From Woeseiaceae bacterium (GTDB lineage Bacteria; Pseudomonadota; Gammaproteobacteria; Steroidobacterales; Woeseiaceae), in the NCBI GenBank assembly GCA_030066075.1, contig JASJCH010000028.1, positions 1 to 48,546 on the forward strand: a DNA stretch of 48,546 bases. Direction: 5' to 3'. Of the stretch, positions 1-48,546 are shown one piece after another. The notes under the pieces were generated by a model that worked only from the letters and a program-made list of their open reading frames with translations, ran no database searches and was not told the DNA's origin. Made by a program: the position numbers and the translations under genes. Numbering within the stretch: the stretch's first letter is position 1; the number at the start of each line of letters is the position of its first letter.

Positions 1-286
1 CCTCGCCTATCGCCACGGTGCCGCCGATTCTCGACTTGATGTACTGGGCGCCGGTCAGGTGGTCCGCATGCGCATGGGTCTCCAGGATCCACTCGAGGCC
101 GAGCTGTTCCTTGTGCACGTACTCGATAACGACGTCCGACGGCCCCGTATCCATGCGCCCGGATACCATGGAGTACCCAACCACGGGATCGACGATCGCC
201 GCATGGCCATTGTTCGGGTCGGAGACGACGTAGCTCAGCGTGCCCGTCGGCTCGTCGTAAAAATGCTGGATGCGTGCTTCTTTCAT
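1..286 (-). CDS. MBL-fold metallo-hydrolase, N-terminal part (cut by window edge)
   Basis: The first 95 residues are visible; the rest lies beyond base 1. Reading leftward from the ATG at 286, the protein opens with a short beta-rich segment (SYVVSDPNNGHAAIVDP, about residues 18-34). It reaches the zinc motif HAHADH at residues 71-76, which is the H-x-H-x-D-H signature of the metallo-beta-lactamase fold. The spacing and the 'IVDPV' start resemble the glyoxalase II / persulfide dioxygenase-like (ETHE1, BigR-associated Blh) branch. That subfamily call is inferred, because the second half is missing. No Shine-Dalgarno sequence lies before the ATG. A hairpin with a U-tract ends about 10 bases upstream, so expression may depend on readthrough from the HiPIP gene. 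Confidence 0.85.
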   Translation of the reverse strand, partial: MKEARIQHFYDEPTGTLSYVVSDPNNGHAAIVDPVVGYSMVSGRMDTGPSDVVIEYVHKEQLGLEWILETHAHADHLTGAQYIKSRIGGTVAIGE

Positions 287-296
287 AGATTCAAAA

Positions 297-318
297 ACGC
301 CGGCACAAGTGCCGGCGT
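297..318 (-). terminator. Rho-independent terminator after the HiPIP gene
   Basis: A perfect 10-base inverted repeat (ACGCCGGCAC ... GTGCCGGCGT) is separated by two bases. On the minus strand it is followed by a run of T (TTTTTGAATC). It lies about 30 bases after the HiPIP stop codon, where a terminator is expected. It also lies directly before the start codon of the next leftward gene. Confidence 0.8.
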
Positions 319-348
319 CATGTTACTGCTTACTGCGCTCGAACGCGA

Positions 349-672
349 TCAGACTTTCGGCGCCCAGACCGAGCACCAGCCATTGGCTGCGACGAGTTTC
401 CCGGGGAAGATCTGGCACGGACGCCACGCATCCCCGTCGTTGCCCTGGATGAGCGCGCAGTTGGAGCAATTTTGCTCCTCAGCGGGGTTGAGTCGTGTCG
501 CGGGATCGACGGTGCTCGAGTCATGCACGTACTTCATGGCAACCGCCATAGGGTCGTCCTCGGCCAATTTCGGCAGGTCCTGGGCATAGGTCCTGCGGCC
601 TGGGCTTGCGACGGCGCCGGCAACGGCGACTGCAGATAACTGGATGAATTTGCGGCGGGCGATCTTGCTCAA
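349..672 (-). CDS. High-potential iron-sulfur protein (HiPIP), Tat-exported
   Basis: A 107-residue periplasmic electron carrier with one [4Fe-4S]3+/2+ cluster. The N-terminus has a twin-arginine signal (ARRKFIQLSAVAVAGAVA, residues 5-22). The mature part has the HiPIP cysteine pattern C69-x2-C72-x13-C86-x13-C100, followed by a C-terminal tryptophan region. The start is a TTG at 672, chosen because AAGGAG lies 6 bases upstream and because it places the twin arginines correctly. It stands alone, divergent from the formate dehydrogenase operon, and ends at a clear terminator. HiPIPs shuttle electrons between membrane cytochrome complexes and terminal oxidases or reaction centres. The partner here is unknown. 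Confidence 0.93.
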   Translation of the reverse strand: MSKIARRKFIQLSAVAVAGAVASPGRRTYAQDLPKLAEDDPMAVAMKYVHDSSTVDPATRLNPAEEQNCSNCALIQGNDGDAWRPCQIFPGKLVAANGWCSVWAPKV

Positions 673-820
673 GGTTCTCTCCTTTGTGTGCGCTGGCCCG
701 GAACGTATCCGGCGGCGTTCATTCTAAATCTTTAGTCGACAAACTGCGATGGATTGTAGCGAATGAAGCTGAACGGCAGCATAACGGAAATCGCCTGCAG
801 AACAACGACATAGAATTGTT

Positions 821-839
821 GCGAACGATTATCAATACC
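821..839. promoter_or_regulatory. Fur-box-like palindrome upstream of fdhD
   Basis: Read on the minus strand, the 19 bases match the classical Fur consensus at 14 of 19 positions by hand alignment, with the core TTGATAATC intact. The site lies 49 bases before the fdhD start, inside the divergent HiPIP/fdhD gap. It overlaps the candidate -35 element. Iron-dependent control would suit an operon whose products carry many Fe-S clusters, but this is inference from one site. Confidence 0.4.
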
Positions 840-858
840 ATTTGCCCGGCGATATACT
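829..858 (+). promoter_or_regulatory. Candidate sigma70 promoter for fdhD-fdsGBA
   Basis: TTATCA (829-834) and TATACT (853-858) are separated by 18 bases and lie about 30 bases upstream of the fdhD ATG at 888. The -10 element is good and the -35 element is moderate. Confidence 0.35.
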
Positions 859-887
859 GATGAGCCGGATCGTGAGAGCATCGGCAC

Positions 888-1733
888 ATGGCCGGAAGCA
901 GTTACGCAGTCGACATCAGCAAATTCGCGGGCGGCCGCCAGGCCGATAAGCGCGACGAAGTTGCCGTCGAGGAGCCGCTCGAAATACGCCTCGCCTTTTC
1001 GACGCCGGACGGCCGCGCCACGCGCAGTATCTCGATCACGATGCGCACCCCGGGCGACGACGAGGAGCTCGCCGCGGGCTTTCTTTGCAGCGAGTCGATT
1101 ATCCACGGCCGCGATGATATCGCCGCCATCGAGACCTGCGGCCCGCCGGCGCCGGACAGCGGCAACCACAATGTCATCCGCGTCGAGCTCGGCCCGGATG
1201 TCGCGGTAGACCTCGGCCGGCTGCAGCGACACTTCTACACGACATCGAGCTGCGGTGTGTGCGGCAAGACGTCACTCGATGCGCTGCGCGCTATCGGCGC
1301 CGCACCGCAATCCCATAACGTCATCGAATTTCAGCGTAACGTCCTCGCCCGGGTCCCGCAGAGCCTGCGGGATGCCCAGTCAACCTTCGACAGGACGGGC
1401 GGCCTGCACGCGGCCGCTGCATTTACCGCTGCGGGTGAGCTCGTCGTCACCCGTGAGGATGTCGGTCGTCACAACGCAGTGGACAAAGTGGTGGGCGCGC
1501 TGCTGCTCGAGGGCCGCTTGCCGGCCCACGATCTCGGCCTTATGGTGTCCGGGCGGGCGAGCTTCGAACTGATGCAGAAAGCGCTGGTAGCGGGCATGCC
1601 CCTGCTCGCCGCCGTCAGCGCTCCATCGAGTCTCGCGGTGCAGCTCGCACGGGAGTTCGACATCACGCTGGTCGGCTTCCTCCGCGGGGACAACTTCAAC
1701 GTATATGCGGGTGCGCAACGGATCACGGCATGA
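888..1733 (+). CDS. fdhD: Formate dehydrogenase accessory sulfurtransferase FdhD
   Basis: A 281-residue protein of normal FdhD length. FdhD passes sulfur from a cysteine desulfurase to the molybdenum cofactor of formate dehydrogenase, which is essential for activity. The conserved loop SCGVCGKTS carries the cysteine pair C122 and C125. The 'GGLHAAAAF' stretch and the 'REDVGRHNAVDK' segment are also family hallmarks. It is the first gene of a four-gene operon and overlaps fdsG by ATGA at 1730-1733. In many genomes the gene (also called fdsC) follows fdsA; here it leads the operon. Confidence 0.95.
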   Translation: MAGSSYAVDISKFAGGRQADKRDEVAVEEPLEIRLAFSTPDGRATRSISITMRTPGDDEELAAGFLCSESIIHGRDDIAAIETCGPPAPDSGNHNVIRVELGPDVAVDLGRLQRHFYTTSSCGVCGKTSLDALRAIGAAPQSHNVIEFQRNVLARVPQSLRDAQSTFDRTGGLHAAAAFTAAGELVVTREDVGRHNAVDKVVGALLLEGRLPAHDLGLMVSGRASFELMQKALVAGMPLLAAVSAPSSLAVQLAREFDITLVGFLRGDNFNVYAGAQRITA

Positions 1734-2182
1734 ACTACGAAGATTACGACACGCAGGTTGCCGGCGAGATCATCGCCGGCTTCGACGCACGCCCCGAGAT
1801 GCTCGTGCAGGTGCTGCATGCGTTCCTCGACCGCTTTGGATGGATTAGCGAAGCGGCCATTCGCCAGCTGGCGGATGAGCTCAACATCTCGCGCGCGGAC
1901 GTACATGGCGTGGTCAGTTATTACCACGACTTTCGTACCGAGCCGCCCGGCGAACACGTCATCAAGGTTTGCGCCGCCGAAGCCTGCCAGGCGATGGGTG
2001 GTCGCGAACTCGACGCCCATGCGCGGCAGCAACTCGGTGGGAGCAACGTCACGCTGGAGCCGGTCTACTGCCTGGGGAACTGCGCCTGCTCGCCGGCCAT
2101 CATGGTTGACGGCAAGACATACGGGCGCGTCAGCAACGAGCGATTCGACGATATCGTCGCCGCGCTTCGGGGTAACCGCTGA
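1730..2182 (+). CDS. fdsG: NAD-dependent formate dehydrogenase gamma subunit (NuoE-like)
   Basis: A 150-residue subunit homologous to NuoE of complex I. An N-terminal helical bundle (about residues 1-70) is followed by a thioredoxin-like [2Fe-2S] domain. The ligands are visible as CAAEAC (x4 spacing) and CLGNC (x3 spacing). It supplies the outlying [2Fe-2S] centre of the soluble FdsABG enzyme. It overlaps fdhD by four bases and fdsB by one base (TGATG), so translation is probably coupled. Confidence 0.93.
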   Translation: MNYEDYDTQVAGEIIAGFDARPEMLVQVLHAFLDRFGWISEAAIRQLADELNISRADVHGVVSYYHDFRTEPPGEHVIKVCAAEACQAMGGRELDAHARQQLGGSNVTLEPVYCLGNCACSPAIMVDGKTYGRVSNERFDDIVAALRGNR

Positions 2183-3732
2183 TGGCGACCCGAATTTACG
2201 TTCCCCGGGAGACCGCCGCGGTATCCGTCGGCGCCGACGATGTCGCCGTTGCCATTGCCCGGCACGCCAAGGAGCACGATGTTGCGATCGAGCTGGTTCG
2301 TAACGGTTCCTGGGGTGCAAGCTGGCTGGAGCCGCTGGTCGAAGTTGTTGTCGGCGATAAACGAATTGCCTATGGCAACGTGGACGTCGACGACGTGCCG
2401 GCGCTGTTCGCCGCCGGTTTCCTCGACGGCGGCGAGCACGAGCGGCGCCTCGGTCCGATCGACGAGATTCCCTATCTCATCAACCAGGAGCGCTGGACGT
2501 TCTGGCGCTGCGGCCTGGTAGCGCCGCTCGACCTGAACGACTTCCTCGCGCACCAGGGTTTCAAGGCTTTTCAGAAGGCGGTCGAGCTCGGACCGCAGGG
2601 CGTGATCGACGCCGTCAAGGAGTCCGGACTGCGCGGCCGCGGCGGCGCGGGCTTCCCGGCCGGCATCAAGTGGCAAACCGTGGCGGACGCCGACGGCGAC
2701 CAGAAGTACATCGCCTGCAACGCGGACGAGGGTGACAGCGGCACGTTCTCCGATCGCATCCTGATGGAGGGCGACCCGCTCGGCCTGATCGAGGGCATGA
2801 TGGTCGCGGGCTTTGCCGTTGGCGCCAGCAAGGGATACATCTACCTGCGCTCCGAGTATCCCCTCACCCACCGCATCCTCACCCGTGCAATTGCCCTCGC
2901 CCGGGACAACGGCTGGCTCGGTGAGAACATCGACGGCAGCGGCTTCGATTTCGACATCGAGCTGCACCTCGGCGCCGGCTCCTATGTCTGCGGTGAGGAA
3001 ACCGCGATGCTCGAGAGCCTGGAAGGGAAGCAGGGCATCGTACGCTACAAGCCCCCGCTGCCGGCCATCGAGGGGCTGTTCGGCTGCCCGACCGTCGTCA
3101 ACAATGTCGTGACGCTCGGCTCGGTCGCCAACGTCGTCAACCTCGGTGGCGACCGCTATGCATCGATGGGCGTCGACCGATCGAAGGGCACGCTGGCATT
3201 CCAGCTGGCTGGCAACATCCGTCATGGCGGGCTGGTCGAGAAGAGCTTCGGCGTGACGCTGCGCGAACTGATCGAGGACTTCGGCGGCGGCACCGCGAGC
3301 GGCCGTCCGGTTAAGGCCGTGCAAGTCGGAGGTCCTTTAGGCGCTTATATTCCGGCCGGGCAGCTCGATACGCCGCTCGATTACGAGGCCTTCATCGCGA
3401 TCGGCGCCATGGTGGGACATGGCGGCATCGTCGTCTTCGACGACACCGCCAATATGGCGCTCCAGGCACGCTTCGCGATGGAGTTCTGCGCCATCGAATC
3501 CTGCGGCAAGTGCACGCCCTGCCGCATCGGCTCGACGCGCGGCGTCGAGGTCATCGATCGCATGATCGCCGGCGAAAATCGTGAAGAAAATTACGACCTC
3601 CTGCTCGAACTGTGCGACACGATGGAGGATGCGTCGTTATGTGCAATGGGCGGAATGACACCATTTCCGGTGCGTAGTGTCCTAAAATATTACGCAGAAG
3701 ACTTCGCGTCCGCCGTGGGGGTAGACGAATGA
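2182..3732 (+). CDS. fdsB: NAD-dependent formate dehydrogenase beta subunit (NuoF-like, FMN/NAD)
   Basis: A 516-residue subunit that takes electrons from the Fe-S chain to FMN and reduces NAD+. The N-terminal third is a thioredoxin-like domain, as in FdsB and in NuoEF fusions. The NuoF core follows with the glycine-rich FMN/NAD motif GRGGAGFPAGIKW, then NADEGDSGTFSDR. A C-terminal [4Fe-4S] site reads ESCGKCTPCRIGSTRG. Order and overlap with fdsG and fdsA (ATGA at 3729-3732) match the soluble Fds operons of Cupriavidus and Rhodobacter type. Confidence 0.95.
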   Translation: MATRIYVPRETAAVSVGADDVAVAIARHAKEHDVAIELVRNGSWGASWLEPLVEVVVGDKRIAYGNVDVDDVPALFAAGFLDGGEHERRLGPIDEIPYLINQERWTFWRCGLVAPLDLNDFLAHQGFKAFQKAVELGPQGVIDAVKESGLRGRGGAGFPAGIKWQTVADADGDQKYIACNADEGDSGTFSDRILMEGDPLGLIEGMMVAGFAVGASKGYIYLRSEYPLTHRILTRAIALARDNGWLGENIDGSGFDFDIELHLGAGSYVCGEETAMLESLEGKQGIVRYKPPLPAIEGLFGCPTVVNNVVTLGSVANVVNLGGDRYASMGVDRSKGTLAFQLAGNIRHGGLVEKSFGVTLRELIEDFGGGTASGRPVKAVQVGGPLGAYIPAGQLDTPLDYEAFIAIGAMVGHGGIVVFDDTANMALQARFAMEFCAIESCGKCTPCRIGSTRGVEVIDRMIAGENREENYDLLLELCDTMEDASLCAMGGMTPFPVRSVLKYYAEDFASAVGVDE

Positions 3733-6563
3733 ACAGAGTCAGACAGGTGGATCTGGGCACGCCCGAGTCCGCCAGCACTGAAATCGTAACAGTCGAGATC
3801 GACGGCCTGCCGGCCGCAGTACCCGCCGGCACCAGCATCATGCGCGCCGCGCGCGAGTCCGGCGTCGATATTCCCAAGCTCTGTGCAACCGACAATCTGA
3901 AGCCGTTCGGATCGTGCCGCATGTGCCTCGTGGAAATCGAGGGCCGTAAGGGCTACCCGGCCTCGTGCACCACGCCGGTCGAGGACGGCATGAAGATCCG
4001 CACGCAGACAGGCGAGCTGGCGCGGCTGCGGCGTAATGTCATGGAGTTGTATATCTCCGACCATCCGCTCGACTGCCTGACCTGCTCGGCCAACGGCGAC
4101 TGCGAGCTGCAGGACATGGCGGGCGCCGTGGGCCTGCGCGAGGTGCGCTACGGCTTCGACGGCGAGAATCACCTCGATGCCGGCGTAGACGCCAGTAACC
4201 CTTACTTCCAGTTTGATGCCAGCAAGTGCATCGTCTGCTCGCGCTGCGTGCGCGCCTGCGACGAGGTCCAGGGCACGTTCGCGCTGACCATCGAGGGCCG
4301 CGGCTTCGAATCGAAGGTCTCGGCCGGCATCAGCGAAGACTTCATCGACTCCGAGTGCGTCTCTTGCGGCGCCTGCGTGCAGGCCTGCCCAACCGCGACC
4401 CTGATGGAAAAGAGCGTGGTCGAACACGGGCAGCCCGAACGCTCGGTCAAGACGACCTGCGCCTATTGTGGCGTCGGTTGCTCGTTCGTCGCCGAGCTGC
4501 GCGGCGACCAGGTCGTGCGCATGACGCCGGACAAGGACGGCCAGGCCAATCACGGTCACAGCTGCGTCAAGGGTCGCTTCGCCTGGGGCTACTCAACGCA
4601 CCGCGATCGCGTGCTGAGCCCCCTGATTCGCGATTCGATCGACGAGCCGTGGCGCCAGGTCGACTGGGACGAAGCCATCCAGTACGCGGCGCAGCGATTC
4701 AAGGACATCCAGGACAAGCACGGCCGCAAAGCCATTGGCGGCATTACCTCGTCGCGCTGCACCAACGAGGAAGTGTTTGTCGTACAGAAACTCGTGCGTG
4801 CGGCCATGGGCAACAACAACGTCGACACCTGTGCGCGGGTGTGCCACTCGCCGACCGGCTACGGCCTGAAGCAGACACTCGGCACCTCGGCGGGCACGCA
4901 GCCGTTCGACAGCGTCATGGATGCCGACGTGATCGTGGTTATCGGCGCCAACCCGACGGAAGCGCACCCGGTGTTCGCATCGCAGATGAAGCGCCGGCTC
5001 CGCGAGGGTGCGAAACTGATTGTCGTCGACCCGCGCCAGATCGACCTGGTCAAGTCGGCGCGCATCCAGGCCGACCACCACCTGGCGCTGCTGCCCGGCA
5101 CGAATGTCCCGATCGTCAATGCGCTGGCGCACGTGGTGGTCAGCGAGGGCCTCGTCGACGATCAGTACGTCGCCGAGCGCTGCGACACGGAGTCTTTTGC
5201 GGCGTGGAAGGAAATGATCCTGAAGCCCGAAAATTCCCCCGAGGAGGTCGAGAAAGTCTCTGGTGTACCGGCGGCGGAGATCCGCGCGGCAGCGCGGCTT
5301 TACGCGGGCGCGGAACGCGGCGCCATCTACTACGGCCTCGGCGTCACCGAACACAGCCAGGGCTCGACCATGGTCATGGGCATGGCCAACCTGGCGATGG
5401 CGACCGGCAACATCGGTTTCACGGGCTGCGGCGTCAACCCGCTGCGCGGACAGAACAATGTGCAGGGCTCGTGCGATATGGGTTCATTCCCGCACGAACT
5501 TGCGGGCTACCGGCCGGTCCAGGACGACGAGGTTCGCGGCTCCTTCGAGCAGCACTGGGGCGTGACGCTGGATCCCGAGCCCGGGTACCGCATCCCGAAC
5601 ATGTTCGATGCGGCCTGCGCCGGCACTTACAAAGGCATGTACATACAGGGCGAGGACGTCGCCCAGTCGGACCCCGACACGAAGCATGTCGAAGAAGCCC
5701 TGCGCAACATGGAGTGCCTTGTGGTGCAGGACCTGTTCCTCAACGAGACCGCGAAGTTCGCGCACGTTTTCCTGCCGGGCACGTCGTTCCTCGAGAAGGA
5801 CGGGACCTTCATCAATGCCGAGCGCCGCATCAACCGGGTGCGCCCGGTCATGAAGCCGCGCCAGGGTAAGGACGAGTGGCTGATTACACAGGATCTCGCC
5901 AACGCGCTCGGCTACCCGATGAACTACAGCAGCGCCGCCGAGATCATGGACGAGATTGCCGAACTCACGCCGACGTTCGCCGGCGTCAGCTTCAAGTTCC
6001 TCGACGATGTGGGCAGCGTGCAGTGGCCTTGCAACGAGACGGCGCCGATGGGCACGCCCATCATGCACATCGACAACTTTGTGCGCGGCAAGGGCCTGTT
6101 CATCGAGACCGACTACGTGCCCACTGAGGAACGCACGAATCGCAAGTTCCCGCTGCTGCTGACGACCGGACGCATCCTGTCACAGTACAACGTGGGGGCG
6201 CAGACCCGTCGCACCGACAACATGGTCTGGTACGACGCGGACCTGCTCGAGATTCACCCGGCCGATGCCGAAGTTCGCGGCATCAAGGAAGGCGACCTGT
6301 GCTCACTGGCCAGTCGCAAGGGCCAGATCTCGCTGGTTGCAACGATCACGGAGCGGGTGCAACCGGGTGTCGTCTACACGACGTTCCACAACCCGGAAAC
6401 CGGCGCCAATGTCGTGACGACCGAGCACAGCGACTGGGCGACAAGCTGCCCCGAGTACAAAGTTACGGCTGTGCAGGTCGCGCCGGCTACACATCGGTCG
6501 CAGTGGCAGCACGAGTTTGACGAGAACGCCAAACGGCAGGGCAAGATCCTCGAAACGTCCTGA
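3729..6563 (+). CDS. fdsA: NAD-dependent formate dehydrogenase alpha subunit (Mo-bisPGD, catalytic)
   Basis: A 944-residue catalytic subunit that oxidises formate to CO2. The N-terminus carries a NuoG-like Fe-S relay: [2Fe-2S] at C52, C63, C66 and C80; a His-ligated [4Fe-4S] at H112, C116, C119 and C125; and two ferredoxin-type clusters at C167/170/173/177 and C210/213/216/220. The molybdopterin domain starts with the cluster motif CAYCGVGC (244-251). The active site is a Cys-His pair at 372-373 (ARVCHSPT), so the enzyme is the cysteine form, not the selenocysteine form. No separate fdsD delta subunit follows; the next gene is convergent and ends 15 bases away. Confidence 0.96.
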   Translation: MNRVRQVDLGTPESASTEIVTVEIDGLPAAVPAGTSIMRAARESGVDIPKLCATDNLKPFGSCRMCLVEIEGRKGYPASCTTPVEDGMKIRTQTGELARLRRNVMELYISDHPLDCLTCSANGDCELQDMAGAVGLREVRYGFDGENHLDAGVDASNPYFQFDASKCIVCSRCVRACDEVQGTFALTIEGRGFESKVSAGISEDFIDSECVSCGACVQACPTATLMEKSVVEHGQPERSVKTTCAYCGVGCSFVAELRGDQVVRMTPDKDGQANHGHSCVKGRFAWGYSTHRDRVLSPLIRDSIDEPWRQVDWDEAIQYAAQRFKDIQDKHGRKAIGGITSSRCTNEEVFVVQKLVRAAMGNNNVDTCARVCHSPTGYGLKQTLGTSAGTQPFDSVMDADVIVVIGANPTEAHPVFASQMKRRLREGAKLIVVDPRQIDLVKSARIQADHHLALLPGTNVPIVNALAHVVVSEGLVDDQYVAERCDTESFAAWKEMILKPENSPEEVEKVSGVPAAEIRAAARLYAGAERGAIYYGLGVTEHSQGSTMVMGMANLAMATGNIGFTGCGVNPLRGQNNVQGSCDMGSFPHELAGYRPVQDDEVRGSFEQHWGVTLDPEPGYRIPNMFDAACAGTYKGMYIQGEDVAQSDPDTKHVEEALRNMECLVVQDLFLNETAKFAHVFLPGTSFLEKDGTFINAERRINRVRPVMKPRQGKDEWLITQDLANALGYPMNYSSAAEIMDEIAELTPTFAGVSFKFLDDVGSVQWPCNETAPMGTPIMHIDNFVRGKGLFIETDYVPTEERTNRKFPLLLTTGRILSQYNVGAQTRRTDNMVWYDADLLEIHPADAEVRGIKEGDLCSLASRKGQISLVATITERVQPGVVYTTFHNPETGANVVTTEHSDWATSCPEYKVTAVQVAPATHRSQWQHEFDENAKRQGKILETS

Positions 6564-6577
6564 TCAAGCCCGCCGGG

Positions 6578-7129
6578 CTAGCGAACGATGCGGGTGAACC
6601 GCGTTCCTTCGAGCGTCAGGTTGGCCATCAGGCCGGACGAATTGAATATGAAGCCCACCACGGGATCGCGCACGTTCTGCGTATCGATCGATTTGCCGGC
6701 GCCCACGTCGATGAGCGCCACGGAACCGTCGACGCCAACGCGCCAGCCCCTGGAGTTGCGGAAACTCTCCAGCGCTTCCTCGGTCATGAAGCAGATGATG
6801 ATCGAGCGCGCCTGCGCGCCCGCCTGCAGGCCCAGGGAACCGCTCGTAATGCGGAAGTAGTCGACGGTCTTGCCGTCGATGCGCAGTACGCCCTCACCCG
6901 TCTCGGCGCCGACCCCGAGGCCCGCGCGCAGCGCCCGCGGAAACACGAGGTAGCCCGCGGCCTGGTCGAGGAATATCTCGGAACCGCCGATGTCCTCCCT
7001 GAATACCTGCACGGCCTCGTCCGCACCGAGGTCGATGCTTTGTGCCGATGTTTCGAAAACGGAACAGCCGCTTGCGAATACCGCGGCGATGATCAGGGCC
7101 CAGATCTTTTGCGAAGTGATTGTGTTCAT
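6578..7129 (-). CDS. SYLF/YSC84-domain lipoprotein at the end of the hut operon
   Basis: A 183-residue protein. The N-terminus is a lipoprotein signal with lipobox ASGC (cysteine 22). The remainder matches the SYLF (YSC84) lipid-binding family: a 'FLDQAAGYLVFP' opening, a glycine-rich core and the repeated VGVDGSVALIDVGAGKS pattern. The ATG at 7129 was chosen over longer upstream readings because it begins the signal peptide and forms an ATGA overlap with the hutG stop, which implies translational coupling. It probably sits in the periplasm or outer membrane. A role in histidine degradation is not obvious, and position alone links it to the pathway. Confidence 0.85.
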   Translation of the reverse strand: MNTITSQKIWALIIAAVFASGCSVFETSAQSIDLGADEAVQVFREDIGGSEIFLDQAAGYLVFPRALRAGLGVGAETGEGVLRIDGKTVDYFRITSGSLGLQAGAQARSIIICFMTEEALESFRNSRGWRVGVDGSVALIDVGAGKSIDTQNVRDPVVGFIFNSSGLMANLTLEGTRFTRIVR

Positions 7130-7899
7130 GGGCGGATTGTAAATCCGTCCAACAGGGCCCGCAAAGTGTCTGCCAAATGCGACGCTTTGAGCTCGTCGTA
7201 GTCCCTGGTCTGCTCGTCCATGTAAGCGCGCTGGGCGAGCTCGAGCTGCATCGCCTGCACGCCGTTGGCCGGGTCGCCGTAGTGGCGCGTAATGTAACCA
7301 CCCTTGAAGCGCCCGTCCTGCACGCACTCGTAGGGGCTCTTCTCCGCGACGCGCAGCACCGCCGCTGCGATCGCAGGGTCGCAACTCCTGCCGTCAAACG
7401 TGCCCAGGTTGAGCACCGGCAACTCGCCGTCGAACAGCGACGGCACCCGGCTGGCTATCGAATGCGCGTCCCACAGTAGCGCCCGGCCATGCCGGCGGCG
7501 CAGTTCGTCCAGGGTTTCGCGAATCCGCTCGTGATACGGGCGCCAGAAACGCTCGACCCGGCTCTCGGTATCAACCTCCGTTTGCGTCACGTAGAGATCG
7601 CGACCGTCGAAAGTCTGTCGTGGGCACAGGCCCGTCGCGAGCTGGCCGGGGTATAGCGCCGTGTCATCGGCCGGGCGGTTCAGGTCAACGACGTAGCGCG
7701 AGTAACGGGCGACGATCATCGACGCGCCCAGGTCCCTGGCAAACTCGTACAAGCGCGCCACGTGCCAGTCGGTATCCGGTAGCGACAGCCCCGCCGCTGT
7801 CATCTGCTCCGCCATTTGCGGCGGTATCAGCCTGCCGTCGTGGGGCACGCTCACCAGCAGCGGCGACTCGCCTGCGTGAAAATCGTAGGCGTCGGTCAC
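7126..7899 (-). CDS. hutG: N-formylglutamate deformylase HutG
   Basis: A 257-residue zinc amidohydrolase of the FGase family. It converts N-formyl-L-glutamate to glutamate and formate, the last step of the five-step histidine pathway. Visible family features are SVPHDG near the start, DTDWHV, RYSRYVVDLNRP, the 'LWDAHSI' motif and FKGGYITRHYGDP. Length is normal for the family. It overlaps hutH and the SYLF gene by ATGA at each end. The formate it releases is the substrate of the adjacent FdsGBA enzyme. Confidence 0.94.
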   Translation of the reverse strand: MTDAYDFHAGESPLLVSVPHDGRLIPPQMAEQMTAAGLSLPDTDWHVARLYEFARDLGASMIVARYSRYVVDLNRPADDTALYPGQLATGLCPRQTFDGRDLYVTQTEVDTESRVERFWRPYHERIRETLDELRRRHGRALLWDAHSIASRVPSLFDGELPVLNLGTFDGRSCDPAIAAAVLRVAEKSPYECVQDGRFKGGYITRHYGDPANGVQAMQLELAQRAYMDEQTRDYDELKASHLADTLRALLDGFTIRP

Positions 7900-9425
7900 G
7901 CGGCCATACTGGGCAGTATCGACTCGGCGAACGCGCAGAACACCCCGTCGTTTACGAGCCTCGCAACGCGCGCGAAGTCGGCGGACATCGAGCGGTCATC
8001 GGTATAGGTCGGGGAAACTTCGCGCAGTTTCGCAATGATCTGCTCGATGTCGGGCGAGCTCTCCTGCGGATGATGAAACTCGATACCCTGCGCGGCGGCG
8101 AGCAACTCGATGGCTACGATGTTGGCGACATTGTCGAGCATCTCGTGCAGGCGGCGCGCCGCGAAGGTGGCCATGCTCACGTGGTCTTCCTGGTTTGCCG
8201 AGGTCGGAATGCTGTCGACGCTTGCGGGGTGCGCATGCGACTTGTTCTCCGACGCCAGCGCCGCTGCCGTGACCTGCGCCATCATGAAGCCGCTGTTCAG
8301 CCCGCCCTCCTTGACCAGGAATGCCGGCAGGCCGCTCAGATGAGAATCGATAAGCAGCGCAATGCGGCGTTCCGACAGCGCGCCGAGTTCGGCGATCGCC
8401 AACGCCAGGTAGTCGGCCGCCAGCGCAACCGGCTCTGCGTGGAAGTTGCCGCCTGACAGGACCGTGCGCGAGTCCGTGAACACGAGCGGATTGTCGGTGA
8501 CGGCATTCGCCTCGGTTTCTATGACAGTGCACACGTGTCGCAGCACGTCGAGGCACGCGCCGGCTACCTGCGGCTGGCAGCGGATCGAGTACGGGTCCTG
8601 CACGCGGCCGCAGCCGACATGCGATGCGCGTATCTGGCTGCCTTTCATCAGGTTGCGCAGCACACCGGCGACCGCGATCTGGCCGCCATGGCCGCGGACG
8701 CGCTGGATGCGCTTGTCGAACGGGATGTCCGAGCCCTTGATCGCGTCCGACGCCATCGCGCCCGCAGCCAGCGTCGCCGCCAGGACGTGCTCGGTGCGGA
8801 AGACGGCCACGAGCGCGAGCGCGGTCGACACCTGCGTGCCGTTGAGCAGCGCGAGCCCCTCTTTCGGCGCAAGCGTGACCGGCTTCAGTCCCGCCTCGCG
8901 CAGCGCCAGTTCAGCGGGCACGATCGTGCCATCGACGCGAGCCTCGCCGACGCCGATCAGAACGCCGGCCAGGTGCGCGAGCGGCGCAAGGTCGCCCGAC
9001 GCCCCGACCGAGCCCTGCGACGGAATTCGCGGGTAAATGTTGTGGTTGATCAGCGCGCAGATCGCCTCGACCAGCTTGACGCGCACGCCCGAGAATCCCT
9101 CGGCCAGCGCGATCACCTTCATCAGCATTACGAGTCGAACCGTATCGTCGTCGAGGTCCCGGCCGACACCAACGGCATGCGAGCGCACGAGATTCTCCTG
9201 CAGGTGCGCCAGCTCGTCGCCGGAGATCTGTACCTGCGCCAGCTGGCCGAAACCGGTATTGACGCCATAGACCTGCTCACCGCCCGCCACGAGCTCCGCC
9301 ACCAGCTCGTGCGACTCGGCGACCCGGCGCCGCGCGTCGTCGCCCAGACTCACGGTTACAGGTCCGCGCCATGCCTCGCGCAGGTCGGCCAATGTAATGA
9401 GTTGGTTCTCGACGACGAGTTTCAT
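7896..9425 (-). CDS. hutH: Histidine ammonia-lyase
   Basis: A 509-residue enzyme that deaminates L-histidine to trans-urocanate, the entry step of the pathway. The autocatalytic MIO prosthetic group forms from Ala142-Ser143-Gly144 in [17 protein letters not shown]. The upstream [11 protein letters not shown] motif and the downstream [12 protein letters not shown]-type segment are also conserved. The enzyme is cytoplasmic and homotetrameric in the family. It overlaps hutU and hutG by four-base ATGA junctions. Confidence 0.97.
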
Positions 9426-11092
9426 GATGTCTCCCCGGTATCGATCATCGGCAAGTCCAGGCCGTGCTCACGGGCGCAGTCGACGGCTTCCTCGTAGCCA
9501 GCGTCCGCGTGACGCATCACGCCGGTGGCCGGGTCGTTCCACAACACGCGTTCGATTCGCTTGTCCGCGGCCGCGCTGCCGTCGCAGACGATAACGAGCC
9601 CGGCATGTTGCGAGTAACCCATGCCGACGCCGCCGCCGTGGTGGAACGACACCCAGGTTGCGCCGCTCGCTGTGTTCAGCAGCGCGTTGAGTAGCGGCCA
9701 GTCGGACACCGCATCGGAGCCGTCGCGCATCGACTCGGTCTCACGGTTGGGGCTGGCCACGGAACCGCTATCGAGATGATCGCGGCCGATGACGACAGGC
9801 GCTTTGAGTTCTCCGTTGCGGACCATCTCATTGAAAGCGAGGCCCAGCCGATGGCGATCGCCGAGCCCGACCCAGCAGATGCGCGCCGGCAGTCCCTGGA
9901 AGTGAATGCGTTCGCGCGCCGCGTCAAGCCACGCATGCAGGTGGGCGTCGTCCGGGAGCAATTCCTTAACCTTGGCGTCGGTGCGGTAGATGTCCTCGGG
10001 GTCGCCCGAGAGCGCCACCCAGCGAAACGGGCCGACGCCACGACAGAACAGCGGTCGCACGTAGGCTGGCACGAAGCCCGGAAAGTCGAAGGCGTTCTCG
10101 AGGCCCTCGTTGCGGGCCTCCTGGCGAATGTTGTTGCCGTAGTCGAACGTCGGGACGCCTGCCGCGGCGAACTCGAGCATCGCCTTGACGTGCACCACCA
10201 TGGATTTCCGTGCCGCGGCTGCGACCGCGTCGGGGTCGGTCCTGCGGCCCTCTTCCCACTGCTCGAGCGTCCAGCCAATCGGCAGGTAGCCGTTTGCCGG
10301 GTCGTGCGCCGAGGTCTGGTCGGTTACCGCGTCGGGCCGCACGCCGCGCTGCAGGAGTTCCGGCAGGATCTCGGCGGCGTTGCCCAATAGGCCGACGCTC
10401 ACGGGCTTGCGATCGGCTACCGACTTGTCGATCAACGCCAGCGCCTCGTCGAGCGACTTGGTACTCGTGTCCAGGTAGCCGGTATCGAGCCGCTTCTGAA
10501 TCCGGCTCGGCTGGCACTCGATAGCCAGCATCGACGCGCCCGCCATCGTCGCCGCAAGCGGCTGCGCGCCTCCCATGCCGCCGAGGCCGGCCGTGAGAAT
10601 CCAGCGCCCGCCCAGGTCGCCCCCGTAGTGCTGGCGCCCCATCTCGGCAAAGGTCTCGTAGGTGCCTTGCACGATGCCCTGGCTGCCGATGTAGATCCAC
10701 GAACCCGCGGTCATCTGGCCGTACATCATCAGGCCTTTGCGATCGAGTTCGCGAAAGTGTTCCCAGTTCGCCCAGGCGGGCACGAGGTTCGAGTTGGCGA
10801 TCAACACGCGTGGCGCGTCGGCATGGGTGCGAAAGACGCCGACGGGCTTGCCCGACTGTACGAGCAGGGTCTCGTCGCTACCGAGCTCCTTGAGCGTGTC
10901 CACGATGCAAACGAATGCTTCCCAGTCACGTGCGGCCTTACCGATGCCGCCGTATACCACGAGGTCTTCGGGTCGCTCCGCCACGTCCGGATCGAGGTTG
11001 TTCATGATCATGCGCAGCGGCGCTTCGGTTAGCCAGCTCTTTGCCTGTAGCGTGGTGCCTGTCGGCGCTTTGATCTTGCGGTTTCCCTTCAT
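9422..11092 (-). CDS. hutU: Urocanate hydratase
   Basis: A 556-residue NAD+-dependent enzyme that converts urocanate to 4-imidazolone-5-propanoate. The dinucleotide-binding region reads [19 protein letters not shown]. The active-site segment [15 protein letters not shown] contains the conserved cysteine. The start at 11092 ([12 protein letters not shown]) fits the family N-terminus. The same frame stays open for about 280 codons upstream, but that part is antisense-like GC-rich reading over hutC and is not coding. Overlaps with hutC and hutH are both ATGA. Confidence 0.97.
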
Positions 11093-11856
11093 TGCTCCAG
11101 CTTCTCCAGCTCCACGACGTCGGCCGACGTCGATCTGGGTGTCCCCGGGGGGGTGTAATGCCCGGTCAACTCGTAGCGGCTGCCCGGATGATGCAGGCGC
11201 CCGAACGTCACCGGCCGCCCGCGCGACCAGGTGCGGCGCAGTACGACGAGGCACGGCTCGCCGTCGCGCATGTTGAGATGCTTGCGCACAGCAGCGTTCG
11301 GCTGCGCCGCCCGGACCACCTGCTCGGCTTCCTGCAGCGGCGCAATCGCCGTCAGGTAGGCGCTCGGCGTGATGCGGCTGAAATCCTGGTCGAGGCAATC
11401 GGGCGCGAAGTCGGCCACCACGTAGCGGTCCTCCAGCTGGATCGGCAGGCCGTTCTCGCGGTGCACCACCAGCACATGAAAGACGTCGGTGCCCTGCTCG
11501 ACGTGCAGTGCCCTTGCGACCTCGCCGCGCGCATGCTGCAGCGACTGGCGCAGCGTTTCGGCGCTGTGACCGTGGCCGCGCGCCGCGATTTCCTCGGCAA
11601 TGTTCTGGACCTCGAGCACGTGCGACCCGGCGCGAAAGTCCGCCACGAACGTGCCGCTGCCCGCGACGCGGTGCAGGTAACCCTCGTCGGTGAGCTCGCG
11701 CAACGCGCGATTGGCGGTCATGCGCGACACCTTCATCGACTCCACGAGCTCGTTCTCCGATGGCACCCGGTCGGCCGGTTGCAGCTCGCCACGCGAAATG
11801 CGGCCGATGATCAGGTCCTTGACCTGCTGGTAACGCGGTTTCTGCAATGCGCTCAT
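11089..11856 (-). CDS. hutC: Histidine utilisation repressor HutC (GntR family)
   Basis: A 255-residue transcriptional repressor. The N-terminal winged helix-turn-helix of the GntR/HutC type spans about residues 8-72 ([24 protein letters not shown]). The UTRA effector domain spans about residues 90-235. In Pseudomonas and Klebsiella the family binds urocanate, which relieves repression. The gene lies inside the operon it is expected to control. The palindrome at 13229-13238 is the likely operator. Confidence 0.94.
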
Positions 11857-13226
11857 CCGGCCACCCCGATGCGTCGCAGCGTTGCGGTATATGCCTGGCG
11901 GGTGTCGTCCCGTGCGACGTGTTCACCATCGACCACGCACCACTCGCCGTGAACCATCACTCGATCAACGGGCAGGCGATAACCGGAAAAAACGAGCGCG
12001 TCGAGCAGCGACTCTTCGCCGTGCCCTGCCAGCATCGGATCGTCGTCGTGCAACGCGACCAGGTCGGCCGGCGCGCCAATGGCAATGCCGTCCGAGTCGA
12101 TGCCGCACGCCTGCAACCCGCCGCCGCTGGCGCGCTGGAACAGCTCTCGCCCCACGTGCGCCTCTTCGAGGCTCGCAACATTGCGCGACTGCGATGCGAG
12201 GCGCTGGCCGTACTCGAGCCACCGCAGCTCCTCGAACGGGTTGATCGAAATGTGGCTGTCGGAACCGATTGCGATCCGTCCGCCCGCGGACAGGAACGCG
12301 TGCAGTGGAAACAGACCATCGCCCAGGTTGGCCTCGGTGCTCGGGCACAAGCAGACGACGGCCTGCGAGTCAGCGAGGGCGTTCGTCTCCTCGGCGTCCA
12401 TGTGAGTCGCGTGAACGAGACACCAGTGCGCGTCGACGTCGAAATTCTCGAGCAGCCAGCGGACGGGGCGCCGCCCGTAATGCGCCAGGCACTGGTCCAC
12501 CTCACGCTGCTGTTCGGCAATGTGCAGATGCATCGGCAGGCCGGATGCCGCGGCGGCTGCGGCCACCTCGCGCAGGGAATCGCCGGTCACGGCGCGCAGG
12601 CTGTGCACGCCGATGCCACAGCGCAGTGTCTCGGATTGCTGCTCGCGTACCCGGGCGCAATGATCAAGGAACGTGCTGCTGTCGAGCGCGAACTGTGCCT
12701 GGTGCCCCTGTGGCTGCGGGTCGTCGAAGCCCGCCCGCTCATACAGGACCGGTACGTAGGTCATGCGAATACCGCTGTCTGCCGCGGCATTGCGCAGTGC
12801 ATCGAACATGCTCTCGTCAGCCCGCTCCGTCCCGGCCGGCCTGTGCAGGTAGTGAAACTCGGCGACACTCGTGTAGCCGCTGAGGAGCATCTCGACGTAA
12901 GCCTGCCGCGCGATCGCCGCCAGCGCGTCGGCGTCGAGGCTCCCGGCCAGCGCGTACATGCGCTCGCGCCAGGTCCAGAAGTTGTCACGCCCGGCGGGCG
13001 AACGTTTCTCGGTGCGACCGGCCAGCGCACGCTGGAAGGCGTGGCTATGCGCGTTACACAGGCCTGGAATCAGCACGCCGGCCTCGACGTCGCCCTGCTC
13101 GGGTCCGGCATCTTCGACCAGGGACACGATACGCCCGGCACGTAACTCGAGCCGGACATTGTTCGCCCACCCCCTTTCAATCAGTGCTTTGCGTGCAAAT
13201 ACTGCGTCCACGACCGGTCTCGCCAA
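11853..13226 (-). CDS. hutF: Formimidoylglutamate deiminase HutF
   Basis: A 457-residue amidohydrolase that converts N-formimidoyl-L-glutamate to N-formyl-L-glutamate plus ammonia. The metal ligands are visible in [37 protein letters not shown] and the catalytic aspartate of [17 protein letters not shown]. It is the first gene of the leftward hut operon and overlaps hutC by ATGA. The start is uncertain. A TTG at 13226 gives the longest form, and a GTG at 13211 gives an N-terminus closer to the usual family start. The second choice places the operator palindrome 18 bases upstream instead of 2. Confidence 0.95.
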
Positions 13227-13228
13227 GT

Positions 13229-13238
13229 TGTATATACA
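13229..13238. promoter_or_regulatory. HutC operator palindrome TGTATATACA
   Basis: A perfect 10-base palindrome lies in the short gap between divergent hutF and hutI. It matches the TGTATATACA core bound by HutC-type GntR repressors. Its TATATA centre could also serve as a -10 element, so bound repressor would block the promoter itself. One site can control both arms. Confidence 0.75.
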
Positions 13239-13280
13239 GCTTAGACCATGTTACCGTCGATTGCACTACGGAGGAAGGCA

Positions 13281-14501
13281 ATGTCGGCCTGGGACCTGCT
13301 GCTTACGGACGCGCGCATCGCCACGATGCGGCGCGACACCCCCGATCCGGGGGTGATCGACAACGGCGCTATCGCGATTCGCGACGGCTCGATCGCCTGG
13401 CTCGGCGATGCCGGTGAGCTGCCGCAGAATGCTGCCGACGAACGGCGATCCCTCGGTGGTCTGTGGGTCACGCCGGCGCTCATCGACTGTCACACGCACC
13501 TCGTGTTCGGCGGAGACCGCGCCGCCGAGTTCGAGCAGCGGCTGGCAGGCGCAAGCTACGAGGACATCGCCCGCGCCGGCGGCGGCATCCTGTCAACGGT
13601 AAAGGCGACCCGTGCAGCCTCGGCCGATGAACTGTTCGCAACCGCGTTACGGCGTCTCGACGCACTGATCGCCAGCGGCGTCGCCACCGTCGAGATCAAG
13701 TCGGGCTACGGGCTGGATGTCGACAACGAACTCAAGATGCTCGGGGTCGCACGGCGCCTCGGCGCGGCCCGCGATGCCACGGTTACGACAACCCTGCTCG
13801 CCGCGCACGCGGTGCCGCCGGAGTTTGCCGACGACGCCGACGGATGGATCGACATCGTCTGCAATGAACTGATACCGGCCGCGGCCGAGCGCGGCCTGGC
13901 CGATGCCGTGGACGCCTACTGCGAGAGCATCGCCTTCGACGGCGAGCAGGTCGCCAGGGTCTTCGACGCGGCCCGCGAACACGGGCTGCCGGTCAAACTC
14001 CACGCCGACCAGCTCAGCGACGGTGGCGGCGCGGCTCTTGCCGCCCGGTATTCCGCGTTGTCGGCCGATCATCTCGAGTACAGCAGCGCAGACGGAATTG
14101 CTGCCATGGCCGCTGCCGGCACGGCCGCCGTGCTCCTGCCCGGCGCATACCTGACGCTGGGCGAGACTCAGCCGCCGCCGATAGCGAGCCTGCGCGACCA
14201 CTCGGTGCCGATTGCGATCGCGACCGACTGCAATCCGGGCACGTCGCCGCTACTGTCGCTGCGCGAAGCTATGGCCATGGCCAGCCGCCTGTTTGGCCTG
14301 ACACCCGCCGAGTGCCTCGCGGGCACGACCCGGGAAGCGGCGCTGGCGCTCGGTCTCGACGACCGTGGCATCGTCGCCACAGGACTGCGCGCTGACCTTG
14401 CCGTATGGGACGTCGATCATCCGCGCGACCTCGGTTACTGGCTGGGCCGGAACGCGCTGGCGCACTTGTTTATCGCGGGTCGTAGTGTCAGTCTGACCTG
14501 A
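13281..14501 (+). CDS. hutI: Imidazolonepropionase HutI
   Basis: A 406-residue metal-dependent amidohydrolase that opens 4-imidazolone-5-propanoate to N-formimidoyl-glutamate. Metal-binding motifs are LIDCHTHLVFGGDRAAEF, VKLHADQLSD and IATDCNPGTSP. The start at 13281 was chosen because GGAGGAAGG lies 6-8 bases upstream. A longer reading from 13248 has no ribosome site and adds an atypical N-terminus. It faces away from the rest of the hut genes and completes the five-step set. Confidence 0.96.
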   Translation: MSAWDLLLTDARIATMRRDTPDPGVIDNGAIAIRDGSIAWLGDAGELPQNAADERRSLGGLWVTPALIDCHTHLVFGGDRAAEFEQRLAGASYEDIARAGGGILSTVKATRAASADELFATALRRLDALIASGVATVEIKSGYGLDVDNELKMLGVARRLGAARDATVTTTLLAAHAVPPEFADDADGWIDIVCNELIPAAAERGLADAVDAYCESIAFDGEQVARVFDAAREHGLPVKLHADQLSDGGGAALAARYSALSADHLEYSSADGIAAMAAAGTAAVLLPGAYLTLGETQPPPIASLRDHSVPIAIATDCNPGTSPLLSLREAMAMASRLFGLTPAECLAGTTREAALALGLDDRGIVATGLRADLAVWDVDHPRDLGYWLGRNALAHLFIAGRSVSLT

Positions 14502-14503
14502 GC

Positions 14504-15730
14504 ATGAACCCCCCCGCTCTCCCTGATCGGCGCAGCTTCGTCGCTACGCTGGGCTTCCTGACGGCCATCGCCGCGTTCACGGTCGACGTGAGCCTGCCGG
14601 CCGTGCCGGCCATGGTAGAAGCCCTGGGCACCAACCTGTCGCGGGGGCAGCAGATCGTCGGCATTTTCATGATCGGGATGGCGTTCGGCCAGATACCCGC
14701 AGGTCTCGTCTCGGATCGCGTCGGCCGCCTTCCCGTGCTGTACGTCGGCATGGTCCTGTTCGTCATCGGCGCCATTGCTTCGGCGGCCGCCAACTCGATC
14801 GAAGTCATGCTGGCAGGACGCTTCATCCAGGGGTTCGGAGCGGCGCCTGCAATCGTCCTGTCCCGCGCGATCGTCCGCGATGTTGCGCATGGCAAGGAAG
14901 CCGCGAAGCTGATGTCGCTCATGACAATGATTTTCACCGCCGCGCCGGTGATTGCCCCGAGTATTGGCGCATTGCTGATCACGCAATGGGGGTGGCGTGC
15001 GCCCTTCCTGCTGATCATTGGCCTCGCCGTCGCCATCCTGGGTCTCGTTCGCTTCAACCTCTCCGAAACGCACCAACCCGGCGAGAACCAGCACCCCGTG
15101 CGGCAGCTAAAGAACAGTTTCGTGGAGTTCTTCTCGCATCGTCAGAGCATCTTCGGGTTGCTGCTCATCATCATTCCGCCGGCCGGGTTTCTCTCGATTA
15201 TTGCGCTCGCTGCGGCACTGGTGGTTGAGATCTACGGATTCAGCGTGATCCAGTTCGGTTTCATCTTTGCAACGCTCGGCATATCGATACTGATCGGCGC
15301 AGCGGTCAACCGCGTGCTCGTAACGAGGTTCGATGCAATGCACGTCATCGGTTTCGGCATCGTGCTCTACGGCATCAGCGGCGTGACTTTGCTGATCTTC
15401 ACGTGGATGAACGCGGCGCCATTCACGCTGCTGTGGGCGAGCATCGCCTTGTTCATGTTCACGGTCGCGATCGTCATGCCGAATGCAACGGTCATTGCGC
15501 TGGACCCGCTGCCGAGAATCGCCGGCGTTGCCTCGTCGATCATCGGCACGTTGCAGAACGTCCTCGGCGCAACCGGCGCGCTGGTCGGCGCAGCGATTTA
15601 CAACGGTTCAATTCGTAACTCGGTAATCATTATCGGGACAACAGGTGTGCTTAGCGTCCTGGTCTTCCTCGCCAAGCCATTGCTTTGCCCCACTCTCGTA
15701 CACCATCCCGACGAACTGGCGCGCGACTGA
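14504..15730 (+). CDS. Bcr/CflA-type MFS transporter
   Basis: A 408-residue inner-membrane protein with about 12 predicted helices. The MFS loop motif appears as GLVSDRVGRLPVLYVG, and the drug-proton antiporter stretch as GFGAAPAIVLSRAIVRD. Both are typical of the Bcr/CflA subfamily, which exports sulfonamides, bicyclomycin, chloramphenicol and sometimes cysteine. The ATG follows the hutI stop by two bases, so the two genes are almost certainly co-transcribed. That position could mean histidine-linked transport or relief of a toxic intermediate, but Bcr/CflA proteins are not known histidine importers. The substrate is unknown. Confidence 0.88.
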   Translation: MNPPALPDRRSFVATLGFLTAIAAFTVDVSLPAVPAMVEALGTNLSRGQQIVGIFMIGMAFGQIPAGLVSDRVGRLPVLYVGMVLFVIGAIASAAANSIEVMLAGRFIQGFGAAPAIVLSRAIVRDVAHGKEAAKLMSLMTMIFTAAPVIAPSIGALLITQWGWRAPFLLIIGLAVAILGLVRFNLSETHQPGENQHPVRQLKNSFVEFFSHRQSIFGLLLIIIPPAGFLSIIALAAALVVEIYGFSVIQFGFIFATLGISILIGAAVNRVLVTRFDAMHVIGFGIVLYGISGVTLLIFTWMNAAPFTLLWASIALFMFTVAIVMPNATVIALDPLPRIAGVASSIIGTLQNVLGATGALVGAAIYNGSIRNSVIIIGTTGVLSVLVFLAKPLLCPTLVHHPDELARD

Positions 15731-15734
15731 CCTC

Positions 15735-15825
15735 GGGCGGGCTCCGCGAGCGGAGCGCTTCACCTTCATGGCTCGCTGCGCTGCGCTTTACTTCCGGTGA
15801 AGCGCTCCCCTCGCGAATCCCGCCC
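15735..15825. repeat. Long imperfect inverted repeat between convergent genes (REP-like or bidirectional terminator)
   Basis: Two 30-base arms (15735-15764 and 15796-15825) pair at 27 of 30 positions by hand alignment around a 31-base spacer. The arms begin and end with GGGCGGG / CCCGCCC and contain GGAGCGCTTCACC on the inner side. The spacer itself is rich in GCGCTGCGC repeats. It fills the gap between the MFS stop (15730) and the convergent nitroreductase stop (15825). No T-run follows on either strand, so simple intrinsic termination is doubtful. A REP/MITE-like element is the alternative. Confidence 0.8.
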
Positions 15826-16409
15826 TATGGCAGCACCGACGTTACATCGTCGACGGGTTTGCGCGTCTGTGTGGGCGTGAGCTTTGGATAGCCATACCAG
15901 ATCATGCCGACGACGAACTCCTGCGACGGATCAATGCCGAGAATGTCGAAGAAACGAGGGTCTCGAGTGATATCACCCGACGTCCACTTGGAGCCGACGC
16001 CTGCTTTCCACAGGTACAGCATGAAATTTTGCGTCGCAGTGCAGCAGGCGGCGTAATCTTCCTGCTGCAGGAGTTCGTCGTCCGACCTGCGGCAGGTTAT
16101 GACCAGCCAGCCAGGTTTTTCGGCCCAGGCTGCCGCCTTGTGCTCCGCCTTGTCAGCATCGCCTTTCTTTTCCATGACGATGGTGCGCACAAGGTCGACG
16201 CAGCGGCCGACGGTCTCCTTGCCCAGCCGGTAGAAGTGCCATGGCTCGGTGACGTGGTGGTTGGGCGCCCAGGTCGCGGCCTCGATCGCCTCGTGCACGA
16301 GCCCGTCTGGAACGGGCGTCTGCAGGTACAGGTTGATCGTTCTGCGCCCCTGCAGCACCTCGCCGAACTCTCGCAACTCCTGCGTTTCGTAGCTTGGCGC
16401 CTTCTTCAT
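15825..16409 (-). CDS. Nitroreductase-family protein
   Basis: A 194-residue flavoprotein of the FMN-dependent nitroreductase family. The N-terminal RRTINLYLQTPVP and the ATWAPNHHVTEPWHFYRL segment are the FMN-binding signature. The 'EFVVGMIWYGYP' near the C-terminus is also typical. The start at 16409 (MKKAPSYE) overlaps the thiolase stop by one base (TGATG), so the two genes are coupled. The physiological substrate is unknown. The stop lies at the outer edge of the inverted repeat. Confidence 0.87.
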   Translation of the reverse strand: MKKAPSYETQELREFGEVLQGRRTINLYLQTPVPDGLVHEAIEAATWAPNHHVTEPWHFYRLGKETVGRCVDLVRTIVMEKKGDADKAEHKAAAWAEKPGWLVITCRRSDDELLQQEDYAACCTATQNFMLYLWKAGVGSKWTSGDITRDPRFFDILGIDPSQEFVVGMIWYGYPKLTPTQTRKPVDDVTSVLP

Positions 16410-17614
16410 CAACTCCGCTCGATGATCATCGCAATACCCTGGCCGACGCCGATGCACATCGTGCACAACGCGTAACGGCCGCCGGTACGCTGCAGCTGCC
16501 ACGCGGCGGTCGTCACCAGGCGTGCGCCCGACATCCCCAGCGGGTGGCCGAGGGCGATCGCCCCGCCGTGCGGATTGACGTGCGCGGCATCATCAGCCAC
16601 ACCGAGCATGCGCAGCGTCGCCAGGCCCTGGGCCGCGAACGCCTCGTTGAGTTCGATAACGTCCATTTGCTCGATCGTCATGTCCGCCAGTTGCAGAACC
16701 TTTTCCGATGCGGGCGCGGGTCCGATGCCCATGACTCGCGGCTCGACGCCGGCAACAGCCCAGGCAACGATGCGCGCCAGCGGCTCGAGCCCGTGCCGAC
16801 TCATCGCCGCTTCCGACGCGAGAATTAAGGCGCAGGCGCCATCGTTGATGCCCGAGGCGTTCCCGGCCGTGATGCTGCCGTCCGGCCGGACAATCGGCCG
16901 CAGTTTCTGCAGGCCCTCGAGCGTTGAACCGGGGCGCGGGTGCTCATCGCTATCGACCGTGACCGGATCCCCCTTGCGCTGCGGCACGGTGACCGGCGTG
17001 ATCTCGTCGGCGAATGCGCCGCTGGCGATGGCTGCTTCCGCGCGCTGCTGGCTGCGCAGCGCGAAGGCATCCTGGTCCTCGCGCGATATGTCGAAGTCGT
17101 TAGCCACGTTCTCGGCAGTCTCAGCCATCGAGTCGACGCCGTATTGCTCTTCCAGTTTGCGGTTCACGAAGCGCCAGCCGAGCGTCGTGTCATAGAGCTC
17201 TGCATTACGTCCGAAAGGCGCGGACTGTTTGGCCAGTACGAACGGCGCACGCGACATGGACTCCACGCCGCCGGCGATGCCAAGCTCGAGGCCGCCGGCT
17301 CGTATTGCGTCGGCGATATTGCCGACTGCGTTCATTCCAGAGCCGCAGAGCCGGTTGACCGTTGCGGCGGGTACCGTTACCGGCAGCCCTGCCAGCAAGG
17401 TCGCCATTCGCGCGACGTTGCGATTGTCCTCACCCGCCTGGTTGGCACAGCCGAACGCGACATCGTCGATCGCCGCCGGATCCAGATCGGGGTGACGCTT
17501 CAGCAACGCGGCCAGCGGCACGGCGGCGAGGTCATCGGCGCGCACCGACGACAAGGCGCCGCCGTAGCGCCCAATCGGTGTACGAATCGCATCACAAATA
17601 AACGCCGCAACCAT
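16409..17614 (-). CDS. pcaF: Acetyl-CoA acyltransferase, 3-oxoadipyl-CoA thiolase type
   Basis: A 401-residue thiolase. The nucleophilic cysteine is in VNRLCGSGMNAVG, and the second half has the GGAIALGHPLGMSGARL and CIGVGQGIA motifs. DTTLGWRFVN is characteristic of the PcaF/PaaJ branch, which cleaves 3-oxoadipyl-CoA to succinyl-CoA and acetyl-CoA. No other beta-ketoadipate or phenylacetate gene is in the window, so a more general beta-oxidation role remains possible. The start at 17614 has GGAGG 9 bases upstream. It begins one base after the transporter stop. Confidence 0.88.
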   Translation of the reverse strand: MVAAFICDAIRTPIGRYGGALSSVRADDLAAVPLAALLKRHPDLDPAAIDDVAFGCANQAGEDNRNVARMATLLAGLPVTVPAATVNRLCGSGMNAVGNIADAIRAGGLELGIAGGVESMSRAPFVLAKQSAPFGRNAELYDTTLGWRFVNRKLEEQYGVDSMAETAENVANDFDISREDQDAFALRSQQRAEAAIASGAFADEITPVTVPQRKGDPVTVDSDEHPRPGSTLEGLQKLRPIVRPDGSITAGNASGINDGACALILASEAAMSRHGLEPLARIVAWAVAGVEPRVMGIGPAPASEKVLQLADMTIEQMDVIELNEAFAAQGLATLRMLGVADDAAHVNPHGGAIALGHPLGMSGARLVTTAAWQLQRTGGRYALCTMCIGVGQGIAMIIERS

Positions 17615-17615
17615 G

Positions 17616-18911
17616 TCAGACCTCCGCACTTCGATCATATTGCCGCCCGAGGTGTGCTCCGACCGCAGCCCAGACGATAGCTATCACTGCGCCGACGATC
17701 GAAACGCCCACGAGACCCAGCCCGAATGCGCCCACAATTCCCGTATAGAACCACGCAGTCACAAGATCACCGCCGCGATAGACGACGGTATCGATGACGG
17801 GCTTGGACTTGTATCGCGTCTCGTTGTTCATGAGCGTGAACAACATTTCGCGGCCCGGGCGCGTGATCGCGTAGTTGCCTCCGCGACGCACGACCTGCAC
17901 GACAAACAACGTAATCGCGGCAGGATGAATGGCGACGACCAGCCACGCAATGACCATTACTCCCGGGACGAGGCTCAGCGTCTTAGGCATACCGAGCCTG
18001 GTCGCAATACGCCCCGTCGCAAAAAATGCCGTGAATGCGGCAAGCAGGTTCACCGCCAGGTCGATGTTGGCCCAAACCTGCGCGCGGCGCACCTGGTCGA
18101 GGTCGCCGAGCGGGTTGCGGATCTCGAAGTACAGGAACGTGCTCATCGTGACGTAGAGCAGTATGAACAGGCTGATCCACTGCAGATAGCGATCGCTGAC
18201 CAGCAGCTTGAATCCGGAGAACGGGTTGGCACTGAGGCGATCGCCGCGGAGCAGGTCCGCCGTGCTGTCGTCGTTGCCGAGCGCCGTGGTTCGCAGTTTG
18301 TCCAGCCGCGCCATGATCGGAACGGGAGTGAGCAACAGCAGGGCGCTCACCCACAGCATGTTCAGGTTGCCGATATTGTCGAGAAACGCACTCGCAAAGG
18401 CCGGCCCGGCTATAGCCCCGAGGCTCGACCCGACAGCGATGACCCCGAACAGTCTCCTGGCTTGCTCCTTGTTATAGAGGCCTGTGATGTACGTCCAGAA
18501 CACCGACAGGTGGAAGAGACCGAATACGCTGGTCCAGACGTAATAGATGCGGTTGACGATGTCGTTGCCGCTCAGCGTCGCGCCCGCAACATAAAAACCG
18601 ACAAAGGACAGGGCGAAAAAGATATAGACGCCGGGAACGATGCGACTGAATCTCACTCGCGAGATGATCGCGCCGTAAATGCTGATCGCGAGCGCGCTGA
18701 AGACGAACGTGGACGTCCACAGCCAGCTCAGTTGCTCATTGGTCCAGTCCGACGACAAGGCGTCCCGCACCGGGCGCAGGATGTACCAGGCGCACATGAC
18801 GAGAAACACCCACAGGCACGACAAGACGGTCGCCTGCAGCTCGTTGGGTTCGACCTTGGCCAGGACCTTGAAGGCCCGTGCGAGGGGATTGCCGTGGTTC
18901 GCTTCGTTCAT
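17616..18911 (-). CDS. MFS/ADP-ATP-carrier-like transporter (NTP/NDP exchange-type family)
   Basis: A 431-residue inner-membrane protein with about 12 hydrophobic helices. The opening VEPNELQATVLSCLWVFLVMCAWYILRPVRDAL resembles the Tlc/NTP-NDP exchange-like branch found in free-living bacteria. Family members in obligate intracellular bacteria exchange nucleotides, but the free-living homologues have no proven substrate. It sits in an apparent operon: peroxiredoxin-like gene upstream (48-base gap), thiolase downstream (1-base gap). Confidence 0.75.
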   Translation of the reverse strand: MNEANHGNPLARAFKVLAKVEPNELQATVLSCLWVFLVMCAWYILRPVRDALSSDWTNEQLSWLWTSTFVFSALAISIYGAIISRVRFSRIVPGVYIFFALSFVGFYVAGATLSGNDIVNRIYYVWTSVFGLFHLSVFWTYITGLYNKEQARRLFGVIAVGSSLGAIAGPAFASAFLDNIGNLNMLWVSALLLLTPVPIMARLDKLRTTALGNDDSTADLLRGDRLSANPFSGFKLLVSDRYLQWISLFILLYVTMSTFLYFEIRNPLGDLDQVRRAQVWANIDLAVNLLAAFTAFFATGRIATRLGMPKTLSLVPGVMVIAWLVVAIHPAAITLFVVQVVRRGGNYAITRPGREMLFTLMNNETRYKSKPVIDTVVYRGGDLVTAWFYTGIVGAFGLGLVGVSIVGAVIAIVWAAVGAHLGRQYDRSAEV

Positions 18912-18959
18912 CCCGTGGTCCCTGAGTTGAGAACCGGGAGCGTACCACTTGCATTGGTC

Positions 18960-19655
18960 TTACTGCACCAGCTCCTCGGCAACCGCGAGCAGTTCGTCGG
19001 CCGGCAGTCGAACCCGGTAGTCGGCATTCGCGTAGGCGAACTCGATAACGCCGTCACGACTGATAGCGAAGACAGACGGCACCGGCAGCACGCCGTGCCG
19101 CTGCATCGACGATCCTTCAACGTCCTGGCCTCTCTCGCGACGGCGGTCGATCGTAGCCTGCGATGCCCGGAATGCGATGCCGAGGGCGATGGCCGCCTGC
19201 GCGTCCGCATCCGAATAGATCGTGTAGCCCAGACCCGCGATGTCTTCCTGCGTCTCGCGACTCAGGGTTTCGTACAGCTGATCCGGCCGGTCGCCGCTGA
19301 GGAACAGGACGTCAACGCCGAGCGCATCGATGTCCTTCACGACGTGTCGCAGCTCCGACAAGTGCAGGTTACAGAACGGGCACCAGCCGCCGCGAAACGT
19401 AATCAGCACCGCGGGGCGTTCGAGTTCACGGGGATTGAAGACGAATGCCTCGTCCGTGACCGTGCGCAAGGTGAATTGCGGGGCATTCTGGCCCCTGCTC
19501 AGAGGCTGGACTGCCTCGGCCGAATCGGCGATGGGCACATCGGCGTGGCCGTATTGCATGGACATACTGCAAGCCAGGCTCATGACCATGACGGCCAGCA
19601 GGGCCGTGCCCATGGAGACCCGTGGGCCCAGGTTGAAATCGGTGATGCGGGACAT
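18960..19655 (-). CDS. Exported peroxiredoxin-like (AhpC/TSA) protein
   Basis: A 231-residue protein of the thioredoxin-fold AhpC/TSA superfamily. It has an N-terminal hydrophobic export segment (about residues 14-28) and the active-site stretch FRGGWCPFCNLHLSEL with a CPFC cysteine pair. The cis-proline motif PVPSVFAISRDG follows near the C-terminus. The start at 19655 has AAGGAG 9 bases upstream. A lipobox-like SLAC is present but lacks the usual -3 hydrophobic residue, so soluble periplasmic and lipid-anchored forms are both possible. It probably reduces peroxides or disulfides in the periplasm. Confidence 0.82.
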   Translation of the reverse strand: MSRITDFNLGPRVSMGTALLAVMVMSLACSMSMQYGHADVPIADSAEAVQPLSRGQNAPQFTLRTVTDEAFVFNPRELERPAVLITFRGGWCPFCNLHLSELRHVVKDIDALGVDVLFLSGDRPDQLYETLSRETQEDIAGLGYTIYSDADAQAAIALGIAFRASQATIDRRRERGQDVEGSSMQRHGVLPVPSVFAISRDGVIEFAYANADYRVRLPADELLAVAEELVQ

Positions 19656-19709
19656 TGTTGCTCGCTCCTTAAATAGTCTGCACATCAGACCGGAACGAGC
19701 GCAGGATTA

Positions 19710-21668
19710 TTACATCGCCTTTTCGAGCAGGTCGGCGCTGTTAATGTCGGTGACGCCGCGACAGCGCGCCTTGGCGCGGTACATGGCCTGATCAGCCTCC
19801 CGCAGAAGCCCTGTCAACGTATTGGCATTCTTGGGATAGATCGCGAGACCGATGCTGGCCGCGCAATGCAGCTTCTCGGCGCCAATGGCATATGGCTTCT
19901 CCAGCGCAATCGCCAGCCGGGTGGCCAGCTTGTCCGCGACCTCGCCATCGACTTCCGGCACCAACGCCACGAACTCGTCGCCTCCGGGCCTGCCGATGAT
20001 GTCGTGCGATCGCAGGCTGGTGCGCAGGCGCTTGGCCGCGATGACCAGCAGCTGATCGCCTATCTCGTGTCCATGGCTGTCGTTGATTTCCTTGAAATCG
20101 TTGAGATCGATAAACAACAGTGCGCCCGTGGCGTCGTCGGCGCTGTCGCTCAGGAGCTGCGACGCGTCGCGCTCGAAGCCGCGACGGTTGAGCACTCCCG
20201 TCAGCGGGTCTGACAAAGCCATGGATTCCATGTGTTGCTCCTTGGCCTTGCCGTCGGTGATATCAACCAGCGTCAACGCGATATCCGTTCCAAATGGCTC
20301 CACGATCATGCGCAGCCAGCGGGCCTTGTCGCCGGTCGCGTGACAAACCTCGACATCGATGTTGTCGCCGGCCTCGGTGCAGCGGCGGAAGTTGTCCACG
20401 ATCTCGTTTGCCTCGTCGACGTCCATCGCGTTGCTCGCGATGCGCACGATCTGCGCTCCGGTGCAATCCACGAGGTCCTCCCGGTCGGCATTCAGGAACT
20501 TCCCGGCCATGGCGTTGGCGAAGATGCAGCGCAGCTTGCGGAAGTCATCGCCCTCGTCCTGCGCCCAACGCAGCCGCATGATGCCGTTGACCGAGTGATC
20601 GATCAGGGTGCGCAGTAGTCTCTCGCTGGCCTGCACCTCGGCCTGGGCGCGCTCCACGTCGCTCACGTCGCGGAACATCAGTACTTTGCCATCGCGCAGG
20701 GAGGGTTTGTCGCCAGAGGACATGGGCGACGCCTGCACGTGCAGAAACCGGCCCGTGTTGGTCATCATCTTCTTGGGCTTGCCGGACTCGAGCGCCTCCG
20801 CAACCTCGGGAGATTCCTCGCCGAAGAAGTTATCGAGAGGCTGTAGCAGGGCCGACGTCTCGGTGATGTCGAGCATGCTCTCCGCCCCGTGATTCAGACC
20901 GATGATGCGTCCCTGTTCGTCAACGACAACGACCGGGTCCGCCATGTTCTGGAAGACCGTCTCGTACGCCAGGGGGGTGAACTCGACGATTTGCTCGCCG
21001 AGCACCAGCCAGGCGTAGATCGGCAGCATCAACGTGAACACGATCGGCACATAGGAGAGCGTGTCGGGGCCGAAACCGAAATCGTACGCCAGTGTCGCGG
21101 TCAGCGGTCCGAAGCAGGCCGCAGCCAGCAGGAACAATCCGCGGCGGTGCGCGCGTGCGACAGCGCTGCTGTGAGCAAGCAGCGTCATGATTGCGACGCC
21201 GATGACGATGTAGCTGTAGGGCGCGTGGATGAACAGGAACCACGGCCCCCACTGCTCGGGCCGGGTGAGGAACTGCCCCGCGTCGTTGGTGACGGGCAGG
21301 TACCACATGAACTCATGGAAGTAGTTCGTTGCGGCAAGCGAGATCGATACGAACGGGATCAGTAGCAGCAGTGTGATGCGATGCACCGAGGTTTCGCGGC
21401 CCGTGTATTCACGGAAACAAAAGTAAGCCGCGACCGGCAGTAGCGCCGTGCCGACGAAGTGCATCGTGCGACCCACCGAGAAAATGATAAAGCTGTCCGT
21501 CAACAACTCGACGGCGCCACCGAGAACCCAGACGCTGATGACGAGAAACAGCGTGCCGATGGGCATCGTGCCAACTTCCCTGCGGGCCAACACCAGGCGC
21601 ATGCCCAGCGCGAGGTAGCAGGCCGCGCTAAACATCAGGAGCACCGAAATGGCAAAGTCGAAGTTCAT
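19710..21668 (-). CDS. Membrane diguanylate cyclase: 7TM sensor, two PAS domains, GGDEF
   Basis: A 652-residue signalling protein. About seven hydrophobic helices (residues 1-215) form a histidine-kinase-type 7TM sensor region. Two PAS-like domains follow: about 225-340 (YETVFQNMADPVVVVDEQG) and about 345-470 (LIDHSVNGIMRL). The GGDEF domain is intact (RPGGDEFVALVPE) and carries an RSHD inhibitory c-di-GMP site five residues before GGDEF. It should make c-di-GMP and be feedback-controlled. No EAL domain is attached. The input signal is unknown. Confidence 0.93.
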   Translation of the reverse strand: MNFDFAISVLLMFSAACYLALGMRLVLARREVGTMPIGTLFLVISVWVLGGAVELLTDSFIIFSVGRTMHFVGTALLPVAAYFCFREYTGRETSVHRITLLLLIPFVSISLAATNYFHEFMWYLPVTNDAGQFLTRPEQWGPWFLFIHAPYSYIVIGVAIMTLLAHSSAVARAHRRGLFLLAAACFGPLTATLAYDFGFGPDTLSYVPIVFTLMLPIYAWLVLGEQIVEFTPLAYETVFQNMADPVVVVDEQGRIIGLNHGAESMLDITETSALLQPLDNFFGEESPEVAEALESGKPKKMMTNTGRFLHVQASPMSSGDKPSLRDGKVLMFRDVSDVERAQAEVQASERLLRTLIDHSVNGIMRLRWAQDEGDDFRKLRCIFANAMAGKFLNADREDLVDCTGAQIVRIASNAMDVDEANEIVDNFRRCTEAGDNIDVEVCHATGDKARWLRMIVEPFGTDIALTLVDITDGKAKEQHMESMALSDPLTGVLNRRGFERDASQLLSDSADDATGALLFIDLNDFKEINDSHGHEIGDQLLVIAAKRLRTSLRSHDIIGRPGGDEFVALVPEVDGEVADKLATRLAIALEKPYAIGAEKLHCAASIGLAIYPKNANTLTGLLREADQAMYRAKARCRGVTDINSADLLEKAM

Positions 21669-21843
21669 TCTTCTCTCTGCGGATTTAACGGAATCCCGGC
21701 AATGTTAGGCAGCCAGGCCGTTGGTTTCGTGGTACTGATCCACACTCTCGGCGCTTGGCTTTTACCGCCTGTGGTCAAATTTTCACAGGACGTGGACTCG
21801 AGGGCCCCAGGGGTGCCCTTCTGGTGACGCTAACTCGCTAATT

Positions 21844-22893
21844 TCAAGCGTTTTTTTGCGAAAACACGGCCGTGAGGAATCGCTCCTGGCCCAACTGCGA
21901 CAGGTGTCGCAAAAAACGCTCCGCGCCACGCTCCTCCAGCGCTTTCCGGAGGTACGGGTCGTCAGCGGATCGGGCGGACGCCCGCCAGTAGAGAATCGTG
22001 ATCGTCGTTGCCAGACGCATACGGATGAGGTCGAACAGCAGCTCCCGCTCGCGGTACTCGAGCGGCGACTCACTGTCGAAGCCTCTTGCGAAGGCGGCAG
22101 GCACCGCGAGCTCGTCTTCCGCTGCGCGCAGGTAAGACATCGCGATCGCAACATCAACAATGAGCGGCGCGCGCAGCATGTCCCCGAAATCGATCACACC
22201 GGCGACGCCGGGAGGGTCGCCGTCGGTCAGCAGGACGTTGCCGGGATTGAGGTCGTTGTGAATCACCTGCGTTCTCAAGTCGGCAAATGCCGGCGCCAGC
22301 CGCGTCTCGAACACGTCGATGCAGGCGCCCACGAGGCTCTGCAGTTCCGCGCCAGGTACGTGCCGCACCAGTGGCCGGATCTCCGCGGCCCGCTGCATGT
22401 CCCAGAGCAGCTCCTGCGATTCGCCCGGGTGCGTGAATCCGTCGAGAGCCCGATCGATCAGGGCCAGGCTGCGGCCCATGTCGAAGGCGACCCGTGCACC
22501 CGGCAGCTTGCCTTCAAGCGGGCGTCCGGGCAGGAAACTGACCACCCGCAAACTGTGCTGCTCGTCGCCGGCGCTGATCGACGTGATCGCCTGGCCGGAA
22601 GTCGTAGGCAGCACCCTCGGCACGGCCACCGCACATTGCTGACGCTCGAGACGCTGCAGCGCCTCCACCTGGAACTCGGTTACCTCAAAGGGCTCGCCGG
22701 CGTTGGCGATCTTCACGACCAGGCGTTCGCCGCTCCTCGTATCCAACAGGAAATTCTGGTCGCGCTCGCTGACAAGGACGGACAATTCCCCGTAGAGCCC
22801 ATACTCGCATTGCAGCAAGTCGAGCACCGCGTCCTTTGGCAGGTTCGGGGGGGCTGCTGCGATGCTATCGAGCGCGCCGTGCTGCTTGGTCAT
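21844..22893 (-). CDS. Aminoglycoside phosphotransferase-family kinase (hydroxylysine/homoserine kinase-like)
   Basis: A 349-residue small-molecule kinase. The catalytic loop VIHNDLNPGNVLL and the metal-binding VIDFGDMLRAPLIVDVA are intact. IDFGDM with the following hydrophobic run is typical of the hydroxylysine kinase (AGPHD1) branch, which is often fused to or beside a class III aminotransferase. None is present here. An aminoglycoside target is unlikely. The gene has no good Shine-Dalgarno; an A-rich stretch precedes the ATG. Confidence 0.8.
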   Translation of the reverse strand: MTKQHGALDSIAAAPPNLPKDAVLDLLQCEYGLYGELSVLVSERDQNFLLDTRSGERLVVKIANAGEPFEVTEFQVEALQRLERQQCAVAVPRVLPTTSGQAITSISAGDEQHSLRVVSFLPGRPLEGKLPGARVAFDMGRSLALIDRALDGFTHPGESQELLWDMQRAAEIRPLVRHVPGAELQSLVGACIDVFETRLAPAFADLRTQVIHNDLNPGNVLLTDGDPPGVAGVIDFGDMLRAPLIVDVAIAMSYLRAAEDELAVPAAFARGFDSESPLEYRERELLFDLIRMRLATTITILYWRASARSADDPYLRKALEERGAERFLRHLSQLGQERFLTAVFSQKNA

Positions 22894-23056
22894 TTTTCTT
22901 TTTAAAACAGTTACCTAGCTTTCTCATCATGCCTGCAATAACGGCCGTTGGCAACGCACGCAGCCGCCGCAGAGAATGGACTGGTCGTCCTGACCTGGCA
23001 GAAGTGACGATTAGTTCCGGCGAAGGTTCAACATAATCGGTCATAGTTGACGGCTT

Positions 23057-24220
23057 ATGAACCGACTCGCTCGCATCGTTCGCTCGGCGACGCCTTCGAC
23101 TGCCGTGAAGTTCTGCAAACAACCTTACGGCAAGTCGGGCGTGGAGCAGTTCCTGCGTGATGTGATCGCGATGGCCAACGCAGCGGTCGACGGTCCGCGT
23201 TACATCATTACCGGCGTCGAACTCGACGCCGAAGGCCGCAGATGCATGCACGGCGTCAATCGCGGAGATTTCTCGGGCAAACCCGCCTACCAGGCTCTCG
23301 CCAACGAGCACATCGAACCGCCGATACGTATTCAATACCAGCCTGTTTCTGTGGACGGTGAGCAGGTTGGCGTGTTTGAAATCGCAGATTGCCAGGACCG
23401 GCCGTACATGATGCGCATCGACTACTCGGAGACACTGCGCCGCGGCGATGCCTTCGCACGCATCAAGACCAATGCCGTGAAGCTGGGTCGCCGCCAGCTG
23501 CAGGCGCTCTTCGAGAAGAAGTTCCAGGACTCGGTGTCCGCCACCAGCATCGAGATCGGTTTCCCGGGCGAGATCATCCACAAGGACCTGCACGTGATGA
23601 CCCACAGCCTCGCGCAGCTGCCCTCGGCGGTCGCCGGCGCAAAGCTGCACGAACTGATTGAGGCCAAGCAACAGGTGGCGGTCACGGCAACCAATACGTT
23701 CCTCGAGAGACTCACGCACGCGCGCCTGTTCGGGTCCGACTGTCCTTACGAGAACCGCTCGGTGGAGGAGATTCACGACGAGATGCGCCAGATCGAGCGC
23801 CGCTACCGGGACCACGATAATCACTTCCTGTTCGAGGAGCGCGCGACGCTGGTACAGCTGGTCCTGCTTAACCAGGGCAACGAGAAGCTCAATGATGCTT
23901 CACTCACGCTGGTGATGCCGAAGCACCCGGCCTTGCATGTCGGCGCAGAGCTGCCCCGTATTCCACGTGACGACGAGTTCATCGAGCGCACGCCCGGCGA
24001 ACAAGCCGGCTACCCCTCAGTGAGCGTCCACGACAACTCGGTGCAGGTCTCCGTGAAGCTCGGCGACATCGAGCCGGGCGAGCCGACCGAGGTATTCGAA
24101 CTGCCGCTCAGGATCTGTGTCGGCAACGAACTCGAGGGGCGCCGAACCGGCATCCGGTACGCCCTGCACGCGCACAACCTGCGCTCAGCAGCGAAAGGCA
24201 AGCTACGCCTGGTGTTCTAG
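23057..24220 (+). CDS. AlbA_2 / Schlafen-type putative nucleic-acid-binding protein
   Basis: A 387-residue cytoplasmic protein. Residues about 15-155 look like the AlbA_2 (Schlafen) domain: the 'VEQFLRDVIAMANA' helix, the GPRYIITGVE strand and later TLRRGDAFARIKTNAVKLG. The central part (about 230-270) is charged and helical, possibly coiled-coil. The C-terminal 120 residues appear as a beta-rich domain with no recognised family. AlbA_2 domains occur in transcription regulators and in nucleases or defence proteins, but no ATPase, helicase or nuclease motif is fused here. Its stop shares the CTAG tetranucleotide with the convergent LOG gene. Confidence 0.65.
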   Translation: MNRLARIVRSATPSTAVKFCKQPYGKSGVEQFLRDVIAMANAAVDGPRYIITGVELDAEGRRCMHGVNRGDFSGKPAYQALANEHIEPPIRIQYQPVSVDGEQVGVFEIADCQDRPYMMRIDYSETLRRGDAFARIKTNAVKLGRRQLQALFEKKFQDSVSATSIEIGFPGEIIHKDLHVMTHSLAQLPSAVAGAKLHELIEAKQQVAVTATNTFLERLTHARLFGSDCPYENRSVEEIHDEMRQIERRYRDHDNHFLFEERATLVQLVLLNQGNEKLNDASLTLVMPKHPALHVGAELPRIPRDDEFIERTPGEQAGYPSVSVHDNSVQVSVKLGDIEPGEPTEVFELPLRICVGNELEGRRTGIRYALHAHNLRSAAKGKLRLVF

Positions 24221-24786
24221 GACCACTTCTCGACGGCTGGCGACCGGTACCCCGAAAACTGCTGCAACAGGCCTGTCGCGGTCTCATCGGCAAGCAGCAT
24301 CGCCCGGTTCTCGGGCTTCAGGAATCCCTCGGCCTGGGTGTGATCGAGATACTCGAGCAGCTTGTTGAAGTAGCCCTTCACGTTCAGCACCCCGCAGGGC
24401 TTCTCGTGAAACTGCAGCTGGCCCCAGGTGATGATTTCAATCAGCTCTTCGAGCGTGCCGAAGCCGCCCGGCAGGGCGATGAACCCGTCAGACAGGGCGG
24501 CCATCATCGACTTGCGCTCGTGCATCGACGTAACGACGTGTAATTCGGTGAGGCCGGTGTGCGCGATCTCTTTTTCCTCGAGCATCTGCGGGATGACGCC
24601 GTGGACGGCGCCGCCGCGCTCGAGCACCGCATCCGCGAGGATGCCCATGATGCCTTTGTGGGCGCCGCCGTAGACGAGCTCGAGGCCGGCATCGACCAGG
24701 ACGCCGCCAAGCTCCGCTGCGGCGGCCGTGTATACGGGGTCATTACCGGTGTTCGACCCGCAGTACACACAGATACGTTGCATCAT
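24217..24786 (-). CDS. LOG-family nucleotide phosphoribohydrolase (TIGR00730)
   Basis: A 189-residue Rossmann-fold protein. The signature PGGFGTLEELIE and the upstream YGGAHKGIMG are intact. Family members cleave nucleoside 5'-monophosphates to free base and ribose 5-phosphate; in plants and some bacteria they activate cytokinin, and bacterial homologues act on AMP-type substrates. Two in-frame ATGs (24786 and 24783) are possible. It lies 9 bases after a phosphoribosyltransferase gene on the same strand, which fits a purine-salvage context. Confidence 0.9.
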   Translation of the reverse strand: MMQRICVYCGSNTGNDPVYTAAAAELGGVLVDAGLELVYGGAHKGIMGILADAVLERGGAVHGVIPQMLEEKEIAHTGLTELHVVTSMHERKSMMAALSDGFIALPGGFGTLEELIEIITWGQLQFHEKPCGVLNVKGYFNKLLEYLDHTQAEGFLKPENRAMLLADETATGLLQQFSGYRSPAVEKWS

Positions 24787-24795
24787 GCCCGCGGC

Positions 24796-25368
24796 TCAGG
24801 CTGTCTTTCGCTGTTCCTGCGCCGCCTCGATGATCGCAGCAACACCAGGGCGTTCCCGGCGCAACTCGTCCGGCTCCAGCGCATCGAGTTCATGCGGGAA
24901 CACCAGCCACTCTTCCGTTTCGCGGATGAAGTAATCGGGCGTGATGTCAGTCTCGTTGCGCTCCGGCTTGTACCACGGCACCGCGATGCGGATATCCTCG
25001 GGCGTATTGTCACGCGCACGCCTGCCGAGCTCCTCGATGACCGCCTTGATCGTGTTGCCGGTATCGAACACGTCATCGACGATCAGCACCCGGTCGTCAT
25101 GGCAGATCTTCTTGATAATGTAGTTGAGCCCGTGAACGGCCACCGCGCCGCGCTGGTCGACGCCGACATACGACGACGTGCGAATGGCGATGTGGTCGGA
25201 CTCTATGCCGCAGTAGGCCATAATTTCCTGGAGCGCCATGCCGACCGGCGTGCCGCCGCGCCAGATCGCGATGATCATTGTCGGCCTGAAACCATCCTCG
25301 AGCACTCGCAGGCCGAGGCGAAAAGAGTCTTCGAGAAGATCCTGTGCGGAAAGTACGATCTTGTTCAT
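24796..25368 (-). CDS. Phosphoribosyltransferase, paralogue A
   Basis: A 190-residue type I phosphoribosyltransferase. The PRPP loop reads RVLIVDDVFDTGNTI, and WRGGTPVGMALQE is the preceding loop. The N-terminus (SAQDLLEDSFRLG) and the 'TEEWLVFPHELD' segment match the divergent neighbour at 25434, so the two are paralogues. The base specificity cannot be read from sequence, but hypoxanthine/xanthine/guanine is most likely given nearby purine genes. The start at 25368 (MNKIVLSAQD) was chosen by alignment with the paralogue. Confidence 0.88.
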   Translation of the reverse strand: MNKIVLSAQDLLEDSFRLGLRVLEDGFRPTMIIAIWRGGTPVGMALQEIMAYCGIESDHIAIRTSSYVGVDQRGAVAVHGLNYIIKKICHDDRVLIVDDVFDTGNTIKAVIEELGRRARDNTPEDIRIAVPWYKPERNETDITPDYFIRETEEWLVFPHELDALEPDELRRERPGVAAIIEAAQEQRKTA

Positions 25369-25385
25369 TCTTATTCTGGTGTCGT

Positions 25386-25391
25386 TATAAT
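25386..25391 (+). promoter_or_regulatory. Consensus -10 hexamer TATAAT in the divergent phosphoribosyltransferase gap
   Basis: An exact TATAAT lies in the 65-base gap, 42 bases before the rightward start. A weak TTGTTC (25361-25366) lies 19 bases upstream. The core TTATAA is palindromic and could serve either strand. Confidence 0.4.
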
Positions 25392-25433
25392 GATCCCCAA
25401 CAGATTCTACCGCAGCACAGGCACGGAAAAACA

Positions 25434-26018
25434 ATGACGAAGACATTCGTCGCAGCGGACGATCTCCTCGAGGATTCCTTCCAGCTTGCCGCCGACATCG
25501 CCAGTACGGGTTTCGAGCCCGACTTCCTCGTTGGCCTGTGGCGCGGGGGCAGCGCGGTAGGCATCGCCGTGCAGGAGGGACTGGATTTCCTCGGCATCAA
25601 GACCGACCACATCGCCATCCGCACATCCTACCGGGGCGCCGCGAGCTACGATGAGATGGTGTCGAAAGCCGACTCGATCCGCGTGCACGGCTTGCAGTAC
25701 CTGCTGGAGAACCTGTCTTCGCATCATTCGATGCTGATCGTCGACGATGTTTACAGCACCGGCTCCAGCGTCCAGGCCGTCATCGACCAGCTAACGCGCA
25801 AGACGCGGCGTAACCTGCCGCACGACATTCGCATCGCAACAGTCTGGTATCGCCCGGGCGAACGGACGATTCGCGAGCCTGACTTCTTCGTCCACAAGAC
25901 CAGTGACTGGCTGGTCCTGCCTTACGAGATGTCGGGGATGAGCGTCGAGGAGCTGCGCGAGAATCGACCCGAGCTCTCCGAGATAATCGACCGCCTGGAG
26001 CCGCTCGTCGCCGACTGA
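25434..26018 (+). CDS. Phosphoribosyltransferase, paralogue B
   Basis: A 194-residue type I phosphoribosyltransferase with PRPP loop SMLIVDDVYSTGSSV and loop WRGGSAVGIAVQE. It shares the N-terminal LLEDSF motif, the DHIAIRTS strand and the C-terminal 'DWLVLPYE' segment with paralogue A. The start at 25434 was set by that alignment. A longer frame to 25344 would run antisense through the start of paralogue A and is unlikely. The pair probably arose by inverted duplication and may have split base specificities. Confidence 0.88.
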   Translation: MTKTFVAADDLLEDSFQLAADIASTGFEPDFLVGLWRGGSAVGIAVQEGLDFLGIKTDHIAIRTSYRGAASYDEMVSKADSIRVHGLQYLLENLSSHHSMLIVDDVYSTGSSVQAVIDQLTRKTRRNLPHDIRIATVWYRPGERTIREPDFFVHKTSDWLVLPYEMSGMSVEELRENRPELSEIIDRLEPLVAD

Positions 26019-26118
26019 CAGCGCCGATTGGCCCTATACCCATACTGATTTGTGCGTATGGCGGACTAACGCGCGCCTTACCAGAATCTCGAATGTCCCA
26101 AGCGTTCGAGAACCCGCC

Positions 26119-27477
26119 ATGACACCCCGATACACAGTACTGTGCGTCGCCGCAGCCGGCCTGCTGCTGACGGCTCCCGCACCGGCCGATGCCGCGACCG
26201 ATCCCGCAACCTACGAGGCGCGAATCAGCGAACTCGAAGCAAAGGTGCAGCGGCTCGAGGCGCTGATCGAACAGCAAACCCAGGTGTTCGACGCGTCCTG
26301 CGCCCGGGTCGAGGAAGTCGAGGAGGCCGTGGCCTCCTGCGCCCGGATTGATGACGTGGAGGAGGCAATCGCGGACGTGGCGGATTCCCCCACGCTCTTC
26401 GAGGATACGGACATCCGGGTGGGCGGCTACGTGAAAATGGACGCGATTCTCAGCGACTACAGCAACGCGCCCACTCGCGGCGCCGGCGAAGACTTCTTCA
26501 TTCCGTCGACGATTAACACCTCTGGCGAATCCGCGGGCCCGCAGCTCAACCTGCACGCCAAGGAGACTCGCTTCTGGCTCAAGTCCTACACGCCAACCGG
26601 GCGCGGCGATATCAGCACGCACTTCGAGATCGATTTCCTGGCCGGCCAGCAGGGCGACGAGCGCGTCGGCAACTCGTTCTCGGCCCGGATCCGCCATGCG
26701 TCGATCAACTGGGGCCGCTGGACGGTCGGCCAGACCTGGACCAACTTTTTTAACGTGGCGACGCTGCCGGAATACCTGGACTTCATCGGCCCGGTAGGCA
26801 CGACCTTCGCCCGCCAGGCGCAGGTTCGTTACACGGCGCCGGCCAGCGGCGGTAACTGGTCGTTCTCGCTGGAAAACCCCGAGACGACGCTGACGCCCTT
26901 CGGCGGCGGTCCGCGCATCGACGCTGACGACGGCCGCTACCCGGACGTGGTGCTGCGACGCAACTGGACGGGCGACTGGGGCCGTTTCAGCGCAGCGGCG
27001 CTGGTTCGCGAACTCAGGATCGGTCGGGGCGGCATCGAGGATTCAACCGTCGGCGGAGCCATCGGCATCGCCGGCCAGCACCGGCTTGGCGAAGACGACG
27101 ACTTGCGCTGGCAGATCAACGCCGGCAACGCCCTCGGCCGCTACCTGGGACTGAATGCTTTCAACGTCGGCGCCCTCGACGCCGACGAGAACATCGACCT
27201 GACGCCACAGTTCGGCGTATTTGCCGCGTATCGACACCGCTGGAACCACCGGCTGCATTCGTCCTTCGGACTGTCCTATGCCGAGGCGGATAACGACACC
27301 GCCATCAGCGGGCTCGATGTGCCCAAGTCTTACCAGAGCGCTCATGCCAACATCATCTGGATACCGATTGAGCGCATGAGCATTGGCGCCGAGTACATCT
27401 ACGGACGGCGCGAGGACGAGAGTGGCGCCGACGGCAGGCTCAATCGCCTGCAGCTATCGGCGAAGTACGTTTACTAG
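26119..27477 (+). CDS. DcaP-like outer-membrane porin
   Basis: A 452-residue protein with a signal peptide (residues 1-25, ending ADA). A short predicted coiled coil (about 30-60, repeated ELEAKVQRLEALIEQQ pattern) follows, then a beta-barrel region opening with DIRVGGYVKMDAI, the DcaP family hallmark. The C-terminus ends with an aromatic residue (KYVY), as outer-membrane barrels do. DcaP porins form trimers with a coiled-coil periplasmic extension and take up dicarboxylates and small acids. It is convergent with the purine operon and shares a CTAG stop overlap with guaD. Uptake of purine-related anions is possible but unproven. Confidence 0.85.
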   Translation: MTPRYTVLCVAAAGLLLTAPAPADAATDPATYEARISELEAKVQRLEALIEQQTQVFDASCARVEEVEEAVASCARIDDVEEAIADVADSPTLFEDTDIRVGGYVKMDAILSDYSNAPTRGAGEDFFIPSTINTSGESAGPQLNLHAKETRFWLKSYTPTGRGDISTHFEIDFLAGQQGDERVGNSFSARIRHASINWGRWTVGQTWTNFFNVATLPEYLDFIGPVGTTFARQAQVRYTAPASGGNWSFSLENPETTLTPFGGGPRIDADDGRYPDVVLRRNWTGDWGRFSAAALVRELRIGRGGIEDSTVGGAIGIAGQHRLGEDDDLRWQINAGNALGRYLGLNAFNVGALDADENIDLTPQFGVFAAYRHRWNHRLHSSFGLSYAEADNDTAISGLDVPKSYQSAHANIIWIPIERMSIGAEYIYGRREDESGADGRLNRLQLSAKYVY

Positions 27478-28763
27478 CGCCGCTCGCCGCACAGGTAGGT
27501 GGCCGCGACGTTACGGTCGTCGCCGAGGAAGATCAGCGAGAACAGCAGTTCGTCCAGAGTCTCGGCCGCAGCCGCGCGGCGCGCCGTGATCTGCGACGCA
27601 TCGGTATCGAGCACGATGAAGTCGGCCTCCTTGCCCGGCGCGAAATTGCCGATGTGTTCGTCGAGGTACAGCGCCTCGGCCGCGCCCAGCGTGGCCAGAT
27701 ACAGCGCGCGGCTCGCCGGCAGCGACTGGCCCTGCAGGTGCAATACCTTGTAGGCCTCGCTCATCGTCCTCAGCATCGACATGCTCGTGCCGCCGCCAAC
27801 GTCGGTCGCCAGACCGATGCGCACGCCGGCTGCGGTCATCGACCGCAGGTCGAACATGCCACTGCCGAGGAACAGGTTCGACGTCGGGCAGAACGCCCCG
27901 GCGCCGCCCTTGCTCGCCATCAGGTCGCGGTCCTCAGCGTCGAGATGCAGGCAGTGCGCGAACACCGAGCGCTCGCGCAACAGGCCGAAATGGTCGTAGA
28001 CATCCAGGTAACTCCGGCTCCACGCGAACTGTCTTGCGATCTCGTCCACCTCTTCCTGGTTCTCCGCGAGGTGCGTGTGAATCCAGGTATCAGGGTACTC
28101 CGCGGCCAGCCGCCCCGCGGCTTCGAGCTGCGCTTCGCTCGACGTCAGCGCAAACCGCGGCGTGATCGCATAACCAAGGCGACCCTTGCCGTGCCACTTT
28201 TCGATGAGCGCCCTGCTATCCGCGTAGCCCGACTCCGGATCGTCCCGCAGTTCCTCCGGACAGTGTTCGTCCATGAGCACCTTGCCGCCGACCAGGCGCA
28301 TATTGCGGGCCTCGGCCGCCGCAAACAGTGCGTCGGCCGAATGCGGGTGCACCGTTGCAAAAACCGCCGCCGTGGTCGTGCCATTGCGCAGCAGCTCGCC
28401 GAGGAAAAAATCGGCGACCTCGCGGGCGTGCTCCGCGTCAGCGAACTGCATCTCTGCCGGGTAAGCGTACTTGTTGAGCCAGTCGAGCAGCTGTTCGCCA
28501 TAAGACGCAATGATGTCGACCTGTGGACAATGCACGTGGCAGTCGATCAGCCCCGGCACGATCAGCTTGCCGCGGTAGTCATGGACGGGCGTGTCCTCGA
28601 CGAGGTTCGGTAGCACGTTCGCCGCCTCGCCGACCGCAACGACGCGGCCGTCTTCGATCACGAGCACGCCATCATCGATGTGCTCGACGGCCGACGCGTC
28701 CGCTTGCGGCCCGGGGTCCCCGAGGCAGTGAAACAGCGAAGCCCTGAACGCCTGCTTCATCAT
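27474..28763 (-). CDS. guaD: Guanine deaminase
   Basis: A 429-residue amidohydrolase that deaminates guanine to xanthine. The zinc motif PGLIDCHVHCPQ, TWIHTHLAENQEEVDE, FAHCLHL and ATDVGGGTSMSMLRTM are diagnostic of guanine deaminase over other amidohydrolases. It is the last gene of the purine operon. Two ATGs (28763 and 28760) follow GAGGAG; the first overlaps the allA stop by one base. Its product feeds XdhAB, encoded upstream. Confidence 0.95.
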   Translation of the reverse strand: MMKQAFRASLFHCLGDPGPQADASAVEHIDDGVLVIEDGRVVAVGEAANVLPNLVEDTPVHDYRGKLIVPGLIDCHVHCPQVDIIASYGEQLLDWLNKYAYPAEMQFADAEHAREVADFFLGELLRNGTTTAAVFATVHPHSADALFAAAEARNMRLVGGKVLMDEHCPEELRDDPESGYADSRALIEKWHGKGRLGYAITPRFALTSSEAQLEAAGRLAAEYPDTWIHTHLAENQEEVDEIARQFAWSRSYLDVYDHFGLLRERSVFAHCLHLDAEDRDLMASKGGAGAFCPTSNLFLGSGMFDLRSMTAAGVRIGLATDVGGGTSMSMLRTMSEAYKVLHLQGQSLPASRALYLATLGAAEALYLDEHIGNFAPGKEADFIVLDTDASQITARRAAAAETLDELLFSLIFLGDDRNVAATYLCGERR

Positions 28764-29260
28764 CAGGGCTCCTCGAGCATTACCGGCTCGTCGAGCACGT
28801 GCTCGTCGCAGTTGGGCTCGCCACCAGCCCGGTCAATGACCAGGAACTCCTGCCCGGCGTCGAACGCAATCAGCGGCATATGCCAGGTGCCCCGCCGGTA
28901 GTTGATGCCCTGCCGACCGTTGGTTACGAAAGCGCGGAGATCGGCGGTTTCGACGCTCTCTTCGGGCGCCGCGACGACCACGATCATCCGGGCGCGCGAC
29001 AGCGGCACGAACGCCTGGCTGCCGAGCGGATGCCGTTCGACCATATCGATACGATAAGGCAGCGACGTCGCGACCCGGCATCTTGCGATGCTCACGGCCA
29101 CGCGGCCGTCGTCCCCGGGGTCGATAGAACACAGGTCGTCGAAGCGTTCGAATCGCGCCGCATTCATCGCTGCTTTGCTGGCGTCGGCAGACTCGATGAC
29201 GTCGCCATAGGGCGCGAAGCGCTCGCGGGTCAGCGGCCGCGGCTTGAGCGAAATCGTCAT
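28763..29260 (-). CDS. allA: Ureidoglycolate lyase
   Basis: A 165-residue cupin-fold enzyme that splits ureidoglycolate to glyoxylate and urea. The start LKPRPLTRERFAPYGDVIE and the GINYRRGTWHMPL motif are the family signature. It completes the allantoate branch that uses allantoicase, so the pathway ends in glyoxylate and two ureas. No urease gene is in the window. ATGA overlap joins it to the allantoicase gene. Confidence 0.94.
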   Translation of the reverse strand: MTISLKPRPLTRERFAPYGDVIESADASKAAMNAARFERFDDLCSIDPGDDGRVAVSIARCRVATSLPYRIDMVERHPLGSQAFVPLSRARMIVVVAAPEESVETADLRAFVTNGRQGINYRRGTWHMPLIAFDAGQEFLVIDRAGGEPNCDEHVLDEPVMLEEP

Positions 29261-30246
29261 TCCGGTCTCTCCAGGGCAACATGGCCGAACAGGCGCAGGC
29301 GGCTCACACCGCCGTCCGGGAAAATGGACAACCGCACGTGGCTGACCGGGCCGATCTCGCCGAGCGCCTCTTCGAACACGTGCAGGCTATCGGCCTCGAG
29401 CTTGGTCTCGGCCAGCAGCATCTTCCAGGCATCACTATCGTTGGTTGCGTCGGCCGCGTCCTCGAACCAGGCGGCTTCGATGGACGCCCGATCCGGGTAG
29501 TTGCCCTTGAAATGCGCCGTATCGAGTTCGACGTGGCTGATCACGCCCGGATGACCGAGCTCGAAGATCACCCAGTCGTTACCCGGTCCGCGCCGGCGCG
29601 CCGTTTCCCAACCGTCGCCCATGTTGAAGCCGCGCCCGGGCGCGTTGAGATTGTGCATGCTGCCGAAGTGCTCGTCGCTGCACGCGATCGCGCGACCGCC
29701 GTTCTCGAGCGCCAGGAGATCGATGCTGACGCCGAGCGTACCGAGCTTCGGCCGCACCACGCCGTAGAGTCGCAGGCGCGCCACGCCGCCGTCAGGGTAG
29801 ATGTTGAGGCGTACGTGCGTCCATACCGAGTTGTCGTCGATGTCGATGAAATGGTGCGCGTCGGCGCCGAGGTCCATCGTGTCGACGATCGTCTCCCAGC
29901 CGCCCGCGGGCACGTCGTCGTCGCTGACACAGGCATCGATGGACGCCTGTGGCGGGTAATTGCCCGTGAAGTGGCTCGTGTCGATATCGATGCCGCGCAG
30001 CACGCCGGGCACACCGAGGCGGATGATGCAGTAGTCATTACCGGGCACGCGCTTGCGGCGACTCTCCCAACCATCCATCCACTTGCCGTGCTCATCGTAC
30101 TTCTCGTCGATGAACACGGGCGCCTCGGGTTGTATCAGCCGCTCCTTGGCGGCGAAAAACTCGTCGCTTGCGTAAGTGACGCGCGTGCCGAGCCGCGGTT
30201 GCTCCAGTTGAATCCACTCGTGAAACGGTTGCCGTTCGCCGCTCAT
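29257..30246 (-). CDS. alc: Allantoicase
   Basis: A 329-residue enzyme that hydrolyses allantoate to ureidoglycolate and urea. It shows the allantoicase internal duplication: two beta-sandwich repeats of about 155 residues, each with a 'WESRRKR.PGND / WETARRRGPGND' motif and an 'HFTGNYPP / HFKGNYPD' motif. Both repeats keep the conserved residues. It overlaps uraD and allA by ATGA. Confidence 0.95.
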   Translation of the reverse strand: MSGERQPFHEWIQLEQPRLGTRVTYASDEFFAAKERLIQPEAPVFIDEKYDEHGKWMDGWESRRKRVPGNDYCIIRLGVPGVLRGIDIDTSHFTGNYPPQASIDACVSDDDVPAGGWETIVDTMDLGADAHHFIDIDDNSVWTHVRLNIYPDGGVARLRLYGVVRPKLGTLGVSIDLLALENGGRAIACSDEHFGSMHNLNAPGRGFNMGDGWETARRRGPGNDWVIFELGHPGVISHVELDTAHFKGNYPDRASIEAAWFEDAADATNDSDAWKMLLAETKLEADSLHVFEEALGEIGPVSHVRLSIFPDGGVSRLRLFGHVALERPE

Positions 30247-30725
30247 GACTCTGCCTCCATGGCCTCCAGGCGCAGCCGCGCAATCTTGTGAATCTCCGCC
30301 AGCGCCGTCTCGAACTCGACGTCGCGCTCGTTGCCGAGGCGCTGTTCGAAAGCCTCCAGGATCTGCGCCCGGGTGCTGCTACGGACCGCCATGACGAACG
30401 GAAAAGAGAACCGGTCGTGGTAGGCCTGGTTCAGTTCCTGGAAACGCCGGTATTCCTCCGGCGAACACCGGTCCAGTCCCGCGCTCGCCTGCTCGGTCGT
30501 CGAATCTTCGGTCAGCTCGCCCGCGACCTGCGCTTTGCCTGCAAGGTCCGGGTGCGCCCGGATCAGCGCAAGCTGCCGATCTTCGGCGGCATTGTCCACG
30601 CAGTCGGCCATGACGCGGGCGATCTGCTCGATGTCTTTGGAGTCCGCGACGATCGGCTCGGCCTGCTCGGCCACCCAGGCCGAATGCTCGTAGACGCCGC
30701 CATACCTCTCGGTGAAGTCGCTCAT
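30243..30725 (-). CDS. uraD: OHCU decarboxylase
   Basis: A 160-residue enzyme that decarboxylates 2-oxo-4-hydroxy-4-carboxy-5-ureidoimidazoline to (S)-allantoin. The active-site motif AHPDLAGK places the catalytic histidine at residue 58. The C-terminal FPFVMAVRSSTRAQIL is also conserved. The start at 30725 (MSDFTERYGG) gives an ATGA overlap with puuE. A longer frame upstream is a shadow of puuE. Confidence 0.94.
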   Translation of the reverse strand: MSDFTERYGGVYEHSAWVAEQAEPIVADSKDIEQIARVMADCVDNAAEDRQLALIRAHPDLAGKAQVAGELTEDSTTEQASAGLDRCSPEEYRRFQELNQAYHDRFSFPFVMAVRSSTRAQILEAFEQRLGNERDVEFETALAEIHKIARLRLEAMEAES

Positions 30726-31630
30726 CGTCGTTCCGCCGGGAAACGCTCGCGCCAGTGATCGGCGATGTCGATACGGCGCGCCACCCAGGCGTCCTCGTGC
30801 CCTGCCACGTAGTCGACGAACCGCGCCAGCGCCGCCGTGCGCCCGGGGCGGCCCGCCAGCCGGCAATGCAGACCGACCGACATCATCTTCGAGCCTTCGG
30901 CGTAGAGCACGTCGAACGTGTCCTTGAGGTAGTCGAAGAACTGCTGCCCGGAGTTGAAGCCCTGCGCAGTCGCAAAGCGCATGTCGTTGGCGTCGAGCGT
31001 GTACGGGACCATCAGCTGCGGCGCAGCGAAGGAATAGTCCCAGTACGGCAGATCGTCCGAGTAACAGTCGGCGTTGTAGCGGAAACCGCCGTCCGCGGCG
31101 ACGATCCTGTGAGTGTTGGGACTGCAGCGGCCGAGGTACCAGCCGGTTGGGCGCGCGCCGGTGACCTCGGTGTGAATCTCGATAGCCTTGGCGAGGTGGG
31201 CGCGCTCCGTGTCTGCGTCGATCGACTGGTAGTCGATCCAGCGGTAGCCGTGGCTCGCGATTTCCCAGCCGGACTCCTGCATTGCCGCCACGGCCTCAGG
31301 ATTGCGCTCGAGCGCCATTGCCACGCCGAACACCGTCACCGGCAGTTCGAACTCGTCAAACAGTCGGTGCAGCCGCCAGAATCCGGCGCGGGCGCCGTAC
31401 TCGTAAATCGATTCCATGTTCATGTGGCGCTGCCCGGGGATCGGCTCGGCGCCGACGATCTCCGACAGGAACGCCTCCGACGCGGCGTCCCCGTGCAGAA
31501 TGCAGTTCTCGCCGCCTTCCTCGTAGTTGACGACGAACTGCACTGCGATGCGTGCCCCGCCCGGCCAGTCCGCGTCCGGGGGATGGCCGTGGTAACCCCT
31601 CATGTCCCGCGGATAAATGTCCCTGGTCAC
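30722..31630 (-). CDS. puuE: Allantoinase PuuE (polysaccharide-deacetylase type)
   Basis: A 302-residue allantoinase of the metal-independent PuuE family. It is unrelated to the amidohydrolase-type AllB. It converts allantoin to allantoate. Recognised by RDMRGYHGHPPDADWPGGA near the N-terminus, FVVNYEEGGENCILHGD, and the ASHGYRWIDYQ segment of the polysaccharide-deacetylase fold. ATGA overlaps join it to puuD and uraD. Confidence 0.95.
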   Translation of the reverse strand: MTRDIYPRDMRGYHGHPPDADWPGGARIAVQFVVNYEEGGENCILHGDAASEAFLSEIVGAEPIPGQRHMNMESIYEYGARAGFWRLHRLFDEFELPVTVFGVAMALERNPEAVAAMQESGWEIASHGYRWIDYQSIDADTERAHLAKAIEIHTEVTGARPTGWYLGRCSPNTHRIVAADGGFRYNADCYSDDLPYWDYSFAAPQLMVPYTLDANDMRFATAQGFNSGQQFFDYLKDTFDVLYAEGSKMMSVGLHCRLAGRPGRTAALARFVDYVAGHEDAWVARRIDIADHWRERFPAERR

Positions 31631-32817
31631 TGCACAGCCTCCATGCCCTGGTACCAGCGATCAATGATCTCGCGCTCTTCTTCGGTGATGTTGGTCAGGT
31701 TGCCGATGGGCATCACGCGCGTAACGACAGTCTGCTGGTGGATGCGCAGAGCCTCGGCGACGATCTGCTCCTCGGTTTCCAGCACGACGCCGCCCGGTGC
31801 GGCGGGAAAAGCCGGATGCGTTGGCTGCGCCGCGTGGCAGGTCGTGCAGCGATGCATGACGACGGCACGAACATCGTCGAACGCAACCGCCTCGCCCGAG
31901 GCGGCGCTCGCCCGGGGCGCGATCAGCGCAGCCACGCCCGCCAGCAGCACGCCGGCGACAATGAGCGGCCATGGCGAGGCTTTGCCGGAATGACGTGATA
32001 CGAAATAGATGCGGATCAGGGCGCCGGCCAGCGAGATGGCGATCAGGATCGCCCAGTTGTACTCGTGGCCATAGGTCATCGCGTAGTGGTTACTCACCAT
32101 CACGAACAGCACGGGCAAGGTGAAATACGTGTTGTGCACCGAGCGCTGTTTCGCGCGGAGCCCGTCCTCCACGTTCGGCGTCTCGCCGCGCTCGGCCGCC
32201 GCCACCATGCGCTTCTGACCCGGAATGATCACGAAGAACACGTTGGCCACCATGATCGTGCCGAGCACGGCGCCGAAGTGAATGTAGGCCCCGCGGCCGC
32301 TGAAGAGCTCGCACACGCCCCATGCGAGGACGCCCACAAGCAGGAACAGCACGCCGGCGAACAGCCGCTCGTTGTTGCCGAGGGGCGACTTGCACAGCAG
32401 GTCGTAGACGACCCAGCCGGCAACGATAATGCCGGCCGCGAGACCGATGGCCTGCAGCGGGGACAGCTCCGCCACGGCCGGGTCGATGAGGTACACCTGC
32501 GCACCGTACCAGTAGACGAGCACGAGCAGGAACATGCCCGACAGCCAGGTCGAGTACGCCTCCCACTTGAACCAGTGCAGCGTTTCCGGGATGAACGGCG
32601 GCGCGCCTTTGTATTTCTGCGCATGGTAGAAGCCGCCGCCGTGCACCGACCAGACCTCGCCGCCAACGCCGACGCGGGTATCGTCCGGGTCGCGCGGTTC
32701 GAGGAGGTGATTGTCGAGCCATATGAAATAGAACGACGCGCCGATCCACGCGACACCCGTGATGAAATGCAGCCAGCGGACCAGCAGGTTCAGCCAGTCG
32801 ACGATATACGCTTCCAT
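31627..32817 (-). CDS. puuD: Membrane urate hydroxylase PuuD with cytochrome c domain
   Basis: A 396-residue inner-membrane protein that oxidises urate to 5-hydroxyisourate in place of soluble uricase. About eight or nine hydrophobic helices fill residues 10-310, including RWLHFITGVAWIGASFYF and the conserved VHGGGFYHAQKY loop. The C-terminal domain carries one haem c site, CTTCH, with a likely distal methionine in TRVMPIGNLTN. Electrons thus pass to the respiratory chain and no H2O2 is made. The gene follows xdhC after one base. Confidence 0.95.
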   Translation of the reverse strand: MEAYIVDWLNLLVRWLHFITGVAWIGASFYFIWLDNHLLEPRDPDDTRVGVGGEVWSVHGGGFYHAQKYKGAPPFIPETLHWFKWEAYSTWLSGMFLLVLVYWYGAQVYLIDPAVAELSPLQAIGLAAGIIVAGWVVYDLLCKSPLGNNERLFAGVLFLLVGVLAWGVCELFSGRGAYIHFGAVLGTIMVANVFFVIIPGQKRMVAAAERGETPNVEDGLRAKQRSVHNTYFTLPVLFVMVSNHYAMTYGHEYNWAILIAISLAGALIRIYFVSRHSGKASPWPLIVAGVLLAGVAALIAPRASAASGEAVAFDDVRAVVMHRCTTCHAAQPTHPAFPAAPGGVVLETEEQIVAEALRIHQQTVVTRVMPIGNLTNITEEEREIIDRWYQGMEAVQ

Positions 32818-32818
32818 G

Positions 32819-33865
32819 CTAGCGGGACCTTTGGAAAGGGCGGACGTTCGCGGGGTAACCGGACCGCCGGCGCGCAGCGTTCTCGTAGGCTTGCAGCACC
32901 TCCGCCGCGGCGGCTACCGCGATTTCGGCCGGTTTCTTGCCGGAGATGCCGGCAACGCCGATGGGGCACGTAAGCCGTTCGAGGTCCTTGTCCTGCAGGC
33001 CCTGTGCGCGCAAGCGTTTCTCGAAGCGCCGGCGCTTGCTCAGCGACCCGATCAGCCCGCAGTAGGTCGCGTCGGGACGGCGCAGGATGCGATCGCAAAC
33101 GTCGAAGTCGATGGCATGGCTGTGAGTCATTACGAGATAACAGCTGCCCGCCGGCATCGCGGCCACTTCGAGCGCGGGCTCGGGCGACTCGATCGTGCGC
33201 ACGTTCGATGGCGAATTACGAAAGATGCCGCGCCGGCTGTCCACCCAGCGGATGTTGCAGTCCAGCGCCGACAGCGACTGCACGACCGCGGACCCCACGT
33301 GCCCAGCGCCGAACACGGCGATGTTGAAGTTGGTGCCTACGACGCTCTCGAAGAACCAGTCATCGATGCGATGCGCCGTGCGACCGGCGTCGAGACCCTC
33401 ACGCGCCCGCGCAATGACGTCTGCGCCAGCGGCCTCGGGTCCGCCATAGACGTCGTTGGTCGTGATCACGTACTTGCCCGCAGCGCCGCGCAGGTCGGTG
33501 GCGATAACCGCCGCCTGCCGTTGGCCGTGCAGCGAGCGCAGATCCCTGAGCCACGACGGCAACGCGGTTGCGATGGGTTCGAACAGGATGTCGACCACAC
33601 CGCCGCAACACTGGCCCATGGACGAACCCAGCGGGAACTTGCGCAGCGCCGGCGTTTCGTCGTCGCCGAGCATGTCGAAGGCGATACGCGAGCACTGGTA
33701 CTCGAGCTGCCCGCCGCCAATCGTGCCGAAGGTCTCGGCCGAGGTAACGATCATCTTGGCGCCGACTTCTCGTGGCGCCGACCCGCGGATACCAGCCACG
33801 GTGACCAGCACGGCACGCTCCCCGGCGGCCGTCATGTCGCACAATTCGTCGATCCACTCGTTCAT
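32819..33865 (-). CDS. xdhC: Xanthine dehydrogenase accessory protein XdhC
   Basis: A 348-residue protein. It binds molybdenum cofactor, promotes its sulfuration, and delivers it to XdhB. The N-terminal XdhC/CoxI domain has VTVAGIRGSAPREVGAKM and GTIGGGQLEYQC. The C-terminal Rossmann domain starts at NIAVFGAGHVGSAVV, and the C-terminus has GLIGSLSKRRRFEKRL. It overlaps xdhB by ATGA. Confidence 0.94.
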   Translation of the reverse strand: MNEWIDELCDMTAAGERAVLVTVAGIRGSAPREVGAKMIVTSAETFGTIGGGQLEYQCSRIAFDMLGDDETPALRKFPLGSSMGQCCGGVVDILFEPIATALPSWLRDLRSLHGQRQAAVIATDLRGAAGKYVITTNDVYGGPEAAGADVIARAREGLDAGRTAHRIDDWFFESVVGTNFNIAVFGAGHVGSAVVQSLSALDCNIRWVDSRRGIFRNSPSNVRTIESPEPALEVAAMPAGSCYLVMTHSHAIDFDVCDRILRRPDATYCGLIGSLSKRRRFEKRLRAQGLQDKDLERLTCPIGVAGISGKKPAEIAVAAAAEVLQAYENAARRRSGYPANVRPFQRSR

Positions 33866-36171
33866 TCGCCGCCCTCGATCGCCTTGAGTACTGCCTCGGG
33901 AGTAGCTGGCGCCTGGAGGTCCGGCAGCGGGCGGTCTTCAGTCGCGATCGCGTCGCGGATTGCGTGGAACGCCGAGATGGCCAGCATGAACGGCGGCTCG
34001 CCGACCGCTTTCGACCGGTATATCGTGTCCTCGCGATTCGGTGATTCCTGCAGCAGCTGCACGCGAAAGTCGGGGGCGAGATCGGAACAGGTGGGTATCT
34101 TGTAAGTCGAGGGCGCATGGGTCGTGAGTTCGCCGGCGTCGTTCCAACACACCTCCTCGGATGTCAGCCAGCCCACACCCTGCACGTAACCGCCCTCGAC
34201 CTGGCCGAGATCCATGGCCGGGTTCAGCGAGTCACCGCAGTCGTGCACGATGTCTACCCGCAGCAGTCGGTATTCCCCGGTCAGGGTATCGACCACAACC
34301 TCGGAGACGGCGGCGCCGTAAGCGTAGTAGAAGAACGGCCGGCCGCTGAAGGTCTCGCGGTCGTAGTGAATCTTGGGCGTCTTGTAGAAGCCGGTCGCCG
34401 ACATCGGGACGCGATGGAACCACGCCAGCTGCACGAGCTCCTCGAACGGGTGTGCTTCGCCGTCGATCGTCACGGCGTCGTTCGCAAACTCGATCTTGCT
34501 CTCGGCAACGTTGAAATGCGCGGCGGCGAACTCGGTGATCCGATCGCGGATCTTGGCGGCCGCCTGCTGTGCGGCTTTGCCGTTCATGTCGGAGCCGCTG
34601 GAGGCCGCGGTCGCCGACGCGTTGGGCACGCGGCTCGTGTCCGCCGCGTTGCTGCGAATGCGGTCAATACTGATACCGAACTCGTCCGCAACGACCTGCG
34701 CCACTTTGATGTACAGCCCCTGCCCCATTTCCGTGCCGCCGTGGTTCAGGTGCACGGAACCGTCCTTATAGACATGCACGAGTGCCGCCGCCTGGTTCAG
34801 GTGTGTGGCCGTGAAGGAAATGCCGAACTTGACCGGCGTCAGCGCAACACCCCGCTTCAGGATGGCATTACGCGCATTGAAGTTCCGGATCGCCTTGCGG
34901 CGCTTCTGGTACTTGGCGTCGTTCTCGAGCTTGTCGACGATCTCGTGGATGATGTTGTCCTCGATCTCCTGCCCGTACTGCGTCGTGTTCCGGTCCTCGA
35001 CGCCGTAGAAGTTGACCCGCCGCACCTCGAGCGGGTCCTTGTCCAGCGTGCGGGCAATATCGTCGATTGCGTATTCGATCGCGTACATGCCCTGCGGCCC
35101 GCCGAAACCGCGGAACGCCGTATTCGATACGGTGTGCGTTTTGCAGCGGTGCGACTGGATATCCACGTTCTCCAGGAAGTACGCGTTGTCGCAGTGGAAT
35201 ATCGTGCGGTCGTTAACCGGCCCGGAGAGATCGGCGGATATGCCGCAGCGCGATGCAAACGTGAAGTGAATACCCAGGATCCTGCCGTCGTCGTCGAAAC
35301 CAACGTCATAGTCGATGACGAAGTCGTGACGCTTGCCCGTCATGATCATGTCGTCATCGCGGTCGAGTCGCAGCTTGCAGGCGCGCCCCGTCTTGACGGC
35401 CATCAGTGCCGCCATGCAGGCAATCGTGGCCGCCTGGCTCTCTTTACCGCCGAACGCGCCGCCCATGCGGCGGCAGATGCACACGATGTCCTTGGCGCTG
35501 CGGGCCGTAGCGGCCGCGATGAGGTGCTGGACCTCGTCGGGATGCTGGGTCGAGCTGTAGACCGTCAGGGTGTTGTCCTCGCCCGGCACGGCCATCGCGA
35601 CGTGCCCCTCGAGGTAGAACTGGTCCTGGCTGCCGACGTCCAGGCGCCGCTGCAGCCGGTGCGGCGCATCGGCCAGCGCCGCGTCCGCGTCCCCGCGCTG
35701 CAGTTGCTCGCTGGGCAGCACGAACGACTCCTTCTCGACGGCGGTAATGACGTCCAGGATCGGCTCGCGCTCCTCGTAGTCGATCTCGGCGAGCCGGGCC
35801 GCCTTGCGCGCCTGGTCCACCGTGCGCGCCGCCACCGCAAAGATCGCATGCCCGGCGTACTCGACGATGTCGTCATTGAATATTTTCTCGTCGTGAACGA
35901 TGGGACCGCAGTTGTTCTCACCGGCAATATCACTCGCGGTGCACACGTCGACGACGCCTTCGGCCGCCAGCACCTCCGTAAGGTCGAGCTTGCGGATGCG
36001 CGCATGCGCCTTGCTGCTCATGCCCACCGCCAAATGCAGCAGGTCGCGCGGTTCGGGCAGGTCGTCGGTATAGGCGGCCGTGCCGCTGACGTGCAGCCGC
36101 GCGCTGTCGTGGGGCAGCGGCTTGCCGGCCGCCGTCGAAGACTGGCGCTTGCGGGATTCAGCTGCGGCCAT
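33862..36171 (-). CDS. xdhB: Xanthine dehydrogenase large subunit (molybdenum-binding)
   Basis: A 769-residue catalytic subunit that hydroxylates hypoxanthine and xanthine to urate. The N-terminal domain opens with HDSARLHVSGTAAYTDDLPEP. Cofactor-binding motifs include GGAFGGKESQA, FRGFGGPQGM and NHGGTEMGQGLYIKV. The catalytic glutamate lies in KAVGEPPFMLAISAF near the C-terminus. The start at 36171 (MAAAESRKRQ) overlaps xdhA by 14 bases. The long frame upstream of it is antisense-like reading within xdhA. Confidence 0.95.
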   Translation of the reverse strand: MAAAESRKRQSSTAAGKPLPHDSARLHVSGTAAYTDDLPEPRDLLHLAVGMSSKAHARIRKLDLTEVLAAEGVVDVCTASDIAGENNCGPIVHDEKIFNDDIVEYAGHAIFAVAARTVDQARKAARLAEIDYEEREPILDVITAVEKESFVLPSEQLQRGDADAALADAPHRLQRRLDVGSQDQFYLEGHVAMAVPGEDNTLTVYSSTQHPDEVQHLIAAATARSAKDIVCICRRMGGAFGGKESQAATIACMAALMAVKTGRACKLRLDRDDDMIMTGKRHDFVIDYDVGFDDDGRILGIHFTFASRCGISADLSGPVNDRTIFHCDNAYFLENVDIQSHRCKTHTVSNTAFRGFGGPQGMYAIEYAIDDIARTLDKDPLEVRRVNFYGVEDRNTTQYGQEIEDNIIHEIVDKLENDAKYQKRRKAIRNFNARNAILKRGVALTPVKFGISFTATHLNQAAALVHVYKDGSVHLNHGGTEMGQGLYIKVAQVVADEFGISIDRIRSNAADTSRVPNASATAASSGSDMNGKAAQQAAAKIRDRITEFAAAHFNVAESKIEFANDAVTIDGEAHPFEELVQLAWFHRVPMSATGFYKTPKIHYDRETFSGRPFFYYAYGAAVSEVVVDTLTGEYRLLRVDIVHDCGDSLNPAMDLGQVEGGYVQGVGWLTSEEVCWNDAGELTTHAPSTYKIPTCSDLAPDFRVQLLQESPNREDTIYRSKAVGEPPFMLAISAFHAIRDAIATEDRPLPDLQAPATPEAVLKAIEGGE

Positions 36172-37690
36172 AAGCGTATACCGACTCCTCGAGTTCGCCG
36201 CGCGACTCGAGGTAGAAACGACGCAGCAGGTTTTGCGCGGCACGCAGGCGATATCCCGCGCTGGCGCGCATGTCGGATATCGGTTCGAAGTCGCGCGCAA
36301 AAGCTTTGCAGGCGGCGTCGATTGTTTCCTCGTTCCAGGGTTTGCCCGTGACCGCCGCCTCGCAATTGTGCGCACGGCGGACAGTCGCCGCCATGCCGCC
36401 GCAGGCCATGCGAAACGCCGTGACGGTCTCGCCATCGAGTTCCAGCCGGTAGGCGTTGCACACGGCGGAAATGTCCTGGTCGAAGCGTTTGGACAACTTG
36501 TGGCTGCCGACGATGACGTCGTCGCTCAGCACCGGGATGCGAACGGTCTCGACGAATTCTGCAGCACGCAGGTCCTTCACCTGGTAATCCAGATAGAAGT
36601 CGTCGAGCGAGACTTCGCGGCGGCTGCGGCCACGGCGCAGGACGAGACTGCTGCCCAACACCATCAGTGCCGGCATCGAATCCCCGATGGGCGAGCCGTT
36701 CGCGATGTTGCCGCCGAGGGTGCCCGCGTTGCGAATCGGCGGCGAGGCGAACCGCCAGAACAGTTCATACAGGCCGGGGTAGTTCGCCACGATGACTTCC
36801 ATTGCATCGGCCAGCGTCACGGCGGCGCCGATCTCGATGTGCGAAGCCGTCACGCGCGACTCGTTGAGTTCGGCCACCCGCCCCGTGTAGATAACCGTCT
36901 CCAGTTCGCGATGCTGCTTGGTCACCCACAAGCCGATATCGGTGCCGCCCGCCAGTAGCGTCGCCTCCGGGTGATTCGCGAACAGACCGGCGAGCTCGTC
37001 GGCGGTTAGCGGCGCAAAGAAACTGCGGCCGGCAGCCGCGAACTGCAGGCTCGCCTCACGCTGCAAATCGCGCAGCGCGTCGACACGCACCGCCGGCGGT
37101 TTGAAACGCCCATCCTGCGCCGCCGGTTGTCGCAGCCAGTCGGTGTCGGTTTCGGCATCGTACATTGCCTCGGCGGCCGCAACGATGGGCCGGTAGCCAG
37201 TGCAACGGCACAGGTTCCCGGCCAGCGCGTCATCGATTTCCCGTCGCGTCGGCTTCGGGTTGGTTTTGTAGAGAGTGAACAGCGACATGACGAAACCCGG
37301 CGTGCAGAACCCGCACTGCGAACCGTGGTGGTCGACCATGGCCTGTTGCACCGGGTGCAGGCCGTCTTCACGGGCGAGGCTCTCGACCGTCAGCAGCTCC
37401 TTGCCGTCGAGGGTTGGCAGGAACTGGATGCACGAGTTCACGGGGCGCAGAGTGACGTCATCGCCTTCGGCGTTCAGCTCCAGCAGGACGACCGTGCAGG
37501 CGCCGCAGTCGCCTTCGGCGCAGCCTTCCTTGGTGCCCTTGCGGCCGAGGTCCTCGCGCAGGAACTGCAGCACCGTCCGGGTCGGATCCACGTTGGCGAG
37601 CTCGTAGCGCTCGCCGTCGAGGATAAATCGAATGGTGTTGGACGGTGTGTCGATAGCCGAGACCCCTTGCCGAGTTACGTCAGCTGCCAC
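36158..37690 (-). CDS. xdhA: Xanthine dehydrogenase small subunit (2x[2Fe-2S], FAD)
   Basis: A 510-residue subunit. The plant-type [2Fe-2S] cluster uses the cysteines of EGCAEGDCGACTV (57, 62, 65) and C87. The second cluster uses QCGFCTPGF and LCRCTGYRPI. The FAD domain follows at about residue 190, with LLAGGTDIGLWV and IRNAGTLGGNIANGSPIGD. No ATG is available near the required N-terminus. A GTG at 37690, overlapping the uraH stop by 11 bases, is the best start, so translation is probably coupled. The longer frame upstream lies inside uraH. Confidence 0.94.
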   Translation of the reverse strand: MAADVTRQGVSAIDTPSNTIRFILDGERYELANVDPTRTVLQFLREDLGRKGTKEGCAEGDCGACTVVLLELNAEGDDVTLRPVNSCIQFLPTLDGKELLTVESLAREDGLHPVQQAMVDHHGSQCGFCTPGFVMSLFTLYKTNPKPTRREIDDALAGNLCRCTGYRPIVAAAEAMYDAETDTDWLRQPAAQDGRFKPPAVRVDALRDLQREASLQFAAAGRSFFAPLTADELAGLFANHPEATLLAGGTDIGLWVTKQHRELETVIYTGRVAELNESRVTASHIEIGAAVTLADAMEVIVANYPGLYELFWRFASPPIRNAGTLGGNIANGSPIGDSMPALMVLGSSLVLRRGRSRREVSLDDFYLDYQVKDLRAAEFVETVRIPVLSDDVIVGSHKLSKRFDQDISAVCNAYRLELDGETVTAFRMACGGMAATVRRAHNCEAAVTGKPWNEETIDAACKAFARDFEPISDMRASAGYRLRAAQNLLRRFYLESRGELEESVYAYGRS

Positions 37691-38036
37691 GATAGGTCGA
37701 GTAGCTCCACGGAGATACCAGCAGCGGGACGTGATAGTGCTCGCCCTCGCGCACGGCAAAGCGAATGACTACCGTGTCGAGGAACGCCGGATCGTCGAGC
37801 TCGGCGCCGCGCCCGCGAAAGTAGTTGCCGACGTCAAACTCCAGCTCGTACTCGCCCGTCGCCATAGCCCGGTCCGCCAGCAGCGGCTCCGCGGTGCGTC
37901 CGTCAGCGTTGGTCACGGCAGCGGCCTTGAGGTCACGCCGGTCGCCGAGCGCATACAGACGAATGTCAATGCCCGCCGCCGGAATGCCGCTTGCCGTGTC
38001 CAGGACGTGCGTCGTGAGTCTCCCCATGGGAAACAT
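37680..38036 (-). CDS. uraH: 5-hydroxyisourate hydrolase
   Basis: A 118-residue transthyretin-like enzyme that hydrolyses 5-hydroxyisourate to OHCU. It has the N-terminal LTTHVLDTASGIPA and ends in the diagnostic C-terminal tetrapeptide YRGS. The ATG at 38036 is preceded by AGGA at 7 bases; the ATG at 38027 is an alternative. No export signal is visible. It is the first gene of the purine operon, so the promoter must lie in the 65-base divergent gap. Confidence 0.95.
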   Translation of the reverse strand: MFPMGRLTTHVLDTASGIPAAGIDIRLYALGDRRDLKAAAVTNADGRTAEPLLADRAMATGEYELEFDVGNYFRGRGAELDDPAFLDTVVIRFAVREGEHYHVPLLVSPWSYSTYRGS

Positions 38037-38101
38037 TATACGTTCCTGTGCTACTGTCTTGCCTCGGATATTTGGCAGCTAACAACAACAAGGCGGATGC
38101 C

Positions 38102-38698
38102 ATGAATCATCCCGAAGACCTGTCGCGCCGGCTTTTCCTGCAATCAGCGAGCGCGCTGACGGGTTCCACCTACCTGCGCATCCTCGCGCCGGGTATAGCT
38201 GCCATTTCCCAGGCCGCCTGCAGCGCTCGCGACCAGGGTGCAGCGTTCGAGGTGCTGGGCTCGACCGAGGCCCGCGACTTCGCCGCGATCGCCGCACGCA
38301 TCATCCCCACCACCGACACCCCGGGCGCCACCGAGGCGGGCGTTATCCACTTTATCGACAAGGCGTTCGGCGCCGAGATGAGCGGTGAACTCGAGTTTGC
38401 GCGCAGGGGACTTGCCGCCTTCAACCGGGCGCTGGTCGCGGATCATAGCGGCAAGCGCCTCGATGAACTCGGCGAAGACGTCCAGGACGCGTTCCTGGCG
38501 AGCCGTGAGGAGACGCCATTTTTCGGCCTGGTCTGGGCAATGACGATCTTCGGCTTCTTCGCCATGCCGAAGTATGGCGGCAACCGCGACAAGGTCGGCT
38601 GGGAGCTGGTCGGGTTCGGAGGTGGCCACGGTGGGTGGACCTATCCGTTCGGCTACTACGACGCCCAGGTACACGGAGAAAACAACGATGGCGAATGA
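38102..38698 (+). CDS. Gluconate 2-dehydrogenase subunit 3-like protein with Tat signal
   Basis: A 198-residue small subunit of a periplasmic GMC dehydrogenase. The N-terminus has a twin-arginine-type signal (SRRLFLQSASALTG, residues 9-22). The mature part shows the subunit 3 pattern: FAAIAARIIPTTDTPGATEAGVI, then FFGLVWAMTIFGFFAMPKYGGN. In related enzymes this subunit carries the catalytic partner across the membrane and helps its maturation. The start at 38102 follows AAGGCGG. It overlaps the next gene by 11 bases. Confidence 0.88.
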   Translation: MNHPEDLSRRLFLQSASALTGSTYLRILAPGIAAISQAACSARDQGAAFEVLGSTEARDFAAIAARIIPTTDTPGATEAGVIHFIDKAFGAEMSGELEFARRGLAAFNRALVADHSGKRLDELGEDVQDAFLASREETPFFGLVWAMTIFGFFAMPKYGGNRDKVGWELVGFGGGHGGWTYPFGYYDAQVHGENNDGE

Positions 38699-40355
38699 GA
38701 CGACCTTCGATACGCGCGAGGAAGTCGACTTCGTCATAATCGGCTCGGGCTCGGCCGGCGGCATCCTGGCCAAAGAGCTGGCTACGGCCGGCTTCTCGAC
38801 GGTGGTGCTCGAGCAGGGACCGTATCGCAGGCTCAACGACTTCACTCACGATGAATTGTCAGTGGTCATTCGCTCCGAGCTGCACGGCGGCGGCAACGAG
38901 GTGCACCGACAGACGTTTCGCCACTATGAACACGAGGTCGCCGGCCCGACACCCGACGGGATGACGCCCATCCGCTACGCGCGCGGTGTCGGCGGCAGCA
39001 GCGTACACTTTACGGCCAACTTCTGGCGGCTGCGCCCAACGGACTTCCAGGAACGCAGCCTGGTCGGCGAAATCCCGGGCACCAACTTCGCCGACTGGCC
39101 CATCACCTACGAAGAACTCGAGCCCTACTACACGCGGGTCGACTGGGAGATCGGTGTCTCAGGCGCCCCGGGTCCGTTCGATGCACCCCGGTCGAAGCCC
39201 TTCCCGATGCCACCGATGCCGATCAAGTCGTCCGGCGTGCTGATGGAGAAGGCCGCGGCCAAGCTGGGCTGGCACGCGCAGCCCGAACCGCACGCGATCC
39301 TGTCACAACCGCATAATGGCCGCGCGCCTTGCATGAGCTGCGGTTTTTGCATGTGGTACGGCTGTGAGTTCGGCGCCAAGTCGTCAACACTGGCGGCCAT
39401 GATCCCGCTCGCCGAGGCCAGCGGCAATTGCGAAATTCGGCCGGAGTCGACCGTCATTCGCATCGATACCGACGACAAGGGACGCGCGAGCGAGGTTGTT
39501 TACCTCGACCCGGATGGCGTGGAGCAGGCGCAGAAAGCCAGGGCGGTCGTGCTGTCGGCCAATGGCGCCGAGACGCCGCGCCTGCTGATGATGTCGGCAA
39601 GCTCCCGGCATCCCGACGGGCTGGCCAATTCCAGCGGCTATGTCGGACGCAACCTGATGTTCAATCAGCACGCACTCGCGATCGGCGTGTACGAGCACCC
39701 GCTCAACGATTTCAAGGGAGTGCAGGTCTCGCGGATCATTCACGATTTTTACGAGGCCGACGAAAAGCGTGGCTTCTACGGCGGCGGCGGCATCGATGCG
39801 CGCCCGCTGTTTTCGGCCACGCCGGTCCTGCATGCGCTCATGGGCCATGACCCCGGCACACCGCGGTGGGGCAAGGGCTTCAAGGACACGATGGCGCACG
39901 ACTTCTCGCGCACGCTGTCCTTCGTCGGCAGCAACACGTCGCTGCCGATGGACCGCAACAACGTGACGCTGGATCCCGACAACACGGACGCCTGGGGCCG
40001 TCCGGCCATTCGCGTGACCTACATGGACCACGAGGACGACCTCTCGATGGCGGCGTTCTTCGAGGACCGCTGCGCCGAGCTGCACGAGGCCGCCGGCGCC
40101 GAGAAGATGTGGCGTTTCGGCATTCACCCGAGCACGGGCAGCGAGCATCTGCTCGGCACCTGCCGCATGGGTAATGATCCGGCGACGTCGGTGGTCGACA
40201 GCACGCACCGCAGCCACGACGTGCCGAACCTGTTCATCTGCGACGGCAGCAGCATGGTGACATCGGGCCGCGGCCAACCCACGATGACGATCATGGCGCT
40301 GGCCTTCCGCGCCGCTGACCATATCAAGACCGCCGCGCAAGCCGGCGAAATCTGA
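38688..40355 (+). CDS. GMC-family dehydrogenase with a four-cysteine cluster
   Basis: A 555-residue FAD enzyme. The dinucleotide motif FVIIGSGSAGGILAKE is at residues 15-30, and GVGGSSVHF is near 100. The C-terminal HLLGTCRMG and GRGQPTMTIMALAFRAADHI are the GMC active-site and FAD-closing segments; the usual Asn-Pro is Gln-Pro here. Residues 215-226 hold C-x2-C-x2-C-x4-C, close to where the FAD-glucose dehydrogenase of Burkholderia carries its 3Fe-4S cluster. It has no own signal and is probably exported with the upstream Tat subunit. No cytochrome c subunit follows, so the electron acceptor and the substrate (alcohol, sugar or amino-alcohol) are unknown. Confidence 0.88.
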   Translation: MANETTFDTREEVDFVIIGSGSAGGILAKELATAGFSTVVLEQGPYRRLNDFTHDELSVVIRSELHGGGNEVHRQTFRHYEHEVAGPTPDGMTPIRYARGVGGSSVHFTANFWRLRPTDFQERSLVGEIPGTNFADWPITYEELEPYYTRVDWEIGVSGAPGPFDAPRSKPFPMPPMPIKSSGVLMEKAAAKLGWHAQPEPHAILSQPHNGRAPCMSCGFCMWYGCEFGAKSSTLAAMIPLAEASGNCEIRPESTVIRIDTDDKGRASEVVYLDPDGVEQAQKARAVVLSANGAETPRLLMMSASSRHPDGLANSSGYVGRNLMFNQHALAIGVYEHPLNDFKGVQVSRIIHDFYEADEKRGFYGGGGIDARPLFSATPVLHALMGHDPGTPRWGKGFKDTMAHDFSRTLSFVGSNTSLPMDRNNVTLDPDNTDAWGRPAIRVTYMDHEDDLSMAAFFEDRCAELHEAAGAEKMWRFGIHPSTGSEHLLGTCRMGNDPATSVVDSTHRSHDVPNLFICDGSSMVTSGRGQPTMTIMALAFRAADHIKTAAQAGEI

Positions 40356-40366
40356 ACTGGAGACTG

Positions 40367-40819
40367 ATGATGAAGCGACTTCTTGGATTCTTCGTGACGG
40401 GCATAGCGCTCACCCTGTGCGGCGTTGCGACAGCCGGTGGACACAATGACGTCGAGTTTATTGTCGAACCTGGCGCCGAGGACATGCCGTTCTCGGCTGC
40501 TGTCCGCGTCGGCAACCTGCTGTTCGTCTCGGGCGCGATCGGCTACGACCGCGAAACGCAGTCGCTGGTCGAGGGCGGCATCGGTCCGGAAACGAAGAAG
40601 ACACTCGAAACTATCCAGGCGACGCTCGAAGCCAACGGCTCGTCGATGAACAGCGTCGTCAAGTGCACCGTGTTCCTTGCCGACATCGCCGAGTGGGCGG
40701 CGATGAATGAAGTCTACGTAACCTTCTTCGACAACAAGCCGGCACGCAGCGCGCTCGGCGTTAACGGACTCGCGCTGGGCGCGCGCGTCGAAATCGAGTG
40801 CATCGGGGTCGTCGATTAG
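40367..40819 (+). CDS. Exported RidA/YjgF-family protein
   Basis: A 150-residue RidA-fold protein with a clear signal peptide (MKRLLGFFVTGIALTLCGVATA). RidA proteins hydrolyse reactive enamines and imines and are normally cytoplasmic. The fold is recognisable from AAVRVGNLLFVSGAIGYD, the 'KKTLETIQATLEANG' helix and the C-terminal GARVEIECIGVV. The usual catalytic arginine position near 'R.A' is occupied in KPARSALGVNGL. Two ATGs (40367 and 40370) follow GGAG; the second has better spacing. It lies 11 bases after the GMC gene, which suggests it acts on a product of that enzyme. Confidence 0.85.
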   Translation: MMKRLLGFFVTGIALTLCGVATAGGHNDVEFIVEPGAEDMPFSAAVRVGNLLFVSGAIGYDRETQSLVEGGIGPETKKTLETIQATLEANGSSMNSVVKCTVFLADIAEWAAMNEVYVTFFDNKPARSALGVNGLALGARVEIECIGVVD

Positions 40820-42633
40820 TCTGACGTAGCCAGCGCCTCGGCCCGCGCCGCGAGCGCCTTGACGCGCTTTTCGTCAAGCACGTCGCCCAGGGCGTCGGAG
40901 AGCGTCTCCTTACTGAGCTCGGCGGCCGCATCTTTCCACGCCTCGCCGGCTTCATAGGGCACGCTCTGCAACCGGTTCGGCACGCCCTTGCGGGCGCGGA
41001 AGGCCGAGTCGTGGCCCACCAGCATGAGTTGCCAGAAGTCGAGGCTGTAGAGGATGTCTTCGCCGGTGCGCCCCTCGTTGTAGATCAGCGCGTCGAACAC
41101 GAACATGGCGTTCCATTGTTCCTCGAGGTCACACCAGGCCGCTCCGCCGCTGCGCTCCTCCTGGCGCTGCAGCTCGTCAATGAAGTTCTTCGGCCGGAAA
41201 CGCAGCGACCCCTCGTCACCGTCGATCTCGCGGACGACCGCGACGGGCACCATCTCCAGGTTGATCAGCGTGTCCAGCCGGTAGGCAGCGACTTCGGGGT
41301 AGAACCCACGGCCCTTGCGTTTGTCGAAGACGGCCTCCAGCGTCGCGGCGCCATCGCTCACGGTCACGATATCCTCGCCGCTCTCTGTTTCGCGCCGCGC
41401 CACGACCTCACCACCGGCCAGCAGCGATTCGATCTGGCTGGAGCTCAGCCGGCCCTGCGGTCGCGTGCCCACGCTGCGCGGGCGGCGCTTGGCCGCGTTT
41501 ATCGTGCCGTCCTGGTTGACGGCGGACACGCCGTCGGCATCGATAACCAGCGCGTTTGCGCTGCCGCCGTAGTAATTGTTCAGCATGCCCGTGTCGATCT
41601 GGATGATCTTGCCGTCGAGGCGCTCCAGCACCTGCCGGCCCGGGGTGGGCGTGTGGCCGATAACGACGCGGTCAGCGCCGATCGCCTCGAGCGCGCCAGC
41701 GAGTTTGTCATCCTCGATCAACTCGCTGCAGACCACGTTGCCGCGATACCAGAGCGGACCGTCGAGGGCGTTCAGGCTCGAACCATTGAGTTTCTTTACG
41801 GCCTCGATTGACTGCAATACGTCGACGCTCGTATCGAGGCCCGGCATGTGCCGGGCAAGGATGGCCGGATGGTCGTGGAAGTTATCGGTCGGCAGGAGCA
41901 CTCCGGCCATGTACAGGCGTTCGACATGACGGACGTAATCACCCATCTCACCGATCAGCCGGCCGTTGACGCCCTGCAGTCCGATCTGCTCGACCATTGG
42001 TGACAGCCCGCCGTGCACAAACGCCGTGCGGTTGATCACCACGATGGCCGGCTTGGAGAGCAGCCATTCACCGTACTTGCCTTCACTCGAGAAGGCCCGG
42101 CGGTGCGCGAAATAGCCCGCCGGGAATTTCTGCCTGAACACGGTGGCCAGGGCCTCCGGGGCCTGGTCCGCAGGGGCCCGCTGCTGCGCGTACGCGGCGA
42201 ACCAGCGTTCCCGTTCCTCGGGCTGTTCCTCGTCGGCGAATGCCGCGTACTCCCAGGCCGAGACGTAGCGCATGTCGCCCATCAGGTTCATTGCCTCGTG
42301 GTTGCCGATGAGAACGTGCACCCGGCCTCCGGCCGCCTCGGCCTCACCCTCGAGCTGCATCAGCAGGTCCATGGCGGGTCGCGAATCGGGGCCCCGGTCG
42401 AGGAGATCGCCCACGATGACGAGATGAGCGTCGCCGGCGACCCAGGACAGGTCCGCGTCGACCACCTCGGCAGACTGCATCGCCTCGACCATCGCGTCGT
42501 AGGCGCCATGGACGTCGGCGATCGCGACGATTCGGGATACGCCGTCGAACTGCCACTCCGAGGCCCTTGCCGGCGCGACGCTCAGCGCGAACCCGAGCAG
42601 CAGTAACGTGGTCTTGATCAGGGCCTTATGCAA
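40816..42633 (-). CDS. Secreted metallophosphoesterase fused to a degenerate kinase-like domain
   Basis: A 605-residue protein. A signal peptide (KTTLLLLGFALSVAPARA) precedes a calcineurin-like phosphoesterase domain (about 30-355). All metal motifs are present: ADVHG, GDLLDRGPDS, IGNHEAMN, FVHGGLSP and GHTPTPG. GNHEAMN recalls Shewanella-like phosphatases. The C-terminal part (about 395-590) resembles atypical kinases of the FAM20/HipA type: FYPEVAAYRLDTLINLEMVP, then FVFDALIYNEGRTGEDILY and LMLVGHDSAFR. Where active relatives have Asp-Arg-x3-Asn and a metal-binding Asp, this protein has GRTGED and VGHD, so the kinase is probably dead or altered. The start is a TTG at 42633, chosen for AGGA 10 bases upstream and the signal peptide. 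Confidence 0.75.
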   Translation of the reverse strand: MHKALIKTTLLLLGFALSVAPARASEWQFDGVSRIVAIADVHGAYDAMVEAMQSAEVVDADLSWVAGDAHLVIVGDLLDRGPDSRPAMDLLMQLEGEAEAAGGRVHVLIGNHEAMNLMGDMRYVSAWEYAAFADEEQPEERERWFAAYAQQRAPADQAPEALATVFRQKFPAGYFAHRRAFSSEGKYGEWLLSKPAIVVINRTAFVHGGLSPMVEQIGLQGVNGRLIGEMGDYVRHVERLYMAGVLLPTDNFHDHPAILARHMPGLDTSVDVLQSIEAVKKLNGSSLNALDGPLWYRGNVVCSELIEDDKLAGALEAIGADRVVIGHTPTPGRQVLERLDGKIIQIDTGMLNNYYGGSANALVIDADGVSAVNQDGTINAAKRRPRSVGTRPQGRLSSSQIESLLAGGEVVARRETESGEDIVTVSDGAATLEAVFDKRKGRGFYPEVAAYRLDTLINLEMVPVAVVREIDGDEGSLRFRPKNFIDELQRQEERSGGAAWCDLEEQWNAMFVFDALIYNEGRTGEDILYSLDFWQLMLVGHDSAFRARKGVPNRLQSVPYEAGEAWKDAAAELSKETLSDALGDVLDEKRVKALAARAEALATSD

Positions 42634-42693
42634 ACCGGATGATTCCTGACTAGAATGGCGGCAGCCGCTGGAACTGCCCGCCAAGAGGTTGTA

Positions 42694-43743
42694 ATGGTAT
42701 ACGGACATTGGACCCTGACTATTGTAGCGCTGTTCCTGGCCGCAAGCGCGGCAAATGCCGAGGATGTCAGCGACTACGATCCGCTATTCCTGAGCCAGGA
42801 CACGCTCGAGATCGATGTCGAGGGCCCGTTCGCGTTCCTGGCCCGTGAACGTCCCGACGAAGAGGAAGCCCCGGGCAAGCTCAGGTACGTCAATGCCGAC
42901 GGGGAAACCACCGAGTTCGACGTGCAGATCCGTGCCCGCGGCAACTGGCGCCGCAATCCCGAGATCTGCAGGTTCCCGCCGCTGAGGATCAATTTCAGGA
43001 AGTCCCAGACCGACGACACACTGTTCCACAAGCAGGACAAGATCAAGCTGGTCACGCACTGCAATAACAACAACCGCTATGCGCAGGCGGTTATCAGCGA
43101 GTACCTGGCCTATCGCATCTTCAATATTCTCACCGACTACAGCTATCGGGTCCGGCTGGTCAACATGACCTACGTCTACACCGACCGGAACGAGACCACC
43201 AACTCCTTCGCCGTCTTCATCGAGCACAAGGATCGGCTTGGCAAGCGCATAGACGGTGAACCGGTCGAGACGGAACGCGTAGCCGTCGGTTCGATCTTCC
43301 CGGAGAACCTGAACCTCGCGTCGATGTTCCAGTATTTCATCGGCAACACCGATTTCTCGCCGATTGCCACAGCGCCCGACGAGGACTGCTGCCACAACCA
43401 GGCGCTGTTCACGAGCGAAGAGGGCCCCTATCGCACGATCCCGTTCGATTTCGACCAGACCGGGCTCGTCGATGCGAAACACGCGGCGCCGAACCCGCGT
43501 TTCGGCATTCCCGATGTCAAGGTGCGCCTGTATCGTGGGCGCTGCGTCAATAACGAGTTGCTGCCAGAGACGCTGCAGCGTTTTCGTGACAAGCGCGAGG
43601 AGATCGAAGCGCTCATCGAGAACCAGGCGGAACTGACGTCGACGACCCGGCGCAACCTGCTCAGGTACGTGGAGTCTTTCTACGACACCATCGACAACCC
43701 GAGGCGGGTTCAGCAGCGTATCGTGGACGACTGTCTCGGTTGA
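42694..43743 (+). CDS. Secreted CotH-kinase-like protein of unnamed family
   Basis: A 349-residue protein with a signal peptide (residues 1-22, ending ANA). The rest fits the CotH/atypical kinase pattern: an RGNW motif at 82-85, a possible ATP-lysine in DKIKLVTHC (about 118), a glutamate helix in VISEYLAYRIFN (about 136), QYFIGNTDFS with D220, and PFDFDQTGLV with D252 and D254 as metal ligands. Four or more cysteines (92, 123, 232, 233, 284) could form disulfides. I recognise no named family. The ATG at 42694 has GAGG 8 bases upstream. It is divergent from the phosphoesterase gene and convergent by one base with the hydrolase-like gene. Confidence 0.65.
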   Translation: MVYGHWTLTIVALFLAASAANAEDVSDYDPLFLSQDTLEIDVEGPFAFLARERPDEEEAPGKLRYVNADGETTEFDVQIRARGNWRRNPEICRFPPLRINFRKSQTDDTLFHKQDKIKLVTHCNNNNRYAQAVISEYLAYRIFNILTDYSYRVRLVNMTYVYTDRNETTNSFAVFIEHKDRLGKRIDGEPVETERVAVGSIFPENLNLASMFQYFIGNTDFSPIATAPDEDCCHNQALFTSEEGPYRTIPFDFDQTGLVDAKHAAPNPRFGIPDVKVRLYRGRCVNNELLPETLQRFRDKREEIEALIENQAELTSTTRRNLLRYVESFYDTIDNPRRVQQRIVDDCLG

Positions 43744-43744
43744 A

Positions 43745-44701
43745 TCAGGACTGCAGGTCTTCCGTCAGCCAGTCGTGGACGATCTTGCTGACGCGGGGGT
43801 GGATGTAATAGCCCACCGAGCTATGCGGGTTTGACCTGCCGTAGCGCACCGCCAGGTTGTAGATACGATAATCCTGCACGGAGCTGACCAGGCGCTGGTG
43901 TAGCATTTTCTTGAAATCATCGGCCAGCGTGTTGTCGTGGCAGGTGTAGTCGTCCTCCGCCGCGACGTTGTACCAGGAAATGACATTGGTCGGGAACCGC
44001 GCTTCGGGTTGTTGCTCGGCGCCCTTCAGGTATTTGCGGATGTGCATGTCGCCCAGCGGCGCGCCGAGCGTCACCCACGCCTCGACCTTGCGCTTGCCGT
44101 AGCGTGGCGCAAACTCCTCGTCGTGCGATAACTCCCAGAGCACGTCATAAGCCACGAGGCAACCGAGGCCGTGCGACATCAGCAGTACCCTGCCGTCCCG
44201 GTCCAGCGCCTCGCACAGCTTGGCGCGCACGCGTTCACGCACCCTGTCGGCGAAATCAGACTTACCCGTCAGGTACTCGGCCGAATCCTTCGAGACGAGG
44301 CGCACCAGGGGCATCGTCATGCCGATAGCGCCCAGCAGCGGCGCCAGCATATCGGCGGCAAACTCGCGCACGGCCGATTTCCCGGGCACCCGGTCGTACT
44401 GGCGGATGCTGAACTTCTTGCGCGGCTCAATCTGGCGCAACGCGGCATGCGCGGCGCGGCGATCGCCGATGTCCAGCCTGGCGTCGTAGCGCTTACCGTG
44501 CTCCTCGAGGAACGCATTGGTGAGATCGCCGTAGTACGCCAGGTCTACCTGTGCATCCTCGAGAAGCTGCAGTTGCTCCGGGTAATCCCGCCGGACACCA
44601 GCGCGCAGTGCACGGTACGAGATGTCCAGCAAGTCCTCCTCGAGAGGCTTGAAGTCCCGCCCGTGCACCATAACGATGCTGCAATCCCTACTGGTACTCA
44701 T
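43745..44701 (-). CDS. Alpha/beta-hydrolase-like protein without a nucleophile serine
   Basis: A 318-residue protein, cytoplasmic by absence of a signal. It opens SIVMVHGRDFKPLEED, as in a family of lipase-like hydrolases. The nucleophile elbow reads LLMSHGLGCLVAYDVL: glycine stands where GHSxG enzymes have serine. The later segments WVTLGAPLGD, DDYTCHDNTLADDF and the C-terminal SSVGYYIHPRV keep the rest of the fold. It may be non-catalytic or use another residue. The start at 44701 overlaps the DUF4956 gene by 14 bases, so the two are coupled. Confidence 0.65.
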   Translation of the reverse strand: MSTSRDCSIVMVHGRDFKPLEEDLLDISYRALRAGVRRDYPEQLQLLEDAQVDLAYYGDLTNAFLEEHGKRYDARLDIGDRRAAHAALRQIEPRKKFSIRQYDRVPGKSAVREFAADMLAPLLGAIGMTMPLVRLVSKDSAEYLTGKSDFADRVRERVRAKLCEALDRDGRVLLMSHGLGCLVAYDVLWELSHDEEFAPRYGKRKVEAWVTLGAPLGDMHIRKYLKGAEQQPEARFPTNVISWYNVAAEDDYTCHDNTLADDFKKMLHQRLVSSVQDYRIYNLAVRYGRSNPHSSVGYYIHPRVSKIVHDWLTEDLQS

Positions 44702-45338
44702 CCTCGCCTGCATCCCTGCGCGTCATCATGGTCAGGAAGCGCCCTGATAGTGTCTTCCCGTACTCGAGCCGCCAGATGGCCAGCGTGGCGACAACGAAGG
44801 CAAACGATATGACCGTCGCAACCCCGAGCGCGCTGATGCCGGCGCCCAGCCCGATCGCGATAGCCACGAAAATGTACATGGCGTCAGATGGCTGCTTCAA
44901 CGCAAACCTGAAGCGAACGGCGGCGACGATTCCGGCCAGGCTGAACGCGAGCGCGAGGCTGTTGAGCACAATCATCGAGATACCCGTCACGACGACCGGC
45001 AGAATCATGATCGTCTGCACGAATGACTGGTCGATGCGCCGCGAGCGGCTCGTTATGAAGTAGGCCCAGCTGACCGGGATCGTCATGATGATGGCGCCAA
45101 CGCTGGCGACAGCCAGTTTCACCATGCCGTGGGGTGTCCGCACGGTACGGTCGACGCTCGAGTAGATCGGCTCAAAACCGTCGACATCGGCCTGTGCCAG
45201 GAACTCGAGGCCACCGATGGGAAAGTACGGATTCAGTCCCGGATAACGAGCCAACAGGTACCACATAGTCCCGACCCAGAACCCGTAGTACATCACAATC
45301 AGCGTCAGCGGAATCCCCAGTCCACCCGATCTTCGCAC
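44688..45338 (-). CDS. DUF4956 membrane protein
   Basis: A 216-residue inner-membrane protein with about five hydrophobic helices. The family core is clear: LNSLALAFSLAGIVAAVRFRFALKQ in two overlapping parts, then PSDAMYIFVAIAIGLGAG. The function of DUF4956 is unknown. In many bacteria it lies beside VTC-type polyphosphate polymerase domains and CotH proteins. Here a CotH-like gene is nearby, but no VTC domain is in the window. The start is a GTG at 45338 with GGAG 7-8 bases upstream. Confidence 0.85.
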   Translation of the reverse strand: MRRSGGLGIPLTLIVMYYGFWVGTMWYLLARYPGLNPYFPIGGLEFLAQADVDGFEPIYSSVDRTVRTPHGMVKLAVASVGAIIMTIPVSWAYFITSRSRRIDQSFVQTIMILPVVVTGISMIVLNSLALAFSLAGIVAAVRFRFALKQPSDAMYIFVAIAIGLGAGISALGVATVISFAFVVATLAIWRLEYGKTLSGRFLTMMTRRDAGEDEYQ

Positions 45339-45458
45339 GTTACTTCTCCGCCTAGGGTTGCGACACGATACCGCCCGCTAGTGCCTACATCAAATTCCGC
45401 GCAGCGTCGGGATCGCGATGGTAGGCTATGCGGCGTTTTCAGCCGCGACCAACCGCCA

Positions 45459-46436
45459 ATGGACCATTCAGTACAGTTACTCGGCATCTCGAATGCGATC
45501 GTCGATATCCTCGCCCATGTCGACGCCGACTTTCTCGAGCAGATTGGCGCAGTGCCCGGATCGATGACGCTGGTCGACATGGACCGTGCTCGTGAGATTT
45601 ATTCGCAGATGGGACCGGCCACGGAGATGTCGGGCGGATCGGTCGCCAACACGGTCGCCGGTTTCGCCAATCTCGGCGGCTCCGGCGCCTACATCGGCCG
45701 CGTCAAGGCGGACCAGCTCGGCGGCATCTTCAACCACGACATGCGGTCGCTCGGCATCGACGTTCGGCTGGACGCCGCCCGCGACGGGGCGCCGACGGCA
45801 CGCAGCCTGATTCTCATCACCGCGGACGGGCAGCGCACGATGCAGACCTACCTCGGCGCCTGCACCGAGCTGGGCGTCGCCGACATCACGCCCGAGTCCG
45901 TCGGCACGCCCAAGGCCATGCTGATCGAAGGGTATGTCTGGGACCTGCCGGAAGGACCCGACCTCACGGCGAAAGCCATCAAGATCGCGAAGCAAAACGG
46001 CACGACGGTCGCCCTGTCGTTGTCGGACTCGTTCTGTGTCGAACGCCATCGCGACTCGTTCGAGCATGCCGTGCGCAATGGCGTGGACATTGTCGTCGCC
46101 GACGAGGACGAAGTGAACGCCCTGGTCGGCGCCGAGTCATTCGACGATGCGCTCGAAGCACTCGACGACTATGACAACCTGTTCGCGATGACGCGCTCGG
46201 ACAAGGGCTCCGTGATCGTGCATGGCGACGAGAAGATCGTGCAGCCGGCGACGCCGGTTGACGAAGTCGTCGATACGACCGGCGCGGGCGATGCGTACAC
46301 CGCGGGCTTCCTTTACGGCTGGGTCAACGACATGCCGCTGGCCGAGTGCGCGAAAATCGGCACGTTCTGCGGTACCACGGTCATTCAGCAGCTCGGGGCT
46401 CGCATCGAACCGGGGTTACTCGACCACTACTCGTAG
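45459..46436 (+). CDS. PfkB-family adenosine kinase
   Basis: A 325-residue ribokinase-like kinase. The N-terminal GISNAIVDILAHVD and the GGSVANTVAGFANLGG motif bind the nucleoside. The C-terminal PfkB signature DTTGAGDAYTAGFLYG carries the catalytic aspartate. Adenosine to AMP is the likely reaction, as for bacterial PfkB adenosine kinases; a sugar substrate cannot be excluded. The start at 45459 (MDHSVQLLG) is set by homology. The upstream open frame overlaps DUF4956 antisense and is not coding. Confidence 0.87.
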   Translation: MDHSVQLLGISNAIVDILAHVDADFLEQIGAVPGSMTLVDMDRAREIYSQMGPATEMSGGSVANTVAGFANLGGSGAYIGRVKADQLGGIFNHDMRSLGIDVRLDAARDGAPTARSLILITADGQRTMQTYLGACTELGVADITPESVGTPKAMLIEGYVWDLPEGPDLTAKAIKIAKQNGTTVALSLSDSFCVERHRDSFEHAVRNGVDIVVADEDEVNALVGAESFDDALEALDDYDNLFAMTRSDKGSVIVHGDEKIVQPATPVDEVVDTTGAGDAYTAGFLYGWVNDMPLAECAKIGTFCGTTVIQQLGARIEPGLLDHYS

Positions 46437-46461
46437 GAGCCGGCCCGGGCGGGCGACCCCT

Positions 46462-47184
46462 CTATCTCAGATTGGCGAGCAAATCGTCGCCCGGCGCATC
46501 GTGAATCTCGGGATCCGGCTGCAGGTAGACTCGGCGGTCGCGGATTTCGTCGACCCAGGGCAGCTCCCGTCCGGGCCGCTTGTAGTTGCTGCAGAACACG
46601 AGGTACTGGCCGAAAGTGCGGAAGTACTCCTGGCTGCCGACATTGGGGTCGTCGATGACCCGATGGCAATCGCCGCTGACGAGGATCTTGCGGCCGAGCT
46701 GGTCCGTCTCGACGTTTTCCCAGACCGGCCTTTCCACGGGCGCACGCGACGGCCGGAACTGCTCCGCCGCCAGGCGCCGCTGCGCATCGAACGCGGGATT
46801 CACCGAGTGAATCCGGCCGTCTTCGGCGACGATCGCCTCAATCACGTCGTCCATCGCCGCGTACCAGTCCGTGGAGATCGGCGCCGGCTCCTCGGGCGGT
46901 GCATCCGGCAGGGCAGGTTGCACGATGTCAGCCAGCGCCGGCAGCTCCCGAATGGCTTCTTCAACAAGCAATGGCTCGATTTCTTCCTCAGGGGGCTGTG
47001 GTTGCTCCGGCGCCCGCGGCTCGAGCAGCGTGACGGCGATCTCTTCCAGCGGCCGTTCGTCCGCGGAGAACTCGGTCAGGGCGATGAACGCGACAATCAT
47101 GGCAGCAGCCGTGACCAGGCTTGCGAGCAGCCTCCTGCGCGTACCGCGCTGCCAGTTGGGATGAGTTGGCAGTCCGCTATACAC
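46462..47184 (-). CDS. Proline/glutamate-rich single-span membrane protein, unknown function
   Basis: A 240-residue protein. One transmembrane helix (about 20-40, LLASLVTAAAMIVAFIAL) follows a basic cytoplasmic tail. A Pro/Glu-rich periplasmic linker (about 52-108) resembles the spacer of TonB-like proteins. The C-terminal 120 residues hold two cysteines (in GDCHRV and VFCSNY) that could form a disulfide, and no recognised domain. The start is GTG at 47184 and overlaps the preceding aldehyde dehydrogenase by 8 bases, so it is part of that operon. Confidence 0.7.
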   Translation of the reverse strand: MYSGLPTHPNWQRGTRRRLLASLVTAAAMIVAFIALTEFSADERPLEEIAVTLLEPRAPEQPQPPEEEIEPLLVEEAIRELPALADIVQPALPDAPPEEPAPISTDWYAAMDDVIEAIVAEDGRIHSVNPAFDAQRRLAAEQFRPSRAPVERPVWENVETDQLGRKILVSGDCHRVIDDPNVGSQEYFRTFGQYLVFCSNYKRPGRELPWVDEIRDRRVYLQPDPEIHDAPGDDLLANLR

Positions 47185-48061
47185 CGATCGGATGCCAGGT
47201 CGTCTTCACTTCCTGGGTATCCCGAATCAGGTAGGGGTGCTGGGCGGTGTCGCTGGACCAGTCGGTCCGGGTGCGTGCGACGACTCGCTTGATATTGTCG
47301 GCTGCAGCTTCCTGGACCGAGCGCGCGAACTTGCGGCCGCCGTCGCAGTAAACGACGGCGTTCACATCCATATGCGACGCGAAGTGACTCGTCAGTTCCT
47401 CGCGATAGCCCGTCAGGATGTTGACCACACCGCCGGGCACGTCCGACGCGTGCAGCACTTCGGCAAAGCTGACGGCGCTGAGCGGCAGCTTCTCGGACGC
47501 CAGCACGACGCAGGTATTGCCGCCGACAATCGTCGGCGCGACGTTGGAGACCAGGCCAAGCAGACCGCTGTCATTGGGCGCCAGCATCGAGACCACGCCG
47601 GTCGGTTCGAGGATGGAAAAGTTGAAATGCGAGGAGCTGACGGGGTTTACGGCGCTGAACACCTGCTGGTACTTGTCCGCCCAGCCCGCAAAGTAAATCA
47701 GCCGGTCGATCGACGTGTCGACCTCCTTGCCGGCCGCGCGGGCGGTGACGCCCTGTAGCACCAGCTCGCTGATGAACTGTTCGCGCCTGCCTTCCAGCAT
47801 CTCCGCGATGCGGTAGAGAATCTGGCCGCGCAAGTAGGCTGACGCCTTTGCCCAACCGGGCTGCGCCTTGCGCGCCGCCACAACGGCATTGCGGAAATCT
47901 TTACGGCTGCCACGGCAGACATTGGCAATGACGCCGCCCTTCTTGTCCTCGAGCGCGAAATAGCGGCCCGACTCGGTGCGCGGGAACTTGCCGTCGATAT
48001 AGATTTTGTAAGTCTTGGCCACGCTGAGGCGACCGCTGACTGCTGCTTTCTTTGCCGCCAT
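47177..48061 (-). CDS. Half-length aldehyde dehydrogenase-like protein
   Basis: A 294-residue protein homologous to the N-terminal, cofactor-binding half of aldehyde dehydrogenases: YIDGKFPRTESGRYFAL, then EPTGVVSMLAPNDSGLLGL and GGVVNILTGYREELTSHF. It ends about where the catalytic Glu/Cys half should begin, so the standard catalytic cysteine is absent. The reading frame is clean and the partner gene starts 3 bases away, so this is not a random truncation. In several bacteria a full and a half-length ALDH follow deoC (deoxyribose-phosphate aldolase). The role may be structural or regulatory. Confidence 0.8.
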   Translation of the reverse strand: MAAKKAAVSGRLSVAKTYKIYIDGKFPRTESGRYFALEDKKGGVIANVCRGSRKDFRNAVVAARKAQPGWAKASAYLRGQILYRIAEMLEGRREQFISELVLQGVTARAAGKEVDTSIDRLIYFAGWADKYQQVFSAVNPVSSSHFNFSILEPTGVVSMLAPNDSGLLGLVSNVAPTIVGGNTCVVLASEKLPLSAVSFAEVLHASDVPGGVVNILTGYREELTSHFASHMDVNAVVYCDGGRKFARSVQEAAADNIKRVVARTRTDWSSDTAQHPYLIRDTQEVKTTWHPIGV

Positions 48062-48063
48062 CG

Positions 48064-48546
48064 TTATGCCTCCAGCTTCAGGTAAGCGTCCAGGCCGTGC
48101 AGGCCGCCCTCGCGCCCAACCCCGCTTTCCTTGTAACCGCCAAACGGCGACGCGGGGTCGAACTTGTTGAAAGTATTGGCCCAGACGACGCCGGCGCGCA
48201 CGCTCTGGGTCATCCTGAATATCTTGGCGCCCTTGTCGGTCCAGACTCCGCCGGACAGGCCGTACGGCGTGTTGTTGGCCTTGGTCACGGCTTCGTCGAA
48301 CGTGCGGAAGGTCTGGATTGCGAGCACGGGACCGAAGATCTCCTCCTGGACGACGCGATTGGACTGCGAGACGCCCGTGAATATCGTCGGCCGGCACCAG
48401 TAGCCCTTCTTCGGCACGGCGCAGGAACTCTGGTGCATCGTGGCGCCCTCTTCCCGGCCGATGGCGAGATAGGACTCGATCGTCTCGAGCTGCTGGGCAG
48501 AGTTGATCGCGCCGATGTCCGTGTTCTTGTCGAGCGGGTCGCCGAC
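48064..48546 (-). CDS. Aldehyde dehydrogenase, C-terminal part (cut by window edge)
   Basis: The last 160 residues of a full-type NAD(P)-dependent aldehyde dehydrogenase. GYWCRPTIFTGV, the EEIFGPVLAI motif, 'NNTPYGLSGGVWT' and 'PFGGYKESGVGREGG' are the standard C-terminal signatures. The catalytic cysteine lies beyond the right edge. The stop (TAA at 48064) is followed two bases later by the half-length homologue, so they form an operon and perhaps a complex. Confidence 0.92.
   Translation of the reverse strand, partial: VGDPLDKNTDIGAINSAQQLETIESYLAIGREEGATMHQSSCAVPKKGYWCRPTIFTGVSQSNRVVQEEIFGPVLAIQTFRTFDEAVTKANNTPYGLSGGVWTDKGAKIFRMTQSVRAGVVWANTFNKFDPASPFGGYKESGVGREGGLHGLDAYLKLEA

Follow-up and report, generated by a model that had tools for sequence, protein, structure and literature searches.

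A gene cassette in a Woeseiaceae bacterium combines a divergent, exported, predicted CotH-fold kinase (which we denote C) with a Shewanella-like (Shelph) PPP phosphatase (P) whose C-terminal part has a predicted kinase fold. We find that this kinase-fold domain is degenerate in all 53 copies of P that adjoin C, whereas intact motifs occur in 17 unlinked copies. Across genomes, the core of the cassette is C with P and C with D, a DUF4956 protein. P and C very probably work together, and on balance we favour the reading that the cassette is an extracytoplasmic reversible-phosphorylation module. To our knowledge, few phosphorylation writer/eraser systems exist outside the bacterial cytoplasm, and CotH and DUF4956, although widespread, are little understood in function. 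In the open-access literature (subscription papers lay outside the scope of the search) we found no paper describing a CotH–Shelph pair.

The cassette lies on a 48,546-nucleotide stretch of DNA (the window), which is one contig of a 2.58-Mb genome that is 79.7% complete. All four open reading frames that an initial annotation had grouped here as a candidate envelope system, namely P, C, a hydrolase-like gene (H) and D, were recovered at the positions that it gave (Table 1). P starts with TTG, since an alternative ATG upstream at 42708 would run into the start of C; C starts with ATG, preceded by AGAGG. P and C are divergent, C and H are convergent, and the 3′ end of D overlaps the start of H on the same strand, so that the genes form a compact cluster and not a single operon. 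The head-to-head order of P and C is also present in relatives. By eye, Sec-type signal peptides can be recognized in P and C, and none in H. Between positions 37680 and 46436, genes for HIU hydrolase, gluconate-dehydrogenase subunit 3, GMC oxidoreductase, RidA and PfkB are conserved flanks within the window's own family, a synteny that is lineage-specific. A search for a candidate substrate gene among the conserved neighbours returned only such lineage-specific synteny (PfkB, RidA, GMC, HIU hydrolase and xanthine dehydrogenase). Identity as a defence system was rejected, as PADLOC gave no match.

Table 1 Features of the cassette, in positions of the window
Feature	Position	Strand	Description
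P, whole gene	40816..42633	-	N-terminal signal peptide and Shewanella-like (Shelph) PPP phosphatase domain, about residues 26-385
P, C-terminal part	40819..41487	-	Predicted FAM20/PI4KII-fold pseudokinase domain (AF2 model, Foldseek, VIA, profile)
P/C divergent intergenic region	42634..42693	.	60 bp separating the two start codons
C	42694..43743	+	Exported CotH-fold kinase (predicted; AF2 model, VIA, invariant columns, motif comparison)
H	43745..44713	-	Alpha/beta-hydrolase-like; no signal peptide; Gly in place of the nucleophile Ser (SHGLG)
D	44688..45338	-	DUF4956 integral membrane protein (Pfam, hydrophobic segments)

P retains the PPP metal-site motifs DVHG40, GDLLDRG75, GNHE110, HGG207 and GHTP326, all kept in homologues, and matches Pfam Metallophos at 1.4e-10 and the solved Shewanella phosphatases 2z72, 1v73 and 2zbm by phmmer (4.7e-32). 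The metal motifs and Shelph-type sequence place P in the described Shelph/SLP group of PPP phosphatases (PMC535813). Unlike the group members 1v73 and 2z72, which it matches strongly in sequence, P carries a fused kinase-fold domain and has a linked kinase gene; in copies from Bacteroidota, ankyrin repeats take the place of that domain. An AF2 model of the C-terminal roughly 220 residues, built from 23 sequences (pLDDT 91.1), matches PI4KII (Foldseek 1.7e-7; VIA Z 15.7) and Fam20 structures (VIA Z 14.6-15.5). A profile of the domain reaches FAM20A by sequence (5.3e-5) with three blocks matching, and the fold is accompanied by the E-AAY-LDR block. An active FAM20-type kinase would have both a catalytic Asp and a DFG-like Asp; in the P of the window the former is Gly (NEGR), as is the latter, the second metal-binding Asp (VGH). 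On this model, the domain is a pseudokinase, with a kinase fold from which both catalytic Asp residues are gone. The proposal that P is a secreted phosphatase–kinase fusion with a pseudokinase part is thus borne out.

C has no counterpart among Pfam models: a scan matched none, and at the gathering score PF08757 (CotH) was matched neither by C nor anywhere in the window's genome. No solved structure matched C directly by sequence, and Foldseek with the AF2 model of C (pLDDT 93.4) gave weak matches only, none below E 0.001. VIA re-alignment of the model, however, matched Bacillus cereus CotH (5jd9) at Z 19.7 over 267 residues (rmsd 3.4), the next family scoring 12.9, so the silence of Foldseek is not evidence. 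PF08757 was matched at E ≤ 1 by 16 of 60 relatives of C (best 1.1e-6), and hhalign against four CotH proteins aligned the N-lobe alone (E 7e-4, probability 26%). The motifs of C comprise N218-x-D220, H234-N235, D252-x-D254, K118 and E136, together with six cysteines. Among the positions invariant in 60 homologues are R82, G83, E136, E177, N218, D220, H234, N235, D252 and D254, as well as C92, C123, C284 and C347; K118 is nearly so. Where B. cereus CotH reads NFD...HN...PWDYD, C reads NTD...HN...PFDFD, and the catalytic Asp, the Asn and the second Asp of CotH map by motif to D220, N235 and D252. The activity of Bacillus subtilis CotH requires D228 and D251 (PMC7821199). Because the fold match and the catalytic motifs are both present, we call C CotH-like, a predicted kinase that is CotH-like by modelled fold and by motif and not a PF08757 member by score; the initial annotation had likewise named it a secreted CotH-like kinase. 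C shares its fold and its N-x-D, H-N and D-x-D positions with the CotH spore-coat kinases (5jd9, 5jda) but, unlike them, is exported by a Gram-negative bacterium without a spore context, has extra cysteines with a CCHN insert and has a phosphatase partner.

In vertebrates, the secreted pseudokinase FAM20A activates the kinase FAM20C (PMC7948968). By analogy, the cassette resembles this pair in layout: the gene for a predicted pseudokinase, which matches FAM20A by profile and by fold, adjoins that for a FAM20C-like (CotH) kinase, both proteins being predicted to lie outside the cytoplasm. In contrast to FAM20A, which retains DRHH in its catalytic loop, P has lost both Asp residues; its putative pseudokinase is also bacterial and fused to a phosphatase.

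The association of these genes extends well beyond the window. C is present in 25 of the 117 genomes searched in the order and has P within 6 kb in 20 of them and D in 19. By our estimate, two genes placed at random in genomes of 3.3 Mb would lie within 6 kb of each other in about 0.1 genomes, which the observed linkage of C and P far exceeds. Cassette-type H adjoins C in 13 genomes by our own count over the same 117. A retrieval by C alone, from a separate collection of named records, yielded 80 C loci, of which 50 are flanked on each side by 3.5 kb or more; 25 of these 50 have P, 29 have D and 18 (about 36%) have no partner, suggesting that C can act alone or with distant partners. The pairing recurs in rearranged form in Alphaproteobacteria, in Gemmatimonadota (C–D only) and in Bacteroidota (C–P only), and on the tree of C, linkage to P is found on either side of the midpoint root. 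The order in the window's genus is D>H> <C P>; in other lineages P, D, the gene for a propeller protein and H lie on one strand, facing C, and a third arrangement is C> <D P>. Qipengyuania and Erythrobacter have P-C-D with a short, phosphatase-only P, and in Bacteroidota C adjoins an exported fusion of ankyrin repeats and a Shelph phosphatase (L191:5518-7155, L193:6033-7805, L197:2157-3761, L212:9076-10701). Such persistence of the P–C and C–D adjacency through rearrangement is strong evidence for shared function. Searches at class level, over 274 sampled genomes of the class, showed the full system to be nearly restricted to this order.

The expected co-occurrence of homologues was thus found, and the four-gene unit originally proposed stands in its core, C with P and C with D. 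H, by contrast, occurs only in the lineage of the window and in near relatives, and a fifth gene, encoding a secreted SdiA-regulated/phytase-like propeller, joins the cassette in several lineages, lying between H and D in several and adjoining D or C in others. D matches DUF4956 (PF16316) at 9.7e-10 (38.9 bits against a cut-off of 30.6) and has at least three strong hydrophobic membrane segments, in agreement with its assignment as a membrane protein. H had been described as lacking its nucleophile, and does read SHGLG in place of GxSxG. All readable copies linked to the cassette have Gly (29 rows) or Cys (4 rows) at the nucleophile position, never Ser, counted over rows that include a few duplicate genomes; Ser is seen only in unlinked homologues. 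This loss, which tracks cassette membership, suggests that H probably serves a structural or sensing function. Sequences in the PDB offered nothing convincing for H, and one Ser-bearing relative (L126) has weak Pfam matches to LCAT, Abhydrolase_6, PGAP1 and DUF676.

The link between C and the state of the kinase-fold domain of P emerged from 346 genomes of the order, from which we gathered P kinase domains at 102 distinct loci, inspecting the unlinked ones one by one. At the 53 loci adjoining C, 50 domains are without both Asp residues, three keep one and none is intact. Another 17 loci, none of them beside C, keep the complete motif (N-x-D-R-x-x-x-N and I-D-H or I-D-Q). Intact copies have a TLC ATP/ADP transporter as neighbour in 8 cases and an OmpA-family neighbour in 9, one having both, so that either neighbour accompanies 16 of the 17 intact copies against 0 of the 53 C-linked ones (28 of those 53 loci being short); four members of the TLC group were tested, all scoring above the PF03219 cut-off. 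A nucleotide transporter beside intact copies would make sense if a kinase outside the cytoplasm depends on nucleotide, in which case the cassette would be supplied in another way. On this sequence evidence, the intact homologues are candidate bifunctional periplasmic kinase-phosphatases; the intact FAM20/HipA-type kinase motif with a Shelph fusion was seen at L295, L297, L298, L300, L301, L303-L308, L310, L311 and L315-L317. About three changes on the tree of P suffice for each trait, kinase intactness and linkage to C, so the split between intact and linked copies is not statistically independent, and the independent pairs are too few for a sign test or independent contrasts of pseudokinase against C-linkage. 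The direction of change, on a tree without an outgroup root, would be from active kinase to pseudokinase. The best reading of the series is that an active phosphatase–kinase fusion was replaced by a split system made up of a CotH kinase, a phosphatase that opposes it and a pseudokinase with a regulatory role, with few independent events behind this step.

The presence of a kinase fold in both the C-terminal part of P and C, as the initial annotation had anticipated, together with the pseudokinase, the lost nucleophile of H and the co-occurrence of homologues, makes a phosphorylation/dephosphorylation module the best reading of the cassette. From the linkage, the folds, the catalytic residues kept or lost and the neighbours of the intact copies we infer, with somewhat more confidence than doubt, the activities, the substrate, which way regulation runs and what D and H do. 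The exported kinase C would phosphorylate a substrate that is exported or resides in the envelope. Acting against it, the metal-dependent phosphatase in the Shelph domain of P would reverse this modification. The C-terminal domain of P would derive from an active FAM20-type kinase, of the kind still intact in homologues without an adjacent C, and most likely docks, activates or positions C, as FAM20A does for FAM20C. D would be an inner-membrane partner of CotH-type kinases that may anchor C or provide the phosphoryl donor. H, probably cytoplasmic, may be without catalytic activity and regulate from that compartment as a partner or sensor with a hydrolase fold, a location at odds with a module that is periplasmic throughout. 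A fuller scenario, which we advance only tentatively, is that one bifunctional protein, an active FAM20-type kinase and PPP phosphatase fed by TLC, developed into a split form, where catalysis falls to the CotH kinase, the fused domain is an allosteric pseudokinase and DUF4956 serves donor supply. If so, the split form would be a bacterial counterpart of the FAM20A–FAM20C pair with a built-in eraser. The module offers a natural pairing of CotH with a phosphatase, lets the role of DUF4956 as a partner be tested and allows comparison along a series that runs from an active fused kinase to a pseudokinase; its compact form in cultured Qipengyuania and Erythrobacter makes the ATP source and the targets of such kinases directly testable.

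Alternatively, C might transfer a group other than phosphate, such as AMP or glutamate, to protein, or phosphorylate a lipid, glycan or small molecule, P removing or processing the product. The sequence divergence of C, which has no Pfam match of its own, would allow this, as would the sugar and lipid kinases in the FAM20/PI4K/CotH superfamily (seen among the VIA matches), the glutamylating pseudokinases of the same superfamily (PMC6858067) and the broad substrates on which bacterial PPP phosphatases can act (PMC535813). However, C keeps all the catalytic D, N and D positions of CotH, and pairing with a protein-phosphatase-like Shelph domain matches protein phosphorylation most simply, leaving this alternative rather unlikely.

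The polyphosphate or envelope-polymer pathway that had also been suggested, akin to CotH–VTC–DUF4956 cassettes, is improbable. DUF4956 is common to such cassettes of the same order and to pel loci, including Gram-positive pel clusters, in which CotH/DUF4956(/VTC) are accessory genes (PMC7112168). In our survey of 117 genomes, however, VTC (PF09359) was found neither in the window's genome, at its 79.7% completeness, nor beside the fetched P–C cassettes scanned, and the P–C linkage holds across phyla without it; on these grounds we rejected a polyphosphate role. Six of the 117 genomes have VTC at other loci, mostly accompanied by classic CotH and/or DUF4956. Since DUF4956 accompanies classic CotH genes as well as pel loci, it seems to partner CotH-type kinases generally and not polyphosphate synthesis alone. 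The P–C cassette shares with these cassettes a DUF4956 gene adjoining a CotH-type kinase, and differs in having a Shelph phosphatase where VTC would stand and a kinase of a different, divergent branch. Five loci of the same order (L228, L229, L230, L231, L232) hold classic CotH and DUF4956, four of them also with VTC, and at L228, L229 and L232 the catalytic N-x-D motif of CotH seems missing in a rough alignment. Another locus (L233:3938-9539) has VTC, outer-membrane-efflux-like, HlyD-like, DUF4956 and sulfatase-like genes in series, without CotH.

A role in phosphate acquisition, with P an ordinary scavenging phosphatase and C its non-catalytic partner, would suit the resemblance of the propeller to phytase-like proteins and the paralogues of P that adjoin TonB-dependent receptors. 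Yet the full kinase motif set of C is strongly conserved and unlinked homologues of P retain an intact kinase domain, and we give this role little credence. In four genomes the paralogue (P2) lies beside the receptor (L136:6046-11263, L137:3141-8368, L138:6310-11096, L139:6119-10946); the P2 group has lost the catalytic Asp though C is absent nearby, which calls for caution in tying that loss to C, but these copies, nested next to a C-linked copy, may descend from one. That the neighbourhood reflects chance or mere synteny is very improbable: PfkB, RidA, GMC and urate genes are also conserved neighbours within the window's family, but the P–C and C–D adjacency outlasts rearrangement where those neighbours are gone.

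The window's genome encodes a second copy of C (L002:1483-2517; 45% identity), which, with neither P nor D nearby, sits between genes for a sigma-54-type regulator and an ion-channel-like protein. The closest relative of C in named records, at 69% identity, is also from a Woeseiaceae bacterium.
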